Shown: piece by piece, positions 1 to 64,000 of the stretch
Numbering within the stretch: position 1 is the first letter of the stretch
Layout of the letters: every line of letters begins with the position of its first letter
Assembly: GCF_900114635.1 (NCBI RefSeq)
Contig: NZ_FOTQ01000001.1
Coordinates: 806,001 to 870,000 of the forward strand
From: Shimia aestuarii
GTDB lineage: Bacteria > Pseudomonadota > Alphaproteobacteria > Rhodobacterales > Rhodobacteraceae
DNA: 64,000 nucleotides
Reading direction: 5' to 3'
Made by a program: the position numbers and the translations under genes
Notes under the pieces: generated by a model
Told to the model about the DNA's origin: nothing
Databases searched by the model: none
The model's input: the letters and a program-made list of their open reading frames with translations, nothing else

Positions 1-1
1 C

Positions 2-40
2 CAGTACGGCGCGCTGAAGCGACTTTTCGGCGCGGTCTGA
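2..40 (+). CDS. Possible 3' end of a gene cut by the window edge
   Basis: An open frame enters from the left edge and stops with TGA at 38-40, directly against the glmM stop codon on the other strand. The last residues would read QYGALKRLFGAV. Only 12 codons are visible, so no product can be named. An end-to-end convergent pair is plausible in such a compact genome, but chance is not excluded. Confidence 0.25.
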   Translation, partial: QYGALKRLFGAV

Positions 41-1390
41 TCAGCCCGCCACCGCCGCGCTCACCGCATCCACCACGCCATCGACGGTCTGCTCCAGCAA
101 CACGGAATCTTCGCATTCCGCCATAACCCGGATCAACGGCTCCGTACCGGACTTGCGGATCAACAGCCGCCCTTTCCCGGTCAACGCAGCCTCGGCATCG
201 GCGATCGCCGACTTGACCGCATCCATCTCCAGCGGCGCCTGCCCGACTTGATACCGCACGTTCTTGAGCATTTGCGGCACAGCTTCGAAAACATGGGCAA
301 GCTCGGACGCCTTCTGCCCGGTCCCCACCATGGCCGCGAGGAACTGCAAGCCCGCCATCAGGCCATCCCCGGTCGTGGCATAGTCGGTCATCACGATATG
401 GCCCGACTGTTCCCCACCAAGGTTGTAGCCCCCCTTGCGCATCGCTTCGACCACGTAACGGTCTCCGACCGCCGTCCGCTCAAGTCGCAATCCACGCCCT
501 TCGAGATACCGCTCAAGCCCGAGGTTCGACATCACGGTCGCAACCAATGCTTCCCCCTTGAGCCGCCCTTCGGCGGCCCAACGCGATGCCAGCACCGCCA
601 TGATCTGGTCGCCATCGGCCACCTTGCCGGTTTCGTCGATGATCATGACGCGGTCCGCGTCACCATCCAGGCAGATCCCCACATCCGCGCCATGCGCCAC
701 AACGGCTTCACTGGCGGTTTGCGGCTTGGTCGAGCCGCAATTCTTGTTGATGTTCAGACCATTCGGCGACGTGCCAACCGGAATGACGTCCGCGCCAAGC
801 TCCCAGAGCGCTTCGGGAGCCGCGCGATAGGCCGCCCCGTTGGCGCAGTCGATCACCACCTTGATCCCCGTAAGCGGCAGCGCGCGCGGCAATGAGCTTT
901 TGACCCGCTCGATATACCGGAACCGCCCGTCGTCGATCCGTTTTGCACGCCCGATATTCTGGGCATGCACCGGTTCGACCCCTTCTTCGATCAGCCGTTC
1001 GATTTCCAGCTCGGCCTCGTCCGAAAGCTTGAAACCATCCGGTCCGAAAAACTTGATGCCATTGTCTTCCGCCGGGTTGTGGCTGGCCGAGATCATGACC
1101 CCCAGATCCGCGCGCATGGAATTGGTCAACAGGCCCACCGCGGGGGTCGGGACCGGCCCCAGCAACAGCACGTTCATCCCCGTGCTCGTAAGCCCCGCCG
1201 TCAGCGCGTTCTCAAACATATATCCGGAAAGGCGCGTATCCTTGCCAATCACCACGCGATGCTGGTTGGTCCCGTCATTGCGGAAATACCGCCCCACGGC
1301 AGCGCCGATGCGCAAAGCCATCTCCGCGGTCATCGGATGCTGGTTCGCTGTGCCGCGCACTCCGTCCGTGCCAAAAAACTTACGCACCAT
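41..1390 (-). CDS. glmM: Phosphoglucosamine mutase GlmM
   Basis: GlmM converts glucosamine-6-phosphate to glucosamine-1-phosphate, the step before UDP-GlcNAc in peptidoglycan and lipopolysaccharide synthesis; it is cytoplasmic. The 449 residues match the family length. Visible marks are the N-terminal [10 protein letters not shown] start, the phosphoserine loop [16 protein letters not shown] near residue 100, the metal loop DGDADR near 245, and the C-terminal phosphate-binding [14 protein letters not shown]. The ATG at 1390 has AGGAGAG upstream. The folP stop lies 11 bp inside this gene, so the two are probably translationally coupled in a folB-folP-glmM operon. Confidence 0.97.
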
Positions 1391-2399
1391 GATACTCTCC
1401 TGTCGTCACTGCCTGCCACAATTGCAGGGCCTGCCGTGTTTCGGCCACATCATGCACCCGCACAACCTGCGCCCCCTGCGCAAAGCCTTCCAGCGCGACG
1501 GCCACAGATCCCGGCCCCCGCTGATCGGCCTCCGGCGCATTGCCGATCTTGCCGATGAACCCCTTGCGCGACGCCCCCAGCAGTATCGGGCAGCCAAGGC
1601 TGTGAAACAGGCTCAGCCGCGCAAGAAGGGCAAGGTTGTGCTCGATCCGCTTGCCAAAACCGATGCCGGGATCAACAAGGATCTGATCACGCGGGATGCC
1701 CAGCCCGGTCAGCATGCTGACCTGGGCGGCCAGGAAATCGTACACGTCCAGAAGCACGTCGTCATAACGCGGATCGCCCTGCATGGTCTCCGGATCGCCC
1801 TGCGCATGCATGACGCAGATCGGCACCGCGCGCTCCACGCACAATGTCTTCAGCGCCGGGTCGAATGTGAAGCCGGACACGTCATTGACAAGAAATGCCC
1901 CTTCGTCCAGCGCGGCCCGCGCCACCACCGCCTTGCGCGTGTCGATGCTGATCGGCACCTGCAACACGTTGGAAATCGCGGCGATTACCGGCGCGGTGCG
2001 GGCAATCTCGGCCTCGGGTGGCACTTCCATCGCGCCGGGGCGTGTGGATTCACCTCCGACGTCAATAAGGCTTGCCCCAGCATCAACCATGACCCGCGCA
2101 TGGGCCAGCCCTCGGGCCGGTCCGACATGCGCGCCACCATCCGAAAAACTGTCCGGGGTCACGTTCAGGATGCCCATGATCTGGGGGCGGTCCATACGCA
2201 CCCGCCCCAGCTTGGATCGCGTGGCGGTCATCGCCGCCAGCACATCCTCGGGCACGTCGCGCGCAGAAATCACCTCGGGCGGCGCGCCGCGCCGCAAATG
2301 TTCAACATGAGTAAACCAACACCAGCCCCCTGCGAGCACCAGCGCGCCTTCCGGACGCGCGGCATCGGTCTGGGGGAGCGCACGAAAATAATCCGTCAT
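1380..2399 (-). CDS. folP: Dihydropteroate synthase FolP
   Basis: FolP condenses p-aminobenzoate with the pterin pyrophosphate to give dihydropteroate in folate synthesis. The 339-residue protein has about 60 extra N-terminal residues, then the TIM-barrel core beginning [15 protein letters not shown], followed by [17 protein letters not shown] and the C-terminal VRVHDV loop, all family signatures. It sits 39 nt after folB and overlaps glmM by 11 bp. The ribosome-binding site before the ATG at 2399 is weak, so the exact start is less certain than the identity. Confidence 0.96.
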
Positions 2400-2438
2400 G
2401 AATGCTGAATGCGCAATTGCCAGCCGAAAGGCAAGCGC

Positions 2439-3368
2439 TCAGAACTGCTCTGCGTCGACAGGGACGGCCCGCACCGGAAGTTTCGCGCCTTCGGGCGGTA
2501 TCGCGCCGACGGTCCAGAACCGCCGCGCCTGCACCAACTCGGCAAACCAGACGCCCAGCGCCACCGCGTCGCGCGGCTGCGCCGACGGGCCATCCACCGC
2601 ATCCAGCACGATCTTGGACGGCGCCCAGACACAGAACTGCCCGTTCTTCATCGCCCAGTCCAGCTCGGTCCGGGTATTCACCACCACACAGCGCGGGTCT
2701 TTCGAAGCCAGCACCCAAGCGTTCTGCTCGATCGACAGAAGGTCGATCCGCCGCTGGGTCATGGCATGGCCGGTACGCGGCGCGGGCGCATCGCCGGCCC
2801 CGACGCAAAAGATCACCGGCACGCCGTCCCGTTCCAGCTGGTCAATCCAGCCCGTAAGGTATGGCGACGTGATCGCCTCGTTGGACAAGAACACAACACG
2901 CGGATGGGGTGCCTCGTCCTCGCCGGCCTCTTCGACGGGGGCCAATGATGCCTTGCGGCTGCGCACGATCTCCACGCCAAGAGCCCCCGGCCCCCGGTCC
3001 AGCTTTTCGATCCGCACGAACACCCGCATCGCCTGTGGCTCATGCAGGATGCGTTCGGCGACGCGCTCGGCCAGCGTTTCCAGAAGATTGAGCCGCTCGG
3101 CGGCCAGTTCATGGGCAATCGCCTCGGTCACGCGGTCATAAGACAGGATGCGGTCCACATCGTCCTCGACCGCCCCGGACAACGGACGCACCTCGACCAC
3201 GACGTTGAAACAGACACGCTGCATCTGGCCGCGCTCCTGCTGGAACGCCCCGATGTCTACCTCGACGATATGGTCGCGCAGGGAAATCCGGTCCAGCGGA
3301 TCGGGGCCAGAGGTGGCTTCGGACCGTTCGGACGGGTGCGCAAATGCGAGGCGGATTTCATTGGTCAT
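2439..3368 (-). CDS. folB: Dihydroneopterin aldolase FolB with C-terminal amino-acid-kinase-like domain
   Basis: Residues about 25-145 form the FolB domain (DRISLRDHIVEVDIGAFQQE; LSYDRVTEAIAHEL; LNLLETLAERVAERIL), which cleaves dihydroneopterin to hydroxymethyl-dihydropterin in folate synthesis. FolB alone is usually about 120 residues; here some 150 more follow after an acidic linker. The tail (VIFCVGAGDAPAPRTGHAM, then WAPSKIVLD and PRDAVALGVWFAELV) resembles the amino-acid-kinase fold but lacks a clear KxGGS motif. The ATG at 3368 is preferred over an in-frame start at 3395 because AGGAG lies 7 nt before it. First gene of folB-folP-glmM. The tail's role is unknown. Confidence 0.9.
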   Translation of the reverse strand: MTNEIRLAFAHPSERSEATSGPDPLDRISLRDHIVEVDIGAFQQERGQMQRVCFNVVVEVRPLSGAVEDDVDRILSYDRVTEAIAHELAAERLNLLETLAERVAERILHEPQAMRVFVRIEKLDRGPGALGVEIVRSRKASLAPVEEAGEDEAPHPRVVFLSNEAITSPYLTGWIDQLERDGVPVIFCVGAGDAPAPRTGHAMTQRRIDLLSIEQNAWVLASKDPRCVVVNTRTELDWAMKNGQFCVWAPSKIVLDAVDGPSAQPRDAVALGVWFAELVQARRFWTVGAIPPEGAKLPVRAVPVDAEQF

Positions 3369-3495
3369 GGCGCCGCTCCTGTTGGTATCGGGCAACGCCC
3401 AGACTAGGCGCTTGCAGGGCCTTTAACAAAGCCCAAGGCGGCAAACCAGTGGCGAAACGCGTCACTAGCGGGTGACTACGCAGCCGGAGATCGGC

Positions 3496-4140
3496 CTAAT
3501 TCTGGGAAATGCGGGTCGGCATCCGGTAGAAATGATGCACACCGATGGTCGCGGTGCGCTTGAACTTGCGCGACCAGGACGGGCTCACGGCCTTGGTGTG
3601 ATAGTGGGTTGCCCCTTCCGTCAACACCTTGGGCGCGCCGTCAATCAACAGCCGGGCCACCTTGCCCACGCGCTCATAAGCGGCCTTTTCGTGGATGCGG
3701 TTCTTCACCCCGTCGCAGTTGTAGGTGAACTGGCACTGATATTTGCGCCCGCTCGCCGTGCCCTGATTGATCACACCGCAGATGCTGTCGGGAAACGCGC
3801 CATGCTCGGCGCGGTTCATGATGACCTCGGCCACCGCGAACTGCCCCTTGATGCTCTCGCCGCGCGCCTCGAAATAAAGCGCCTCCGAAAGACACTGCCA
3901 TTCCGTGTCGCGTTCCTTCTTGGCCACCGGCGGTAGCGTGTCGATCCAGGCACGTGAATAGCTCACCTGCTCGGTCAGCTTTTCAGACTTCGGCGCAAAG
4001 AAATCACGCAGCTTCTTTCCATCAAACAACGCCACGCGCTTGGGCAGCGTCGCGTCGTCCCGGTTGTCAGCGGGCGCCTCGGCCATCGCCACTCCGGACG
4101 TCAGAGAAAAAACAAGAACGGCAGCAAAAAACCTACGCAT
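3496..4140 (-). CDS. SleB-family cell wall hydrolase, exported
   Basis: This 214-residue protein starts with a signal peptide (MRRFFAAVLVFSLTSGVAMA) and carries a hydrolase_2/SleB domain: LSEALYFEARGES with the expected catalytic Glu, FAVAEVIMNRAEH, CGVINQG and CQFTYNCDG. The family acts as peptidoglycan glycosylases, so periplasmic cell-wall remodelling is likely. The ATG at 4140 is chosen because it begins the signal peptide and has AGAGG upstream; an upstream extension to 4266 lacks such support. It follows ppdK on the same strand after about 150 nt, so it may have its own promoter. Confidence 0.88.
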   Translation of the reverse strand: MRRFFAAVLVFSLTSGVAMAEAPADNRDDATLPKRVALFDGKKLRDFFAPKSEKLTEQVSYSRAWIDTLPPVAKKERDTEWQCLSEALYFEARGESIKGQFAVAEVIMNRAEHGAFPDSICGVINQGTASGRKYQCQFTYNCDGVKNRIHEKAAYERVGKVARLLIDGAPKVLTEGATHYHTKAVSPSWSRKFKRTATIGVHHFYRMPTRISQN

Positions 4141-4291
4141 AGCGACCTCTAAATCGTTTCCAGACCGGACCCTCCCCGTCCGAAACTGGCGCCCTCTTAG
4201 CCGAATTGTCCAAAATCGTCCAGTCGGTCGCCTTTCGGCGCTTGCGACAAGACACGCCGATGTCAAGCAAAAGCCTCAAAAAAGTCTTATT

Positions 4292-6832
4292 TTATGAGAT
4301 TTTGTCCTGAATCGCGAACTGTGCTGCGGCCAAACGCGCAACCGGTACGCGGAACGGCGAACAGGACACATAGTTCATTCCGATCTCGCGACAGAAGGCG
4401 ATTGATTCGGGGCTGCCCCCGTGTTCGCCGCACACCGACAGCGTCAACTCGGGCCGCGCCTTGCGCCCCCGTTCTGCCCCCAGCCGAAGCAGCTCACCCA
4501 CCCCTTCGCGATCCAGCGTATGGAACGGGTCTTCCGGGAAGACACCCTGCTGCACATAGGGCGACATGAATCGCCCCGCATCATCGCGCGACAGGCCATA
4601 GGTCATCTGTGTGAGGTCGTTGGTGCCGAAGCTGAAAAAGTCGCAATGCGGCGCGATATCCTCTGCCCGGAGCGCGGCGCGCGGTGTTTCCACCATCACG
4701 CCCAACCGATAGTCAAAATCACGCCCCTTCTCGGTACGCACAGCAGCGGCCACCGCGTCGATGCGGGTCTTGACCAGCTCCACCTCACGCTTGGCCGACA
4801 CCAGCGGGATCATGATCTCGGGCATGATCGGCGCGCCGTCTTCCGTCACCATCAGCATCGCCTCGAAAATGGCGCGCGCCTGCATGTCATAGATTTCCGG
4901 CACCGTGATCCCAAGCCGCACGCCCCGCATCCCCAGCATCGGGTTGTACTCGCCCAGCGCTTCCACCCGCCGCGTCACGTCCGACAATGGCAGGTTCAGC
5001 GCCTCGGCCAGATCGCGCAGCCCGGCGCGGTCGGTCGGCAGGAACTCGTGCAAGGGCGGATCGAACAGGCGCACACAGACCGGACGCCCCTCCATGATGC
5101 GGAACAGTTCGGCAATCGAGTTACGCTGCAACGGCAAAATCTGCTGCAGCGCGGCGCGGCGATCCTCCGAACCGTCGGCAAAGATCATCTCGCGGATGGC
5201 AGTCAGCCGGTCCGCCTCAAAGAACATGTGCTCGGTCCGGCACAGACCGATCCCCTGTGCCTTGAAATTCAGCGCCGTGCGCGCATCGTCCGGCGTGTCG
5301 GCATTGGCGCGCACGTCAATGTCGCGCACGTCATCGGCCCAGTTCATCAACGATTGGAACGCATCATCCAACGCCGCCTCGACCATCGGCGCCTCTCCGG
5401 CAAGGATCTGGCCGTTGGTGCCGTCCACCGTGATCACGTCGCCTTCGCGGAACACCCGTCCATCCGGCGCCACCAGCCGCCGCTTGCGGGTCTGGAACCG
5501 CATCTGTGACGCGCCCACCACGCAAGGCAGACCAAGCCCGCGCGCGATCACGGCCGCGTGGCTGGTGATCCCGCCCCGTTCCGTCAACGCGGCACTGGCC
5601 GCATGCATGCCGCGAATGTCTTCCGGGTTGGTTTCCCGGCGCACCAGCACACAGGCTTCGCCGCGCGCCGCGCTGGCCTGTGCTTCGGCGGCGGTAAAGA
5701 CGATCTTTCCCGAGGCTGCGCCGGGGCTGGCCGCCACGCCCGCGCCGACCACGTCGCGCTTGGTATTGGGGTCAATCTGGCGGTGCAAAAGCTCATTAAG
5801 GGCGCGTGGCTCGATGCGCATCACCGCCTCCTCACGCGGGATGATCCCGTCATTGGCCAGCGACACCGCGATCCGCACCGCCGCGCGCGCCGTGCGCTGC
5901 ACACGCACGCCGTCAAGAATATGCACCTCTCCGCTGTCAATCGCGAACTCGCACTGCATCTCTTCGCGCAGCTTTATGCGCATCACTGCCGCATGGGTCT
6001 TGAGCTGTTCAAATGCTTCAGGGGCCTCTTCCTCCAACGACGCCCCGCGCGCATCCCTTTCAAGGTACAGCGCCTCTGCCCCGGTCTGTAATGCATCCCG
6101 CCCCTGGCTCTGGCTCAGGTAGCGCCCGGTGATCTGCGGCAGGCCCGAGTCGCCGTTGACCAGCTGCAACACGCCCGATCCGCATTCGCCCTGCCCGACA
6201 CCCAGCACCATCGACTGCACCACCAGCCCAAGCCCCGCATCCGCCGGCGCGCCCTTGGCCATGCGCAACAGGCGCGCGGTTGTGCCTTCCCAGGCCCGCG
6301 CCATTGACCGCAACACGCCCACAAGCTGCTGCCCGCGTTCCTGCGGAAACGGCTCCTCAGCCTCGTCCTCATAGGCCTCAAGGAACTGTGCCACCACGTT
6401 GGGGGCGTTCATGTCGAGGTCGTCAAAGATATCCGGATCAAGCCGCGCGACATGGGTCGAATAGGACTGGATGAACTTCACATAAAGCCGCGCCGCCGCC
6501 TTTTCGCCAATCCGCTTGCCCAGCGCCTCAAGGCGGGCGTCGTTCATGCCGATGTTCAACACCGCCCCCGGCCCTCCCCAGTCGGGATCTTCCGAAGACG
6601 GGCGCACACACAGCAATTGTTCCGAGGCAAAAGGCGCAAGGATACGGGCCACCTCCGGCGTTTCGCCGGTCGCAATCCGATGTACCTCGTCAAAACTCAG
6701 CGCCACCGTCACCGGCACAGGCAGGTCCAGCCGCACGAGGCGCTGCAGGCATTTTGCCCGCCCGCCATGATTGGCGACGCTCACAGGCGCATCCTGCGTG
6801 ATCAGGGTGATATCGGGGTCGTTTTGCTGCAC
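4292..6832 (-). CDS. ppdK: Pyruvate phosphate dikinase-like PEP-utilising protein
   Basis: An 846-residue PPDK homologue. The phosphohistidine domain (LTERGGITSHAAVIARGLG, about residue 420) and the C-terminal PEP/pyruvate barrel are well preserved: TEHMFF, FFSFGTNDLTQMTYG, and CSPFRVPVARLAAAQ with the catalytic Cys. PPDK interconverts pyruvate and PEP using ATP and phosphate. The N-terminal ATP-grasp half is shorter and altered: the usual MPGMMDTVLNLG reads GGPGAVLNIG, and the LQTRNGKRTA segment carrying catalytic Gln and Arg reads LDGVRVQRTA. It may therefore be an active divergent PPDK or a PEP-binding paralogue. GTG start at 6832 with AAAGGTG upstream. It follows glyS, the usual alphaproteobacterial order. 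Confidence 0.82.
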   Translation of the reverse strand: MQQNDPDITLITQDAPVSVANHGGRAKCLQRLVRLDLPVPVTVALSFDEVHRIATGETPEVARILAPFASEQLLCVRPSSEDPDWGGPGAVLNIGMNDARLEALGKRIGEKAAARLYVKFIQSYSTHVARLDPDIFDDLDMNAPNVVAQFLEAYEDEAEEPFPQERGQQLVGVLRSMARAWEGTTARLLRMAKGAPADAGLGLVVQSMVLGVGQGECGSGVLQLVNGDSGLPQITGRYLSQSQGRDALQTGAEALYLERDARGASLEEEAPEAFEQLKTHAAVMRIKLREEMQCEFAIDSGEVHILDGVRVQRTARAAVRIAVSLANDGIIPREEAVMRIEPRALNELLHRQIDPNTKRDVVGAGVAASPGAASGKIVFTAAEAQASAARGEACVLVRRETNPEDIRGMHAASAALTERGGITSHAAVIARGLGLPCVVGASQMRFQTRKRRLVAPDGRVFREGDVITVDGTNGQILAGEAPMVEAALDDAFQSLMNWADDVRDIDVRANADTPDDARTALNFKAQGIGLCRTEHMFFEADRLTAIREMIFADGSEDRRAALQQILPLQRNSIAELFRIMEGRPVCVRLFDPPLHEFLPTDRAGLRDLAEALNLPLSDVTRRVEALGEYNPMLGMRGVRLGITVPEIYDMQARAIFEAMLMVTEDGAPIMPEIMIPLVSAKREVELVKTRIDAVAAAVRTEKGRDFDYRLGVMVETPRAALRAEDIAPHCDFFSFGTNDLTQMTYGLSRDDAGRFMSPYVQQGVFPEDPFHTLDREGVGELLRLGAERGRKARPELTLSVCGEHGGSPESIAFCREIGMNYVSCSPFRVPVARLAAAQFAIQDKIS

Positions 6833-6918
6833 TGCGGCACCTTTCTTTGAAACCGCAGCATACGCGCCAACTGAAACGAGGCAAGCGAAAGCTTGCCTTG
6901 CCCGACTGCGTCAGGTGA

Positions 6919-9144
6919 TCACCCCTCGACGCGGGTCAGGTCGGCGGCCCCAAGGCAAATCGTGCGAATACGCGACAACAGGTTCAGACGGTTGCGCCGC
7001 ACGGTTTCGTTATCACTGTTCACCTGCACCGCTTCAAAGAACGCATCAATCGGGGCGCGCAGAGAGGCCATGGTCCCCATGGCCGATGCGAAATCTTCGG
7101 CCTCGATGGCCGAAGAGATCGCGCGCTCCGCACCGTCAAGCGCCGCGAACAGCGCCTTTTCGCTCTCATCCTCGGCAAACTTCACATCCGCCCCAAAGGA
7201 ATATTCCACCCCGTCCTTTTCCTCGGCCTGGCTCAGGATGTTGTTGGCTCGCTTGAACCCCTGCAACAGGTTCTCGCCATCTTCAGTGCTCATGAAGTCC
7301 TGCAACGCCCGCGCGCGCCTCACCAGCAGCGTCAGGTCATCATTGCCCGGCATCGCGATACAGGCGTCGATCACGTCATGGCGAATGCCCTGATCGCGCA
7401 GGTAGACTTTCAGGCGATCATGGAAGAACCCCAGCAAATCGCGCGACGTGTCCGGCAGACGGCTCTTCAACTCTTCCATATGCTCGGGCAGGTCGCCATC
7501 AAACGCATCCAGCACGGTGCGCACCGCAGCACCAAAGACGCCATGATCTGCCACTTCCGCCATCATGTCCGTCATCAGCCCACGCGACACCACGTCATCC
7601 CCGTTCTGTGCAATCTCATGACGTAGCAACTGGCCGTCGAAATACCGATCCAGCGACAGGCGCAGCTCGTTTTCCAGCACCAACCGGATCACCCCCAGCG
7701 CCGCGCGACGCAGGGCAAACGGGTCTTTCGATCCGGTCGGCTTTTCATCAATCGCCCAGAACCCGGTCAGCGTGTCGAGCTTGTCCGCCAACGCAACAGT
7801 CACAGACAGCGGCGCGGTGGGCACATCATCAGACGGTCCCAGCGGCGAATAATGTTCCTGCGCCACCGCGGCCACCTCTGCGGGCATACCCGCGGCCTCG
7901 ATGTAATAACGCCCCATCAGACCCTGCAACTCGGGGAATTCATAGACCATCTGCGAACTCAGATCGGCCTTGGCCAGATGCGCCGCATCCTTCGCACGCC
8001 CCGCATCCGCACCGGTCACTACCGCCAGCTCACCCGCAAGCGCCGCAATCCGGTCGATCCGCGCGGCCTGTGTGCCAAGCTTGTTGTGGAAGGTGACGTT
8101 CTTGAGGTCATTGCTCCAGACCGTCATGTCCAGCTTGGCAATGCGCAGATCGTTCTCCCAGAAGAATTTCGCATCCGACAGCCGTGCAAACAGCACCTTC
8201 TGGTTGCCAGCCAGAATAGTCGCGCCATGGTCCGCCGTTTCTCGGTTGGCCACGGTAATGAACTTCTCGATCCGGCCCGTCTTGGGGTTCTTCACAGAGA
8301 AAAACTTCTGGTGCTCTTTCATCGAGGTCTGCAACACCTCGGCAGGCAGCCCAAGGAAATCCTCGGCGATATCACCCATCAGCACCACGGGCCACTCCAC
8401 CAGCCCCGCAACCTCGGCCAGAAGCCCCTTGTCCTCGACCACTTCCAGACCTTGGGCAAAGGCCATGTTGGTCGCCTCGTGCCAGATATGCTCGCCCCGC
8501 TCCTCGGCACTCAGGATCACCTTGTCGCGCTTGAGCTTGGCCTCGTAATCCTCGAACCCCGTCACGGCAAACCGCCCTGCGCCCATGAATCGGTGGCCTT
8601 CGGTCGTGTCGCCTGCCTTGATCCCGTCGATCTCCAGCGGCACCACCTCGGCCCCTGCCTCGTCGCTGAGAATGCACAGGATCGAATGCAGCGGACGCAC
8701 CCAGCGCAGGCTGCCCGCGCCCCAGCGCATCGACTTGGGCCAGGGGAAATTGCGGATCGTGTCTTCCAGAACCTCGGCCACGATCTCTGCCGCCGGACGA
8801 CCCGGCTTGGTGATGGTGGCGAAATAGACCGCGCCCTTGGGGGTCTCGCGCTCTTCAAGGTCTTCACGCGCCACGCCCGCACCGCGCAGGAAGCCTTCGA
8901 TCGCCTTTTCCGGCGCGCCCACCTTCGGGCCCTTGCGCTCTTCCTTGACGGTCGGGCTCTCGGCCAGCAATCCCTCAAGCACCAGCGTCAGGCGGCGCGG
9001 CGTCGAAAACCCATGCGCCCCGGCATAGGTTAGCCCCGCCTCGACCAGACCATCCGTCACACGTTTCTTCAGGTCTTCAGCAGCCCGCGCCTGCATGCGC
9101 GCGGGGATTTCCTCGGAAAACAGTTCGATCAGCAGATCAGGCAT
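6919..9144 (-). CDS. glyS: Glycyl-tRNA synthetase beta subunit
   Basis: GlyS is the tRNA-binding subunit of the bacterial alpha2-beta2 glycyl-tRNA synthetase. The 741-residue length fits, as do MPDLLIELFSEEIPARMQ at the N-terminus, FSTPRRLTLVLEGL, the HD-like region, and the C-terminal anticodon-binding domain (AIDAFFEAVQVNSDNETVRRN). The ATG at 9144 has AAGGAC upstream. It lies 9 nt after gltS and in one run with glyQ, a small membrane protein and gltS, so the two synthetase subunits are separated by two other genes but probably still co-transcribed. Confidence 0.97.
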   Translation of the reverse strand: MPDLLIELFSEEIPARMQARAAEDLKKRVTDGLVEAGLTYAGAHGFSTPRRLTLVLEGLLAESPTVKEERKGPKVGAPEKAIEGFLRGAGVAREDLEERETPKGAVYFATITKPGRPAAEIVAEVLEDTIRNFPWPKSMRWGAGSLRWVRPLHSILCILSDEAGAEVVPLEIDGIKAGDTTEGHRFMGAGRFAVTGFEDYEAKLKRDKVILSAEERGEHIWHEATNMAFAQGLEVVEDKGLLAEVAGLVEWPVVLMGDIAEDFLGLPAEVLQTSMKEHQKFFSVKNPKTGRIEKFITVANRETADHGATILAGNQKVLFARLSDAKFFWENDLRIAKLDMTVWSNDLKNVTFHNKLGTQAARIDRIAALAGELAVVTGADAGRAKDAAHLAKADLSSQMVYEFPELQGLMGRYYIEAAGMPAEVAAVAQEHYSPLGPSDDVPTAPLSVTVALADKLDTLTGFWAIDEKPTGSKDPFALRRAALGVIRLVLENELRLSLDRYFDGQLLRHEIAQNGDDVVSRGLMTDMMAEVADHGVFGAAVRTVLDAFDGDLPEHMEELKSRLPDTSRDLLGFFHDRLKVYLRDQGIRHDVIDACIAMPGNDDLTLLVRRARALQDFMSTEDGENLLQGFKRANNILSQAEEKDGVEYSFGADVKFAEDESEKALFAALDGAERAISSAIEAEDFASAMGTMASLRAPIDAFFEAVQVNSDNETVRRNRLNLLSRIRTICLGAADLTRVEG

Positions 9145-9153
9145 GACAGGTCC

Positions 9154-10365
9154 TTAGAAGTTCACGATTGTCTGTATGACAATCGCATTGGCGATATCCA
9201 CGAAAAAAGCCGAGACAAGCGGCAAAACCACAAAGGCGATGGGCGACGGCCCGTAGCGCTTGGTCACGGCGGTCATATTGGCGATGGCGGTGGGGGTGGC
9301 CCCGAGCGAAAACCCGGCGAACCCGGCGGCCAGCACGGCGGCGCGATACCCGCGCCCCAGAACCGGAAACAGGAAGTAGCGGACGAACAGGAACGTCATG
9401 ACCGTCTGGCAGGCCAATACCAACGCAATGCTCCAACCAACGCCGCGCAGGGTCGCGAAATCCAGCGTCATCAGCGAAATGGCAAGAAACGCCCCCAGCG
9501 CAAAATCCGAAATCACCGCCAGCGACGGCGTCCGCGAAATCGGCGCCATCTTCGGAAACAGCACGGGGGACACGTTGCCCACAACAATCCCCATGATCAG
9601 GCAAGGCACAAAGGTCGGCAACATCAGCCCGGCGGCCTCGATCACCTCGCCCAGCGCATGGCCAAGGATGATCGCAATGTTCAGCGCCAGCATCACTCGC
9701 ATCAGGCTGATATGGGTGATGGGCCGCACATGGCCTTCCTTGTCAAAAGGCAGGCCCACGGTTGTCTCCTCGTCGGGACGGCGCGGGGTCAGGTCGAAAC
9801 GGGCAATCAGCAGCTTGGCAATCGGTCCCCCGATCAGCGCCGCCACGATCAACCCGAGCGTCGCCATCGCGATCCCGATCTCGGGCATATCGGTCAACCC
9901 GGTCGCGCGCACCACCTCGGGCGCCCATGCAATGGCCGTGCCATGCCCCCCGATCAGCGCCGCCGATCCCAGCATCACCCCTGCCGGCACCGGCAGGTCA
10001 AAGTAAAGCGCCCCGACAACACCGATCCCGTTCTGTGCCACGATCATCAGCACCGTCAGCACCAGCAGGATCGCCAGCGGCTTGCCCCCGGCGACGAGAT
10101 CGCCAAGACGTGCATTCAACCCGATCGAGGTGAAAAACAGGATCAGGAACAGGTCGCGCCCCTGCATCGAGAACTCAAGATCCTGCCCGCTTACCTGCAT
10201 GTAAAGCGCAAACAGACCTGCGGCGAGCAACCCGCCCGACACCGGTTCAGGAATATTGAACTCGCGCAGGAACGCTACCTTGCGGGTCAGCCGAGCCCCC
10301 AGCAGAAAGACCGCGAACCCGAAGGTCGCGGTCAGAAAGTCGTTTATGATGACCGGCTCAGCCAC
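9154..10365 (-). CDS. gltS: Sodium/glutamate symporter GltS
   Basis: A 403-residue inner-membrane protein with about ten hydrophobic segments and GltS signatures: FNIPEPVSGGLLAAGLFAL, FFTSIGLNARLGDL, GHGTAIAW, and in the second half AGFAGFSLGATPTAIANM. The family imports glutamate with sodium. A GTG start at 10365 lies a few bases after the stop of the preceding small gene, with GGAGAG upstream. It is inserted between glyQ and glyS, an unusual partner for a tRNA synthetase operon. Confidence 0.9.
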   Translation of the reverse strand: MAEPVIINDFLTATFGFAVFLLGARLTRKVAFLREFNIPEPVSGGLLAAGLFALYMQVSGQDLEFSMQGRDLFLILFFTSIGLNARLGDLVAGGKPLAILLVLTVLMIVAQNGIGVVGALYFDLPVPAGVMLGSAALIGGHGTAIAWAPEVVRATGLTDMPEIGIAMATLGLIVAALIGGPIAKLLIARFDLTPRRPDEETTVGLPFDKEGHVRPITHISLMRVMLALNIAIILGHALGEVIEAAGLMLPTFVPCLIMGIVVGNVSPVLFPKMAPISRTPSLAVISDFALGAFLAISLMTLDFATLRGVGWSIALVLACQTVMTFLFVRYFLFPVLGRGYRAAVLAAGFAGFSLGATPTAIANMTAVTKRYGPSPIAFVVLPLVSAFFVDIANAIVIQTIVNF

Positions 10366-10368
10366 CCA

Positions 10369-10893
10369 TCAGCTCTCCGGCGCGGGCGGACAGCCCTCGG
10401 GCGCGGGCTTGCCGTCAAATACGACCTCGCCGCAGCGGTTGATCTGATGCCACGCGAAACCGCGCCCGTCGGGCAGGATCGCGATCACGCGATCCACGCC
10501 GTAAACCACGTTCTCAGTGCCCAGAAACGCCAGCGCCTCGCCTTCTTCCAGGGCATAACCGATTTCCTTGGCATCAAAACAGTCAAACCAGCCCGGCGCC
10601 ACAAGCGGCTCTGGGCGCTCATAGGCTTCATAGGTCTCGGTCAACAGGCCGGAACTCATCGTCGTCGTGAAACAGGCCCGATACCGGATCGGGGAACTCT
10701 CCGAGTCGATTGCCTCGAAGTTTTCATAGAGAATCGGCTCGGGCTGACCGCTGGCCATCACGGTCAATTGCACGTCATCCGTGCCCGACGCCGGAACGGC
10801 ATCGTAATAGGCATAGACCTGCAGGTAATACATGGCGATGCCAGAAATGAAAGCGACCACGACAATAAACCCCGCCAGCAGTTTTCCGTTCAC
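10369..10893 (-). CDS. Small membrane-anchored protein (DUF6446-like) between glyQ and gltS
   Basis: The 174-residue protein has one N-terminal transmembrane helix ([21 protein letters not shown]) and a soluble, probably periplasmic part with four cysteines ([29 protein letters not shown]). I believe it belongs to DUF6446, a Rhodobacterales family of unknown function found beside glyQ, but cannot confirm this here. The GTG at 10893 overlaps the glyQ stop in a GTGA junction, which fixes the start and suggests translational coupling; a longer frame reaching 11124 lies inside glyQ and is rejected. Confidence 0.8.
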
Positions 10894-11819
10894 GCCGCGT
10901 GCCCCCCGGCCTCGGTCAGCACAAAGGCATCGGCGCATTGCTTGGCCAGCGCCCGCACCCGCCCGATATAGGCTTGCCGCTCGGTGACCGAGATCACCCC
11001 GCGCGCGTCCAGAAGGTTGAACAAGTGGGACGCCTTGATGCACTGATCGTATGCCGGATGCGCCATGATGATGCGCTTGCCGGTTTTCGGGTCGACATGC
11101 TCCTGCGCCAGAATCTTTTCGCACTCTGCCTCGGCCTCCTCGAACTGCTTCAAAAGCACCTCGGTATTGGCCACGTCAAAGTTCCAGCGGCTGTATTCCT
11201 GCTCTGTCTGCTTGAACACGTCCCCATAAGACAGCGCAATCGGCGCGTCCGGTGCGTTGAACGGCATGTCCATCACGTGATCCACACCCAGAACATACAT
11301 CGCCAGCCGCTCAAGCCCATAGGTCAGCTCGCCCGAAACCGGGTGACAGTCATGCCCGCCGACCTGTTGGAAATAGGTGAACTGGCTGACTTCCATACCG
11401 TCACACCAAACTTCCCAGCCAAGCCCCCACGCGCCCAGCGTCGGGCTTTCCCAGTCATCCTCGACAAAGCGGATGTCATGCAGCTCCATGTCGATCCCGA
11501 TCGCTTCGAGCGAGCCGAGATACAGCGCCTGAAGATCCGGCGGGCTGGGTTTGATCAGCACCTGGTACTGGTAATAATGCTGCAACCGGTTCGGGTTCTC
11601 GCCATAGCGCCCGTCCGTCGGACGGCGCGACGGCTGCACATAGGCCGCGGCCCAGGGTTTGCTGCCCAGCGACCGCAGGGTCGTGGCCGGGTGGAACGTC
11701 CCGGCACCGACTTCCATGTCATAAGGTTGCATGACGGCACAGCCCTTCCCGGCCCAGTATGCCTGAAGCCGCAGGATGATCTCCTGGAAACTGCGCGGTT
11801 TGCTGTCTTTTGATGCCAT
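10890..11819 (-). CDS. glyQ: Glycyl-tRNA synthetase alpha subunit
   Basis: GlyQ is the catalytic subunit that activates glycine and charges tRNA-Gly together with GlyS. The 309 residues cover the family: [33 protein letters not shown] (class II motif region), [38 protein letters not shown] and the C-terminal [14 protein letters not shown] tail. The ATG at 11819 has AAGGGG upstream. It heads the glyQ-DUF6446-gltS-glyS run; the divergent gene at 11972 is 152 bp away. Confidence 0.97.
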
Positions 11820-11971
11820 GGCTCTGCCCCTTGGAAACGCGGCTCTTGCTTATGCGGATGCAAAGACGGGGTCAATTGCACGAAGCCTCAAAATGGGGAT
11901 GCAAGACGGCGTGAACCTGCTAAACAGGTGCAACCAAGACACCTATTTGCATTTCAGGGGCCTTTCCAAAG

Positions 11972-13723
11972 ATGTTGCGCGTACTACTGTCGCTGTTTCT
12001 CTCCGCTTTCTTCTTCACCACCGCTGCTTTCTCCCAATCCGCCGATGACGAACTTGTCTGGGTCCAGCTCGAGGCCCAACCCAGCCTGACCGTCGCCGAG
12101 GAACGCATCCGCGCCTATGGCGAACGGATGCAGGACGTTAACGGATTTTCCCTTGGCGGCGGCTGGTACGCCATCGCGCTTGGCCCCTATCAGCGCCGCG
12201 ATGCGGAATCCGTGCTGCAGGTCTACCGCTCCGAGGGCCTGATCCCTATCGACAGCTACATTTCCACCGCGGGCAGTTACCGCAGCCAGTTCTGGCCGGT
12301 GGGCACCAACCAGCTTGGCAGCCAGACAGCCGCCGCCGCGCCTGATGCCACAAGCGACACCGTCACAAGCGTCGCCCCTCCCGAACCGCAAGCCGCCGAT
12401 GAAACCCCGCGCGAAGCCCGCGCCAGCGAAGCCCGCCTCACCCGCGATGAGCGCAAGGAACTGCAGGAACTGCTGCAATGGGCCGGCTTTTACACCTCCG
12501 CCATCGACGGCGCCTTCGGACGTGGCACCCGCGCCTCCATGGCCGCATGGCAACGCGCCAACAATTTCGAGGAAACCGGCGTTCTGACCACCATGCAACG
12601 CCAGATGCTGCTGGATCAGTACAACGCCGTGCTCAAGGGCATGAACCTGCAACTGGTCAGCGACTTTGACGCCGGGATCGAAATCATGCTGCCGCTGGGT
12701 GTCGTTGCCAAGGCGACCACCGAATACCCGTTCGTGCAATATGACGCCACTAGCGACATCCCGGCCAAGGTCCTGTTGATCAGCCAGGCGGGCGACCAGA
12801 CCACGCTCTTTGGCCTTTATGACATCATGCAGACGCTGGAAATCGTGCCCCTCAACGGCAAGCGCGACCGCAAGGACCGCGGCTTCCTGCTGATCGGGGA
12901 AGGCGCCGACATCGTCTCGCATACCGAGGTCGTGCTCAAGGATGGCGAGATCAAGGGCTTCACCCTGGTCTGGCCCGCCGGAGACGAAGAGCGCCGCACC
13001 CGCATCCTGACCGAAATGCAGGACAGCCTCGCGCGCATCGACGGCGTTCTCGATCCCGCGGCGGGCAGCAATCCGACGCAGGATATCGACCTGATCGCTG
13101 GCCTGCAGATCCGCAAACCCCGCCTGTCGCGCTCGGGGTTCTTCATTGACCCGACCGGCCGCGTCGTCACCACCGCCGAGGCGGTGCAAAACTGTACCCG
13201 GATCACGCTGGAAGAGGATTACGAGGCCACCGTGGCGACGATCGATTCCACCCTCGGCGTCGCGATTCTCGAACCGCAAAGCGCGCTGGCCCCGATGAGC
13301 GTGGCCAGCCTGCGCCTCGGCGTGCCGTTGCTGAAATCGGACGTGGCGGTTTCGGGCTATTCCTACGAAGGTATGCTCGGCGCGCCCACCATGACCTTCG
13401 GCCAACTGGCCGATATCAAGGGCCTCGCTGGCGAACAGGAACTCGCCCGCCTCGCGCTGGCGGCCCAACCCGGCGATGCCGGCGGCCCCGTGCTCGACGC
13501 GGGCGGCGCGGTCTTCGGCATGCTCCTGCCGCGCGCATCCGGCAGCGCACAACAGCTCCCCGACAATGTGAGCTTCGCGGTCAACGCCGATGCCATCCGC
13601 GCCCTGCTGGAACAGGAAGGCATCCGCGCCACCACCAGCGACGTCTCCGGCGCCATGGCCCCCGAGGACATCACCCGGCTGGCCTCCGGCATGACCGTCC
13701 TCGTGAGCTGCTGGACGGACTGA
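11972..13723 (+). CDS. Exported peptidoglycan-binding protein with degenerate trypsin-like domain
   Basis: A 583-residue protein with a signal peptide (cleavage near TAAFSQSA), a SPOR-like stretch (about 30-110: GWYAIALGPYQRRDAESVL), a PG_binding_1 domain (about 160-220: LQWAGFYTSAIDGAFGRGT) and a C-terminal trypsin/DegP-like fold (about 385-570). The catalytic positions look lost: the His motif (usually TNAHV) reads TTAEAV, the Asp strand reads STLGVAIL, and the Ser motif GDSGGP reads GDAGGP. A non-enzymatic periplasmic or envelope role is inferred. It stands alone on the plus strand and ends at a strong terminator. Confidence 0.85.
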   Translation: MLRVLLSLFLSAFFFTTAAFSQSADDELVWVQLEAQPSLTVAEERIRAYGERMQDVNGFSLGGGWYAIALGPYQRRDAESVLQVYRSEGLIPIDSYISTAGSYRSQFWPVGTNQLGSQTAAAAPDATSDTVTSVAPPEPQAADETPREARASEARLTRDERKELQELLQWAGFYTSAIDGAFGRGTRASMAAWQRANNFEETGVLTTMQRQMLLDQYNAVLKGMNLQLVSDFDAGIEIMLPLGVVAKATTEYPFVQYDATSDIPAKVLLISQAGDQTTLFGLYDIMQTLEIVPLNGKRDRKDRGFLLIGEGADIVSHTEVVLKDGEIKGFTLVWPAGDEERRTRILTEMQDSLARIDGVLDPAAGSNPTQDIDLIAGLQIRKPRLSRSGFFIDPTGRVVTTAEAVQNCTRITLEEDYEATVATIDSTLGVAILEPQSALAPMSVASLRLGVPLLKSDVAVSGYSYEGMLGAPTMTFGQLADIKGLAGEQELARLALAAQPGDAGGPVLDAGGAVFGMLLPRASGSAQQLPDNVSFAVNADAIRALLEQEGIRATTSDVSGAMAPEDITRLASGMTVLVSCWTD

Positions 13724-13745
13724 CCCGCTTCTGCAAAGGACACAA

Positions 13746-13782
13746 AAGGGCGCCCCTCACACCGGGCGCCCTTCTTCATTTT
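13746..13782 (+). terminator. Intrinsic terminator after the pseudo-protease gene
   Basis: A perfect 10-bp stem (AAGGGCGCCC / GGGCGCCCTT) with an 8-nt loop is followed by a T-rich tail. It lies 22 nt after the stop at 13723 and merges with the first copy of the dispersed repeat. Its symmetry could also serve the convergent gene. Confidence 0.85.
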
Positions 13783-13835
13783 GCCAGAAATACTCTGGGG
13801 GAATCGCGGCTCTGCCGCGATGGGGGCAACGCCCC
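13774..13835. repeat. Dispersed intergenic repeat, copy 1
   Basis: Core box CTTCATTTTGCCAGAAATAC is followed by a GCGGC/GCCGC hairpin and a GGGGC-aac-GCCCC hairpin. It sits between two convergent stop codons. Similar copies occur near 18591, 21718, 26986, 30500, 42205 and 51577. Confidence 0.75.
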
Positions 13836-15449
13836 CTACCCCCTCGCCAGCTCCGGCGTCATGCGAATAAGCGTCGGACGATCCGCCGCAAACGCCGCCA
13901 GCACCGCCTCCTGCAACGCCGCCACATCCTGCGGCGCTTCGGACAAACACCCATAGGCTTCCGCCAACTTGCAGAAATCCGGGTTCACCGCTTCAACCGC
14001 ATTGGGCGCGATCTGGCTGGCGGTCATGCTGTCCTCGATCTCCTTGAGCTTGCCATTGTCCCAGAGCAGGATCGGGATCGGCAATTTCATCTCCACCGCC
14101 GCACCAAGCTCCTGCACTGTGTATTGGAACCCGTAATCCCCCGCGATACAGACCGTCGGATGTCCCCGCCGCGCCATCGCCCCGCCAATCGCGGCAGGCA
14201 AAGCATAGCCCAGCGTGCCAAACCCCGTGGGGTGGTGCCACATGTTCGGTCTGGCCATGTCCCAGACCTCCTTGGCGACATAGGCAAACTGGGTCATGTC
14301 CGAAAACACCATCGCATCTTCCGGCATCACTTCGGCCAAAGCCGCGCACAGCGGCACAATCCCCGGACGCTCCGCATCCGCCTCGGCGCGGAACCGTACC
14401 TTCGCGGCGGCAATCTCACCCGCGTCCCACCTGGCGGGCTGCGGCGCCTCCAGCAAGTCCAACAGCGCTTTGACAAACAGATAGGCATCCGCCTGCACCG
14501 TGATCCCGGCCCGGTGCCGGTCGGCCAGCACTTCCGGGTCGATATCCACCCGCACCAATGTCCCGCGATGGCCCAGTTCGTCCCGCCACAGATCGTTTTC
14601 AGACAGTTCCGTGCCAATCGCGATCACCAGATCAGCCTCGCCAATGATCCGCGCACTTTCCGGTCGCCCAAGGTAACAGCCAAAGCTCATCGGATCATCC
14701 GGCGTCAGCAAACCACCCCCGGCATAGGTCATGAACGCCGCCGCGCCACTTTCCGCCACAAGATCGCGCACCAGCCGCGCGCCGCCCATCCCGTGCGCCG
14801 CCATGCCCCCGCCAAAGATGAACAAGGGTTTGCGCGCTTGAACCAGATCCTGCACGATCCCGCGCATGTCTCCGGCATCCGGCACCCCATGCGCCTCGCC
14901 CCAGCCCGGCGGCCCTTTCGGCGCAGGCGGGGCCAGGCTTCCGAGCACCCCAATCGGCACCTGGATATGCTTGGGCCGCGCGCGGCGCGCCGCGAATTCC
15001 ACCAGCGCCCGGTCAATCAGCCCATAGGCCGCCTCCGCACTGCGCGCCTCCTCGGACCAGTCACACACGCAAGCCGCCGCGCCCCTCTGGTCAAGCATCT
15101 GGTGCAGCTGCCCGCGCGTCGCCGCCACCTCGTCCAGACAGGATGAGATCACCAGCACCGGCACGCTGTCGGAAAAGGCCTGCCCCATCGGCGTCATGAT
15201 ATTGCACAGGCCCGGCCCAGTGATCACATAGGCCACCCCCGGCTTGCCACTGGCCCGCGCATAGCCATCCGCCATGAACCCCGCGCCCTGTTCATGACGC
15301 GCCAGCACATGCGTGATCCCGGCTTCTTCAATGCCTCGATACAACTCGACATTGTGCACGCCGGGAATGCCAAAGATCACATCCACGCCGCGCGCCCTGA
15401 GCATATGCGAAATCTGCGCCCCCAACGTCGCCCGTGCTTCCTCGACCAT
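13836..15449 (-). CDS. ThDP-dependent decarboxylase, acetolactate-synthase fold (AruI-like)
   Basis: The 537-residue protein has the three-domain acetolactate synthase/pyruvate decarboxylase fold: catalytic Glu in ARHEQGAGFMADGYARAS, the central domain, and a ThDP-binding AGDYGFQYTVQELGAAV with Asn in LLWDNGKL. The opening FGIPGVHNVELYRG resembles AruI, the 5-guanidino-2-oxopentanoate decarboxylase of arginine transamination; substrate assignment is inference. It is not the biosynthetic IlvB because no ilvH small subunit is near. The ATG at 15449 shares a base with the trkH stop (TGATG), with GGAGG 5 nt upstream, so the longer frame starting at 15536 is rejected. Confidence 0.82.
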   Translation of the reverse strand: MVEEARATLGAQISHMLRARGVDVIFGIPGVHNVELYRGIEEAGITHVLARHEQGAGFMADGYARASGKPGVAYVITGPGLCNIMTPMGQAFSDSVPVLVISSCLDEVAATRGQLHQMLDQRGAAACVCDWSEEARSAEAAYGLIDRALVEFAARRARPKHIQVPIGVLGSLAPPAPKGPPGWGEAHGVPDAGDMRGIVQDLVQARKPLFIFGGGMAAHGMGGARLVRDLVAESGAAAFMTYAGGGLLTPDDPMSFGCYLGRPESARIIGEADLVIAIGTELSENDLWRDELGHRGTLVRVDIDPEVLADRHRAGITVQADAYLFVKALLDLLEAPQPARWDAGEIAAAKVRFRAEADAERPGIVPLCAALAEVMPEDAMVFSDMTQFAYVAKEVWDMARPNMWHHPTGFGTLGYALPAAIGGAMARRGHPTVCIAGDYGFQYTVQELGAAVEMKLPIPILLWDNGKLKEIEDSMTASQIAPNAVEAVNPDFCKLAEAYGCLSEAPQDVAALQEAVLAAFAADRPTLIRMTPELARG

Positions 15450-16897
15450 CACGCCCTCCAGAACTGAACCGTGAACAATACGTAGACCGCCAGCAACTCC
15501 AGCCGCCCGATCAGCATTCCGATAATCAACAGCCACTTGGCCGTGTCATTAAGCGTCGAGAAATTTCCGGCCGGGCCGATGATATCCCCCAACCCGGGAC
15601 CGATATTCGCAATCGCCGTCGCGGCCCCCGAAATCGCCGTCACGAAATCAAGCCCTGTCATGCTGAGCGCCACCGCCAGAACCCCAAGGCTCACCGTGAA
15701 GAACACGAAAAACGTCATCACCGAGCTCAGCACGTCTTCATCCACCCGCCGTCCCTGGTAGCGCGTAGTAAACACGCCGCTGGGATGCTGTATCTTGCGC
15801 AGCTGCACCTTGATCGCGGAAAACAGAAGCTGGTAGCGGAAAATCTTGACCGAACAGGCGGTCGATCCCGCGCAACCACCAATCAGCCCGATGAAAAAAA
15901 ACATCGTGATGATGAAACCGCCCCAGTTCATGTAGTCGACACTGGCATAGCCGGTTCCAGAAATGATCGAAGTGATATTGAACAGGGCTTCGCGGAACGA
16001 CTGTTCCCAGTGGTGCGGGAAAATCCGGGTCAGAACCACCGTGAACAACAGCACGAGCACCCCGATCGTGATCAGAAATACATGCACCTGACTGTCCCGC
16101 AACAGGGGCCGCGACTGCCCGTTGACCATCTGGACATAGCGCACGAAGGGCAACGCCGCGAGGATCATGAACACCGACGCCGCGTATTCCATCGGGCCGG
16201 AAAACGCGCCGAACGAGGCATCCCGCGTTGAAAACCCGCCGGTGGACACCGTTGTCAGCGCATGCACGACCGCATCGAAAACGGGCATGCCCATCACGAC
16301 ATAGGTCGTCAGACAGGCCAGTGTCAGGCCGACATAGATCACCGAGATCTGCGCCGAGATCGCCGTCGCGCGGGGCAGGATTTTCCCCATTGTATCAAAG
16401 GCCTCCGACCGGAAGATCTGCATCCCGCCAACCCGCAGCTCAGGCAGGAAAACCATCGCGACCACAATGATCCCGATCCCGCCCAGCCATTGCAGCAACC
16501 CGCGCCACAACAGCATGCCGCGTGGCAGATCATCCAGCCCGGAAAACACGGTCGACCCGGTCGTGGTCAACCCCGACATCGCCTCGAACACCGCGTCCAC
16601 AATCCGGGCCTCGGTGGCCCCCAGTATGAAAGGCATCGCCCCGAAGACCGGCAGCGCCACCCAGACGCCGGTGGTCAGAAGAAAGGTCTGCTGCAGGCTC
16701 AGCCCGCTTCCCCGCCCGTTATGACAGGACAGGGACACCAGCCCACCGGACAGAATCGTGACCACTGCGCTGATGAAAAACGTCGACCAATGCTCGGCAC
16801 CGTCCATGAGATCCACGGCCATCGGCAGCAGCATGGTCATACCCAGCATGGCCACCAGAAGGCCGATCACGTATCCGACAGGACGCAGGTCAAACAT
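15449..16897 (-). CDS. trkH: Potassium uptake protein TrkH
   Basis: A 482-residue inner-membrane protein of the TrkH/KtrB family: repeated pore motifs such as SGLTTTGSTVF, ALTTVSTGGFSTRD, ISGTGYASVDY and SGAATAIANIGPGLG, each with the selectivity glycine, plus a cluster GGCAGSTACSVK. It forms the membrane pore for K+ uptake and normally works with the NAD-binding TrkA, which is not in this window. The ATG at 16897 (MFDLRPVGYV) is chosen over a TTG 12 codons upstream; neither has a clear ribosome-binding site. It is coupled to the decarboxylase downstream. Confidence 0.92.
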   Translation of the reverse strand: MFDLRPVGYVIGLLVAMLGMTMLLPMAVDLMDGAEHWSTFFISAVVTILSGGLVSLSCHNGRGSGLSLQQTFLLTTGVWVALPVFGAMPFILGATEARIVDAVFEAMSGLTTTGSTVFSGLDDLPRGMLLWRGLLQWLGGIGIIVVAMVFLPELRVGGMQIFRSEAFDTMGKILPRATAISAQISVIYVGLTLACLTTYVVMGMPVFDAVVHALTTVSTGGFSTRDASFGAFSGPMEYAASVFMILAALPFVRYVQMVNGQSRPLLRDSQVHVFLITIGVLVLLFTVVLTRIFPHHWEQSFREALFNITSIISGTGYASVDYMNWGGFIITMFFFIGLIGGCAGSTACSVKIFRYQLLFSAIKVQLRKIQHPSGVFTTRYQGRRVDEDVLSSVMTFFVFFTVSLGVLAVALSMTGLDFVTAISGAATAIANIGPGLGDIIGPAGNFSTLNDTAKWLLIIGMLIGRLELLAVYVLFTVQFWRA

Positions 16898-16958
16898 GGC
16901 CGCAGCGTTGGCTTGCCCGTCCGTCCCTGTCAAGCAGGATCAGCCGCCCCGCGCGCCC

Positions 16959-17183
16959 TCACCCCAGCAAATCCGCAAAGACATAGGCCGGAATCTGGTC
17001 GCGCGTCAGCCCCAGATAGGCCAACTGACAATCGCTGAGCGCGTCCAGCGCAAAAGCGTCATGCAAGCGCCGCCGCCGCTCGGTTCCTGCGTTGAAGCCC
17101 ATACCCTGCGCGGCAAGGAAAAGGTCCATCCGCCTGAGCATCCGGCTTGAAGAAACATGAATTTCGCAGTCGTCGCCGTTCAT
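16959..17183 (-). CDS. Small DUF1127-like protein
   Basis: A 74-residue protein ending DALSDCQLAYLGLTRDQIPAYVF, which matches the C-terminal pattern of DUF1127-type proteins common in alphaproteobacteria (LSD.EL..IGLTR..I). Such proteins have been linked to RNA and phosphate metabolism in other species; nothing here shows a specific role. The ATG at 17183 has GGAGG 7 nt upstream, which rejects the longer frame. It ends 61 bp before trkH on the same strand. Confidence 0.7.
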   Translation of the reverse strand: MNGDDCEIHVSSSRMLRRMDLFLAAQGMGFNAGTERRRRLHDAFALDALSDCQLAYLGLTRDQIPAYVFADLLG

Positions 17184-17314
17184 TGGAAACCTCCGTTCGA
17201 AACGTCTTCGGTTTCCTCCCACGGGTTCAGTCTACACCAACATCCCACCCGCGCGGGCCGCGCCCTGCCATACGGCAACGGCGGTGTTGCCCCCCTGCCG
17301 CACGCACGCGAGTC

Positions 17315-18415
17315 TTACCCGACGTGGAACAACGTTGTGAACAGCTTGGGATCAAGGCTCTGTCCTGCAAAGAACGGCCCCTCGGTCAGCACCGACACCG
17401 CGTCATGACTGTGCAGGCTCTCCTGGTGGCTGGCAATCACCCGGAAATCCCCGATCCGCGGATCGTTCTTGAGCTGCTCGCAAAACAGCCGCGCCGCATC
17501 CTCGACAAAAATCGGGTTGGCCGCATTGAGCTCGGCAAAGGCCTGCTCGTCCTCCCGCTTGACCATCACCTGCGTCTCTGTCGGCACCGCCGCCCGCGCA
17601 AGGTCAATCAGGTCTTCGAACCACAGGCAGTCGTCCCCGATGATCTCGACCGAAATCCGCGCCACCGAGCGCTGCGAATGCGGCGTCGCAAGCTGGCCGC
17701 GCGCCATGCGCGCATGTTCGCTCAGCTCCAGCGAACAGGGGCAGGTCGACGAATAGACATAGTCGAGATGCATCACTTTATGCAGTTCCCCGTTCATCTG
17801 CACCTTCTCCAGCGCGATGTCGTAATACTGGTACCCCTGCAGCCCGGACCGCAACGAGTCGATCTTCATCGGATAGCTGAACCGCATCTGAAGCCGCGCA
17901 TCAAAGCTTTCCAGGTCAGTGATGTAATCGGCCAGCGCCGCTTCCATCACCTCGAAACTGAACGTCTTTTCCGCGTGCTTGTAAAACGACCGCATGATCC
18001 GGGACATGTTGATGCCCTTCTTGTCGGCCTCAAGGCTCACCGTCCCGGTAACGCTGGTTTCCAGCGTGATATCGCCATTGTCGCGCGTGTGAAACCGAAT
18101 GGGCAGGCGGAAATTCGAAATGCCCACATGCTGAATCTGCTGCTTCTCGCCCTTGATCAGGCTGCTCGGCCCGTTTTGCAAATCCGGCAAGCTGGCGCGA
18201 TAGGCCGCGTCCACCTCGAAATCTTCCGGATAATCCCGCGACAGGTCGGGATAGTTCGACAACGGCTGATCCGGCAAAAGCCGCGCCACCGCCGGATCCA
18301 GCTCTGCAATTTCCGTCACCGTCGCCTGTGCCGCCCAGGCCCGCAGGCGCTCAAGCGCCTCGCGTGCGTCATCACGGGACAAGCTGTCGGAGCCTTTGGG
18401 CGTCTGCATGTTCAT
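17315..18415 (-). CDS. folE2: GTP cyclohydrolase FolE2 (type IB)
   Basis: FolE2 converts GTP to dihydroneopterin triphosphate, the first step of folate (and queuosine precursor) synthesis, upstream of the FolB and FolP encoded at the left of the window. The 366 residues contain VGISNFRLPIRF, TGTVSLEADKKGINMSRIMR, the metal-site segment SSTCPCSLELSEHARM, and a C-terminal VIASHQESLHSHDA. The type IB enzyme often replaces FolE under zinc limitation; I found no clear Zur site upstream. The ATG at 18415 begins the recognisable protein; a start two codons later is possible. Confidence 0.95.
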   Translation of the reverse strand: MNMQTPKGSDSLSRDDAREALERLRAWAAQATVTEIAELDPAVARLLPDQPLSNYPDLSRDYPEDFEVDAAYRASLPDLQNGPSSLIKGEKQQIQHVGISNFRLPIRFHTRDNGDITLETSVTGTVSLEADKKGINMSRIMRSFYKHAEKTFSFEVMEAALADYITDLESFDARLQMRFSYPMKIDSLRSGLQGYQYYDIALEKVQMNGELHKVMHLDYVYSSTCPCSLELSEHARMARGQLATPHSQRSVARISVEIIGDDCLWFEDLIDLARAAVPTETQVMVKREDEQAFAELNAANPIFVEDAARLFCEQLKNDPRIGDFRVIASHQESLHSHDAVSVLTEGPFFAGQSLDPKLFTTLFHVG

Positions 18416-18590
18416 CGGCGGGGTGCCTTTCGTTTCGCGTCCTGTCGCCAGACTAATGTAAGCAAAGCCCGGCAAGATTACCAACCTCGAAGACTCCTAC
18501 GCCAAAAACGACGCCCCGGATCATTCAAGATCCCCTGGCCTCCATCCGGATAAGCCAGGCGAAACACACAAGGAACGCCTCCCTGGATCT

Positions 18591-18654
18591 TTCTTTTTCC
18601 AGAAATACCCCGGGGGAGTCGCAGCTTGCTGCGGCGGGGGCAGCGCCCCCTTTC
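18591..18654. repeat. Dispersed intergenic repeat, copy 2
   Basis: Core TTCTTTTTCCAGAAATACCC runs into GGGGGAGTC, a GCAGC-tt-GCTGC hairpin and a GGGGGC-agc-GCCCCC hairpin. It lies about 20 bp beyond the metZ stop, in the 260-bp gap upstream of folE2; the rest of that gap shows nothing clear. Confidence 0.8.
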
Positions 18655-18676
18655 CCCTTTGCCGCGGGCGGCGCGC

Positions 18677-19870
18677 CTATCCCTGCGCCGCCGCCAAAGC
18701 CTGCATCACATCCCCGATCAGATCGTCCGTGTCTTCCAGCCCCACCGAGAACCGCACCAATCCCGGCGTGATTCCCAACTCGTCCTTCTGATCGTCCGAT
18801 AGCCGCTGGTGCGTGGTCGTCGCGGGATGGGTGGCAATCGATTTCGCATCCCCCAGGTTGTTCGAAATCACAGCCACGTTCAGCGCATTGAGGAACCGGA
18901 ACGCCGCGGCCTGCCCGCCCTTGATATCCAGCGACAGCACCGTACCGCCCTTGCCCCCAAGCTGCGTCTGCACCAGCGCGTTCTGCGCATGGGCATTCAG
19001 CCCCGGGTAAAGCACACGCTGCAGCGCCGCATGCCCCTCAAGCGCTTCGGCAATCGCCTGCGCGCTCGCGGCCTGTGCGCGCACCCGCAGATCGATGGTC
19101 TCGAGCCCCTTGAGCAACACCCACGCGTTGAACGGCGACATGCTGCCCCCGGTATGCTTCATGTAAGGTTCCACCGTCTTGCGGATGAACTCCTTCGTAC
19201 CAAGGATCACGCCCCCCAGCGTGCGCCCCTGGCCGTCGATATGCTTGGTTGCGGAATAGATCACTGCATCCGCGCCCTGCGCGATCGCGTTCGAGAAAAC
19301 CGGGGTCGAGAACACGTTGTCCACCACCACCTTGGCGCCCACGCCATGCGCGATCTCGGCCACACCGGCCACGTCGATCACTTCGAGCGTCGGGTTGGAC
19401 ATGCTTTCAAAGAACACCGCCTTGGTGCCGGGGCGCACCGCCGCGCGCCATGCGTCAAGATCGGTGCCGTCCACGAACGTGACCTCAACCCCATAGCGGG
19501 TCAGAATGTCTTCGAGGATATATAGACAGGAGCCGAACAGCGCTTTGGCCGACACCACGTGATCCCCGGCCTTCAGCATCGAGGTCAGCGCGCCGTTGAC
19601 CGCCGCCATGCCACTGGCGGTGGCAAAGGCGTCTTCGGCCCCCTCCAGAAGCGCAATCCGCTCTTCGAACATCGCCACGGTCGGATTGCCATAGCGCGCA
19701 TAGATGAACTCGTCCGGCCCAGCCTCGATGAACCGCGCCTCGGCCTGTTCGGCACTCTCGTAGACGAACCCCTGTGTCAGAAAGATCGCCTCGCTCACCT
19801 CATTGTATTGGCTACGGCGCGTGCCGCCATGGACCAGCTTCGTGCGTGTGTTCCAGTCGTTCATTTTCAT
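18677..19870 (-). CDS. metZ: O-succinylhomoserine sulfhydrylase MetZ
   Basis: MetZ is a PLP enzyme that makes homocysteine from O-succinyl- (or acetyl-) homoserine and sulfide in methionine synthesis. The 397 residues show the Cys/Met-metabolism PLP family: YARYGNPTVAMFEERIALLE, ASGMAAVNGAL, the internal-aldimine lysine in YSATKHIDGQGR, and LGDAKSIATHPATTTHQRL. The ATG at 19870 has GGGAG upstream; a longer frame to 19960 would run through the terminator described next and is rejected. Expression is evidently controlled by the SAM-II riboswitch upstream, so excess S-adenosylmethionine would switch it off. Confidence 0.95.
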   Translation of the reverse strand: MKMNDWNTRTKLVHGGTRRSQYNEVSEAIFLTQGFVYESAEQAEARFIEAGPDEFIYARYGNPTVAMFEERIALLEGAEDAFATASGMAAVNGALTSMLKAGDHVVSAKALFGSCLYILEDILTRYGVEVTFVDGTDLDAWRAAVRPGTKAVFFESMSNPTLEVIDVAGVAEIAHGVGAKVVVDNVFSTPVFSNAIAQGADAVIYSATKHIDGQGRTLGGVILGTKEFIRKTVEPYMKHTGGSMSPFNAWVLLKGLETIDLRVRAQAASAQAIAEALEGHAALQRVLYPGLNAHAQNALVQTQLGGKGGTVLSLDIKGGQAAAFRFLNALNVAVISNNLGDAKSIATHPATTTHQRLSDDQKDELGITPGLVRFSVGLEDTDDLIGDVMQALAAAQG

Positions 19871-19898
19871 GTCTCCCGGGCGGTTCCAGACGCCCAAC

Positions 19899-19933
19899 AA
19901 AAAAGCCCCGTTTCGGCCAAGCGAAAGGGGGCT
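19899..19933 (-). terminator. Attenuator terminator of the metZ leader
   Basis: On the minus strand a stem of AGCCCC / GGGGCT extended by TTTCG / CGAAA around one C-C mismatch, with loop CTTGGC, runs straight into six T residues. It lies between the riboswitch and the metZ start, as expected for SAM-controlled premature termination. Confidence 0.9.
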
Positions 19934-19945
19934 CCTTCTTCCTGA

Positions 19946-20000
19946 CCTCTTTAGCGGCATGTTTTACGTGGCCCGCAATCCGGTAACAAATCGCCACGCC
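19946..20000 (-). ncRNA. SAM-II riboswitch upstream of metZ
   Basis: The minus-strand leader has the SAM-II layout: P1 stem CGTGGC / GCCACG (19998-19993 and 19972-19967), the GATTT of the first loop, ACCGGATTGCGG, then the A-rich GTAAAACATGCCGCTAAAGA that closes the pseudoknot, with the characteristic GCTAAA near the end. SAM-II elements are known in front of metA, metZ and metC-type genes of alphaproteobacteria. Here it is followed by an intrinsic terminator, so transcription attenuation is the likely mechanism. Confidence 0.9.
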
Positions 20001-20005
20001 GACCG

Positions 20006-20033
20006 ATTAGCGCGCCAAGGTGTTGCACGTCAA
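20006..20033 (-). promoter_or_regulatory. Candidate sigma-70 promoter of metZ
   Basis: On the minus strand TTGACG (20033-20028) and GCTAAT (20011-20006) are separated by 16 nt, about 8 nt before the riboswitch begins. Five and four of six bases match the consensus. The position fits a transcript that starts at the aptamer. Confidence 0.5.
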
Positions 20034-20118
20034 CACCGTCACGGTCCTGAAACCCGATTTTCACGCCAGATACACAAACATTCTGAATACCGCACACAAG
20101 ATGTAGGGGAGTCGCCCA

Positions 20119-21099
20119 ATGGCACTCATACGGATCAATGCCGATGGCCGCACGCCCAGGCTGCATGGCGCGGGACAGGGGCTTGAGCCGACTCTGCGGC
20201 GCGTACTTGCCACACCCGGTCCCATCGCCATCATGATCCACGGTTTCCGGTTTCAACCCGCCGACCCGGCCCATTGCCCGCACCATCATATCCTGTCGCT
20301 TAAGGACACGGCCCATCGCAAGGCACTGAGCTGGCCCCGCCATCTCGGCTTTGACAGCCAAGGGGTCGGCATCGCGTTTGGCTGGACCGCCCGCGGCAGC
20401 CTGAAACAGGCGCTGAAGGCCGCCCTTCGCGCCAGCCGCGCCCTTGCCGCGCTGATCGCCACCCTGCACCGCCTCGCACCGCACCGCCCGGTCCATCTCA
20501 TCGCGCATTCCATGGGCGGGTTCCTTGCGCTTCGCGCCCTGCCCCACGCCCCCGCCGGGGCGGTCGGGCGGGTCATCCTGCTGAACGCGGCGGCCTTTGA
20601 GCGCGACGCCATCCGCGCGCTGGCGTCTCCGGCAGGGCGCCGCGCGGAACTCTTCAATATCTCGAGCCGCGAAAACGCGCCTTACGACTACCTGTTCGCG
20701 CGGCTCCTGCGGCGGCGGGACCGGCTTTTGGGGCGCGGGCTGAACGCGCCCAACGCCCTCACCCTGCGCCTTGACGACCGCCAGACCCTTGACCACCTCG
20801 CCACGCTCGGTTTTCCCATCGCCCCGCGCCGCCGCATGGTCTGTCACTGGTCCACCTACCTGCGCCCCGGCGTGTTCCCCTTCTATCGCAGTCTGATCCA
20901 CGAGCCCGCGCGCCTGCCGCTGGCACAGCTGCAAACCCTCTGCCGCCTGACGTCCTCGCCTCGGCGCCTTGGCTTTTCCTTGCCCCTCTGGCCGAAACCG
21001 GCATCATGGCCCTCGCAACAGGAGCACGCCCATGACAGGACCGATCAACCTTTATTACTGGCCCACCCCGAACGGATGGAAAGTCTCCATCGCCCTTGA
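20119..21099 (+). CDS. Alpha/beta hydrolase
   Basis: A 326-residue cytosolic alpha/beta hydrolase: oxyanion region IAIMIHGFRFQP near residue 40, the nucleophile elbow LIAHSMGGFLALRA near 130 with Ser between His and Met, and a probable catalytic His in the MVCHWSTYLRPG region near 255. The substrate is unknown; lipase/esterase activity is only inferred. The ATG at 20119 has GGGGAG upstream. The last 23 codons overlap the downstream glutathione transferase gene by 68 bp, so the two are probably expressed together. Confidence 0.75.
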   Translation: MALIRINADGRTPRLHGAGQGLEPTLRRVLATPGPIAIMIHGFRFQPADPAHCPHHHILSLKDTAHRKALSWPRHLGFDSQGVGIAFGWTARGSLKQALKAALRASRALAALIATLHRLAPHRPVHLIAHSMGGFLALRALPHAPAGAVGRVILLNAAAFERDAIRALASPAGRRAELFNISSRENAPYDYLFARLLRRRDRLLGRGLNAPNALTLRLDDRQTLDHLATLGFPIAPRRRMVCHWSTYLRPGVFPFYRSLIHEPARLPLAQLQTLCRLTSSPRRLGFSLPLWPKPASWPSQQEHAHDRTDQPLLLAHPERMESLHRP

Positions 21100-21733
21100 G
21101 GAAATGGGCCTGCCCTATGAGGCGCACCTGATCAATATCGGACAGGGCGACCAGTTCGCCCCCGATTTTCTGAACATTGCCCCAAACAACCGCATGCCTG
21201 CCATCGTCGATCCAGACGGCCCCGGCGGCGCGCCGGTTTCGGTGTTCGAAAGCGGCGCGATCCTGATGTACCTGGCGCGCAAGACCGGTCAGTTTTACGG
21301 GGCCTCCGAACGGGACAGGATCGCGGTCGAGGAATGGCTCATGTGGCAGATGGGCGGGGTCGGACCGATGGCCGGGCAGGCGCATCACTTTCTGAAATAC
21401 GCGCCTGAGGACATCGCCTACGCCAAGGACCGCTACCGCGGCGAAGTTGCCCGCCTATACGCGGTTCTTGACCGGCGCCTGGCCGAGCACCGCTACGTAG
21501 CAGGCGACTTCTATTCCATCGCCGACATGGCGATCTGGGGCTGGGCCTCGCTTTGGGAAGGACAGGAGCAGACGTTGGAGGACAAGCCGCATATGGCGCG
21601 CTGGTTGAAAGAGCTTTGGGACCGCCCCGCCCTGCGGCGCGGACGTGCGCTCCATGCCGATCTGCGAGGCGATAAATCCGACACCTGGGTTCAGACGGAT
21701 CTTTTGCGCCTTTCGGTGGCTCAGCAAAGCTGA
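21032..21733 (+). CDS. Glutathione S-transferase family protein (YfcG-like)
   Basis: A 233-residue GST: an N-terminal thioredoxin-fold domain (NLYYWPTPNGWKVSIALEE, then NNRMPAIVD and the glutathione-binding VFESGAILMYLA) and an all-helical C-terminal domain (VAGDFYSIADMAIWGWASL). The opening and the QFAPDFLNIAPNN loop resemble YfcG/YghU-type disulfide reductases. The ATG at 21032 has AGGAG 7 nt upstream, so an alternative start at 20969 is rejected. It overlaps the end of the hydrolase gene; its stop codon lies inside a perfect 8-bp hairpin (21718-21736). Confidence 0.88.
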   Translation: MTGPINLYYWPTPNGWKVSIALEEMGLPYEAHLINIGQGDQFAPDFLNIAPNNRMPAIVDPDGPGGAPVSVFESGAILMYLARKTGQFYGASERDRIAVEEWLMWQMGGVGPMAGQAHHFLKYAPEDIAYAKDRYRGEVARLYAVLDRRLAEHRYVAGDFYSIADMAIWGWASLWEGQEQTLEDKPHMARWLKELWDRPALRRGRALHADLRGDKSDTWVQTDLLRLSVAQQS

Positions 21734-21822
21734 GCCTGGGAGGGGGCCAGCCCCTCGGTTTGAAAATGCCCGCATTTTCAAACGCCACCCCCGGGGTATT
21801 TTTGGAAAAAGAAAAATCAGGC
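21718..21822. repeat. Dispersed intergenic repeat, copy 3 (inverse orientation) with palindromes
   Basis: This copy reads inverted. It begins with a GGCTCAGC-aaa-GCTGAGCC hairpin over the GST stop, then GGGGGC-cag-CCCC, a perfect 11-bp inverted repeat TTTGAAAATGC / GCATTTTCAAA (21759-21782), and ends in CCCCGGGGTATTTTTGGAAA. It separates convergent genes and probably ends transcription from both. Confidence 0.8.
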
Positions 21823-21835
21823 GCGGCAAGCCGCG

Positions 21836-22447
21836 TCAGTCTTCTTCCTCGACCGCGTAATCCTGAAACAGCTTGCCTTGTGTCAGGAAGAAAATGAACA
21901 CCCCCGCAGTCAGGCCGAAGGTCTTGAAATAGACCCATGTATCGGTGCTTTGCGTGCGCCAGATCACCTCGTTGAGCACCGCCAGCACGAAAAAGAACAG
22001 CGTCAGGCGCCGAGTGAGGATCATCCAGCCTTCGTGTTTCAGCGGCAACATCTCGTCCATGACATATTTGAGGTAGCTTTCCCCGCGCAGCAGCCCGACA
22101 CCCAGCAGCCCGCCGAACAACAGGTAGATCATGGTCGGCTTCATCTTGAAGAAGCGGTCATCATTGAGCCAGACCGACAGGCCGCCGAAGATCACGACGA
22201 GCACCAGCGTGGCCACCTGCATCTTGGAGAGTTTCCCCGTCAGCCGCCACAGGGCGAGGCTGGAGGCGATCATCAGGGGCACGAAACCCGCCGTGACGAT
22301 GATGAACCCCTCGTACTCCGTGTCGCCGATCGTGAAAGTCCGCTCACGCAACCAGAGATAGGCGGCGAAGAAGACAATGATCGGCCCCATCTCGAGCGCG
22401 AATTTCAGGGTCGGGTTGATTTTCTTTTCGTTGGTTGTGTCGTCCAT
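21836..22447 (-). CDS. yciB: Inner-membrane septation protein YciB (IspZ)
   Basis: A 203-residue protein with about five membrane helices and the YciB/IspZ pattern: LKFALEMGPIIVFFAAYLW, IYLLFGGLLGVGLLRGESYL, RRLTLFFFVLAVLNEVIWR and FKTFGLTAGVFIFFLTQ. The family is linked to cell-envelope synthesis and septation. The ATG at 22447 has GAGAGG upstream; a longer frame overlaps the next gene and is rejected. It follows the DMT transporter by 14 nt and belongs to the ftsY-side run of minus-strand genes. Confidence 0.9.
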   Translation of the reverse strand: MDDTTNEKKINPTLKFALEMGPIIVFFAAYLWLRERTFTIGDTEYEGFIIVTAGFVPLMIASSLALWRLTGKLSKMQVATLVLVVIFGGLSVWLNDDRFFKMKPTMIYLLFGGLLGVGLLRGESYLKYVMDEMLPLKHEGWMILTRRLTLFFFVLAVLNEVIWRTQSTDTWVYFKTFGLTAGVFIFFLTQGKLFQDYAVEEED

Positions 22448-22461
22448 GCGTGCGCGTCCTC

Positions 22462-23364
22462 TCAGCCTCCCATCTCCACTATCACAGCGCCCAGCGCAAT
22501 CAATGCCATCAAGGCGACCCGGCGCGGGCCCACGGTTTCTTTCAGGAAAATCCAGCCTATGAGGGCGGCAAACACCGTCGAGGTTTCGCGCAGCACCGCC
22601 GCCTCGCCCACCTTGTCGAGCCGCGTGGCCAACATGACCGAGCCGAAGCTGGCAAAGGCAATCAACCCGCCGATGAACCCGCGCAGCATGAGCGGTCCCG
22701 GCGCGGGTGGGTGCACCATCGAGCGCCAGCGCAGAAAGGCCAGCACCGGAAAGAACAATCCGTCGATGAAGAAGAACCACGCAAGGAAGGTGAACGGGTT
22801 GGCCGTGGCGCGGATGCCATAGGCGTCATAGGTCGTGTAAAGCGCCACGAACAACCCGGTGATCACCGCCAGCACCATCGCCATACCCAGCGTCTCGCGC
22901 CCCGAAGTCATGAACACCATGTTATAGCCTGCCAGCCCGAGAATCCCCCCCATCAGCACCAGCACCCCCAGCCATTGCAGGCCAGTAAAGGTTTCGCCAA
23001 AGATCAGGTAGGCGCCGATCACGGTAAAAAACGGCCCCGTGCCGCGCACCACCGGATAGACGACGGTAAAGGCGCCCTTGGTATAGGCCCAGCTCTGCAT
23101 GAGCTTGTAGCCGACATGGATGAAAAAGGCACCCGCAAGGATCGGCCACATATGCGGTTCGGGCCATGGCACCACGAAAAGCGCGAAAGGCGCCGCCATC
23201 GCGCCATAGGAAAAGTCGATCGCGCCCCGGCTGAGCCACGGATCGTGCCGCCCCTTTTGCAGCGCGCCAAAGACGGCGTGCAGGAAGGCCGCCAACAGGG
23301 CCAGCGCCAGCGCCACCTGATGGCCGGTTTCGGTGCCTTCGAGCGAGATCAGCCAGTCGGACAT
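22462..23364 (-). CDS. EamA/DMT-family transporter
   Basis: A 300-residue membrane protein with about ten helices and two EamA repeats; the second ends with the typical FAALIGWIFLKETVGPRR. DMT proteins move small metabolites, often outward; no substrate can be read from the sequence. The ATG at 23364 is the only good start although its ribosome-binding site is weak. It sits between ftsY and yciB on the same strand with short gaps (46 and 14 nt). Confidence 0.85.
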   Translation of the reverse strand: MSDWLISLEGTETGHQVALALALLAAFLHAVFGALQKGRHDPWLSRGAIDFSYGAMAAPFALFVVPWPEPHMWPILAGAFFIHVGYKLMQSWAYTKGAFTVVYPVVRGTGPFFTVIGAYLIFGETFTGLQWLGVLVLMGGILGLAGYNMVFMTSGRETLGMAMVLAVITGLFVALYTTYDAYGIRATANPFTFLAWFFFIDGLFFPVLAFLRWRSMVHPPAPGPLMLRGFIGGLIAFASFGSVMLATRLDKVGEAAVLRETSTVFAALIGWIFLKETVGPRRVALMALIALGAVIVEMGG

Positions 23365-23410
23365 GGCATGGACGCCAGACCAAAACCCGGCACCCTCCCC
23401 GGCACAGGCG

Positions 23411-24613
23411 TCACTTGTCCAACCCGGTCAGGGCGGCGGCGAATTCTTCAGGATCGAACGGCGCAAGGTCGTCGATCTGTTCGCCAACACCAATCGCATG
23501 GATCGGCAGACCGAACTTGTCAGCCAGCGATACAAGGATGCCGCCCTTGGCGGTGCCGTCGAGCTTGGTCATCACGAGACCCGAGACATCGGCCAGTTTC
23601 TGGAAGGTTTCAACCTGGCTGATCGCGTTCTGACCCGTGGTCGCATCCAGCACCAAGAGCGTGTTGTGCGGCGCCTCTGGGTCCTTCTTGCGGATTACCC
23701 GCACGATCTTGGCGAGTTCCTCCATGAGGTCCTGGCGGTTCTGCAAGCGGCCTGCCGTGTCGATCATCAGAAGGTCGGCGCCCTCGGCTTCGGCCCGCGT
23801 CATGGCGTCAAAGGCAAGGCTGGCGGGGTCCGAGCCTTCGGGCGCGGTCATCACCGGCACCCCGGCGCGCTCGCCCCAGACCTGCAACTGTTCGACAGCC
23901 GCCGCGCGGAAAGTGTCCCCGGCGGCGATCACCACGTTCTTGCCCGCGCTGCGGAACTGGCTGGCCAGCTTGCCGATGGTCGTGGTCTTGCCCGACCCGT
24001 TCACGCCAACCACCAGCACCACCTGGGGTTTGGACGGGTAAAGTGGCAGCGGGCGCGCGACCGGTTCCATGATGCGGGCCACTTCGCCCGCCAGCAACTC
24101 CTTGATCTCGCGCGACGAGAGTTTCTTGCCAAAGCGCCCCTCGGCGATGTTCGCGGTCACGCGCAGCGCCGTGTCCACGCCCATGTCCGACGTGATCAGC
24201 AACTCTTCGAGGCTTTCCAGCATGTCATCGTCGAGAACACGCTTGACCTCGCTCGGCGCGCTGCGCCCGGTCAGGCGCTGCAGGAAACCGGGCTTGGACG
24301 GTTGCGGCGCGGGCGCCGGGTCCGGCACAGCAGCGGGGGCCGGGACAGGATCCGGAGTGGGCTCCAGTTCGGGTTCCTGTGCAGGCTCGGGGGTGGCTTC
24401 GAGCGGGGGTGTCGGTTTCGGCGCAGGCGCGGGGGCAGGCGCTGGTTCCGGGGCAGGCTCCGGCTTGGGCGCGGGCGTCGGTGCGGCGACCGGCTCGAGC
24501 GTGGTGTCGACCACCACTTCTTCGCCCCCATCCTCGACAATCGCATCAAGGCCCTCTTCGAGCCGCGAGGAAGATTTGAACAGCTTGTCCTTGAGTTTCT
24601 TGAAAAACGCCAT
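23411..24613 (-). CDS. ftsY: Signal recognition particle receptor FtsY
   Basis: FtsY is the SRP receptor GTPase that docks ribosomes making membrane proteins. The 400 residues hold a short basic start (MAFFKKLKDKLFKSSSRLEE), an acidic Pro-Glu-Ala linker (about 45-120) and the NG domain: GVNGSGKTTTIGKLA (P-loop), DTFRAAAVEQL, DTAGRLQN, TKLDGTAKGG and GVGEQIDDLAPF. The ATG at 24613 with GGAGG 5 nt upstream is preferred to a start 9 codons earlier. The repetitive linker explains many spurious open frames on the other strand. Confidence 0.96.
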   Translation of the reverse strand: MAFFKKLKDKLFKSSSRLEEGLDAIVEDGGEEVVVDTTLEPVAAPTPAPKPEPAPEPAPAPAPAPKPTPPLEATPEPAQEPELEPTPDPVPAPAAVPDPAPAPQPSKPGFLQRLTGRSAPSEVKRVLDDDMLESLEELLITSDMGVDTALRVTANIAEGRFGKKLSSREIKELLAGEVARIMEPVARPLPLYPSKPQVVLVVGVNGSGKTTTIGKLASQFRSAGKNVVIAAGDTFRAAAVEQLQVWGERAGVPVMTAPEGSDPASLAFDAMTRAEAEGADLLMIDTAGRLQNRQDLMEELAKIVRVIRKKDPEAPHNTLLVLDATTGQNAISQVETFQKLADVSGLVMTKLDGTAKGGILVSLADKFGLPIHAIGVGEQIDDLAPFDPEEFAAALTGLDK

Positions 24614-24651
24614 GGGGCCTCCGAAAATCGTCCCCTTCACCTAGTCCCAAA

Positions 24652-25335
24652 TCATGCGATTTGGAAGAGCGGCGTTGACCAGCCCGCCCCGGCAAGGATG
24701 GCGAATTGTCCCAGCGCATAGAGCAGCCAGAGCGCGATCGAGGCCGGGCGCTGCCATGGAGAGCTGTCGGACATGCGGAAAAGCTGGATCGACAGGATCG
24801 TGTCCGAGGCGAGAAAGGCAAAGGCGCCGATCACCGCCAGCGGCAGGCCCGGCAGGCCCAACGCCGTGATCCCCATCAGCGAAATCAGCACGACGTAAAC
24901 CCGCACAGGGACTTTCATGTCGCCGGTATAGGGCGCCAGCCAGAATTCGGTCGAGGCGGCAAACAGCAGGATCAGCGCAATCGGCAGCCATGCATCCGAA
25001 AGCCCCGCCGACAGCCCCCAGAAATGCAGGATATAGGCCACATGGGCCAGCGCAAAGGCGATCAGACCAATCAGGAAGGACCGCTCTCCGTCCCGGCTGA
25101 GCGCGATATCCCCGACCGCAGACAGCAAGAGTGCCCCCACGATCACCGGGTTGCCAAAACTCACCGCCGCCGCGGCGGCAAAGGCGGGCATGGGGATCGC
25201 CTTGATCAGCGTCTTGGCGCGGCTGGGACCACGATGACAGAAGAACAGCGCATAGGCGACGGTGGCAAGCAGCCCGATCAGGATCAGCCCGAAGCGCACC
25301 GATTGGCGCAAGGCGATTTCTTCAACAATGGTCAT
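24652..25335 (-). CDS. YhhN/TMEM86-family membrane protein (lysoplasmalogenase-like)
   Basis: A 227-residue protein with about eight membrane helices and YhhN motifs: KAIPMPAFAAAAA, ALLLSAVGDIALS, GLIAFALAHVAYILHF and FLASDTILSIQLF, with conserved Asp residues in helices. Eukaryotic members are lysoplasmalogenases; bacterial activity is less certain. The ATG at 25335 has GGAGAGG upstream, rejecting a much longer frame to 25782. It lies 38 nt upstream of ftsY. Confidence 0.85.
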   Translation of the reverse strand: MTIVEEIALRQSVRFGLILIGLLATVAYALFFCHRGPSRAKTLIKAIPMPAFAAAAAVSFGNPVIVGALLLSAVGDIALSRDGERSFLIGLIAFALAHVAYILHFWGLSAGLSDAWLPIALILLFAASTEFWLAPYTGDMKVPVRVYVVLISLMGITALGLPGLPLAVIGAFAFLASDTILSIQLFRMSDSSPWQRPASIALWLLYALGQFAILAGAGWSTPLFQIA

Positions 25336-25479
25336 GCGCGCACCCTCTCCTGTTCGGGCCGAGACTAGCCGGGCGCGCCGTACCTGTCTGCCCCCGCCGT
25401 AACGGCAAGGTGGACGACATTGCAAAACTGTTTTGACCAGAGCACTATGTGCACCACGTTTCCTGCGGAGACTGCTCCA

Positions 25480-26499
25480 ATGCCCCGAAAAACTATTGTG
25501 GCCCTTCTGGCTCTTGTCACGATCGGTCTTTTTCCCAGCTTCGCCGCCGCAGATGGCGCTTTTGGATACAAGGTCGAATTGGATATTCCCTACGGCACAG
25601 GGCTGGTCTCTATGGATGGCGACATCAAGGAACGCCCGCTTTTCATGGATGCCTACACACCGGTGGCCGAAAACAGCGACTACACGCGGGGGACCTTTGC
25701 GCCGGAGACAAGACGGCCTGCCGTCATATATGTGCATGGTGGTGCATATCATCGGGGTGGTCGCCGCCTTGCGCCATTCCAACTAGAAGCGGCTGTTCAT
25801 TCTCGTCCAGAAGACTACGCACATCTGCTCGCCCCCCTTGGCTATGTCGTCTTTGTCGTGGAGTACCGTCTCGCTCAGGAGAACCCGGTAGTGGCGCAAA
25901 AACCGGGCGAAAATCACCTTGTCGAGGATGTGAGCGCCTTCATAACGGATCAGGCATTCGAGGGCACCGTGCGCGCAAGAGTCTCGTCGGGACTTCCCGG
26001 ATTGGAGAATACGCCAGAAAACCGGCTCTTTCTGTGGAACGCGGCGCTGGCGGGGGCCGAAGACGTGAACCAGGCCGTGTCCTTCGTGATCAAGAACGCC
26101 GCGCGTTTCAACATCGACCCGGACAGGATTGCCATGGGCGGGCATTCCGCTGGGGCCGGGATCACGCTGAACGTCGCATTGGGGATGCGTGCTCCACTGG
26201 CGGCGATCTTTCCGCTTTCGGGTCCGGATATCCTTTATGATCACGACGCGGTTGCCGGGTTTGATGACCTGCCCCCCACTCTGCTTGCCTATTCCCAGTT
26301 CGACGAGCACCTGCAACTGGGCCAATTGCCGGGAATCGTCTCCCTGATGAAAGCGGCCGGAATCGACTATTCGCTGAACTGGATCCCGGGATTCGCGCAT
26401 TTTTACCCGCATAACGCGGTTTCCTTGGGCGATGACGGTTCGCGCATGCCGCTCAGCGCACGGATCATCCACTTTCTCGACGCCAATCTCAGTGAGTGA
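25480..26499 (+). CDS. Exported alpha/beta hydrolase (hormone-sensitive-lipase-like esterase)
   Basis: A 339-residue protein starting with a signal peptide (MPRKTIVALLALVTIGLFPS, cleaved near SFAAADG), so it is probably periplasmic. It has the HSL/carboxylesterase signatures: oxyanion HGG in AVIYVHGGAYHRGG, nucleophile elbow GGHSAGAG near 225, a likely acid in AYSQFDEHL and His in IPGFAHFYPHN near 310. The substrate is unknown. The ATG at 25480 has GCGGAG upstream; an upstream TTG at 25420 would destroy the signal peptide. The downstream gene is rnpB on the other strand. Confidence 0.85.
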   Translation: MPRKTIVALLALVTIGLFPSFAAADGAFGYKVELDIPYGTGLVSMDGDIKERPLFMDAYTPVAENSDYTRGTFAPETRRPAVIYVHGGAYHRGGRRLAPFQLEAAVHSRPEDYAHLLAPLGYVVFVVEYRLAQENPVVAQKPGENHLVEDVSAFITDQAFEGTVRARVSSGLPGLENTPENRLFLWNAALAGAEDVNQAVSFVIKNAARFNIDPDRIAMGGHSAGAGITLNVALGMRAPLAAIFPLSGPDILYDHDAVAGFDDLPPTLLAYSQFDEHLQLGQLPGIVSLMKAAGIDYSLNWIPGFAHFYPHNAVSLGDDGSRMPLSARIIHFLDANLSE

Positions 26500-26527
26500 T
26501 CCGGTCGGCAGCCGATTGCCAAGAATA

Positions 26528-26922
26528 CGCGCAGAGGGCCTGTAAGCCGGATTCTGTCACGGCGGGTCGCCCCGCCGCCGATGACCATTCATCTTGGGCA
26601 CCCGTTACCGGATGCCCTCTAGCTGCCAACCCGGACCTGCTCGGGGCAAGGCGCCCCTGTGATCGCTCACGCGCGGTCCCTATTTGGCATTGCTCCCGGT
26701 GGGGCTTGCCGTGCCGCCGCTGTTGCCAGAAGCGCGGTGGGCTCTTACCCCACCGTTTCACCCTTACCCATCATGTCCCGCGAGGGACATGAAAGGCGGT
26801 CTGTTTTCTGTGGCGCTTTCCCTCGGATCGCTCCGGCCGGGCGTTACCCGGCACCGTTGCCTTGTGGAGTCCGGACTTTCCTCGCGGGCCAAAGCCCCCG
26901 CGGCCATCCGGCCCTCTGCGCG
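26528..26922 (-). ncRNA. rnpB: RNase P RNA, type A
   Basis: The minus strand holds a complete bacterial type A RNase P RNA of about 395 nt, the catalytic RNA that matures tRNA 5' ends. The ends pair as a perfect 13-bp P1 helix (CGCGCAGAGGGCC at 26922-26910 with GGCCCTCTGCGCG at 26540-26528). The conserved GAGGAAAGTCCGG follows 5' P1-P3, a GGGTAACGCCCGG hairpin lies next, and the 3' ACAGAATCCGGCTTACAGG closes the core. Exact ends are inferred from P1. Confidence 0.95.
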
Positions 26923-26985
26923 GGGTTGCATGTAGGCGGTGGAGCGCGGCCCGTCAACATTTGCGCGCGTGGCAGCCCCGGATTT

Positions 26986-27007
26986 GAGTATTTTTGGCAA
27001 AATGAAG
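26986..27007. repeat. Dispersed intergenic repeat, copy 4 (short, inverse)
   Basis: GAGTATTTTTGGCAAAATGA, the inverse of the core box in copy 1, directly beyond the ampD-like stop codon at 27009 and before rnpB. It lacks the full hairpin tail. Confidence 0.65.
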
Positions 27008-27008
27008 A

Positions 27009-27668
27009 TCAGGACGTGGAAAGAAGCCCTTCAAGGACGCGCGCATCCGCCTCGGCAACAGGGCCGCTCCCCCAGGGGCGGAACCGGGCGCGGAATGCGG
27101 CCAGCGTGGCCGCGGCGTCGTCCATCGGATAGCCGAAGGCGGTGGCCAGCGCCGCCCAATCCAGCGCCTGCGCGGTGCCATGTGCCGTTTTTGGCCAGAC
27201 CGACAGCCCCTGACGCGCGAGGCGCTGCCAGTCAAACCGGGGTCCGGGGTCGAATTTGCGCCCCGGCGCCATGTCGGAATGGCCGATCACCCCCGGAGGC
27301 GGGATCTCCCAGCGTTTCATGATGCCGGGGAGCAGGGTTTCCAACGCCGCCATTTGTGGCTCGGAAAACGGATGGGTGCCGCGATTGGCCAGTTCGATGC
27401 CGATCGAGCGGGAGTTGATATCGTCCTTGCCCTGCCAGCGGCCTGCGCCCGCGTGCCAGGCGCGCATGTCTTCGGGCACCAGTTGGAAGACGCGGCCCTT
27501 CTCGCAGATCAGGTAATGGGCCGAGACCTCGGGCCCCGGATCACACAGCCGGTCCAACGCCGCCTCGGCGCTGTTCATCGCCGTGTAGTGCAGCACCACG
27601 AATTCGGGCCGCAGCCCGTCGCGGCGCGGCCCGCAATTGGGGGAAGGATGCGCGATGATCCCCGTCAC
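27009..27668 (-). CDS. AmpD-like N-acetylmuramoyl-L-alanine amidase
   Basis: A 219-residue amidase_2 protein: zinc ligands in VLHYTAMNS and in GHSDMAPGRKFDPG, the substrate region SAHYLICEKGRVFQLV, and WHAGAGRWQG. This family removes the stem peptide from muropeptides; AmpD recycles anhydromuropeptides in the cytoplasm, and no signal peptide is visible here. The C-terminal part (RFRPWGSGPVAEADARVLE) is typical of the alphaproteobacterial form. The start is taken as GTG at 27668, 4 nt after the excalibur lipoprotein stop; the longer frame lies inside that gene. Confidence 0.85.
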   Translation of the reverse strand: MTGIIAHPSPNCGPRRDGLRPEFVVLHYTAMNSAEAALDRLCDPGPEVSAHYLICEKGRVFQLVPEDMRAWHAGAGRWQGKDDINSRSIGIELANRGTHPFSEPQMAALETLLPGIMKRWEIPPPGVIGHSDMAPGRKFDPGPRFDWQRLARQGLSVWPKTAHGTAQALDWAALATAFGYPMDDAAATLAAFRARFRPWGSGPVAEADARVLEGLLSTS

Positions 27669-27672
27669 GGGG

Positions 27673-28536
27673 TCAGTTCCGCGCCGCCTTGCGGAAGGGG
27701 GCCGGATCCCAGTCACAGGCATAGCCATCTCCGTCCGGGTCCAGACCCAGCCGGTCGACCTTGGGGCCGCCCTTGGACAGGAACGCGCTTTGGGCCAGGT
27801 CGTCGCGGGCGTATTTGGCACAGTTCTTTTCATAGCGTGACGCCGAGCTAAAGCCGATCCGCTGATAGGCGCGCGTGCCCTTGGGGTTGGTGGTCGAAAG
27901 CGCATAGGCCACGATATTCGGGCCGGTATTACCGGTGCGTTCCGGCACGGCGGTGGGGGCAATCACCGTGTAATTGGCCTTGTTCTGCTGGCGCAGGGCG
28001 GCATCGGCCTCGATCGAGCGGCGCTGTCCCACGGCGGCAAAATCGTTCTCGTTGGAGATGCCCGGGTTCGAGATCACCGCCGGGGCCGGGTTCGACGGGC
28101 TGGCCTCGAGCGGGCGTTCGCCGGAATTGGCACTGGCGGCCGCAAGCGCGGCCTCGGTCTCGCGCGCGATGTCGCTGGCTTCCGAGCTGGTGGTGCGCGT
28201 CGCCGACAGCGGCGCCGCGCTCGCCGCGGTGGCGGTCGGCACCGGGGTCGGGGTCGGAGTTGGTGCAGGCGCGCGGGCCGTGGCCGTTGTGGCCATGGGC
28301 GCTGCGGCTGGCGCCACCGGGGCGGCAGCAACACGTGGCGCTTCGGGAATGGTTTCCTGGCTCACGGCCTGTGGCGGCGGCACGGCCGGACCGGAGAGCT
28401 GCGACTCGCGGCGGGCCCGCGCCTGCGGCGAGTTCACCGCGTTGTCAAAACCAACGCCTGCCGCGCTGTCGGGAATCTGCGGCTGGCATGCCGCCAATCC
28501 CGTCAGCGCACATCCGATGAGGAGGATCCGCTTCAT
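27673..28536 (-). CDS. Lipoprotein with C-terminal excalibur domain
   Basis: A 287-residue protein with a lipoprotein signal (MKRILLIGCALTGLAACQPQ, lipobox LAAC), a long low-complexity Ala/Pro/Thr region (about 40-160) and a C-terminal excalibur-like calcium loop, DPDGDGYACDWDPAPF. A segment PKGTRAYQRIGFSSASRYEK before it is probably a folded part. It would be anchored in the envelope; function unknown. It precedes the AmpD-like amidase by 4 nt, so a shared role at the cell wall is plausible. Confidence 0.82.
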   Translation of the reverse strand: MKRILLIGCALTGLAACQPQIPDSAAGVGFDNAVNSPQARARRESQLSGPAVPPPQAVSQETIPEAPRVAAAPVAPAAAPMATTATARAPAPTPTPTPVPTATAASAAPLSATRTTSSEASDIARETEAALAAASANSGERPLEASPSNPAPAVISNPGISNENDFAAVGQRRSIEADAALRQQNKANYTVIAPTAVPERTGNTGPNIVAYALSTTNPKGTRAYQRIGFSSASRYEKNCAKYARDDLAQSAFLSKGGPKVDRLGLDPDGDGYACDWDPAPFRKAARN

Positions 28537-28579
28537 TTTCTGCCCTATCTGCCTTGCTTTTTATTGCTTGGCAGGGGTT

Positions 28580-30067
28580 TTACCACCATTTCGCAGGCTT
28601 GGCCACAAATCCGGCCGCCTGCTCCAGCGCGTAGGCAGTATTCAACAAATCGCCCTCTTCCCATGGACGCCCGATCAGTTGCAGACCCAGCGGAAGACCC
28701 TGTGCATCAAGCCCGGTCGGCACGGCAATCCCCGGCAGCCCGGCAAGGTTGACCGTCACGGTGAAGACGTCGTTGAGATACATCTTGACCGGATCTTCGT
28801 CGGTCATCTCGCCCAGACCAAAGGCCGCCGACGGCGTCGCCGGAGTCAGGATCGCGTCGATCCCGGCGGCGAACACGTCGTCAAAGTCTTTCTTGATCAG
28901 CGCGCGCACCTTGCGGGCGCGGTTGTAATAGGCGTCGTAAAAGCCCGCCGAGAGCACATAGGTGCCGACCATCACGCGGCGCTGCACCTCATGGCCAAAG
29001 CCTTCGGCGCGGGTTTTCTCGTACATCTCGGTGATGCCATCGCCCGCCGCCAGCGTTGCGCGGTGGCCATAGCGCACGCCGTCATAGCGCGCGAGGTTCG
29101 ACGACGCCTCGGCCGGCGCAATCACGTAATAGGCAGGCAGCGCGTATTTCGTGTGCGGCAGCGAGATGTCGACGATCTCGGCCCCGGCCGCCTTGAGCAT
29201 GTCACGCCCCTCGGCCCAGAGTGCGTCGATCTCGGCGGGCATGCCGTCCATGTGGTATTCTTTCGGGATACCGATTTTCTTGCCGCGAATGTCGCCGGTG
29301 AGCATGGCCTCGAAATTCGGCACCGGAATATCGGCGCTCGTGGAATCTTTGGGGTCATGCGAGCACATGGTTTCCAGCATGATCGCCGCGTCGCGCACGT
29401 TCTTGGTCATCGGCCCGGCCTGATCGAGCGAGGAGGCAAAGGCCACCACACCCCAGCGCGAACAACGCCCATAGGTCGGCTTGATGCCGGTGATGCCGGT
29501 AAAGGCAGCAGGCTGACGGATCGAGCCGCCCGTGTCGGTGCCGGTGGCGGCAAGGCAGAGGTCTGCTGCAACCGCGCTGGCCGAACCGCCCGAGGAGCCG
29601 CCCGGCGTCAGCGGCGTGTCTTCATTGCCCCGGCGCCACGGGCTGACCGCATTGCCATAAACCGAAGTTTCGTTGGACGACCCCATCGCGAATTCGTCCA
29701 TGTTGAGCTTGCCCAGCATCACCGCGCCTGCGTCAAACAGGTTCTGGGTGATGGTGGATTCGTATTCGGGCACAAAGCCTTCAAGAATGCCCGAAGCGGC
29801 CTGCGACGGTACGCCCTTGGTGCAGAACAGGTCCTTGATGCCCAGCGGCAGGCCGCACATGTTGGGCGCGTCGCCCTGGGCAATGCGCGCATCGGCCGCC
29901 TTGGCCTGTTCCAGCGCGAGATCAGGTGTGTTGTGCACAAAAGCGTTCAGAGCACCGGCGCCTTCGATGGCGTCCAGACAGGCTTGCGTCAGCTCGACCG
30001 AGGTCACTTCCTTGGCGCGCAGTTTGTCACGGGCTTCAGCCAGCCCCAGCTTGTTCAGATCGCTCAT
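28580..30067 (-). CDS. gatA: Aspartyl/glutamyl-tRNA amidotransferase subunit A
   Basis: GatA releases ammonia from glutamine for conversion of misacylated Glu-tRNA-Gln or Asp-tRNA-Asn. The 495 residues carry the amidase signature triad: Lys in LPLGIKDLF, and Ser-Ser in [16 protein letters not shown], then [14 protein letters not shown]. The ATG at 30067 shares one base with the gatC stop (TGATG), so subunits C and A are coupled. gatB is not adjacent. Confidence 0.97.
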
Positions 30068-30354
30068 CACTCAACCACCTTCGGAACTGCAAAAAAGCCT
30101 TCACGTGCGTCCGGGGCGTTGGACAGGATCTTGTCCTGCTGATTGCCATCCGTGACCACGTCTTCGCGCCGCTTCAACCGCATCGGCGTGACCGAGGTCA
30201 TCGGCTCGACGCCCTCGACATCCACCTCGTTGAGCTGTTCGATAAAGCCCAGGATGGTGTTGAACTCCTGCGCCAGCGCGGGCAGGGCGTCTTCTTCGAC
30301 CTTGATGCGCGCCAGCTTGGCAACGCGCGCGGCGGTGTCCTTGTCAATCGACAT
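30067..30354 (-). CDS. gatC: Aspartyl/glutamyl-tRNA amidotransferase subunit C
   Basis: The 95-residue GatC wraps around GatA and helps assemble the amidotransferase. It shows the family pattern: [50 protein letters not shown] and the C-terminal FFAVPKVVE. The ATG at 30354 is the family start; a longer frame to 30474 is rejected. First gene of the gatCA pair. Confidence 0.96.
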
Positions 30355-30499
30355 GAGCGAGGTCTCTCCGGTTGAAACGTGCGAGTCAGCCTTTACCGCC
30401 CTGCCCCGCGCGGTGCAAGCGGTTGGCCAGCTTTCCTTGGGCCAAGGCGCTCCCGCCCCCTCAAAGTGCATCAAAGATGCCCGTTGAGGCGTTGGGCCC

Positions 30500-30546
30500 G
30501 GCTCAGCAAGCTGAGCCTGTTCCTGAGTATTTTTGGCAAAATGAAG
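30500..30546. repeat. Dispersed intergenic repeat, copy 5 (inverse)
   Basis: A GGCTCAGC-aa-GCTGAGCC hairpin (30500-30517), nearly identical to the one at 21718, is followed by GAGTATTTTTGGCAAAATGA as in copy 4. It ends 8 bp before the stop of the ceramidase-family gene. Confidence 0.75.
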
Positions 30547-30553
30547 GGCGTGA

Positions 30554-31204
30554 TCAGCGAACCCGGATCACGTGGCGACGGTAGACCTCGATCATCCAGC
30601 CCAGCATCACGGCATTGAGGATATGCCACAGGAAGTGGGTGCCAATCGGGATCGCGCCGCAAAGGGTATCATCAAGGCTGCGGAAGGTCAGTGACAGCGC
30701 GAGGAGCGAGGACCCAATGGCCAGCCCGCGCGCCACGTCCGGCAGGCGGTGGCGCAGAAGCAAGGCATAGGCCGCGATCAGGAGCGGGATCGGCCAGTAT
30801 CCGGCAGAGACGTCAAGGAAGGGCAATTGCCGGAACAGCGGGACGGTGAGCGCGGCGTAGGGAAAGAAAAGCGCCGTTGTCCCCAGAGCCAGCGGCCAGC
30901 GCATGCCCCAATAGGCGCGATTCGCCAGCGTAATGTAGATCAGCACATAGACCGCGATCGGCAGCACATCCGCCACACCGGCCCAGACCTGTGCATGGGT
31001 GTGAAACAGGTAGCTGCCGATCCCGATCACTGCCAGCACGCCACAAAGCAACCGCGCCGCGCCCATCCCCGCACCCTGCACCCGGCGCCACATGATCAGC
31101 GCCGCGATCAGGAACGCGGCATTGGTGACTGCGTTGACCGGCTCGGCCCAATAGCCCGGGTCCGCCCGTTCGCAATATCCGTCCACCGCGCGCGTCCAGT
31201 CCAT
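30554..31204 (-). CDS. Ceramidase-family membrane protein
   Basis: A 216-residue protein with about seven membrane helices and the alkaline ceramidase/PAQR-like pattern: EPVNAVTNAAFLIAAL, GIGSYLFHTHAQVWAGVADV and LDDTLCGAIPIGTHFLWHIL, which supply the conserved zinc His and Asp residues. Members hydrolyse amide bonds of sphingolipids in eukaryotes; bacterial substrates are unclear. The ATG at 31204 has GAGGGAAG upstream. It is divergent from the cyclase operon, 71 bp away, with an inverted repeat between. Confidence 0.85.
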   Translation of the reverse strand: MDWTRAVDGYCERADPGYWAEPVNAVTNAAFLIAALIMWRRVQGAGMGAARLLCGVLAVIGIGSYLFHTHAQVWAGVADVLPIAVYVLIYITLANRAYWGMRWPLALGTTALFFPYAALTVPLFRQLPFLDVSAGYWPIPLLIAAYALLLRHRLPDVARGLAIGSSLLALSLTFRSLDDTLCGAIPIGTHFLWHILNAVMLGWMIEVYRRHVIRVR

Positions 31205-31236
31205 CTGTTCTCTTCCCTCGCCGCAAACCCGTGCTA

Positions 31237-31260
31237 GTCTGAATTCAATCCATTTCAGAC
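31237..31260. promoter_or_regulatory. Inverted repeat between ceramidase gene and cyclase operon
   Basis: A perfect 7-bp inverted repeat, GTCTGAA (31237-31243) and TTCAGAC (31254-31260) with a 10-bp AT-rich spacer, lies directly before the ribosome-binding site (AGGGAGAG) of the hydrolase that opens the operon. It could be an operator serving both divergent genes, or an mRNA hairpin; no regulator gene is adjacent. Confidence 0.45.
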
Positions 31261-31275
31261 ATAGGGAGAGTCTTC

Positions 31276-31968
31276 ATGCAAATCATCTGGCTTGGCCACG
31301 GATCCTTTCGCATCGAAACCGGTGACAAGGTGCTGCTGATCGACCCATGGCTCACCGGCAACCCGGTCCTGCCCGAAGAGAGCCACGACGCCGCCGTCGC
31401 CGGCGCCACCCACCTGATCCTGACCCATGCGCATTTCGACCACGTGGCCGACATGCTGCCGCTGGCGCGCAAACTGGGCGTGCCGATCGTCGGCCAGTAT
31501 GACCTGATGTCCTATTGGAACGAGCATGAACACCTCGACACGGTCGGCTTCAACAAGGGCGGCACGGTCGACCTTGGCGGGGTGCAGCTTGCGATGGTGC
31601 CGGCCTCGCACAGTTCGACCTTTGCCACCGACGACGGCCCCAAGGCTGCCGGGTCCGAGGTGGGCTATATGCTCATGGCCGAAGGCAAGACGGTCTATAT
31701 CTCGGGCGATACCGACATCATGGCCGACATGGACTGGATGGGGGATTATTACAAACCCGAGATCGGCATCCTGTCGGCGGGCGGGCATTTCACCATGGAC
31801 ATGAAGGGCACGGCCTATGCGGCCAAACGCTATTTCAACTTCAAGACGGTGATCCCCTGCCATTACAAGACCTTCCCGATCCTTGAACAGGACGCCGAGG
31901 CGCTCAAGGCGGGCCTGCCCGGAGTCGACGTGATCGAACCCGAGGTGATGCAGGCCATCGAGGTCTAA
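31276..31968 (+). CDS. Metallo-beta-lactamase-fold hydrolase (UPF0173)
   Basis: A 230-residue soluble hydrolase of the UPF0173/YtkL type: MQIIWLGHGSFRIETGD opening, zinc motif HAHFDHVADM near residue 58, GDTDIMADMDWM near 140, and the C-terminal VIPCHYKTFPIL. The family's substrate is unknown; a phosphodiester or lactone-type hydrolysis is only a guess from the fold. It has AGGGAGAG before its ATG and is followed after 6 nt by the first cyclase, so it is probably the first gene of the operon that runs to 37034. Confidence 0.9.
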   Translation: MQIIWLGHGSFRIETGDKVLLIDPWLTGNPVLPEESHDAAVAGATHLILTHAHFDHVADMLPLARKLGVPIVGQYDLMSYWNEHEHLDTVGFNKGGTVDLGGVQLAMVPASHSSTFATDDGPKAAGSEVGYMLMAEGKTVYISGDTDIMADMDWMGDYYKPEIGILSAGGHFTMDMKGTAYAAKRYFNFKTVIPCHYKTFPILEQDAEALKAGLPGVDVIEPEVMQAIEV

Positions 31969-31974
31969 GGGACA

Positions 31975-32949
31975 ATGTGCGCCGGGATCACCCCGTCGGC
32001 CGAGCTTGGCCCCATCGTGGAAAGGTGGCTGCGCGCTTATGCGCGGGGCGACAAGGAGACGGTGGTCAACCTTTTGTCGAATGATCCGGCGCTCTCTTAT
32101 GTTGGCTCGGCAGACAATGAAATCTGGCGCGGGGCGGCGCTCAAACGCACCCTGCCGCATTACATGGATGAAATCCCGCGCTTTGACTGGTCCAGCACGG
32201 AATTCCGCGGCTTTTCCTGTGGCGACATTGGCTGGGTCGAGTGGCACGGAGACACCTTTGCCCGCGACACCGGCAAATCGGTCAAGTTCCGCTCGGTCTT
32301 TGTGCTGGCACTGGAAAAAGGCGTCTGGCGCATTGTGCTGGTGATGAACTCGAACCCGGTGGCGAACATGCAGGCGCTTGGCTACGAGGCCGAGGGCTTT
32401 GAAGACCTTGTTGACGCGGCCCTCTCCGCCCCTGCCACCCTTGCGCAAACGGGGATTGCCACGATCATGTTCACCGATATTGCCGACAGCACCACGATCG
32501 CCCAAACCATCGGTGACGCGCGCTGGACGGCCGCCGTGAACGCCCATGTGGATCAGGTGAGCAACGTGATCACAGACCATGGCGGCACCCTGATCAAGAC
32601 GCTGGGGGACGGTACCATGGCCTCTTTTCCCTCGTCCCGCGCGGGCCTGCTCGCGGCCTCGGGTCTGCAACAGGCCATGAATGCGGCGACCAGCGAACCC
32701 AAGCTGCAAATCCGCATCGGGTTGCACACCGGGGACCTTGTCGAACGCGATGGCGACATGTTCGGCACCGTTGTGAACAAGGCCGCCCGCATCGCCGCTC
32801 TGGCCGCACCGGGCAGTATTCTCCTCTCGGATGCCACCCGCATCATGGTGGGCGGCGCGTCGGAGTTCTCCTTTGGCCCCTCCACCTCGGTGGCGCTCAA
32901 GGGGTTGGAGGGAGACCATACGCTTTATCAACTGGACTGGCAGGCATGA
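31975..32949 (+). CDS. Class III nucleotidyl cyclase 1 with NTF2/SnoaL-like N-terminal domain
   Basis: A 324-residue soluble protein. Residues about 5-140 form a SnoaL/NTF2-like domain (LSYVGSADNEIWRGAALKRT; GVWRIVLVMNS); about 160-324 form a class III cyclase domain. Both metal aspartates are present (MFTDIADST and LGDGTM), with the Lys of IKTLGDG and the Asn/Arg pair in VVNKAARI, so it should be able to make a cyclic nucleotide. DMFGTVVN has the Asp often seen in adenylate cyclases. No membrane segment. First of four tandem paralogues and the most divergent; its stop overlaps the next start (ATGA). Confidence 0.88.
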   Translation: MCAGITPSAELGPIVERWLRAYARGDKETVVNLLSNDPALSYVGSADNEIWRGAALKRTLPHYMDEIPRFDWSSTEFRGFSCGDIGWVEWHGDTFARDTGKSVKFRSVFVLALEKGVWRIVLVMNSNPVANMQALGYEAEGFEDLVDAALSAPATLAQTGIATIMFTDIADSTTIAQTIGDARWTAAVNAHVDQVSNVITDHGGTLIKTLGDGTMASFPSSRAGLLAASGLQQAMNAATSEPKLQIRIGLHTGDLVERDGDMFGTVVNKAARIAALAAPGSILLSDATRIMVGGASEFSFGPSTSVALKGLEGDHTLYQLDWQA

Positions 32950-33920
32950 GCGACGTTCGCCCTTCGCCGGAATTGCTCGCGGTGGCGCGCCGCTGGTTTG
33001 ACGCCGTCCCGAACCGCCGGGCCCGCGAAATTGGCAACCTCATGTCCGAAAGCCCCCATCTCACCTTTGTCGGCACGGATGAAGACGAACTTTGGACGGG
33101 CCGCGCCGTGCGCGACGGGGTGGCCGATTTCTTCGGGGCGGTTCCGGATTTTGCGCGCCAGGACGAAATCTTTGGGGCGGCCTATGAATGCGGCACCGTC
33201 GGCTGGGCCATCTTTACCCACGAAGTCAGTTTTCTGAATGATCCAAGCGAGGTGTTTTTCGTTCGCAATACGTTGGTGTTCACCTTGGAGCATGGAACAT
33301 GGAGAATAATCCATCGGCATGGTTCGGTGCCCTACCCCAACGCAGATTTCACCGGCGCTGACCAGTCCGCGATTGCCGATCTCGTGGCCGCCGCGCAAGA
33401 GGGGTTTGCGCTGGATCAACGCGAAGGCTTTGCCACGGTGATGTTCACCGACATCGTGAACTCCGCGCGCATTGCTTCTGTGATGGGCGACAGGCTCTGG
33501 TCCGCAGAAATTGCCCGACACTTCGACACGCTGCGCAGGATCATCGAACAGGGCGGCGGGCAATTCGTGAAATCGCTCGGCGACGGCACCATGTCCAGTT
33601 TCGCCGCACCCACCGCCGCCCTGCAGGCCGCGCGCGCGATCCAGACAGCCGTGGAACAGTCTGACGGACCGTCGATCACGCTTCGGGTCGGCATCCATTC
33701 GGGCCCCGTTGTACAGACCGAGGCCGATTTCTTCGGGTCGGTCGTCAACAAGGCCGCCCGCATTGCGGCCTCTGCCGGAGCGCGCGAAATCCGGGTCTCG
33801 GACGCGACCCGCACCATGGTCGGGGATAGGTCCGGGCTCGCCTTCGACGCGCCTGCCTCGGTTGCGCTCAAGGGGTTTGAGGGAGAGCACCTTGTCTATC
33901 GGCTGGAGTGGTCCACATGA
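32946..33920 (+). CDS. Class III nucleotidyl cyclase 2 with NTF2/SnoaL-like N-terminal domain
   Basis: A 324-residue paralogue. The N-terminal domain opens SDVRPSPELLAVARRWFDAV and has LTFVGTDEDELWTGRAVRDG and TWRIIHRHGSVP. The cyclase half keeps MFTDIVNSARI, FVKSLGDGTM, ADFFGSVVN and NKAARIAASAG, so the metal, base and transition-state residues look intact. Start and stop both lie in ATGA overlaps (32946 and 33917), giving tight coupling to cyclases 1 and 3. What the NTF2-like pocket senses is unknown. Confidence 0.88.
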   Translation: MSDVRPSPELLAVARRWFDAVPNRRAREIGNLMSESPHLTFVGTDEDELWTGRAVRDGVADFFGAVPDFARQDEIFGAAYECGTVGWAIFTHEVSFLNDPSEVFFVRNTLVFTLEHGTWRIIHRHGSVPYPNADFTGADQSAIADLVAAAQEGFALDQREGFATVMFTDIVNSARIASVMGDRLWSAEIARHFDTLRRIIEQGGGQFVKSLGDGTMSSFAAPTAALQAARAIQTAVEQSDGPSITLRVGIHSGPVVQTEADFFGSVVNKAARIAASAGAREIRVSDATRTMVGDRSGLAFDAPASVALKGFEGEHLVYRLEWST

Positions 33921-34888
33921 TCCGCCCCTCCCCCGAACTACTGGCCGTGTCGCGGCGCTGGTATGACGCGATTGTCACCCGCCATCCCAGCGAATTGCAG
34001 AACTTTTTGTCCAGCGGGGCACATCTGCGCTTTGTCGGCTCTGCCGAGGATGAGCATTGGCTTGGCACCGCCGTGCGACAGGCCATCGGCGATCATTTTC
34101 ACGAAGTGCCCGAGCTGATCCGCAAGGAAGAGCTTGCCGCCGAGGCCTTTGAAAGCAACGGCGCGGGTTGGTCCTTCTTTGCGCACCGCTTCTGGTTCGA
34201 AAACCGCCCCGATCAACCTGTCACCTTCCGCACCACGCTCGTTTTCACGCTCGAGGATGGCAGCTGGAAGATCATTCAGCGCCACGCCTCGGTGCCGGTC
34301 TCAAACGCGCTCATTACCGGCAATGAACACAAGGCGATACAGGCCCTGACCGAAGCGGCCCAACAGGGCTTTGCCCTTGGCCAGCGCGAAGGCCTGGCTT
34401 CGGTCATGTTCACCGACGTCGTCGACAGTTCGACCTTGGCCAACGCGCTTGGCGACAGGGTCTGGTCCGCGCGCGTCGCCGAGCATTTCAACCACCTGCG
34501 TGGCATTATCGAAACCCATGACGGACAGTTCGTCAAATCCTTGGGCGACGGTACCCTGTCGAGCTTTTCCTCGGCCAAGGCGGCCCTTGCCGCCGCCGTC
34601 GACATCCAACGTGCCATGACCGAGCAAGCCAGCGAACCCTACCTTCAATTGCGCATCGGCATCCATACAGGTGACGTCGTGCAATCGGATGACGATTTCT
34701 TTGGCAATGTCGTGAACAAGGCTGCCCGCATCACCGCCACCGCCGGATCGGGCGAAATCCGGGTCTCTGACATCACCCGTGCCATGGTGGGTGGGGCCAG
34801 CGGCTTTGCCTTTTCCGCTCCGCGCAGCGCACGGCTCAAAGGGTTCGACGGCGACCATGTCACACATGCCTTGGAGTGGTCCGCATGA
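33917..34888 (+). CDS. Class III nucleotidyl cyclase 3 with NTF2/SnoaL-like N-terminal domain
   Basis: A 323-residue paralogue beginning MIRPSPELLAVSRRWYDAIV; its NTF2-like domain has LRFVGSAEDEHWLGTAVRQA and SWKIIQRHASVPV. The cyclase half has MFTDVVDSSTL, FVKSLGDGTL, DDFFGNVVN and NKAARITATAG: no catalytic residue is visibly missing. The ATG at 33917 forms an ATGA overlap with the previous stop; a GTG at 33908 is rejected because of that. Closest in sequence to cyclase 2, suggesting duplication in place. Confidence 0.88.
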   Translation: MIRPSPELLAVSRRWYDAIVTRHPSELQNFLSSGAHLRFVGSAEDEHWLGTAVRQAIGDHFHEVPELIRKEELAAEAFESNGAGWSFFAHRFWFENRPDQPVTFRTTLVFTLEDGSWKIIQRHASVPVSNALITGNEHKAIQALTEAAQQGFALGQREGLASVMFTDVVDSSTLANALGDRVWSARVAEHFNHLRGIIETHDGQFVKSLGDGTLSSFSSAKAALAAAVDIQRAMTEQASEPYLQLRIGIHTGDVVQSDDDFFGNVVNKAARITATAGSGEIRVSDITRAMVGGASGFAFSAPRSARLKGFDGDHVTHALEWSA

Positions 34889-35859
34889 TCCGCCCCTCCC
34901 CCGAGATCGAGGCCATCGTGCGCCGCTTTACCAGCGCGATCCGCAACCATGACGTCACCGACCTGCCCCATTACCTCAGCCAGAATGACGCGCTGCTCTA
35001 TGTCGGCACGGCCGAGGGCGAGGCGTGGCACGGGGCCATCGTGCGCGACGGCATCGCCGCCCATCTCGCCGAGGTGCCCGACTTCACCGAAACCGAGGTC
35101 GAGATCACCGCCTTTGAAAACGGCGACACCGGCTGGGCCTTTTATAAAAGCCGGTTCCACTTCGCGACCACGGGCGCCACCGGCACGCACCGGGCCACCT
35201 TTGTCTTCGTGCTGGAACAGGGCGGCTGGAAAATGATCCAGCACCACATTTCCGAGGCCACCTCGAACCTCGAAAAACTGGGGCTCGAACACTCGGCCAT
35301 CCAATCCCTGCTTGACGCGGCACAGGCCGAAGAGTTCGACTTTGGTGACGAGGGTCTGGCCTCGATCATGTTCACCGACATTGCCGACTCGACCTCTCTT
35401 GCGGCGCTGGTCGGGGATCGGGTCTGGATGCAGGCGCTCGCCCGCCACATGCAGGACGTCACCGCCGTGATCGCCGCGCAGAACGGCGAACTGGTCAAGT
35501 CTCTGGGCGATGGCACCATGTCCGCCTTCCCATCCGCGCGCGGCGCGCTCAACGCCGCGCTGGCCCTTCAGGCCCGCGTCGCGGCCCATGAAACCGAGCC
35601 GCAGATCGCCGTGCGCATCGGCATCCACACCGGCGAGGTGATCCGCTCGAGGAACGACTTCTTCGGCACCGTGGTCAACAAGGCCGCGCGCATCGCCGAT
35701 CTTGCTCGCCCCGGCGAAATCCGCCTCTCCGACGCAACACGCTTGATTGCGGGAACCGGCGCGGATTACCGTTTCACGGACCCGTCCACGCACCCGCTCA
35801 AGGGGCTGGACGGCGATCACCTCACCTATCAACTGCGTCCCAGAGAAAAGGACACCTGA
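34885..35859 (+). CDS. Class III nucleotidyl cyclase 4 with NTF2/SnoaL-like N-terminal domain
   Basis: A 324-residue paralogue starting MIRPSPEIEAIVRRFTSAIR, with LLYVGTAEGEAWHGAIVRDG and GWKMIQHHISEA in the NTF2-like domain. The cyclase half has MFTDIADSTSL, LVKSLGDGTM, NDFFGTVVN and NKAARIADLAR, all catalytic positions kept. The ATG at 34885 overlaps the previous stop (ATGA) and the stop at 35857-35859 shares a base with the next gene (TGATG). Class III cyclases work as dimers with shared active sites, so products of these four genes might mix. Confidence 0.88.
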   Translation: MIRPSPEIEAIVRRFTSAIRNHDVTDLPHYLSQNDALLYVGTAEGEAWHGAIVRDGIAAHLAEVPDFTETEVEITAFENGDTGWAFYKSRFHFATTGATGTHRATFVFVLEQGGWKMIQHHISEATSNLEKLGLEHSAIQSLLDAAQAEEFDFGDEGLASIMFTDIADSTSLAALVGDRVWMQALARHMQDVTAVIAAQNGELVKSLGDGTMSAFPSARGALNAALALQARVAAHETEPQIAVRIGIHTGEVIRSRNDFFGTVVNKAARIADLARPGEIRLSDATRLIAGTGADYRFTDPSTHPLKGLDGDHLTYQLRPREKDT

Positions 35860-37034
35860 TGCCCGCCAGCGATTTCACGCCCAAAGAATACGCCGACCGC
35901 CTTGCCAAGACCCGCACCGCCATGGCCACCCGGGGCATCGACACACTGATCGTGGCCGATCCTTCGAACATGGCGTGGCTGACCGGGTATGACGGCTGGA
36001 GCTTCTATGTCCCCCAGGCCGTCGTCCTGCACAAATCGGGCGACCCCCTCTGGTGGGGCCGCACTCAGGACCGCCCCGGCGCGGCCCAGACCACGTGGAT
36101 GGAGGCCGATCACCTGCTCGACTGGCCCGAGGAACACGTCCAGCACCCCGACCACCACCCCTACGAGGCGCTGGTGGCCCACCTGCGCGACCGCGGCTGG
36201 ACCCGCGCCCTCGGGGTCGAGATGGACAATTACTACTATTCGGCCAAGTCACACGCGGCGCTGCTCGACGCCTTTGGACAAGACCAGATCACCGACGCCA
36301 CCAGCCTCGTGAACTGGCAGCGCACCGTCAAAAGCCCGGCCGAGCTGGCCATGATGCGCAAGGCCGGGCAACTCAGCGAACATATGCACGCCACCCTGCG
36401 CGCGGGCTTTCGTGCAGGCCGGCCCAAACATGAACTTGTGGCCGAGGTTCAGGCCGCCGGAGTCGCGGGCCTGCCCGGCATCGCCGGGGACTATGCGGCC
36501 ATTGCCCCGATTGCCCCCTCGGGCACCGAAGCTTCGGCCTCGCATATCACGTGGAATGACCGCCCCCTGACACCGGGCGAAGCCACCTATTTCGAAATTT
36601 CGGGCTGCTATCACCGCTACCACTGCCCGATCAGCCGCACGCTCTATCTTGGCGAACCTCCCGCCGATATCCGCCGCGCCGAAGACGCCGTTCTGTCCGC
36701 CATCACCGATACCTTCGCCGCGGCCAAACCCGGCGTGACCAGCGAAGAGGTCGCGGCCTGCGTTTACGAAAGCTTTGCGCGCGCGGGCTATGTCAAAGGC
36801 AACCGCACCGGCTATCCGATCGGCCTCAGCTACCCGCCCGACTGGGGCGAACGCACCATCAGCCTGCGGCCCGGCGATACGACGCCACTCGAAGAAAACA
36901 TGACCTTCCACCTGATGCCCGGCCTCTGGACCCCGGATTGGGGTGTCGCGATCACCGAAAGCTTCGTCATCACCCCCGAAGGTGGTCAGCCGCTCGCCAA
37001 TGTCCCACGCGAGATATTTGTCGTTCCGGCCTGA
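35859..37034 (+). CDS. M24-family hydrolase, ectoine hydrolase DoeA/EutD-like
   Basis: A 391-residue creatinase/Xaa-Pro-peptidase-fold protein. It resembles ectoine hydrolases in IVADPSNMAWLTGYDGWSFY, GIAGDYAAIAPIAPSGTEAS, CYHRYHCPISRT, NRTGYPIGLSYPPDWGERT and the end LANVPREIFV. DoeA opens ectoine to N-acetyl-diaminobutyrate, but the usual doeB/eut genes are absent here, so the substrate is inferred only. The metal-binding Asp pair of true aminopeptidases seems replaced (FEISG, CPISRT), as in creatinase. It is the last gene of the cyclase operon. Confidence 0.75.
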   Translation: MPASDFTPKEYADRLAKTRTAMATRGIDTLIVADPSNMAWLTGYDGWSFYVPQAVVLHKSGDPLWWGRTQDRPGAAQTTWMEADHLLDWPEEHVQHPDHHPYEALVAHLRDRGWTRALGVEMDNYYYSAKSHAALLDAFGQDQITDATSLVNWQRTVKSPAELAMMRKAGQLSEHMHATLRAGFRAGRPKHELVAEVQAAGVAGLPGIAGDYAAIAPIAPSGTEASASHITWNDRPLTPGEATYFEISGCYHRYHCPISRTLYLGEPPADIRRAEDAVLSAITDTFAAAKPGVTSEEVAACVYESFARAGYVKGNRTGYPIGLSYPPDWGERTISLRPGDTTPLEENMTFHLMPGLWTPDWGVAITESFVITPEGGQPLANVPREIFVVPA

Positions 37035-37051
37035 ACACCACCGGCGCGGCC

Positions 37052-37507
37052 CTAGCCCGGGCGCCGCGCCGCGAAAAACGCCTTCAGCAACTCTTCGGCC
37101 TCAACCGCGCCAATCCCGTCATAGACCTCGGGCACGTGATGGCTCTGGGGATGGGCAAACACGCGCGGCCCCTGTGCCACGCCGCCCGACTTGGGGTCCG
37201 CTGCACCATAATACACCCGCGCAATCCGCGCCTGGCTGATCGCGCTGGCGCACATCGGACAGGGCTCCAGCGTCACGTACAAATCATGACCGGGCAAACG
37301 CTCGCTGCCCAGCACCCTGCACGCCGCGCGCATGGCGACAATCTCGGCATGGGCCGTCGGATCGTTCCATTCCCGCGTCCGGTTGCCCGCTGCCGCAACA
37401 ACCTTGCCGTCGGGCGACACGACAACTGCGCCCACCGGCACCTCGCCGCGTTCGGCGGCCGCGCGCGCCTCGGCCAGCGCCTGATCCATATGGCTCTTGA
37501 ACGTCAT
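37052..37507 (-). CDS. tadA: tRNA-specific adenosine deaminase TadA
   Basis: TadA converts A34 to inosine in tRNA-Arg(ACG). The 151 residues have the zinc deaminase motif HAEIVAMRAAC with catalytic Glu, LEPCPMCASAI with two zinc cysteines, and VYYGAADPKSGG. The ATG at 37507 has GAGGGG upstream. A GC-rich 8-bp stem (37043-37070) covers the end of the gene and could help terminate transcription against the convergent M24 gene. Confidence 0.95.
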   Translation of the reverse strand: MTFKSHMDQALAEARAAAERGEVPVGAVVVSPDGKVVAAAGNRTREWNDPTAHAEIVAMRAACRVLGSERLPGHDLYVTLEPCPMCASAISQARIARVYYGAADPKSGGVAQGPRVFAHPQSHHVPEVYDGIGAVEAEELLKAFFAARRPG

Positions 37508-37570
37508 GTCCCCTCACTGCCCCGCCTTGGCCCCTTTCGCAATCCCCCAAACCCCGCTAGAGGGAAAGGC

Positions 37571-38365
37571 ATGATCCAGAAAACACCCAAATCCGACAGC
37601 CCCGCCGGGGACCGTATCGCCAAAGTCCTCGCCCGCGCGGGCGTCGCCTCCCGCCGCGAGGCCGAACGCATGATCGAAGCGGGTCGGGTTTCCGTGAACG
37701 GCAAGAAACTCTCTAGCCCCGCGCTCAATGTGACCGCCAAGGACCGGATCACCGTCGACGGTAAACCCGTGGGCGAGCCCGATCCCGAACGCATCTGGCT
37801 CTATCACAAGCCCGCGGGCCTCGTGACCTCCAACAAGGACGAAAAGGGCCGGGACACGATCTTTGATCACCTGCCCGACACCCTGCCCCGCGTCATGACT
37901 GTCGGGCGGCTCGACCTCAATTCCGAAGGCTTGCTGCTCCTGACCAATGATGGCGGCGTCAAACGCAAGCTGGAACTGCCCTCGACCGGCTGGCTGCGCA
38001 AATACCGAGTGCGCATCAATGGCCGCCCCACCGACGAGACTTTTGCCCCCTTGCGCGAGGGGATCGTCGTGGACCGTGAGCATTTTCAGCCGATGGACAT
38101 CACGCTCGACCGGCAACAGGGCGCGAACGCATGGGCGACGATTGGCTTGCGCGAAGGCAAGAACCGCGAGATCCGCCGCGCGATGGAGGCGATCGGCCTC
38201 ACCGTGAACCGCCTGATCCGCGTGTCTTATGGCCCGTTCCAGCTGGGCGACCTGAAACCCGGTGAGGTGGAAGAAGTCCGCCGCCGCATTGTCCGCGATC
38301 AGCTTGGCCTGGATGGCGCCAAGCCCCCCGAGACCCGCAAGAAACCGGTGCGGCGTCGTCGCTAA
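37571..38365 (+). CDS. Pseudouridine synthase of the RsuA/RluB/RluE family
   Basis: A 264-residue protein: N-terminal S4 domain (RIAKVLARAGVASRREAERM) and catalytic domain with VGRLDLNSEGLLLLTNDG, which supplies the catalytic Asp, then EGKNREIRRAMEAIGL and RVSYGPFQLGDL. It most resembles RluB, which modifies 23S rRNA. The C-terminus is basic (KKPVRRRR). The ATG at 37571 has AGAGGG upstream; the long upstream extension of the frame overlaps tadA and is rejected. Confidence 0.9.
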   Translation: MIQKTPKSDSPAGDRIAKVLARAGVASRREAERMIEAGRVSVNGKKLSSPALNVTAKDRITVDGKPVGEPDPERIWLYHKPAGLVTSNKDEKGRDTIFDHLPDTLPRVMTVGRLDLNSEGLLLLTNDGGVKRKLELPSTGWLRKYRVRINGRPTDETFAPLREGIVVDREHFQPMDITLDRQQGANAWATIGLREGKNREIRRAMEAIGLTVNRLIRVSYGPFQLGDLKPGEVEEVRRRIVRDQLGLDGAKPPETRKKPVRRRR

Positions 38366-38530
38366 CCCCATAGCGCGGAATCAAGGCCGCAGGCCGCCGC
38401 GCCATCGCCAGACCGCCCGCACGGGCTGGCAATGCCACGCCTCGATTCCGGGCTGATGCCCGCCAATCCCTAACAAACCCTTGCGCCCGCCGCCTTAACA
38501 CTCGGCGTTTTTTGCCCGCGCCCCGGCCCA

Positions 38531-38609
38531 TACCGACGCGTTACCGATGCAATACCGACGTGATACCGACGCGCAAATCCAGCAAAACAAGGCCGTTAAC
38601 CTTCGATTC
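38531..38609. repeat. Four 11-bp direct repeats plus GTTAACC and GATTC, copy A
   Basis: TACCGA begins at 38531, 38542, 38553 and 38564, an exact 11-bp period (unit about TACCGACGTGA). GTTAACC follows at 38595 and GATTC, a GANTC methylation site for CcrM, at 38605. The same arrangement occurs at 50782-50860. It lies in the 255-bp gap between the convergent ends of the pseudouridine synthase gene and dnaE; the rest of that gap shows nothing clear. Confidence 0.8.
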
Positions 38610-38620
38610 GCCTGTGCGCG

Positions 38621-41600
38621 TTAATACTCTTCGACCGTCATCACCCCTTCGAGCGATTTCAGCGCACCCTTGATCTGCGGATTGACCGGAAACTCGGCAT
38701 TGAGGTCCATCTCCACCTCACCGGGCAGCGCCGGGTCCATCAGGCACAACACAACCGGCCCGCGCGGCGTCCCCCGAAGGCTCTCCGCCGCCCCCTGCAG
38801 CACGTTGGCCACGGGCGCAACCGCCTGCATATCCTCAAGAAAAATGCGCAACCCCGCCGCCCCGGCATCCGCCACGATCGTATCCACCGGCGCAAAGGAC
38901 CGCGCCAGAAGCTTGAGCTGATCGCTCTCCATCGTCGCCTCAACCGTGACCACAACCTTCGACCCGGTCTCCAGATACTCGCGGCATTTCTCCAGCGTAT
39001 CGCTGAAAATCGTGACCTCATAAGCCCCCGTCGGGTCGCTCAGCTGGGCAAAGGCAAAGCGGTTGCCCTTGGCCGATTTCCGCTCCTGTCGCCCCGACAC
39101 ACGGCCCGCGAGCTTGGCAATCATCGCCCCGCCCCGCGCCTTCTCGGTGAGGTCATCCAGCGTCATCACCTGCTTGCGTTTGAGCGCGGGCATGTAATCC
39201 TCAAGTGGATGACCTGAAAGGAAAAATCCGATGGCCTTGGCTTCTTCATCAAGCTTCTCGGCAGGCAGCCAATCGCCCACGGGCGACAGGCGCGGCTCGG
39301 GCAGATCATCCCCCGCCTCGCCGAACAAGGACACCTGATTGCTGGCCTTCTGCTCAAAAATCGCCGCCGAATATCCCACCAGCGAATCCAGACTCTCCAA
39401 CACCCGCCGCCGGTTCGGATCAAGCTGATCAAACGCCCCCGACCGCGCCAGCATCTCCAAGGGCCGCTTGCCCACCTTCTTCAGGTCCACCCGGCGGGCA
39501 AAGTCGAAAAGCGTGGCAAACGGCTTTTCGACGCCATCCACCTTGCGCCCCTCAACCACCAGCTTCATCGCCTCGACACCCACGTTCTTGAGCGCGCCCA
39601 GCGCATAGACCAGCGCACCGTCCACCACCTTGAACGTCGCGTCCGAGCGGTTCACGCAGGGCGGTACGTACGGGAGCTTCAACTGTTTCTTTACCTCTTC
39701 GAAGTAAACTGCCAGCTTGTCCGTCAGGTGAATATCGCAGTTCATCACCCCGGCCATGAACTCGACCGGATGGTTCGCCTTGAGCCATGCCGTCTGATAC
39801 GAGACCACCGCATAGGCCGCCGCGTGCGATTTGTTGAAACCATAGTTGGCGAACTTCTCAAGAAGGTCGAACACCTCGGACGCCTTCTTGGCATCAACCC
39901 CGTTTTCGCCCGCACCCTTTTCGAACTTGGGCCGTTCGGCGTCCATCGCCTCCTTGATCTTCTTACCCATCGCCCGGCGCAACAGGTCCGCGCCGCCAAG
40001 GCTGTAACCCGCCATGACCTGCGCAATCTGCATCACCTGTTCCTGGTAAACGATAATCCCTTGAGTTTCCTCAAGAATATGGTCGATCAACGGATGCACG
40101 GATTCAATCTCGCGCAGCCCGTTCTTGACCTCGCAATAGGTCGGAATGTTCTCCATCGGCCCCGGACGATACAAGGCCACCAGCGCCACGATATCCTCGA
40201 TACAGGTCGGTTTCATGCGCTTGAGCGCATCCATCATCCCCGTCGATTCCACTTGGAACACCGCCACCGTCTTGGCCGAGGCATAAAGCTTGTAGGTCGG
40301 CTCATCATCCAGCGGAATAGCGTTGATCTGGTTCTCCGCCCCCTCTGCCGGTTCATAAAGCTGCGTCCCATCCGCGGCGACATGCAATGGCCGCCCGCTG
40401 GAGTGGATCTGCTCAATCGCGTTCTGGATCACGGTCAGCGTTTTCAGACCCAGAAAGTCGAACTTCACCAACCCGGCCTGCTCGACCCATTTCATGTTGA
40501 ACTGCGTCGCGGGCATGTCCGAACGCGGATCCTGATAAAGCGGCACCAGCGCATCCAGTGGCCGATCCCCGATCACCACGCCCGCCGCGTGGGTCGAGGC
40601 ATTGCGCAACAGCCCCTCGACCTGCATCCCGTATTTCAACAGGCGGTCCACGACCTCTTCGTTGCGCGCCTCCTCGCGCAAACGTGGCTCTTCCTTCAAG
40701 GCATCCGAGATCGACATCGGCTTGACGCCCTCGACCGGGATCAGCTTGGAAAGCCGGTCCACCTGCCCATAAGGCATCTGCAAAACCCGTCCGATATCGC
40801 GCACCGCCGCCTTGGACAAAAGCGCACCAAAGGTGATGATCTGCCCCACCTTGTCACGGCCGTATTTCTCCTGCACGTACCGGATCACTTCTTCCCGGCG
40901 ATCCATGCAGAAGTCGATGTCAAAGTCCGGCATCGACACCCGTTCCGGGTTCAAGAACCGTTCAAAAAGAAGGCTGTAGCGCAGCGGATCAAGGTCGGTG
41001 ATGGTCAGCGCATAAGCCACCAGCGACCCCGCCCCCGAGCCCCGCCCCGGCCCCACCGGGATGTCATTGTCCTTGGCCCACTGGATAAAGTCGGCCACGA
41101 TAAGGAAGTAACCCGGAAACCCCATCCCCTCGATGATGCCCAGCTCGAAATCCAGCCGTTCCTGGTATTCCTCGACGCTCACCGCATGCGGGATCACCGC
41201 CAGCCGGTCCTGCAATCCCGCGTTGGCCATGCGGCGCAGCTCAGCCACCTCGTCGTCGGCAAACTTCGGCAGGATCGGATCACGCCGATAGGCCATGAAG
41301 GCACAGCGCTTGGCAATCTCGACCGTGTTTTCAATCGCCTCGGGCAGGTCGGCAAACAGCGTCACCATCTCCTGCTGGCTCTTGAAGTAATGCTGCGGCG
41401 TCAGACGCCGCCGCCCCTCCTGCTGGTCAACATAAGCCCCTTCCGAAATACAGATCAGCGCATCATGCGCCTCGTACATGCCGGTTTCGGGGAAATAGAC
41501 GTCATTTGTCGCAACCAGCGGGATGTCCATCGCGTAAGCCATCTCGACAAAGCCCCGCTCGGTCAGACGCTCCGCTTCGGGCTGTCCGGTTTCGCCGGGA

Positions 41601-42139
41601 TGGCGCTGCAATTCGACATAAAGCCGGTCGCCAAAGATCGTCTTGAAGCGCCCCATAAGCGCCTCGGCCGCCTCGCGCTGGCCTTGCTGCAGCATCCGCC
41701 CGACCGGCCCCTCCGGCCCGCCGGTCAAACAGATCAGCCCCGCCGAATGCGCCTCCAGCTCCTCCATCGAGACCTGCGGCAACTGCCCGCCCTTGTCCAC
41801 ATAAAGACACGAGGACAGTTTCATGAGGTTTTCATAGCCCTCTTCGCGCTGGCTCAACAGAACAACCGGCGCCGGTGCGGGCGGCTGCGCCCGCCCCGAC
41901 TGATCCGGGTTGGGCATGGTCACATCCACTTGGCAGCCAATGATCGGCTGAATGCCCGCACCGCTGGCCGTGACCGAAAACTCCAGCGCCGCAAAAAGGC
42001 TGTTTGTGTCGGTGATCGCCACCGCGGGCATGCCCATCTTCTCGCAAAGCGCGGGCAATTTCTTGACCCGCACCGCGCCCTCCAACAAGGAGTATTCGGT
42101 ATGGGTTCTCAGGTGAATGAATCGGGGTTCGCTACTCAT
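38621..42139 (-). CDS. dnaE: DNA polymerase III alpha subunit DnaE
   Basis: The replicative polymerase, 1172 residues (family about 1160). In order: PHP domain (FIHLRTHTEYSLLEGAVRV, AITDTNSLF), the palm with catalytic aspartates in MPDFDIDFCMDRREEVI and GPGRGSGAGSLVAYAL, the fingers and beta-binding region, FANYGFNKSHAAAYAVVSYQ, a helix-hairpin-helix segment, and the C-terminal OB domain (AKGNRFAFAQLSDPTGAYEV). The ATG at 42139 has AGGATAG upstream. No frame disruption seen. Confidence 0.97.
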   Translation of the reverse strand: MSSEPRFIHLRTHTEYSLLEGAVRVKKLPALCEKMGMPAVAITDTNSLFAALEFSVTASGAGIQPIIGCQVDVTMPNPDQSGRAQPPAPAPVVLLSQREEGYENLMKLSSCLYVDKGGQLPQVSMEELEAHSAGLICLTGGPEGPVGRMLQQGQREAAEALMGRFKTIFGDRLYVELQRHPGETGQPEAERLTERGFVEMAYAMDIPLVATNDVYFPETGMYEAHDALICISEGAYVDQQEGRRRLTPQHYFKSQQEMVTLFADLPEAIENTVEIAKRCAFMAYRRDPILPKFADDEVAELRRMANAGLQDRLAVIPHAVSVEEYQERLDFELGIIEGMGFPGYFLIVADFIQWAKDNDIPVGPGRGSGAGSLVAYALTITDLDPLRYSLLFERFLNPERVSMPDFDIDFCMDRREEVIRYVQEKYGRDKVGQIITFGALLSKAAVRDIGRVLQMPYGQVDRLSKLIPVEGVKPMSISDALKEEPRLREEARNEEVVDRLLKYGMQVEGLLRNASTHAAGVVIGDRPLDALVPLYQDPRSDMPATQFNMKWVEQAGLVKFDFLGLKTLTVIQNAIEQIHSSGRPLHVAADGTQLYEPAEGAENQINAIPLDDEPTYKLYASAKTVAVFQVESTGMMDALKRMKPTCIEDIVALVALYRPGPMENIPTYCEVKNGLREIESVHPLIDHILEETQGIIVYQEQVMQIAQVMAGYSLGGADLLRRAMGKKIKEAMDAERPKFEKGAGENGVDAKKASEVFDLLEKFANYGFNKSHAAAYAVVSYQTAWLKANHPVEFMAGVMNCDIHLTDKLAVYFEEVKKQLKLPYVPPCVNRSDATFKVVDGALVYALGALKNVGVEAMKLVVEGRKVDGVEKPFATLFDFARRVDLKKVGKRPLEMLARSGAFDQLDPNRRRVLESLDSLVGYSAAIFEQKASNQVSLFGEAGDDLPEPRLSPVGDWLPAEKLDEEAKAIGFFLSGHPLEDYMPALKRKQVMTLDDLTEKARGGAMIAKLAGRVSGRQERKSAKGNRFAFAQLSDPTGAYEVTIFSDTLEKCREYLETGSKVVVTVEATMESDQLKLLARSFAPVDTIVADAGAAGLRIFLEDMQAVAPVANVLQGAAESLRGTPRGPVVLCLMDPALPGEVEMDLNAEFPVNPQIKGALKSLEGVMTVEEY

Positions 42140-42204
42140 GGCGACAGGCTATCCTAGCCGCCCGAGCGATGAAATCCCCGATCCCGCCAATCGCGCACCC
42201 TGCT

Positions 42205-42322
42205 CTTTCTTTTTCCGGAAGTACCCCGGGCGGTGAGCGCCGTTAGGGAAACGATCCAATAGACCGTTTCAGGCGTGAACGGGTGGAGCCCACGCGCTTG
42301 AACACGACGGGGGCAGCGCCCC
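42205..42322. repeat. Dispersed intergenic repeat, copy 6 (split)
   Basis: The core CTTTCTTTTTCCGGAAGTAC with CCCCGGG ends at 42230, and the GGGGGCAGCGCCCC hairpin comes only at 42309-42322. About 78 bp, including the AAACGATC hairpin, separate the two halves that are adjacent in copies 2 and 7. Confidence 0.6.
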
Positions 42323-42383
42323 AAGCCTCCTCAATCCGCGAAACCTGCTCAAATAATAACCACGCCAGAGGTGCAACACTTTC

Positions 42384-42410
42384 AACAATTCATTGAAAAT
42401 TGCAATTGTT
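42384..42410. promoter_or_regulatory. Inverted repeat upstream of the ABC importer operon
   Basis: AACAATT (42384-42390) and AATTGTT (42404-42410) form a perfect 7-bp inverted repeat with a 13-bp spacer containing the palindrome AATTGCAATT (42398-42407). It is by far the most AT-rich spot in the gap and lies about 205 bp before the first gene, so it is a good candidate operator or promoter region. Confidence 0.45.
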
Positions 42411-42452
42411 TACCCATTAATTTCACAGGGATTTCCCCTTATTCTGCGCATC

Positions 42453-42484
42453 CGGCGGCGCCGTCAACCCTTTTTGCGCCGCCG
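42453..42484 (+). promoter_or_regulatory. Leader hairpin of the ABC importer operon
   Basis: CGGCGGCGC and GCGCCGCCG form a perfect 9-bp stem with a 14-nt loop ending in five T residues. It lies about 130 bp before the start codon. It does not match a purine or other riboswitch I know; a simple leader structure is the safest reading. Confidence 0.4.
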
Positions 42485-42614
42485 TCTAAGTCCAAGTTTC
42501 TCTTGCAGAAACGCCCTTCCCCTCCCTAGGGTTAGGCCGCCAAATGACAGACAACGACGCGCCAGAACCGTCGGGACAAGCGGCCGCACAAGACGGCCAA
42601 GAAGGGACGTGACC

Positions 42615-44144
42615 ATGACTGCACCTTTGCTGAGCATCTCCGGGCTGACCAAGGCCTATCCGGGGGTCGTCGCGAACGACAACGTGTCCTTTGATATCGG
42701 CGAAAGCGAGGTGCACGCGCTGCTCGGCGAAAACGGTGCCGGGAAATCGACACTGGTCAAGATGATCTACGGTCTCGTCAAACCCGACAGCGGCACGATG
42801 ACATGGAAGGGTCAGCCCTTCACCCCCGCCGAACCCAAGGCCGCCCGCGCCGCCGGGGTTGCCATGGTGTTCCAGCATTTCTCGCTGTTCGACGCGCTGA
42901 AAGTGTCCGAAAACGTGGCGCTTGGCATGGAAGACCCGCCCCCGATGGGCGATCTTGCCCGCCGCATTCGCAAGGTATCCGAAACCTACGGCCTGCCGCT
43001 CGATCCCAACCGCACCGTGGGCGATCTCTCGGCAGGCGAACGCCAGCGGGTCGAGATCATCCGCTGCCTGCTGCAGGATCCCAAGCTCCTGATCATGGAC
43101 GAACCAACCTCGGTTCTGACCCCGCAAGAGGTCGATATCCTGTTCAAGACCCTGAACAAGCTGAAAGAGGAAGGCACCTCGATCCTCTACATCTCGCACA
43201 AGCTCGAAGAAATCCGCGCACTCTGTGACCACGCCACGATCCTGCGGCTGGGCAAGAACGTGGGCGAATGCGTGCCTGCGGAAACCTCGGCCCGCGACAT
43301 GGCCGAAATGATGGTGGGTGACACGCTCCAGACCCCGACCCGCACGACCGAGAAAACCGGCGAGGTCGTGCTCGATGTCTCCGGCCTCTCGCTGGAACCG
43401 GCGACACCCTTTGGCACCAAGCTCAAGAACATCCACTTCACCGTTCGCGCCGGGGAAATCCTTGGCATCGGCGGGGTCGCCGGGAACGGACAGGACGAAT
43501 TGCTCGCCGCGCTCTCCGGTGAAACCCTGACGTGGAAAGACGCGGTCAAGGTCAACGGCAAGGAGGTCGCCAATCTCGGCCCCAACGCGCGCCGCAGGAT
43601 GGGCATCCTCGCCGCCCCCGAAGAACGTCTCGGCCACGCCGCCGCTCCTGACATGAGCCTGACCGAAAATGCGCTCCTCACCGGGGCCATCCGCGAAAAG
43701 CTGACCGGCAAGGGTTTTGTCAACTGGTCCGGCACCACCGCCTTCGCCGAGAAGATCATCAAGGATTTCGACGTACGCACCCCCGGCCCCCATGTCGCGG
43801 CCCGCGCGCTTTCGGGGGGCAACCTGCAGAAATTCGTGATCGGGCGCGAGGTGCTGCAGCGCCCCGAAGTCCTCATCGTGAACCAGCCCACATGGGGCGT
43901 GGACGCCGCCGCCGCGGCTGCCATCCGGCAGGCGCTTCTGGACCTTGCCGCCAATGGCGCGGCCATCGTGGTCATTTCGCAGGATCTCGACGAACTCATG
44001 GAAATCTCCGACCGCTTCGGCGCCCTGAACGAAGGCCGCCTCTCCGACATCCGCCCGGCGGCGGGTCTCACCATTGACGAGATTGGCCTGATGATGGGCG
44101 GCGCCCACGGCATGGAAGTCGCGCAAGTGGGAGAAGACGCATGA
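42615..44144 (+). CDS. Nucleoside-type ABC importer, ATP-binding protein
   Basis: A 509-residue protein with two ABC ATPase domains, as in YufO/NupA and sugar importers. Domain 1 has Walker A LLGENGAGKSTLVKMIYGL, signature LSAGERQRVEIIR and Walker B KLLIMDEPTSVL. Domain 2 is degenerate at Walker A (GVAGNGQDELL) with signature ALSGGNLQKFVIGRE, normal for this family. With the two permeases and the BMP receptor next to it, purine nucleoside or related import is likely. The ATG at 42615 has AAGGGA upstream; the frame's earlier start is rejected. Confidence 0.92.
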   Translation: MTAPLLSISGLTKAYPGVVANDNVSFDIGESEVHALLGENGAGKSTLVKMIYGLVKPDSGTMTWKGQPFTPAEPKAARAAGVAMVFQHFSLFDALKVSENVALGMEDPPPMGDLARRIRKVSETYGLPLDPNRTVGDLSAGERQRVEIIRCLLQDPKLLIMDEPTSVLTPQEVDILFKTLNKLKEEGTSILYISHKLEEIRALCDHATILRLGKNVGECVPAETSARDMAEMMVGDTLQTPTRTTEKTGEVVLDVSGLSLEPATPFGTKLKNIHFTVRAGEILGIGGVAGNGQDELLAALSGETLTWKDAVKVNGKEVANLGPNARRRMGILAAPEERLGHAAAPDMSLTENALLTGAIREKLTGKGFVNWSGTTAFAEKIIKDFDVRTPGPHVAARALSGGNLQKFVIGREVLQRPEVLIVNQPTWGVDAAAAAAIRQALLDLAANGAAIVVISQDLDELMEISDRFGALNEGRLSDIRPAAGLTIDEIGLMMGGAHGMEVAQVGEDA

Positions 44145-45220
44145 TCAAGCTCGAAAAACGCCCCATGCCCTCGCGTACCCTGTCGATGGCGACCCCGCTG
44201 ATTGCCGTAGTGATCACCATGATCGCCGGCGGCTTGCTGTTCGCCGCGCTCGGCAAGAACCCGTTCGAGGCGATCCGCACGATCTTCTGGGATCCGGTGC
44301 TGGGTGAATACGCCTTCTATTATCGCCCGCAACTGCTGGTCAAAGCCGCGCCGCTGGTGCTCATCGCCATTGGCCTCTCTCTGGGCTTCAAGGCCGGTAT
44401 CTGGAACATCGGGGCCGAGGGCCAATACATCATTGGTGCAATCTGCGGCGCCGGGGTGGGCCTTGCCTTCTATCCCACCGAAAGCATCCTGATCTTCCCC
44501 CTGATGATCCTCGCAGGCGCGCTTGGCGGCTGGGCATGGGCCATGATCCCGGCACTTCTGAAGGTCAAATTCGGCACCAACGAAATTCTTGTCTCGCTGA
44601 TGCTGGTCTACGTGGCCGAGCAACTCCTGGCCTCGATGTCGCTGGGCCTCCTGAAGAACCCCGAAGGGCACGGCTTTCCCGGCTCGCGCAACCTCAATGA
44701 CTACCCCTCGGCAACAAGCTGGATCAACGAGGCCGCGGGGCTGCACTGGGGCATGGCCTTTGCCTTCATCGCGGTGATCTTTGCCTATGTGCTCCTGAAC
44801 CGTCACATCCTCGGCTTCAACATCCGCCTCACGGGCGAAGCCCCCCGCGCGGCACGCTTCTCGGGCGTGAATCCGACCCGCCTGATCCTGTTCTGCCTCG
44901 GCACCTCGGGCGCGCTGGCGGGCATGGCGGGTCTCTTCGAAGTTTCCGGCCCCTCGGGTCAGATCAGCATCGACTTCAACGTCGGCTACGGCTTCACCGC
45001 CATCATCGTCGCCTTCCTTGGCCGCCTGCATCCCGTGGGCATCCTGCTGGCAGGGCTGCTCATGGCGCTGACCTATATCGGCGGTGAAATCGCCCAGGGC
45101 AATCTCGGCCTGCCCTCCGCCGCGATCCAGGTCTTCCAGGGGATGTTGCTGTTCTTCCTGCTGGCTCTGGACCTGCTCACCAACTACCGCGTGAAATTCG
45201 CTGCAAAGGGAGCCGCATAA
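44141..45220 (+). CDS. Nucleoside-type ABC importer, permease 1
   Basis: A 359-residue BPD_transp_2 permease with about nine helices; GLSLGFKAGIWNIGAEGQYI and FNIRLTGEAPRAARFSGV carry the family's coupling motifs. It starts in an ATGA overlap with the ATPase gene and ends in a TAATG junction with permease 2, so the products are made in step. YufP-like by order and length. Confidence 0.92.
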   Translation: MIKLEKRPMPSRTLSMATPLIAVVITMIAGGLLFAALGKNPFEAIRTIFWDPVLGEYAFYYRPQLLVKAAPLVLIAIGLSLGFKAGIWNIGAEGQYIIGAICGAGVGLAFYPTESILIFPLMILAGALGGWAWAMIPALLKVKFGTNEILVSLMLVYVAEQLLASMSLGLLKNPEGHGFPGSRNLNDYPSATSWINEAAGLHWGMAFAFIAVIFAYVLLNRHILGFNIRLTGEAPRAARFSGVNPTRLILFCLGTSGALAGMAGLFEVSGPSGQISIDFNVGYGFTAIIVAFLGRLHPVGILLAGLLMALTYIGGEIAQGNLGLPSAAIQVFQGMLLFFLLALDLLTNYRVKFAAKGAA

Positions 45221-46140
45221 TGGACCTTTCCGCCATCAACCCCGTCCTGCTGATTGCCTCCCTCATGGTCGCGGCCACGCCCCTCCTTCTGGCGGCCATC
45301 GGCGAACTCGTGGTCGAAAAGGCCGGCGTGCTGAACCTCGGTGTCGAAGGCATGATGATCGTCGGCGCGATCTCGGGCTTTGCCATCTCGGTGGAAACCG
45401 GCTCACCCTTCCTCGGCCTGATCGCCGCCATCATCGGCGGCGCGCTCCTGTCGCTTCTTTTTGCCTTCCTGACCCAGTTCGCGCTGGCCAATCAGGTGGC
45501 CTCGGGCCTCGCCCTCACCCTCTTCGGCCTCGGCCTCTCGGCCCTCATGGGCCAGTCCTATGTCGGCATCAAGCCGCCCGCCATGGCCAAGCTCGACCTG
45601 CCGGTGATTTCCGACATCCCGGTCATCGGCCCGATTCTCTTTTCCCATGACCCGGTGCTCTATATCGGCATCGCGCTTTGCGCCGCCGTCTGGGCCTTCC
45701 TGAAATTCTCGCGCGGTGGCCTCGTGCTGCGCGCGGTGGGCGAAAGCCACGATGCCGCCCACGCGCTTGGTTACAACGTGATCCGCGTGCGCATCCTCGC
45801 CATCATGTTCGGCGGGGCCTGTGCCGGGCTTGGCGGGGCCTATATCTCGCTGATCCGCGTGCCCCAGTGGACCGAAGGCATGACCGCGGGTATCGGCTGG
45901 ATCGCTCTCGCGCTAGTCGTGTTCGCAAGCTGGAAACCGTGGCGCGTGCTGCTGGGCGCCTATCTTTTCGGCGGCATCAACGTGCTACAACTCAATTTGC
46001 AGGCGGCAGGTATTGCGATTCCTGTGGAATACTTGGCAATGTCTCCGTATCTCATCACCATCCTGGTGCTGGTCATTATGTCGGCCGACAAAAGCCGCGC
46101 ACCCGCCTCGCTTGGCCGCACCTTCCACGCCTCTCAATGA
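45220..46140 (+). CDS. Nucleoside-type ABC importer, permease 2
   Basis: A 306-residue BPD_transp_2 permease with about eight helices: GELVVEKAGVLNLGVEGMMI, LFGLGLSALMGQSYVG and LRAVGESHDAAHALGYNVIR are typical of YufQ/NupC-type subunits. It pairs with permease 1 to form the membrane channel. Its start codon shares a base with the permease 1 stop. Confidence 0.92.
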   Translation: MDLSAINPVLLIASLMVAATPLLLAAIGELVVEKAGVLNLGVEGMMIVGAISGFAISVETGSPFLGLIAAIIGGALLSLLFAFLTQFALANQVASGLALTLFGLGLSALMGQSYVGIKPPAMAKLDLPVISDIPVIGPILFSHDPVLYIGIALCAAVWAFLKFSRGGLVLRAVGESHDAAHALGYNVIRVRILAIMFGGACAGLGGAYISLIRVPQWTEGMTAGIGWIALALVVFASWKPWRVLLGAYLFGGINVLQLNLQAAGIAIPVEYLAMSPYLITILVLVIMSADKSRAPASLGRTFHASQ

Positions 46141-46183
46141 GGCCAAAACAAAAACTGCTTACAACAACCGGGGAGATCTCCTT

Positions 46184-47257
46184 ATGAAATTCACGAAACT
46201 CCTGACAAGCGCCGCTGTCGCGCTGGGTCTGGCGACCACCGCCATGGCCGCAGACAAGACCAAGGTCGGCTTTGTCTATGTTGGCCCCGTCGGCGATGGC
46301 GGCTGGACCTATGAACACGATCAGGGCCGCAAAGCCGTTGTCGAGGCCTTCGGCGACGCGGTGGAAACCACCTATGTCGAGAACGTGCCCGAAGGTGCCG
46401 ACGCCGAGCGCGTGATCACGCAGATGGCGCTTCAGGGCGCCGACCTGATCTTCACCACCTCGTTTGGCTACATGGACCCGACGATCAACGTGGCTAAGAA
46501 ATTCCCCAAGGTGAAATTCGAACACGCCACCGGCTATAAAACCGCCGACAACGTGTCGGTCTACTCGGCCCGTTTCTATGAAGGTCGCGCCGTTCAGGGC
46601 CACATCGCAGGCAAGATGACCAAGTCGAACGTGGTCGGCTACATTGCCTCCTTCCCGATCCCCGAAGTCATTCGCGGCATCAACTCGGCCTATATCCACG
46701 CCAAGAAGGTGAACCCGGACGTCCAGTTCAAGATCATCTGGGCCTACACCTGGTTTGACCCTGCGAAAGAAGCCGACGCCGCCAAGGCGCTGATCGAACA
46801 GGGCGCCGACGTGATCCTGCAGCACACCGACTCGACCGCACCGCAGGCCGCCGCTCAGGCCGCCGGCAACGTGATCACCTTCGGTCAGGCATCCGACATG
46901 GGTGAATACGCGCCCTTCCCGCGCGTTTCCTCGATCATCGACAACTGGGCACCGTATTACGTTGCGCGCACCAAGGCCGTGATGGATGGCACTTGGGAAA
47001 GCGTGAACACATGGGACGGCATCGGCGCTGGCATGGTCGGCATCGGTGAGATCTCCGACGCGGTTCCGGCGGATGTGAAGGCCGAGGCCCTCGCCCTCAA
47101 GGACGCGCTGGCAGACGGCTCCTACCACGCCTTCACCGGTCCGCTGAACAAGCAGGACGGCTCGGCATGGCTGGCAGACGGCGAAACCGCCGATGACGGC
47201 ACGCTGGCGGGCATGAACTTCTACGTCGAAGGCATCGACGCGGAAATCCCGAACTGA
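46184..47257 (+). CDS. BMP-family substrate-binding protein of the ABC importer
   Basis: A 357-residue periplasmic receptor: signal peptide MKFTKLLTSAAVALGLATTA (cleavage near AMA-AD), then the BMP/PnrA-like fold: VGFVYVGPVGDGGWTYEHDQ, TTSFGYMDPTINVAKKFPKV, ADVILQHTDSTAPQAA and WDGIGAGMVGIGE. Unlike many BMP proteins it has no lipobox cysteine. GGGAG lies 8 nt before the ATG. Last gene of the importer operon; an intrinsic terminator follows at 47280. Confidence 0.92.
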   Translation: MKFTKLLTSAAVALGLATTAMAADKTKVGFVYVGPVGDGGWTYEHDQGRKAVVEAFGDAVETTYVENVPEGADAERVITQMALQGADLIFTTSFGYMDPTINVAKKFPKVKFEHATGYKTADNVSVYSARFYEGRAVQGHIAGKMTKSNVVGYIASFPIPEVIRGINSAYIHAKKVNPDVQFKIIWAYTWFDPAKEADAAKALIEQGADVILQHTDSTAPQAAAQAAGNVITFGQASDMGEYAPFPRVSSIIDNWAPYYVARTKAVMDGTWESVNTWDGIGAGMVGIGEISDAVPADVKAEALALKDALADGSYHAFTGPLNKQDGSAWLADGETADDGTLAGMNFYVEGIDAEIPN

Positions 47258-47279
47258 TCTGATCTCCGGATCAAAAGCG

Positions 47280-47306
47280 AAAGGCCCGCCATCCCGGCGG
47301 GCCTTT
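47280..47306. terminator. Bidirectional intrinsic terminator
   Basis: A perfect 11-bp stem AAAGGCCCGCC / GGCGGGCCTTT with a 5-nt loop lies between the convergent stop codons of the importer receptor gene and the amidase gene, with T residues on one side and A residues on the other. Confidence 0.9.
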
Positions 47307-47310
47307 CTTG

Positions 47311-48807
47311 TTACAGACCCGCGATCGACACCGGCGCCCATTGCCCCCACCATGGGCGCGCTGCCTCAAGCTCATAGGCCAGCTCGAACAGAACGTCCTC
47401 GCGTCCGGCCGGGGCCACGAAATGGCTTCCGATCGGCAATCCCTGCGCGTTCGTGCCGGCTGGCACCGACATGCCGGGAAGGCCCAGAGTATTCTGAATC
47501 GGGGTATAGGATCCGAAGGCCGCGATCCGTGCGAACATCTCTTCAAAGGGCACTTCGGGATCAAAGAGCCAGCCCAACGGTGGCGCCACCCCGGCCATGA
47601 CCGGAGACAGGAACACATCCATATCCGCCATCCACTCGGCATAGGTCCGGCCGAGATCCACCATGTACTGACTGGCCCGCGCCTCATCTTCGGGCGAGAA
47701 GTTCCGGGCGAAGTCGGCCCATTGCCGCACGAAGACATCCAGCATCCCGGTCTCTTCCGGCGAACGACCCGCCCGTGCCGCTGCGGCATCGGCAAGACCA
47801 ACCATGCGGAACCCGAAAATCTGGTTGAATCGCAGCTCGAATTCCGCGTCCACCGGGCTTTGGGTTTCAAACACCTCATGCCCGAGACTCTCGCAGAGCT
47901 TTGCGGTCTCCTCGATGGCCTGCTGCACCTCGGGGTCCGGCAACTCCCCGTAAAAATTCTTCAGGTCAAATCCGATCCGCAAACGCCTGTCCGACGGTCC
48001 TGCCACAAACGGAACCGGCGCATGGGGCGCAGTTGGAGACCGGTCCTGTCCCAGCGCAAACAACATCGCGCTGTCACGCACGGACCGGCTCACGCAGTTG
48101 TCCACAGCATAGGTCGTCTGGTCGCTCGCCCCCCAGACCATCCGGCGTCGGCTGGGTTTGAGCCCGAAAACCCCGCAACAGGCGGCCGGGATACGGATCG
48201 ACCCGCCTCCGTCGCTCGCGTGCGCCACCGGCACGATCCCGGCGGCAACCGCCGCCGCCGACCCACCGCTCGATCCCCCGGACGAATGTCCAAGCGACCA
48301 GGGGTTGTGACAGGGGCCGAGCAATTGCCCTTCCGTCACCGGAAGCGCGCCCACCTCGGGCATGTTGGTCTTGCCGATCAGGTTGAACCCCGCCGCCTCC
48401 TGCACCAGCGCAAGTGGCGCCGAGCGGGTCTGCAGATTGTCACTGTAAACGCGCGACCCGTGGGTCGTGTATTGCCCGGCAACATCCAGATTGTCTTTCA
48501 CCACGAAAGGCACACCCGCGAACGGCCCTTGCCGACGCATCCCATCCGCCTTCGAGAGCGCCTGACCATACATCGGGGTCGTGATCGCGTTCAGCCGCGC
48601 ATCAAGCGCCAGCGCGGCGTCGACCGAAGCCTCCACCAACTCGCGCGGTGTGACCTCTCCGGCTTTCACAAGCTTGGCAAGACCCAGACCATCCGTCGAC
48701 ATCATCAACTGCCGGATATCCGCGTTGCTCGCAAAGGTCCGTGTGGATGTCGCTGCGGTCACTCCGACCGCGGCGACGGAACAAAGAAAACTGCGTCGGG
48801 AAAACAC
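47311..48807 (-). CDS. Probably Tat-exported amidase
   Basis: A 498-residue amidase-signature enzyme: Lys in [14 protein letters not shown], Ser-Ser in [18 protein letters not shown], and [14 protein letters not shown], the Ser-Ser-Lys triad region. The N-terminus [17 protein letters not shown] looks like a twin-arginine signal, which is unusual for this mostly cytoplasmic family and suggests a periplasmic substrate. It is not GatA, which is encoded at 28580. Translation starts at GTG 48807 with AGGAGG 5 nt upstream. A clear promoter with an overlapping palindrome lies just before it. Confidence 0.88.
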
Positions 48808-48822
48808 CTTAACCTCCTGGAA

Positions 48823-48859
48823 AATGGGTTATTATCCCATTCCCTGAGCAGGAAGCCAA
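48823..48859 (-). promoter_or_regulatory. Promoter with overlapping operator-like palindrome (amidase gene)
   Basis: On the minus strand TTGGCT (48859-48854) and GATAAT (48836-48831) are 17 nt apart, a good sigma-70 match. The -10 box sits inside the inverted repeat AATGGG (48823-48828) / CCCATT (48836-48841), so a bound repressor would block it. The leader to the GTG at 48807 would be very short. Confidence 0.55.
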
Positions 48860-48922
48860 GCCAACCGCCGCCTTCTGCGCCGGATTGAGCAAAATATGGC
48901 CCGATGAGGCCAGCCCCCCCGA

Positions 48923-50161
48923 TCAATGCCCGCCCGAGAACACCAGCGACGTCACCGGCAGCAACAGCATCCTGAGCCGCAACCCGGCGGCATGCACCAC
49001 CCCGATCGTGTCTATCACGTGCAGGAAGATCCGCTGCCCGGTGCCAAGGCTGTCGTCATGGGCCAGCCGGTCGTGGTTCGACGTATAGGCCATGGCGATA
49101 CAGTTGCTGCCCGGAGGCAGGTGATCGCTTCCACCCTCGTAGAGCGGCTCCATGAAGGCAAGGATCGACCCCTGCCGCAGGCTGAACGCCGGATCGCGCA
49201 ACTCGTCCGTTGGCCGGAACTGCCCCGACGGGACCACGTCCTGCACCCCGACAACCACCATTGGCACGATGGTAAAGGGTTTCGCCGCACAGCCCATCTC
49301 GGCAATCATGCCGGGCTTGACCACGCCGATGGCCAACTGGTTGAACGCCGCCTCGAAACGGGCATGCCCCAGACCGGACGGCACAAGAATGCCCGCCGGG
49401 CGCAGGATCGGGTTCACATAGTCTCCGGGTTGAAGCACGAATTGCTCCAGCCGCCCCGCGACACCTGCCGTCACCACCGTCTTGTCCAACTCGCTCCGGG
49501 CCTGCTCAAGCGCGGCCACCGCGCTCGCTTTCTGCGCGGGCAACAGCACGTCGATATTCTCGACCACGGCACCCAGATTGGCTTCGGCGACATGTAATTG
49601 CCCCTCGCGCTCAGCCAGCCGATTGGCCTGCCGCTGTACCTCGGCCGGGTTTGCGGCGGGCGAATTGCGGTCCAGCAACTCCTTGTTGCGCAGATAATCA
49701 TCTTCAACCAGCTCATAGGCCGCCCGGGCCTGTTCCACCGTTGCCTCTGCCGCCACCAATTCGGCCTTGGACACCTCGATGGCCGCTTCGGCCTCTTCGA
49801 CCCGGCGCTCTGCCGCCTCGACGGCGGCCTGCTGGCTGGCGTCATCCAGCTTGAACAGAACCTCGCCCGCGGCCACGTCCTGGTTGTTGACCACATAGAC
49901 CTCTGCGACGCGTCCGCCCACCTGCGGAAGGATCGTCACGGTGCGGAAATACGACGTCACGACGCTTGTCGAAGGATGGTAATAGAACAGCAGCGTGATC
50001 ACCGACACCGCCGCCATGAAACAGGTCACCAACCCCCAGCGCAGCTCGTACCACACGGTGAAAAAGGTAATCTCGTGCCCGATCCTCTTGCCCTGCACAT
50101 AGCGGCGATAAAGGTAGTCGGGCAAAAGGGTGAAGACGGCGCAAATCAGGGTTTCCAGCAT
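48923..50161 (-). CDS. HlyD-family membrane fusion protein
   Basis: A 412-residue protein with N-terminal membrane helices (LETLICAVFTLLPDYLY and LVTCFMAAVSVITLLFYY), a biotinyl-lipoyl-like segment (ILPQVGGRVAEVYVVNNQDV), a long coiled coil (about 110-225, rich in Ala/Glu) and a beta-barrel (VAGRLEQFVLQPGDYVNP). This is the EmrA/YiaV type of periplasmic adaptor. No export pump or outer-membrane factor is adjacent. It lies 3 nt after the small membrane protein upstream, like the yiaW-yiaV pair of Escherichia coli. Confidence 0.85.
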   Translation of the reverse strand: MLETLICAVFTLLPDYLYRRYVQGKRIGHEITFFTVWYELRWGLVTCFMAAVSVITLLFYYHPSTSVVTSYFRTVTILPQVGGRVAEVYVVNNQDVAAGEVLFKLDDASQQAAVEAAERRVEEAEAAIEVSKAELVAAEATVEQARAAYELVEDDYLRNKELLDRNSPAANPAEVQRQANRLAEREGQLHVAEANLGAVVENIDVLLPAQKASAVAALEQARSELDKTVVTAGVAGRLEQFVLQPGDYVNPILRPAGILVPSGLGHARFEAAFNQLAIGVVKPGMIAEMGCAAKPFTIVPMVVVGVQDVVPSGQFRPTDELRDPAFSLRQGSILAFMEPLYEGGSDHLPPGSNCIAMAYTSNHDRLAHDDSLGTGQRIFLHVIDTIGVVHAAGLRLRMLLLPVTSLVFSGGH

Positions 50162-50164
50162 GGT

Positions 50165-50614
50165 TCAGTGCCCCCCGTCCGCAGGTTTCAACGCTGCGCC
50201 CTCAGGCACAGACGGCGCCTCGACGTCCTCGTCGGGCGCATCCTTCTTGCCGGCCATGGACGCAAGCGAGTCCGCAATCGACGTGAGAGGTGTCATGAAA
50301 TCCGGTGGCCGGAACGCCGCCACCAAAAGCGCGATGACCCAGAAAAGGTTGTTATGCGTGAACAGCGCCAACAGAGCGAGAATGCCGACCACCTGCATCT
50401 GCGTGTGGTTGCTCTTGTGCGCCAACTTCTCGGGCATGGCATGCAGGGTGAGGTACAGAATCCCGATTCCGAGGATCAGCAACACCGTGAAAACCGTCAT
50501 CACCGTAAACAGGAAATCGCTGCCATCAGCGGCAACAATATAGCTTGGCAGATGCTCGGGCGCGGCGGGGTTGATCGCGGCTGCGCCCGCGCCGCTGACA
50601 GAAGTTTCGCTCAT
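50165..50614 (-). CDS. Small membrane protein, DUF3302/YiaW-like
   Basis: A 149-residue protein with two or three membrane helices (FLFTVMTVFTVLLILGIGIL; MQVVGILALLALFTHNNLFW) and an acidic tail. The order LHAMPEKLAHKSNHTQ then a second helix recalls DUF3302 (YiaW), which accompanies a HlyD-type protein; the match is by eye and moderate. The ATG at 50614 has GAGGGG upstream. It is co-directional with the HlyD gene, 3 nt apart. Confidence 0.65.
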   Translation of the reverse strand: MSETSVSGAGAAAINPAAPEHLPSYIVAADGSDFLFTVMTVFTVLLILGIGILYLTLHAMPEKLAHKSNHTQMQVVGILALLALFTHNNLFWVIALLVAAFRPPDFMTPLTSIADSLASMAGKKDAPDEDVEAPSVPEGAALKPADGGH

Positions 50615-50946
50615 GGTTTCCCCTCGCTGGAAAAATGCAATCGGTCCTGAAAACGTGCATAACTGTGCGCCCGGCGCCGTGAAAAACTCAAGCGCATTTT
50701 CAGAGTTTCGGCATTTCGAATCGCACGAATGCGCCCTTAATCCAGCGGGCGCCGCGTTAAAGCCGCATTCCCCGCCGCCGATACCGATGTAATACCGACG
50801 CAATACCGACGTGATACCGAAACGGGTTTTCCAGGCAGATCAGAGCGTTAACCCTGATTCTCCATATCTGCACACCGCTCGTGCACCAACACCCGTACCC
50901 GCACCGCGCCGCGCGCCCTATACTCGGGTCAAAGGAGACCACAACC
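50615..50946. other. 332-bp divergent intergenic region
   Basis: It separates the YiaW-like gene and the VOC gene. It contains the second copy of the 11-bp repeat element (50782-50860) and a GAATC site near 50719. No gene, tRNA or clear sigma-70 promoter is recognisable in the remainder. Confidence 0.55.
50782..50860. repeat. Four 11-bp direct repeats plus GTTAACC and GATTC, copy B
   Basis: TACCGA begins at 50782, 50793, 50804 and 50815 (period 11), GTTAACC at 50847 and GATTC at 50856. From first repeat to GATTC is 74 bp, the same as in copy A at 38531, and TCCAG and CGTTAACC between are also shared. Orientation is the same, here pointing at the VOC gene 87 bp away. Confidence 0.8.
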
Positions 50947-51528
50947 ATGCGCAAGATCCAGGCCCAGGGCGTCCACCACATCACCCTCACCGGCGCCGAC
51001 CGGCAAACCTCCATCGACTTCTGGGAGGGCGTGCTTGGCATGCCCTTCATCTTCGACCAACCCAATCTCGACAATCCGCGCGAAGGCCACCTCTACTTTG
51101 ATCCCGGCGACGGGCGGCTGATCACCATCTTCACCAATGAAGACCGCAAGCCCGACCCGCGCCGCACTCCAACCGAACCGGGCTGCGTGCATCACATCGC
51201 TTTCAACGTGAGCCGCGCGAGCCTGCTCATGTCCTTGAAAAGACTGGATGATCGCGGCATCAAACACACCGGGATCAAGGATCGCGGCTTCATGGATTCG
51301 GTCTATTTCAAAGACCCGCTGGGTCTCATGATCGAACTGGCGAGTTACAAGTTCGAACCTCCCGTCGGCTGCACCCATGCCGACGTGATGATCCGCGCCC
51401 ACAAGAAACGCGTCGCCGCCGGCGATTACAACATCGCCGAACCGCATCTGGCCGACGCGATCGAAGAACTGGTGCTGGAACGCCAGGGTTCTCTTAGCGA
51501 CGACCGGGGCGCGAAACATCCTTACTGA
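50947..51528 (+). CDS. VOC-family (glyoxalase/dioxygenase-fold) protein
   Basis: A 194-residue protein with two beta-alpha-beta modules: VHHITLTGADRQTSIDFWEG, then GCVHHIAFNV and MDSVYFKDPLGLMIELASYK. His and Glu at the usual metal positions (VHHIT, VHHIAF, IELAS) suggest a metal-dependent enzyme, perhaps a glyoxalase or extradiol dioxygenase relative. The substrate cannot be told. The ATG at 50947 has GGAG upstream; an extension to 50881 is rejected. Confidence 0.85.
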   Translation: MRKIQAQGVHHITLTGADRQTSIDFWEGVLGMPFIFDQPNLDNPREGHLYFDPGDGRLITIFTNEDRKPDPRRTPTEPGCVHHIAFNVSRASLLMSLKRLDDRGIKHTGIKDRGFMDSVYFKDPLGLMIELASYKFEPPVGCTHADVMIRAHKKRVAAGDYNIAEPHLADAIEELVLERQGSLSDDRGAKHPY

Positions 51529-51576
51529 ACAGAGGGTTAAGGAGCACGCTCCGCTATCTGCGCGCGCACCCCGTAC

Positions 51577-51642
51577 TTTCTTTTTCGGGAAATACCCCTG
51601 GGGGAGTCGCAGCTTGCTGCGGCGGGGGCAAGGCCCCCTTTT
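51577..51642. repeat. Dispersed intergenic repeat, copy 7
   Basis: Core TTTCTTTTTCGGGAAATACC, then GGGGGAGTC, the GCAGC-tt-GCTGC hairpin and the GGGGGC-aag-GCCCCC hairpin, almost identical to copy 2 at 18591. It lies 49 bp after the VOC stop codon. Confidence 0.8.
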
Positions 51643-51716
51643 CCCCCGGAGAAATCCGTGTCAACGTCCCCGGAATCGCGGCCCCTGCGCCACCCATCTC
51701 TGATACGGGACTGAAC

Positions 51717-52793
51717 ATGATCGACTTTCTGGTAATCGGCGGCGGCATCGCCGGAACCTCCGCAGGCGCGCGCCTCTCTGAATTGGGCGAAACCGTTGTT
51801 CTTGAACGGGAATCTGCGCTTGGCTACCACGCCTCGGGGCGGACTGCAGCGCTGTTTGAATCCAATTACGGCCTGCCCAGCACCATCGCGCTCAGCAAGG
51901 CCAGCGCCGAGTATCACGCCACGGCGCATGGCGGGTTCCTAAGTCCGCGAGGCCTGATGTTCACCGCCCGCCCGGACGAGGCCGACGCCTTTGCGCAAGC
52001 CTGCAAACATTTCCACGCCGACCCCATACCCATTGAGCAGGCCCTGCAAATGGTGCCGATCCTGAACCCGGAAACCGTGGGCTACGTCGCCTATCATGAA
52101 GCGGCCTATGACATCGACACCGACCGCCAGATCCAGACCTTCGCCCGCACCGTGCGCGAGAATGGCGGTGCCGTCCTCACTGGTCAGGAGGTCACGGCCA
52201 TCACCCGCACTCAAACCGGCTGGGACGTGACCTCCGGCGGCGAAACCCGCTCCGCCCGCATGCTGTTCAACGCCGCAGGCGCATGGGTGGACCAGATCGC
52301 CCGGCTTGCCGGCGTCGCCCCCCTTGGTTTCACCCCCCTCCGCCGCTCAATGGCGCGCATTCCCGCCCCCGGCGGGCATGACATATCCACTTGGCCGATG
52401 ATCCTCGACATCCATGAAAACTGGTACGCCAAGCCCGACGCCGGCAGCCTTCTGGTCTCGCCCGCCGAAGAAGACCCGATGGAGCCATTTGACGCCTGGC
52501 CCGACGACATGGTGCTGGCCGAGGGGCTGGCCCGCTATCAGGAACACGTTACGGAAGAGGTCACACGGCTCGAAGCCAGCTGGGCCGGGCTGCGCACCTT
52601 CTCGCCCGATCGAAACCTCGTGCTTGGCCCCGCCACCGATGACCCGGCCTTCTTCTGGATTGCCGGTCAGGGCGGGTACGGCTTCCAGACCGCGCCAGCG
52701 GCCTCGCTTCATGTCGCCGACCTCGTCGCCGGGCGCCCCTCCGAGCTTGACGCCGGCACCTGTGCCGCACTCACCCCGAAAAGGTTCGCCTGA
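51717..52793 (+). CDS. FAD-dependent amino acid oxidase/dehydrogenase (DadA/GlyOx-type)
   Basis: A 358-residue DAO-family protein: dinucleotide-binding MIDFLVIGGGIAGTSAGARL, VLERESALGYHASGRTAALF, NAAGAWVDQIARLAGV, and the C-terminal FAD loop WIAGQGGYGFQTAPAAS. Such enzymes oxidise D-amino acids, glycine or N-methyl amino acids; the substrate is not visible. Its stop shares a base with the next gene (TGATG), so both are probably translated together. Confidence 0.88.
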   Translation: MIDFLVIGGGIAGTSAGARLSELGETVVLERESALGYHASGRTAALFESNYGLPSTIALSKASAEYHATAHGGFLSPRGLMFTARPDEADAFAQACKHFHADPIPIEQALQMVPILNPETVGYVAYHEAAYDIDTDRQIQTFARTVRENGGAVLTGQEVTAITRTQTGWDVTSGGETRSARMLFNAAGAWVDQIARLAGVAPLGFTPLRRSMARIPAPGGHDISTWPMILDIHENWYAKPDAGSLLVSPAEEDPMEPFDAWPDDMVLAEGLARYQEHVTEEVTRLEASWAGLRTFSPDRNLVLGPATDDPAFFWIAGQGGYGFQTAPAASLHVADLVAGRPSELDAGTCAALTPKRFA

Positions 52794-53455
52794 TGCCGCG
52801 TCGCCTCAACCTGCCCGACACCGCCTCCGTCGCCACACCTGACGGTGACGGCAAACTCTTCGCTCCTTCCGCCGACCGGAATGCCGAGTTCATCGTGGCG
52901 CTTGTCCGCGAAAAGGCGCCCAAACAGGGCAAGGCGCTCGAACTTGCGAGCGGTACGGGACAACATGTCGTGACCCTTGCGCATGCCATACCGGACATCC
53001 GCTGGCAGCCGACAGATATCGACCGCACCCGACGCGCCAGCATCGACGCATATGTGCGGGATGCGGCTCTTGCCAACGTGGCTCCAGCGATCGAACTGGA
53101 TGCCACCGACGCGGGTTGGAGCGCGCACAACACTGGATATGACCTGATCCTCCTGGTGAATCTGCTTCACCTGATCAGCACCGCTGAGGCGCAGACCGTG
53201 ATCCGCGAAGCAGCCAAGGCGCTGGCGCCGGGCGGGGTATTGATCGTGTACGGCCCATTTATGCGTGGCGATGAACTGACCAGTGCAGGCGACGCCGCCT
53301 TCCATGCCAGCCTGCAGGCACAGGACCCGGAAATTGGCTACAAGAGCGATTTCGACGTGCTGGACTGGGGCGTCGACGCTTGGCTGGATGTGGCCGACGT
53401 GGTCGAGATGCCCGCCAACAACCTGGCCCTGTGCTGGCGCAAGGCGGGGGCCTGA
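52793..53455 (+). CDS. DUF938-type SAM-dependent methyltransferase
   Basis: A 220-residue class I methyltransferase-like protein: LFAPSADRNAEFIVALVREK, SAM-binding ALELASGTGQHVVTLAHAIP, WQPTDIDRTRRASIDAYV and LILLVNLLHLISTAEAQTV, matching DUF938. The C-terminal FDVLDWGVDAWLDVADVVEM and NNLALCWRKA are also typical. Target unknown. Coupled to the DadA-like oxidase by a TGATG overlap. Confidence 0.85.
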   Translation: MPRRLNLPDTASVATPDGDGKLFAPSADRNAEFIVALVREKAPKQGKALELASGTGQHVVTLAHAIPDIRWQPTDIDRTRRASIDAYVRDAALANVAPAIELDATDAGWSAHNTGYDLILLVNLLHLISTAEAQTVIREAAKALAPGGVLIVYGPFMRGDELTSAGDAAFHASLQAQDPEIGYKSDFDVLDWGVDAWLDVADVVEMPANNLALCWRKAGA

Positions 53456-53568
53456 ACACGCGCCACCGAAACGACGCGACGGAACTTTCATCCTATCTGA
53501 TCAGGATCAAAGTTCACATTCCGAATCCATGATCTGAGACCCTCAAACAACCTGTTACGGAGTAGATC

Positions 53569-53907
53569 ATGAGCTGGAACGACAAGCTGAACGACACGCG
53601 CAACCAACTGCGCGGTCTGAACAAGACCATCCCCGACACCACCCGCGCCTTCGGCGCTCTGGGCAAGGCCGTCAAGGAAGGCGGAACGCTGGATTTCAAG
53701 ACCAAGGAATTCGTCGCACTTGGGATCGCCGTGGCCATGCGCTGCGAAGCCTGCATCGTTCTGCATTGTGACGCGCTGCTCAAGGCTGGCGCCACCCGCG
53801 AAGAAGTGGGGGACGTTCTGGCCATGACCATCCAGATGGGCGGTGGTCCGTCGATGATGTATGCCGCCAAGGCGCTGGAATGCTTTGACGAGCTTTCTGC
53901 GGGCTGA
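53569..53907 (+). CDS. Carboxymuconolactone decarboxylase-family protein (AhpD-like)
   Basis: A 112-residue all-helical CMD protein. It keeps the redox/proton-relay motif CEACIVLHCDALLKAGA (CxxC followed by His), as in AhpD-type peroxidases, and the upstream DFKTKEFVALGIAVAMR. A role in peroxide reduction is inferred, not shown. The ATG at 53569 has CGGAG upstream. It precedes the two broken EF-hand genes on the same strand. Confidence 0.9.
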   Translation: MSWNDKLNDTRNQLRGLNKTIPDTTRAFGALGKAVKEGGTLDFKTKEFVALGIAVAMRCEACIVLHCDALLKAGATREEVGDVLAMTIQMGGGPSMMYAAKALECFDELSAG

Positions 53908-53968
53908 CAGCCGGCGATTGCCCCCGTGAGGTCACGGGAAAACACGAATGGATCAGGATATCGCACTC

Positions 53969-54373
53969 ATGAAACACGTTTTCCCGCCCCTTGCGGCCAT
54001 TGCCATGACAGCCAGCCTCGCCATGGCGGCCGATGCCGGTTTTCTGGAAGACTGGGATCTTGACGCGGATGGCGGAGTGACCTGGGCCGAACTGGAGTAA
54101 CTGCGGCGCAATATTTTTGACGCCTTCGACGCGGATGGTGACGGCGCGCTCAACAGCGCGGAGTATACCGAATTCGACAAAGCCCGCGCTGCAGCCGCCG
54201 AAGCATCGGGTAATCCGATTGCCAAACGCGCCGTACATGGCCTTGCCCGCGAAGGGTTCGATCAGAACCTTGACGGGAAGGTGACGCGAGAAGAGTTCGA
54301 AACTGCTCTCAGGGAATGGTTCAATGCGCACGATGGTAACAAGAACGGCATTCTGGAAAAGGGCGATTTCTGA
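53969..54373 (+). pseudogene. Exported four-EF-hand protein interrupted by an in-frame TAA
   Basis: From ATG 53969 one frame encodes a signal peptide (FPPLAAIAMTASLAMA-AD) and four EF-hand loops: DLDADGGVTWAE, DADGDGALNSAE, DQNLDGKVTREE and DGNKNGILEKGD. A TAA at 54098-54100, after WAELE, breaks the frame between loops 1 and 2; the frame is otherwise open to TGA at 54371. A single base change from GAA or CAA explains the stop. It would be a secreted calcium-binding protein of about 134 residues. Either a decaying gene or a sequencing error; recoding cannot be excluded. Confidence 0.8.
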
Positions 54374-54426
54374 TCGGATTCTGCCACGGAAAACACTGCG
54401 GCAATCTGACCCCGCCGGAAGCCGGC

Positions 54427-54450
54427 TTACATTCCGTAAAAGGAATGTAA
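54427..54450 (+). promoter_or_regulatory. 9-bp inverted repeat before the second EF-hand gene
   Basis: TTACATTCC (54427-54435) and GGAATGTAA (54442-54450) are perfect reverse complements with loop GTAAAA. The hairpin ends about 20 bp before the ATG at 54471 and just before its AAGGAT ribosome-binding site; it may affect translation or bind a protein. Confidence 0.45.
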
Positions 54451-54470
54451 TTCTGGAAAAGGATCGCCTC

Positions 54471-54906
54471 ATGCGCCCACACGCCCTCTTCATATCCGTG
54501 GTCTTGATTTCCGCAACACTGGCCAATGCCGAACCGGGCGGGCCCGGTGCTCATTTTGTCGAAAACTGGGACTTGAATGGTGATGGCCATGTCACGCTTG
54601 CCGAAGCCACCGAGCGACGTGCGGATATCTTTCTGACCTTCGATGCGGACGAGAACGGCGTGCTGGACGCTGAAGAGCATGATCTTTTTTAACGAAGCTC
54701 GCGCCAATGACATGGCTGAAAACGGCATGGGACAAGGCAAGGGGCAGAATAATCCGGCCAACGGCATGTTGCGGGATGTGACCGATGTCGACGGCGACGG
54801 ACAGGTCTCCCGGCAGGAGTTCATGGATGCCGTGCCAGCATGGTTCGCCAAGATTGACCGCAACGACGACGGTGCGGTCTCGGTCGAGGATTTCAGGAAG
54901 AACTGA
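54471..54906 (+). pseudogene. Exported four-EF-hand protein with a frameshift at a T6 run
   Basis: Starts at ATG 54471 with a signal peptide (LFISVVLISATLANA-EPG). Loops DLNGDGHVTLAE and DADENGVLDAEE are followed by a stop (TAA) directly after six T residues at 54685-54690. In the +1 frame the protein continues without a break: NEARANDMAENGMGQGKGQ, then DVDGDGQVSRQE and DRNDDGAVSVED to TGA at 54904. Removing one T restores about 144 residues with four EF-hands. Paralogue of the broken gene just upstream. A true frameshift, a homopolymer error or transcript slippage are all possible. Confidence 0.8.
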
Positions 54907-54907
54907 A

Positions 54908-54930
54908 AAAGGGGCCACATGGGCCCCTTT
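54908..54930. terminator. Terminator hairpin between EF-hand gene and DMGDH-like gene
   Basis: AAAGGGGCC (54908-54916) and GGCCCCTTT (54922-54930) form a perfect 9-bp stem with a 5-nt loop between convergent stop codons. A- and T-rich flanks allow it to act both ways, although the T runs are short. Confidence 0.75.
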
Positions 54931-54953
54931 CCTTAGTGTCTCTTGACCTTGGC

Positions 54954-57461
54954 TCAACCATCCTTGCGGATGGTTTCGTTCTTGGGGTCATAGGGGCTGT
55001 CGCAGGTCACGACCGCATCCCACAGCTTGTCCTGCATCTTGACCTTGAGCTTGGTGCCCTCGACCGCCAGATCTGGGGTGACATAGCCCATACCGATGGA
55101 TTTCTCGAAAGCCACCGAGTAACCGCCCGAGGTCAGGCGCCCGACACGGGTGCCTTCGGGGGTGTAAAGCGCCTCGCGGCCCCACGGATCGGCATCGTCC
55201 GGTCCGTCGATCAAAAGCGTGCAGCACTTGGCGCGGATGCCCTTGGCTTCCATCTCGGCCTTGCCGTGGAACTCCTTGGACAGGTCGATGAACCGCGGCA
55301 GATCGGCCTCGGCAGGGGTCGCATCGCGGCCCAGTTCGGTGCCGAAGGCACGGTAGGATTTCTCCTGACGCAGCCAGTTCTGCGCCCGCGCCCCAACCAG
55401 CTTCATACCGTGCTTCTCGCCCGCCTTGTTCAGCAGGTCCCAAAGGTAGTTCTGCATCTCGATCGGGTGATGCAGTTCCCAACCGAGTTCACCGGTATAG
55501 GCCACGCGGATCGCGTTGACCGGGCACATGCCCAGCTCGATCTGGCGCGCCGACAGCCACGGGAAACGCTTGTTGCTGAGCGCTGTCGCTGGATCGGCGT
55601 CGTTGATCACCTCTTTCAGCACGTCGCGCGTCTTGGGTCCGGCGATGGCAAAGACGCCCCATTGCGTGGTCACGTCCTGGATCTCGATATAGCCGAACTC
55701 CTCCATCTTGTCCTCGGCCGCCTTGCGCAGGTAATCGGCGTCATACTCGGTCCAGGCACCGGCAGAGACGAGGTAGTAGTTGTTCTCGCCATTGCGCACG
55801 ATGGTGTATTCCGTACGCGTGGTGCCCGCGCTGGTCAGCGCATAGGTCAGGTTGATACGGCCCACCTTGGGCAGCTTGTTGCAGGTGAACCAGTCCAGGA
55901 ACTGGGTGGCTCCGGGGCCCTTGACCACGTGCTTGGTGAATGCCGTGGCGTCGATCAGGCCGACACCTTCGCGGATCGCCTTCGCTTCTTCGACGGCATA
56001 TTGCCACCAGCCGCCACGGCGGAAGCTGCGGGCATCCTTGTCGAAGGTCGAGGGCGCGTCCAACGGCCCGTAATAGTTGGGACGTTCCCAGCCATTGACC
56101 CAGCCGAACTGGGCGCCACGCGCTTTTTGCCGGTCATAGGCCGGGGCGGTGCGTAGCGGACGGCAGGCTTCACGCTCTTCGTCCGGGTGATGGAGGATAT
56201 AGACGTGCTCATAGCACTCTTCGTTCTTGCGCGCCGCGAACTCGGTGGTCATCCAGTTCGACGAATACCGCTTGGGGTCGAGAGACGCCATGTCGATCTC
56301 GGCCTCACCGTCCACCATCATCTGGGCAAGGTAATAGCCGGTTCCACCCGCAGCGGTGATCCCGAACGAGAACCCTTCGGCAAGCCACATGTTGCGCAGG
56401 CCCGGTGCCGGGCCGACCAGCGGGTTGCCATCGGGCGTGTAACAGATCGGGCCGTTGAAATCGTCCTTCAGGCCACTTTCGGCGCAGGAAGGCACGCGCT
56501 CGGCCATGGCCATGTACTGTTCCGCGATCCGGTCCAGATCGAGCGGGAACAGGTCGGCGCGGAAGCTGTCGGGCACACCGTGTTCGAAACGTGCAGGCGC
56601 ACCGTGCTCGTAGATGCCCAGAATCCAGCCGCCCCGCTCTTCACGCGCATAGGATTCGTTATCCGCGTCGCGCACGACCGGGTGCTCGGGGTTGCCCGCT
56701 TCGCGCCATTTGACCAGCTCGGGGTCCTTGTCCATGACGATGAACGTGTGCTCAACCGGGATGGCGGGCATCTTGATGCCCAGCATCTTGGCCGTGCGCT
56801 GTGCATGGTTACCGGATGCGGTCACGACATGCTCCGCCGTGATCACGACCTTCTCGTCGCTCTCTACAAGGTTGCCGCCCTTTTCGACCATCTTGGTGCA
56901 GGTAACTTCCCAGTGGGTCCCGGTCCAGTGGAAGGCATCTGCCTGCATCTTGCGCACGATCTCGACACCGCGCTGACGGGCGCCCTTGGCCATCGCCTGC
57001 GTCACGTCAGCAGGGTTAATATAGCCATCCTCGGTGTGATAGATCGCACCCTTCAGATCGTCGGTGTGAATCAGCGGCCAGCGTTCCTTGATCTGCGCCG
57101 GGGTCAGCCATTCATATTTCACGCCACAGGTTTCGGCGGTCGAGGCATAGAGCATGTATTCGTCCATGCGCTCCTGCGTCTGCGCCATGCGCAGGTTGCC
57201 CACTACTGCAAACCCGGCATTCAGCCCGGTTTCCTCTTCCAGCGTCTTGTAGAAGTCCACCGAGTACTGGTGAATGTGGGTCGTCGCGTAGGACATGTTG
57301 AAAAGCGGCAGCAGACCCGCTGCGTGCCAGGTCGAACCGGAGGTCAGTTCGTCCCGCTCGATGAGCATGACATCTTCCCACCCGGCCTTGGCCAGGTGAT
57401 AGGCGATCGAGGTTCCGACGGCACCACCGCCGACAACCAGCGCTTTGACATTCGTTTTCAT
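54954..57461 (-). CDS. Dimethylglycine/sarcosine dehydrogenase-like flavoprotein with GcvT domain
   Basis: An 835-residue fusion. The N-terminal DAO half (about 1-390) binds FAD (VKALVVGGGAVGTSIAYHLA) and has GSTWHAAGL, whose His carries covalent FAD in dimethylglycine and sarcosine dehydrogenases. The C-terminal half (about 440-820) is an aminomethyltransferase fold (GLIDATAFTKHVVKGPGA; VAYTGELGWELHHP; SGGYSVAFEKSIGMGYV) that should bind tetrahydrofolate and accept the one-carbon unit. Demethylation of a glycine-betaine-derived amine is likely; the exact substrate is not certain. The ATG at 57461 starts the family; a longer frame is rejected. Confidence 0.88.
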   Translation of the reverse strand: MKTNVKALVVGGGAVGTSIAYHLAKAGWEDVMLIERDELTSGSTWHAAGLLPLFNMSYATTHIHQYSVDFYKTLEEETGLNAGFAVVGNLRMAQTQERMDEYMLYASTAETCGVKYEWLTPAQIKERWPLIHTDDLKGAIYHTEDGYINPADVTQAMAKGARQRGVEIVRKMQADAFHWTGTHWEVTCTKMVEKGGNLVESDEKVVITAEHVVTASGNHAQRTAKMLGIKMPAIPVEHTFIVMDKDPELVKWREAGNPEHPVVRDADNESYAREERGGWILGIYEHGAPARFEHGVPDSFRADLFPLDLDRIAEQYMAMAERVPSCAESGLKDDFNGPICYTPDGNPLVGPAPGLRNMWLAEGFSFGITAAGGTGYYLAQMMVDGEAEIDMASLDPKRYSSNWMTTEFAARKNEECYEHVYILHHPDEEREACRPLRTAPAYDRQKARGAQFGWVNGWERPNYYGPLDAPSTFDKDARSFRRGGWWQYAVEEAKAIREGVGLIDATAFTKHVVKGPGATQFLDWFTCNKLPKVGRINLTYALTSAGTTRTEYTIVRNGENNYYLVSAGAWTEYDADYLRKAAEDKMEEFGYIEIQDVTTQWGVFAIAGPKTRDVLKEVINDADPATALSNKRFPWLSARQIELGMCPVNAIRVAYTGELGWELHHPIEMQNYLWDLLNKAGEKHGMKLVGARAQNWLRQEKSYRAFGTELGRDATPAEADLPRFIDLSKEFHGKAEMEAKGIRAKCCTLLIDGPDDADPWGREALYTPEGTRVGRLTSGGYSVAFEKSIGMGYVTPDLAVEGTKLKVKMQDKLWDAVVTCDSPYDPKNETIRKDG

Positions 57462-57595
57462 GTCGCAACGACTCCCAAAATGTGAACTTGCCACACTCTG
57501 GCAAAACGTGACGCAATCCGCACGATCCACCCGACGCAAAAACGCGCGAAACCGACCTGTCAGGCCGGAATCGCACGGATTTTCAGGTGTGCATC

Positions 57596-58666
57596 TCAGT
57601 CGGTGCCGATCCGGCAGCGTTTCATCTGACCGACCATCGTACAACTGCTGCCGCCAAACCCTGCCGCGCGCCGCACCTTGGGCTTTTCGGCAACTTCGGT
57701 GGGCTCTTCCGCGACAACCGGCTTGGGGGCCTGAGCGGTGGCAGGTTGGACCGCCTGTTTGGCCGTCTCATCCGCCGCGATCAGCGTCACCCCCCCCTTG
57801 CCGATACCGGCCATCTGAACCGGTTGCAGCGCATTCAGCGTGTCATAGTCAATCGCCTGCAGCAGTTCGACAATGGTTTGCTTGTCGGCCAATGCCCGTA
57901 CCTTGAGCGTGATTCCCGCCCCCAGATCGGCCTTCAGGCGGACAACCGGGCTCGGGTCTTCTGCAATGTTGACCCCTTGCGCGAACGTCACGCCCTGAAC
58001 CCGGGCAAAAGGTGTCCATTCCACCATCGACACACCGGCCATGTTGCGCATGGCCATCTGCATGGCGCCTTCCTGAACCTTGGCCATGTTGCGCTGCGCC
58101 GCAATCGGGTTCGACAGGGCTTTGGCCGGGTCTGCCGCATCCTCAAGGGCCGCTTCGAATTCCGTCTGCGAGACCACTTCTCTGGGTTCCGCATAGCGCA
58201 CCCGAATCGAAATCAGCGCCTCAGCCTTGCTGTAAAACTGGTATTCTTCCTGTTGCTGGCGGGCGCGCAGATCCTTGCCCGACTGGCCCAACATGGCCAT
58301 CTGCACATTTGTATGCTGCATCTCTTCAAGCAGGGCGCCGGCAATATCGTCTTGCTGCTTCAGAAGCTCCAGCGGGGTGGCCAACTCGTCGGTCCATGAA
58401 AACCGTGCCCAGCCCGCGGGCGCCGCAGGCAGATAGGTATTCAACGGCGCACGCAATTTCTCCAGTCGCGCGGTCTCGGTGGACCGGGTCTCTCGGGCAT
58501 CCGTCACTTCCTGCCGCACCGAACCGAACCGGTCGGAAACCGTTCCGATATAGGTCGGCGCCGACAGCATACCTCCGTCTTCTGAGAGGTTCTTCGACTG
58601 GACCATGTAATCCAGTCCGACTGTGGCGCTCGCAGCGACCAGCACAAAAGGGGCAAGATACTGCAA
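57596..58666 (-). CDS. Unrecognised membrane-anchored protein
   Basis: A protein of about 356 residues with a single N-terminal hydrophobic helix (YLAPFVLVAASATVGLDYMV), then a helical, probably coiled region (about 45-200; RSTETARLEKLRAPLN, LLKQQDDIAGALLEEM), a folded part (VVRLKADLGAGITLKV) and an Ala/Pro/Val linker ending in CTMVGQMKRCRIGTD with two cysteines. I cannot assign a family. The frame has no ATG at its start: TTG at 58666 or ATT at 58672 are the options, and only the ATT has a well-spaced GGAG. It is upstream of the flavoprotein gene on the same strand, 134 bp away. Confidence 0.7.
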   Translation of the reverse strand: MQYLAPFVLVAASATVGLDYMVQSKNLSEDGGMLSAPTYIGTVSDRFGSVRQEVTDARETRSTETARLEKLRAPLNTYLPAAPAGWARFSWTDELATPLELLKQQDDIAGALLEEMQHTNVQMAMLGQSGKDLRARQQQEEYQFYSKAEALISIRVRYAEPREVVSQTEFEAALEDAADPAKALSNPIAAQRNMAKVQEGAMQMAMRNMAGVSMVEWTPFARVQGVTFAQGVNIAEDPSPVVRLKADLGAGITLKVRALADKQTIVELLQAIDYDTLNALQPVQMAGIGKGGVTLIAADETAKQAVQPATAQAPKPVVAEEPTEVAEKPKVRRAAGFGGSSCTMVGQMKRCRIGTD

Positions 58667-58839
58667 TTTAATAATAAAACTCCATCAACACAACTGTTGG
58701 CAGATTGAACCGAAGGCAATGGCGCCCTGTTGACGGAAAAGCGGCATTTTTCCGGCCAGCGCCGCATTGCAACAAAATCCTTGCTGCAACGCAGCGCAGA
58801 CGTTAAATCCCTGACCCACCCTAGGAGGAGACGGGTGAT

Positions 58840-59685
58840 ATGAAAATCTGCCGCACGATCCCTGAATGCCGTGCCGCGCTTGGTGAACTGCGCCGGGCAG
58901 GCCACAGTATCGGGCTGGTGCCGACAATGGGATTTCTGCACGAGGGCCATATTTCCTTGGTCAGACTGGCGCAGGAGAACGCGGACAAGGTCGCGGTGTC
59001 CATTTTCGTCAACCCTGCTCAGTTCGGTGAGGCCGCCGACCTTGACGCCTATCCGCGCGACGAAGAACGCGACCTCGCGTTGCTGGAAGAGGCGGGCGTC
59101 GATGTCGTCTTCCTTCCCGAGGTCGACGCGATGTATCCCCCGGGTGATGAAACCATTGTCGAAACCACTCGCCTTGCGAATATGCTGCATGGCAAGGTGC
59201 GTCCGGGCCATTTCCGGGGCGTCACCACGGTGGTCAGCCGCCTCTTCAATATCGTTCAACCGGACGTCGCCTGTTTCGGAGAAAAAGACTACCAACAACT
59301 GCAGGTGATCAAACGCATGGTGGCCGATTTGCATATGCCCTTGGCCATCATCGGAGGCAAAACCGTGCGCGAAGCGGACGGGCTGGCCATGTCCTCGCGC
59401 AATGTGCGCCTGTCCCCGACCGACCGCCAGGCCGCGCTTGTCCTGTCCCGCTCATTGGATGCCGCTGAACAAGCGGCCCGCAACGGCACAACGGTTAACG
59501 CGCTCGACGGTTTGATCCGGGACACCATCGGCACCGAGCCGCGCGCAGAAATCAAGGGCCTCGACATCGTCGCAGCCGAAACACTCGATCCGGTGTCCGG
59601 CTCTCTGACCGGGCCGACCGCCATCATGCTTTCCGTCGCTTTCGGAGAGATCCTGTTGCTTGATCAAAGGGTTGTCGCACCATGA
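58840..59685 (+). CDS. panC: Pantothenate synthetase PanC
   Basis: PanC joins pantoate and beta-alanine using ATP, the last step to pantothenate. The 281 residues include [44 protein letters not shown]-like [26 protein letters not shown] and the KMSKS-like [14 protein letters not shown] strong AGGAGG stands before the ATG at 58840. It overlaps panB by 4 bp (ATGA), forming a panCB operon. Confidence 0.97.
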
Positions 59686-60491
59686 GCAAACAAACTCCTA
59701 TCCGCCGCACCACCGTGCCCCAGATCGCCGCGCGCAAGGGCGGTGAACCCATCGTGTCGCTGACCTCGTACCACGCGCATACGGCGGCCATCGTCGACAA
59801 ATATGCCGACTTCATCCTTGTCGGGGACAGCCTCGGCATGGTGATGCACGGCATGGAAAGCACGCTGGGCGTGTCACTGGACCTGATGATCATGCATGGC
59901 AAGGCCGTTGTCCGAGGCACCCAGAAGGCGCTGATCGTGGTGGACATGCCCTTTGGCACCTACGAGGAAAGCCCCTCGGTCGCCTTCCGCAATGCCGCGC
60001 GCATCATGAAAGAGACCGGCTGTGGCGCGGTCAAGCTCGAGGGGGGTGCACGCATGGCCGACACCATTCGCTTCCTTACCGAACGCGGCATCCCGGTCAT
60101 GGCCCATATCGGTCTCACGCCCCAGTCGAGCAACGTCATGGGCGGTTTCAAGACCCAAGGGCGCGACGAAGATGACTGGCCCGCGCACGAAGCCGACGCC
60201 AAGGCCGTAACCGAAGCCGGCGCGTTTGCCATCGTGCTGGAAGGCATGGTCGAACCGCTTGCCGCCCGCATCACCAAACAGGTCGCCGTCCCCACCATCG
60301 GCATCGGCGCCAGCGCAGAATGCGACGGACAAATCCTCGTTCTGGAAGACATGCTGGGGCTCAACGAATGGACCCCGAAATTCGTCAAGGTCTACGGCGA
60401 TCTCGGCCCCGCCATCGACCGCGCCGTCAGCCAATATGCCGAAGAGGTCAAGGACCGCACCTTCCCCGGCGAAGACGAGGTCTATCGCTGA
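59682..60491 (+). CDS. panB: Ketopantoate hydroxymethyltransferase PanB
   Basis: PanB adds a hydroxymethyl group from methylene-tetrahydrofolate to ketoisovalerate, giving ketopantoate. The 269 residues show [79 protein letters not shown] and [20 protein letters not shown]. The ATG at 59682 lies in an ATGA overlap with panC. The use of folate links it loosely to the folate genes in this window. Confidence 0.97.
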
Positions 60492-60509
60492 AAAAACCGG
60501 TCTGATCTG

Positions 60510-60914
60510 TCACAGGTGATAGGTCAGGCCGCTTCGGATCAACATCCGCAAGGCATCCAACGGCAAATCAGCATCCGTTGGAAGCAGCACGGCCCGATTG
60601 CCATCCAGCGTGAAATCACCCGGAAACACCGCATCAAAATCCGAGATGATGCTAGACTGGCAGTGAGCATAGATGGCAATGCCGCCGCTTTTGGGCACTC
60701 CGAGCCTGATCGTCGACCCTGATTTCGTCTCAGGCGTCAGATAGGCTGGCTGCCCCCATTTCAACGTTTCCTCAATCCGCCCAACACCCTGGGTCTCTGC
60801 CGCCACCTCCAAAATCAGGCGACGCAGTAGCAGGAGCATCTCCCGTTCGTCAGGCGCAAATGCTTCGAAAGCGGCGGCGACCTTGGGATCGGCAATGGGC
60901 GGGACTGGCGCCAT
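60510..60914 (-). CDS. DUF1801 (YdhG-like) domain protein
   Basis: A 134-residue cytoplasmic protein of the DUF1801/YdhG fold: LLLLRRLILEVAAETQGVGR, IEETLKWGQPAYLTPETKSG, TIRLGVPKSGGIAIYAHCQS and the end DALRMLIRSGLTYHL. Function of the family is unknown. It starts 7 nt after the FAD oxidase stop on the same strand, so the two may be co-transcribed, and converges on panB. Confidence 0.8.
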   Translation of the reverse strand: MAPVPPIADPKVAAAFEAFAPDEREMLLLLRRLILEVAAETQGVGRIEETLKWGQPAYLTPETKSGSTIRLGVPKSGGIAIYAHCQSSIISDFDAVFPGDFTLDGNRAVLLPTDADLPLDALRMLIRSGLTYHL

Positions 60915-60921
60915 ATCCTGA

Positions 60922-62319
60922 TCAGATGATCTTGCCGGGGTTCATGATATTGTCCGGGTCAATCGCCTGTTTCACAGCCACCATCACATCGACAGCACCA
61001 CCAAGTTCGCGCAACAAATAGGGCTTCTTGCCCTGTCCGATCCCATGTTCCCCGGTGCAGGTGCCATCCATCGAAATCGCCAGATCGTTGAGCCAGGACA
61101 CAAACGCGTCGGCGCGCTCAACCTCGTCGGCATCCTCCATGTCGACAAGCGGCAGGGCATGAAAGTTCCCATCCCCAACATGCCCCACGATTGGCGCCAA
61201 CAGGTTCAATTCCTTTGCCTTTTCCTGCGCCGCCGTTACGCATTCCGCCAGCCGCGAGATCGGCACGCAGACATCCGTCGAAATACCCTTCGCGCCCGGG
61301 CGCAATCCCATGGACGCCCAGTACATGTCATGCCGCGCCTGCCAGAGCTTCGTGCGATCTTCGGGTCGCGCCGTCCAATCGAACCCGGAACCGCCGAACT
61401 CTTCGGCAATGCTGCCGAACATCTCGGCCTGCTCGGAAACGCTGTTCTCCGATCCGTGGAACTCCAGCAGCAAGAGCGGCGTCTCGGGCAGGTCGAGCTT
61501 TGAATAGGCGTTGGCGGCCCCCACGCTCATCGCGTCCAGCAACTCGATCCGGGCCACCGGAATGCCATACTGAATCGTGGCCATGACCGCCTGACAGGCA
61601 TCATCCACCGTTTCAAAAGAACAGCGCGCAGAGGACATCGCCTCGGGAATGCCCTGAAGCTTCAGCGTAATCTCGGTGATGATGCCGAGCGTTCCCTCGG
61701 CCCCAACCATCAACCGCGTCAGATCATACCCCGCGCTCGATTTCTTAGCGCGGCTGGCGGTGCGGATGACTTCGCCGGATGGCAATACCACTTCCAGCGC
61801 CAGAACGTTGTCCTTCATCGTACCATAGCGCACCGCATTCGTGCCGCTCGCCCGTGTCGAGGCCATTCCACCCAGCGACGCATTGGCACCCGGATCAATC
61901 GGAAAGAACAGCCCCTGATCGCGCAAATAGGTATTGAGTTGTTCGCGCGTCACACCGGGCTGCACCACGCAATCGAGGTCCTCGGCGTGAACGGCAACGA
62001 TCTGGTTCATTTCCGTAAGATCGATGCACACACCACCCGCCGGGGCATTCACGTGTCCTTCCAAGGAAGTTCCCGTACCATAGGCAATCACCGGAACCCT
62101 GTGCGCTGCACAGACCTTGACCACATCCGAGACTTCCTCGGTCGAGCGCACGAAAACCACCGCGTCCGGCGCCTGGTTCCTGATCCAGGTCGTCGTGTGC
62201 CCGTGTTGTTCGCGCACCGACTGGCCCGATTGGAACTTCTCGCCAAACTGCTGCTTGAGAATACCCAGAGCAGCCGAGATTCCCTCTTCGTTGCGCGGCA
62301 AGTCAACAACTTTTCCCAT
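60922..62319 (-). CDS. FAD-linked oxidase, D-lactate/glycolate dehydrogenase type
   Basis: A 465-residue GlcD/DLD-family enzyme. The FAD-binding PCMH domain has VPVIAYGTGTSLEGHVNAPA and FFPIDPGANASLGGMASTRA; the C-terminal domain has VGHVGDGNFHALPLVD and GEHGIGQGKKPYL with the conserved His residues. Members oxidise D-lactate, glycolate or 2-hydroxyglutarate; no GlcE/GlcF partners are adjacent, which favours a single-subunit D-lactate dehydrogenase type. The ATG at 62319 has GAGGAAG upstream. Confidence 0.88.
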   Translation of the reverse strand: MGKVVDLPRNEEGISAALGILKQQFGEKFQSGQSVREQHGHTTTWIRNQAPDAVVFVRSTEEVSDVVKVCAAHRVPVIAYGTGTSLEGHVNAPAGGVCIDLTEMNQIVAVHAEDLDCVVQPGVTREQLNTYLRDQGLFFPIDPGANASLGGMASTRASGTNAVRYGTMKDNVLALEVVLPSGEVIRTASRAKKSSAGYDLTRLMVGAEGTLGIITEITLKLQGIPEAMSSARCSFETVDDACQAVMATIQYGIPVARIELLDAMSVGAANAYSKLDLPETPLLLLEFHGSENSVSEQAEMFGSIAEEFGGSGFDWTARPEDRTKLWQARHDMYWASMGLRPGAKGISTDVCVPISRLAECVTAAQEKAKELNLLAPIVGHVGDGNFHALPLVDMEDADEVERADAFVSWLNDLAISMDGTCTGEHGIGQGKKPYLLRELGGAVDVMVAVKQAIDPDNIMNPGKII

Positions 62320-62376
62320 ACGCTTCCTCCCCCTCAGCCCCGCGGGCCAATATCATTCGCCAGCACTTAAACAGCC

Positions 62377-64000
62377 TTATTCACCATAGGCCAGCCCCTC
62401 GCGCCGGGGATCGGCTCCGCCAAGCAAATAGCGGCCCACGGAAATTACATGCAGACCCGAATTGAGGTCGCGCTGCGAAACTGAATACCCAAGCTTTTCC
62501 AATGGTTCGACAAGATCGGCCTGCTCGACGTCGTAGGCGCCGAACCGGTTGACCAGATGCGGCAATGCCACCGCCTGTTGCGCGTCCAGCCCCCAGTCAA
62601 GAACCGCGATAATTGTCTTGGCCACGTAGCCTATGATCCGGCTACCTCCGGGCGAGCCGACGACCAGAACCAGTTTGCCTTGCTTGAGCACGATGGTCGG
62701 CGCCATCGAGGATCGGGGCCGCTTGCCCGGAGCAACCTGGTTGGCAACCGGAACCCCATTCACATGCGAGCGAAATGAGAAATCAGTCAGTTCGTTGTTC
62801 AACAGGAACCCGCGCACCATCACCCGGCTGCCGAAACCGTTTTCGATGGTGGTCGTCATGCTAAGCGCATTGCCATAGCGATCGACGATCGAAATATGCG
62901 ACGTCGACGGAAGCTCTATCGCATCGTCATCCGCCCAGTTCAGCGCATGATCAAACTCGGGTTGCCCCGGTGTGACTTCGGCAAGCGCGGTGTCCCCGGC
63001 CAGAAGCGTGGCGCGCTCGTCCAGATAGGCTTTGGCCAGCAGCCCCTTGACCGGAACCGGGACATAGTCGCTGTCCGCCATGTAGCGCCCGCGATCCGCA
63101 AAAGCCAAGCGTGACGCATCCCCGATAAGGCGCCATGTCTGTGGGTTGTCGGGCCCCATGCCAGCAATATCATACGGTGCCACAAGCCCGAGTATCTGCC
63201 CAACCGTCAGCCCGCCCGACGACGGCGGTCCCATGCCACAGACATCATGCGCGCGATATTCAATACAAACAGCGGGCCGTTGCTTGACCCGGTAAAGCGC
63301 AAGATCAATGGCGCGCAACTGCCCCGGAGACTTGGCGGTCCGCACGGCCGAAACGATGTCTGCCGCGATATCGCCTGTATAGAACGGCTCCGCGCCCTGC
63401 CCCGCCAGCGCCCGCAACGTATCGGCATACGACTTGTTCACCAGCCTGTCGCCGGCCTCGATCGGAGTTCCATTTGGCAGGAAATACGCTGCTGTCGCCG
63501 GATGGCTGGCAAGAAGCGCCGCATCCCGTGCAACGGACATTGCCATGCGCGGCGAAACGGTGAAACCATCCTCGGCCAATGTGATCGCCGAGCGGAACAG
63601 GTCCGGCCACTGCGCGCGCCCCCATCGCCGATGCGCCTCTTCCAACAACATCGGCGTGCCCGGCACACCAACACTGCGCCCGCCGACAACCGCGTCAAAG
63701 AACTTCAATGGTTGCCCGGCTTCGTCTTGAAACAGGCGCGGCGTTGCAGAGAGCGGCGCCGTTTCCCGCCCATCCAGCGTTGTTACCTCACCTGATTGCG
63801 CATCGTACCAGACCAGAAAGGCCCCCCCTCCCAGACCCGAGCTTTGCGGTTCCACCAGTCCGAGAACCGCCTGAACGGCCACCATCGCGTCCGCCGCCGT
63901 GCCCCCTTCGCGCAGGATGTCGGACCCCGCCCGCACGGCCAAAGGATGCGCGGCGACGACCATCCATTCCGGGGCAACAACCGGGGCCCCGGCGGTCTTG
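62377..64000 (-). CDS. ggt: Gamma-glutamyltransferase, N-terminus cut by the window edge
   Basis: The gene enters from the right edge: the frame is open upstream of the first Met at 63963 (reading KTAGAPVVAPEW before it), so the true start lies outside. The visible 540 or so residues cover most of a gamma-glutamyltransferase: AVLGLVEPQSSGLGGGAFLV, CGMGPPSSGGLTVGQILGL, the autoprocessing site with catalytic Thr in LPSTSHISIVDRYGNALSMT and the GSPGGSRIIGYV loop. It transfers or hydrolyses the gamma-glutamyl group of glutathione in the periplasm. Ends LAYGE. Confidence 0.93.
   Translation of the reverse strand, partial: KTAGAPVVAPEWMVVAAHPLAVRAGSDILREGGTAADAMVAVQAVLGLVEPQSSGLGGGAFLVWYDAQSGEVTTLDGRETAPLSATPRLFQDEAGQPLKFFDAVVGGRSVGVPGTPMLLEEAHRRWGRAQWPDLFRSAITLAEDGFTVSPRMAMSVARDAALLASHPATAAYFLPNGTPIEAGDRLVNKSYADTLRALAGQGAEPFYTGDIAADIVSAVRTAKSPGQLRAIDLALYRVKQRPAVCIEYRAHDVCGMGPPSSGGLTVGQILGLVAPYDIAGMGPDNPQTWRLIGDASRLAFADRGRYMADSDYVPVPVKGLLAKAYLDERATLLAGDTALAEVTPGQPEFDHALNWADDDAIELPSTSHISIVDRYGNALSMTTTIENGFGSRVMVRGFLLNNELTDFSFRSHVNGVPVANQVAPGKRPRSSMAPTIVLKQGKLVLVVGSPGGSRIIGYVAKTIIAVLDWGLDAQQAVALPHLVNRFGAYDVEQADLVEPLEKLGYSVSQRDLNSGLHVISVGRYLLGGADPRREGLAYGE

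Follow-up and report, generated by a model that had tools for sequence, protein, structure and literature searches.

An apparent unit of four old class III cyclase paralogues in Shimia aestuarii, possibly gated by separate N-terminal NTF2-like domains

In the 64,000-nucleotide stretch of DNA from the marine bacterium Shimia aestuarii analyzed here (the window) we found four paralogous genes in one apparent unit, and each encodes an N-terminal NTF2-like domain joined to a class III cyclase domain. All four copies have intact catalytic residues and belong to lineages that diverged long ago and mostly keep their order in other arrays, and orthologues from related arrays are under purifying selection. 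From their sequences, the proteins are predicted to be soluble, active class III adenylate cyclases with ATP as substrate. We propose that they are co-expressed, separately gated adenylate cyclases, each probably a homodimer, which feed one cAMP pool, and we give this reading an even chance. Each cyclase would form a homodimer in which both ATP sites are complete. Its N-terminal domain would bind a small molecule and control the activity of the catalytic pair via a flexible linker (20-30 residues). The four old paralogues, with presumably diverged pockets, would be produced together from one unit, probably on a single transcript, and several different ligands could thus raise or lower the shared cAMP pool. 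This pool would be read by cNMP-binding regulators encoded elsewhere in the genome, in which seven cNMP-binding matches were detected.

The cyclase array spans window positions 31975-35859, with all four genes in the same direction, and has the following arrangement:

31276-31968, + strand: UPF0173 metallo-beta-lactamase-fold hydrolase, opening the apparent unit (NF001911, 225 bits, cut-off 144)
31975-32949, + strand: cyclase 1, clade A, 324 aa (SnoaL_3 at about 15-126, class III cyclase domain at about 160-320)
32946-33920, + strand: cyclase 2, clade B, 324 aa, ATGA overlap with cyclase 1
33917-34888, + strand: cyclase 3, clade C, 323 aa, ATGA overlap with cyclase 2
34885-35859, + strand: cyclase 4, clade D, 324 aa, ATGA overlap with cyclase 3
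35859-37034, + strand: M24 peptidase/creatinase-fold protein, DoeA-like (PF00557, 122.8 bits; TIGR02993, 504 bits, cut-off 613)

A gap of 6 bases separates the UPF0173 gene from cyclase 1, and cyclase 4 and the M24 gene share a TGATG overlap. The farther neighbors beyond the UPF0173 and M24 genes are tadA and an rsuA-like pseudouridine synthase gene. Open reading frames, junctions and motifs were all as claimed in the earlier note, which had described four tandem cyclases with ATGA overlaps flanked by UPF0173 and M24 genes; its single transcription unit with four intact-looking cyclases is supported as an apparent unit. A search for sigma-70-like promoters in 31150-37150 found none, but the scan may not suit the host organism. 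The whole genome contains 29 matches to class III cyclases, so that the array accounts for four of these 29.

The catalytic half of the proteins was analyzed using profiles, residue patterns and structure models. The Guanylate_cyc profile (PF00211) matched all four proteins with 56.6-60.6 bits (Pfam cut-off 21.9). Six residues, D168, K208, D212, D261, N268 and R272 in the numbering of cyclase 1, are invariant across the four cyclases of the window; we take them to be the two metal Asp residues, the substrate-choosing Lys and Asp, and the Asn and Arg of the transition state. The same six residues are present in each of 118 full-length copies, which comprise 114 copies from 75 scanned loci and the four copies of the window, with broken and truncated copies excluded. 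The patterns used for the locus scan already demanded D168, D261 and N268, and therefore only the conservation of K208, D212 and R272 is free of selection bias. The earlier conclusion that no copy looks dead was thus borne out. The word 'active', also used there, needs correcting, as activity is predicted from these residues. The AlphaFold models of cyclase 1 (mean pLDDT 90.6) and cyclase 4 (mean pLDDT 92.9) show two confident domains with a low-confidence stretch between them, and Foldseek identified the structure 5d0e (Ma1120) as best match of the cyclase 1 model (E 6.8e-17).

The N-terminal half of all four proteins matched SnoaL_3 (PF13474) with 46.0-74.3 bits (Pfam cut-off 22), which confirmed the NTF2/SnoaL-like domains recognized in the earlier note. 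In a scan of 73 family members, consisting of the four window proteins and 69 copies chosen for diversity from the 114, both Pfam domains were matched in every member (SnoaL_3 at E 0.001). The order of helices and strands in the two confident models fits an NTF2-like fold; the best 50 fold matches of full-length cyclase 1 are all cyclases. For the NTF2 domain, the nearest solved structures match weakly (3h51, 8uqf and 3f7s, E 0.0006-0.0009). Within the window the N-termini are 27-50% identical, compared with 48-61% for the catalytic domains, and this stronger divergence fits several sensors with different pockets. Positions that are fixed within clades and differ between them are more frequent in the sensor domain (11 of 127) than in the catalytic domain (4 of 164; Fisher p 0.03); the test used 69 of the 118 rows, and the clades differed in size (7-33). 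The excess divergence of the sensor domain may also be ordinary faster drift. Where NTF2-like domains are linked to signalling domains in other proteins, a role as ligand pocket has been proposed (PMC3924330).

PMC3924330 also describes NTF2-like domains in non-catalytic roles, including multimerization of CaMKII. The N-terminal domain could accordingly be a CaMKII-type assembly or hub domain and no ligand sensor, with mixed or stacked oligomers and a higher cAMP output. The CaMKII association domain profile (CaMKII_AD) additionally matched 4 of the 73 members, and the best PDB sequence match of the domain, 3h51, is a putative CaMKII association domain. However, SnoaL_3 matched all 73 members, and the fast divergence with clade-specific positions would be better explained by ligand choice than by assembly, so that we regard a hub function as unlikely.

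To place the four copies of the window, we compared them with the other members of the family. They fall into four clades A-D, each of which spans genera (SH-aLRT support of the four clade sets 95, 96, 98 and 100). Each copy is 65-73% identical to its closest relative outside the window, and cyclase 1 shows only 39-42% identity to the other three cyclases beside it. Besides the window, six multi-copy loci combine clades A, B and D, and in all six A comes first, B lies between and D is last; locus L026 even has the order of the window, its third copy being of C type and frameshifted. An exception is L035, which begins with B and ends with C, and in several arrays there are lineages that belong to none of the four clades. 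In six related arrays, from which 16 pairs of orthologues were compared (excluding the window copies), dN/dS was 0.08-0.22 and low in both domains, which indicates purifying selection on these orthologues. Clades that extend across genera, a mostly kept order and purifying selection suggest specialized genes that were kept for a long time. Alternatively, clades may span genera because genes were transferred from one lineage to another: clade C includes a MAG of the Rhizobiaceae group and copies occur at 37 loci away from the UPF0173 site.

A full copy adjoins the UPF0173 gene at 35 loci, 21 of which have a single copy and 14 two to five copies; the Ruegeria pomeroyi strain of locus L028 has five full copies. 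The array is therefore no local oddity; the word 'unusual' in the earlier note was examined for the SnoaL_3-cyclase family. At 35 of the 37 loci away from this site one full copy was found; some contigs end near the copy. Clustering of the neighbors of these 37 loci revealed recurring clusters in a fixed place at four Ruegeria loci (L061, L063, L065 and L067). In the two most common neighbor clusters (seven loci each) the positions are mixed; judged by eye and by cyclase matches, their members include further cyclases of class III as well as proteins that resemble alpha/beta hydrolases. The earlier note had named homologues that are routinely single and inactive as evidence against its view: single copies are indeed common, but none of the 118 full copies lacks a catalytic residue.

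The active sites of class III cyclases form at the dimer interface. Translationally coupled genes might thus yield heterodimers that respond to ligands in pairs, through their two sites and two unlike sensor domains. The ATGA overlaps link all four genes, and the similarity of the catalytic domains is perhaps sufficient for shared interfaces. In obligate heterodimeric cyclases of the C1/C2 type, each partner has lost half of the catalytic residues. No such complementary loss was found in any of the 118 full copies, which, unlike obligate heterodimers, have complete residues of both half-sites. In addition, some genomes that are 98-100% complete had a sole full family copy, which applies to clades A, B and D alike, and single full copies predominate at both kinds of loci. 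Mixed dimers are possible, though unnecessary; that they integrate ligand pairs appears improbable, and as the purpose of the array, which the earlier note had put forward, they find no support in these data. A combinatorial cAMP sensor of homo- and heterodimers, in which the two NTF2-like pockets of each dimer jointly detect ligand combinations, is decidedly doubtful. If it were true, four genes could give as many as 10 cyclases, each with two pockets, and their outputs would be graded.

Simple dosage, with tandem duplicates of the same function gained and lost by chance, would agree with copy numbers from one to five and with the split or truncated copies at L023, L026, L029, L042 and L083, according to which loss seems frequent. 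Against this, the copies are not recent duplicates, the clades span genera in a mostly kept order, and the orthologues of related arrays are constrained, which makes such an explanation very unlikely.

The best NCBIfam match of the M24 protein is the DoeA model TIGR02993, but its score lies below the curated cut-off and does not identify the protein as DoeA. DoeB (TIGR02994) had no match in the genome; this absence is only moderately informative, because the control search matched in 1 of 14 genomes, below the cut-off. A search for ectoine synthase had no match anywhere, controls included, and is hence uninformative. Of the 14 multi-copy loci 6 carry the M24 gene, as do 7 of the 21 single-copy loci (Fisher p 0.72). 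In 7 of 24 same-genus genomes M24 directly follows UPF0173 without any full family cyclase; M24 gene and cyclases are gained and lost independently. In an osmolyte or ectoine circuit, a link at which the earlier note had hinted, the cyclases would respond to ectoine or to a derivative that the M24 protein produces or consumes. This reading could invoke the TGATG overlap and the DoeA-like best match, but with the missed DoeA cut-off, no DoeB found and independent linkage it is extremely improbable, and we rejected it. UPF0173 (solved relatives 7e3v, 6hrg and 3x2z) was considered as a dedicated cAMP phosphodiesterase due to its first position in the unit and its metallo-beta-lactamase fold. It is present in all 24 same-genus genomes, only five of which have a family cyclase directly after it, so that no special link to the cyclases is apparent; a literature search retrieved no paper on UPF0173 by title.

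With 29 class III cyclase matches in this genome alone, the question arises for what purpose a single cell has such a number of inputs to the same small molecule. A unit of two to five paralogues with diverged sensor-like domains, whose order is mostly kept across several genera, is a compact system for such studies, and the array is suited to asking whether signals stay apart or mix.

Several known systems resemble parts of this family. Pycsar consists of a PycC cyclase and an adjacent nucleotide-gated effector. It likewise has a class III cyclase in an operon, but no effector gene was recognized among the Pfam-annotated neighbors of the window unit. The SnoaL_3/NTF2-like superfamily shares the N-terminal domain, although its nearest solved domain reaches only E 0.0006. 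A fusion of such a domain to a class III cyclase is absent from the available part of PMC3924330, and the open library contained no paper that we could find on this domain pair. Fusions of the Rv1900c/LipJ type (1ybt; 3mr7 from Silicibacter pomeroyi) likewise have an enzyme-like fold in front of their class III cyclase domain. Among NCBIfam models, LipJ matches the cyclase half of the window proteins best, with only 85-95 bits against a cut-off of 800; the other half of these fusions is an alpha/beta hydrolase, whereas that of the window proteins is NTF2-like. Rv1264 is controlled by its N-terminal part, a domain of another kind than NTF2-like. It is also a two-part cyclase, whose holoenzyme was solved in inhibited and active states according to the PDB titles (1y10, 1y11), but only its cyclase half aligned. 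Ma1120, a class III adenylate cyclase from Mycobacterium avium (4wp3, 5d0e), differs in the alignment by an Ala at the position of Asn268 of cyclase 1, and its solved chains cover no more than the cyclase half and a short preceding stretch; its catalytic domain is 34% identical (TM-score to target 0.94) and shares the Lys/Asp pair, which according to PDB titles ('KDA to EGY') determines the choice of substrate in Ma1120.

The class III cyclases of the window belong to a run of six co-directional genes, in which neighbours overlap or are separated by at most 6 bases.

30554-31204, minus strand: ceramidase-family gene (PF05875), divergent from the UPF0173 gene with 71 bases between them
31276-37034, co-directional: UPF0173 hydrolase, cyclases 1 to 4, M24 protein

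Pfam analysis assigned to each of the four cyclases an N-terminal SnoaL_3 domain (NTF2-like, the sensor domain) and a C-terminal Guanylate_cyc domain. The four-gene tandem array with these two halves, described in an earlier note, is real and conserved. The PF05875 gene is present at many related loci and absent from some.

The six catalytic residues of class III adenylate cyclases were invariant in all four window copies and in 118 of 118 full-length copies (114 from 75 loci and four from the window). The patterns for finding the loci included three of these residues, so that K208, D212 and R272 form the unbiased part. The count leaves out 13 more copies (L084-L090) that duplicate either the window or a genome counted before. 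It also omits copies that are split or lack one of the domains, namely those at L023, L029 and L083 plus a single one at L026 and at L042. Copies that appear split or partly deleted (L026:8922-9880, L023:7001-7957, L029:7001-7957 and L042:7951-8379) suggest an ongoing loss of array members, with sequencing error as another possible cause. Locus L083 (6971-7489) contains a cyclase without the NTF2-like half at the UPF0173-tadA site, and L156 is similar. The match to this shorter cyclase begins about 100 bases from the UPF0173 gene and is limited to model positions 150-323; the open frame comprises 213 amino acids (genome G324).

In a draw of 345 Rhodobacteraceae genomes from 344 genera, with at most six candidates scored per genome, 13 genomes had matches at E 1e-60 or better, one of them (G324) to the catalytic part only. 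Adjacent copies were present in five of the other 12 genomes (four in the own genome G000, four each in G029 and G079, five in G121, two in G185); G103 has two unlinked copies and six further genomes a single one. The UPF0173 gene adjoins the cyclase region in 37 of the 75 loci, and 35 of these have at least one full copy (one copy in 21 loci, two in one, three in four, four in five and five in four). The layout of this site is gatA-gatC-(ceramidase-like)-UPF0173 ... tadA, with some neighbours missing or outside the examined DNA at some loci. All 24 genus genomes contain UPF0173, and the next gene is a family cyclase in five, M24 in seven and tadA in 12. This varied gene after a fixed UPF0173 identifies the array as a cassette between UPF0173 and tadA in some lineages.

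Away from the UPF0173 site full copies were located at 37 loci, with one copy in 35 (some contigs end near the copy). L020 is a head-to-head pair, and L082:752-2815 on an Acidimicrobiia MAG contig is a distant tandem pair with identical domain architecture. As a raw count, another class III cyclase match lies within the examined flank at 11 of the 37 off-site loci (L019, L020, L021, L022, L039, L045, L058, L063, L064, L068 and L079). A 787-kb Ruegeria conchae replicon, entered in a plasmid collection, carries a single copy with 49% identity to cyclase 2 (NZ_CP081104.1:377850-378812).

A tree of the 118 copies, calculated by a quick method with SH-aLRT support only and containing several long branches, foremost the two L082 rows, placed cyclases 1 to 4 in four sets, A to D respectively (support 95, 96, 98 and 100). 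Set A comprises 33 rows, B 19, C 7 and D 10, and 49 rows fall outside all four. The nearest outside relatives of the window copies show 65-73% identity; cyclase 1 shares 39-42% with the other three and cyclase 4 41-46%, and the closest window pair, cyclases 2 and 3, reaches 50-61% by domain. As in the window, A is first, then B, and D last in L012, L013, L015, L017, L026 and L028; in L026 (genome G002, from the genus group of the window) a frameshifted copy nearest clade C stands between B and D. L009, L010, L011 and L031 start with A and B, followed in L010 and L011 by another A copy, and continue with other lineages. L034 contains A, C, D and a copy outside the four sets, L042 an outside copy followed by C and D, and both copies of L030 are outside; the exception to the order is L035 (B first, C last). 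Six related arrays (L009, L010, L011, L013, L015 and L028; window copies excluded) supplied 16 orthologue pairs, whose dN/dS was 0.08-0.22 across the entire gene; the sensor domain gave 0.06-0.22 and the catalytic domain 0.06-0.30. We read these sequences as distinct genes that were probably long maintained, not as a fresh amplification; copies or whole arrays may also have been transferred between lineages.

Within the window the sensor domains share 27-50% identity and the catalytic domains 48-61%. Clade-specific positions, which differ between clades and are fixed to at least 70% within each, account for 11 of 127 sensor positions versus 4 of 164 catalytic positions (Fisher p 0.03). The sharpest is residue 125 (Asn in A, Gly in B, Ala in C, Ile in D), which in the model sits on the final strand of the NTF2-like domain beside Ser126, invariant in 73 of 73 aligned copies. 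This divergence would fit different putative ligand pockets.

The earlier note also proposed mixed dimers of the four cyclases. Optional mixed dimers are possible. As a requirement they are unneeded, since every full copy retains both half-sites and A, B and D each occur alone: in genomes of 98-100% completeness, the only full copy of the family detected belongs to clade A in G013 and G075 (in G075 close to the end of a contig), to clade B in G252, G298 and G189, and to clade D in G014. Clade C is alone at the locus level (L060, L064, L068). Together with the mostly single off-site copies, these sequence data make obligatory mixed dimers unlikely. The proposed ectoine link via the M24 protein fails, because this DoeA-like neighbour scores under the curated cut-off for DoeA (ectoine hydrolase), a profile search of the own genome found no DoeB, its partner, and M24 occurs independently of cyclase number (6 of 14 multi-copy versus 7 of 21 single-copy loci). 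It precedes the cyclase in five of 13 M24-bearing loci (L033, L041, L043, L044, L057) and comes after it in eight.

The own genome (4.2 Mb) contains 29 class III cyclase matches as well as seven cNMP-binding matches, the latter all outside the window, so that cAMP from the predicted array cyclases would presumably enter a shared pool. Two further close same-strand cyclase pairs are located at C25:5725-6954 and C18:1113228-1114833.

Taken together, the array is a real, conserved set of sensor-fused predicted adenylate cyclases, a type of array for which no description was found in the literature searched. The domain pair, together with paralogues that are old and kept in order, will interest specialists. 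AlphaFold models of cyclases 1 and 4 reached a mean pLDDT of 90.6 and 92.9, with low confidence mostly near residues 130-160, the interdomain joint. The pTM of 0.57 for both models would be expected if the two domains have no single fixed mutual arrangement. In a fold search the catalytic half of cyclase 1 resembled the M. avium cyclase Ma1120, with an E value of 6.8e-17 and a TM-score to target of 0.94.
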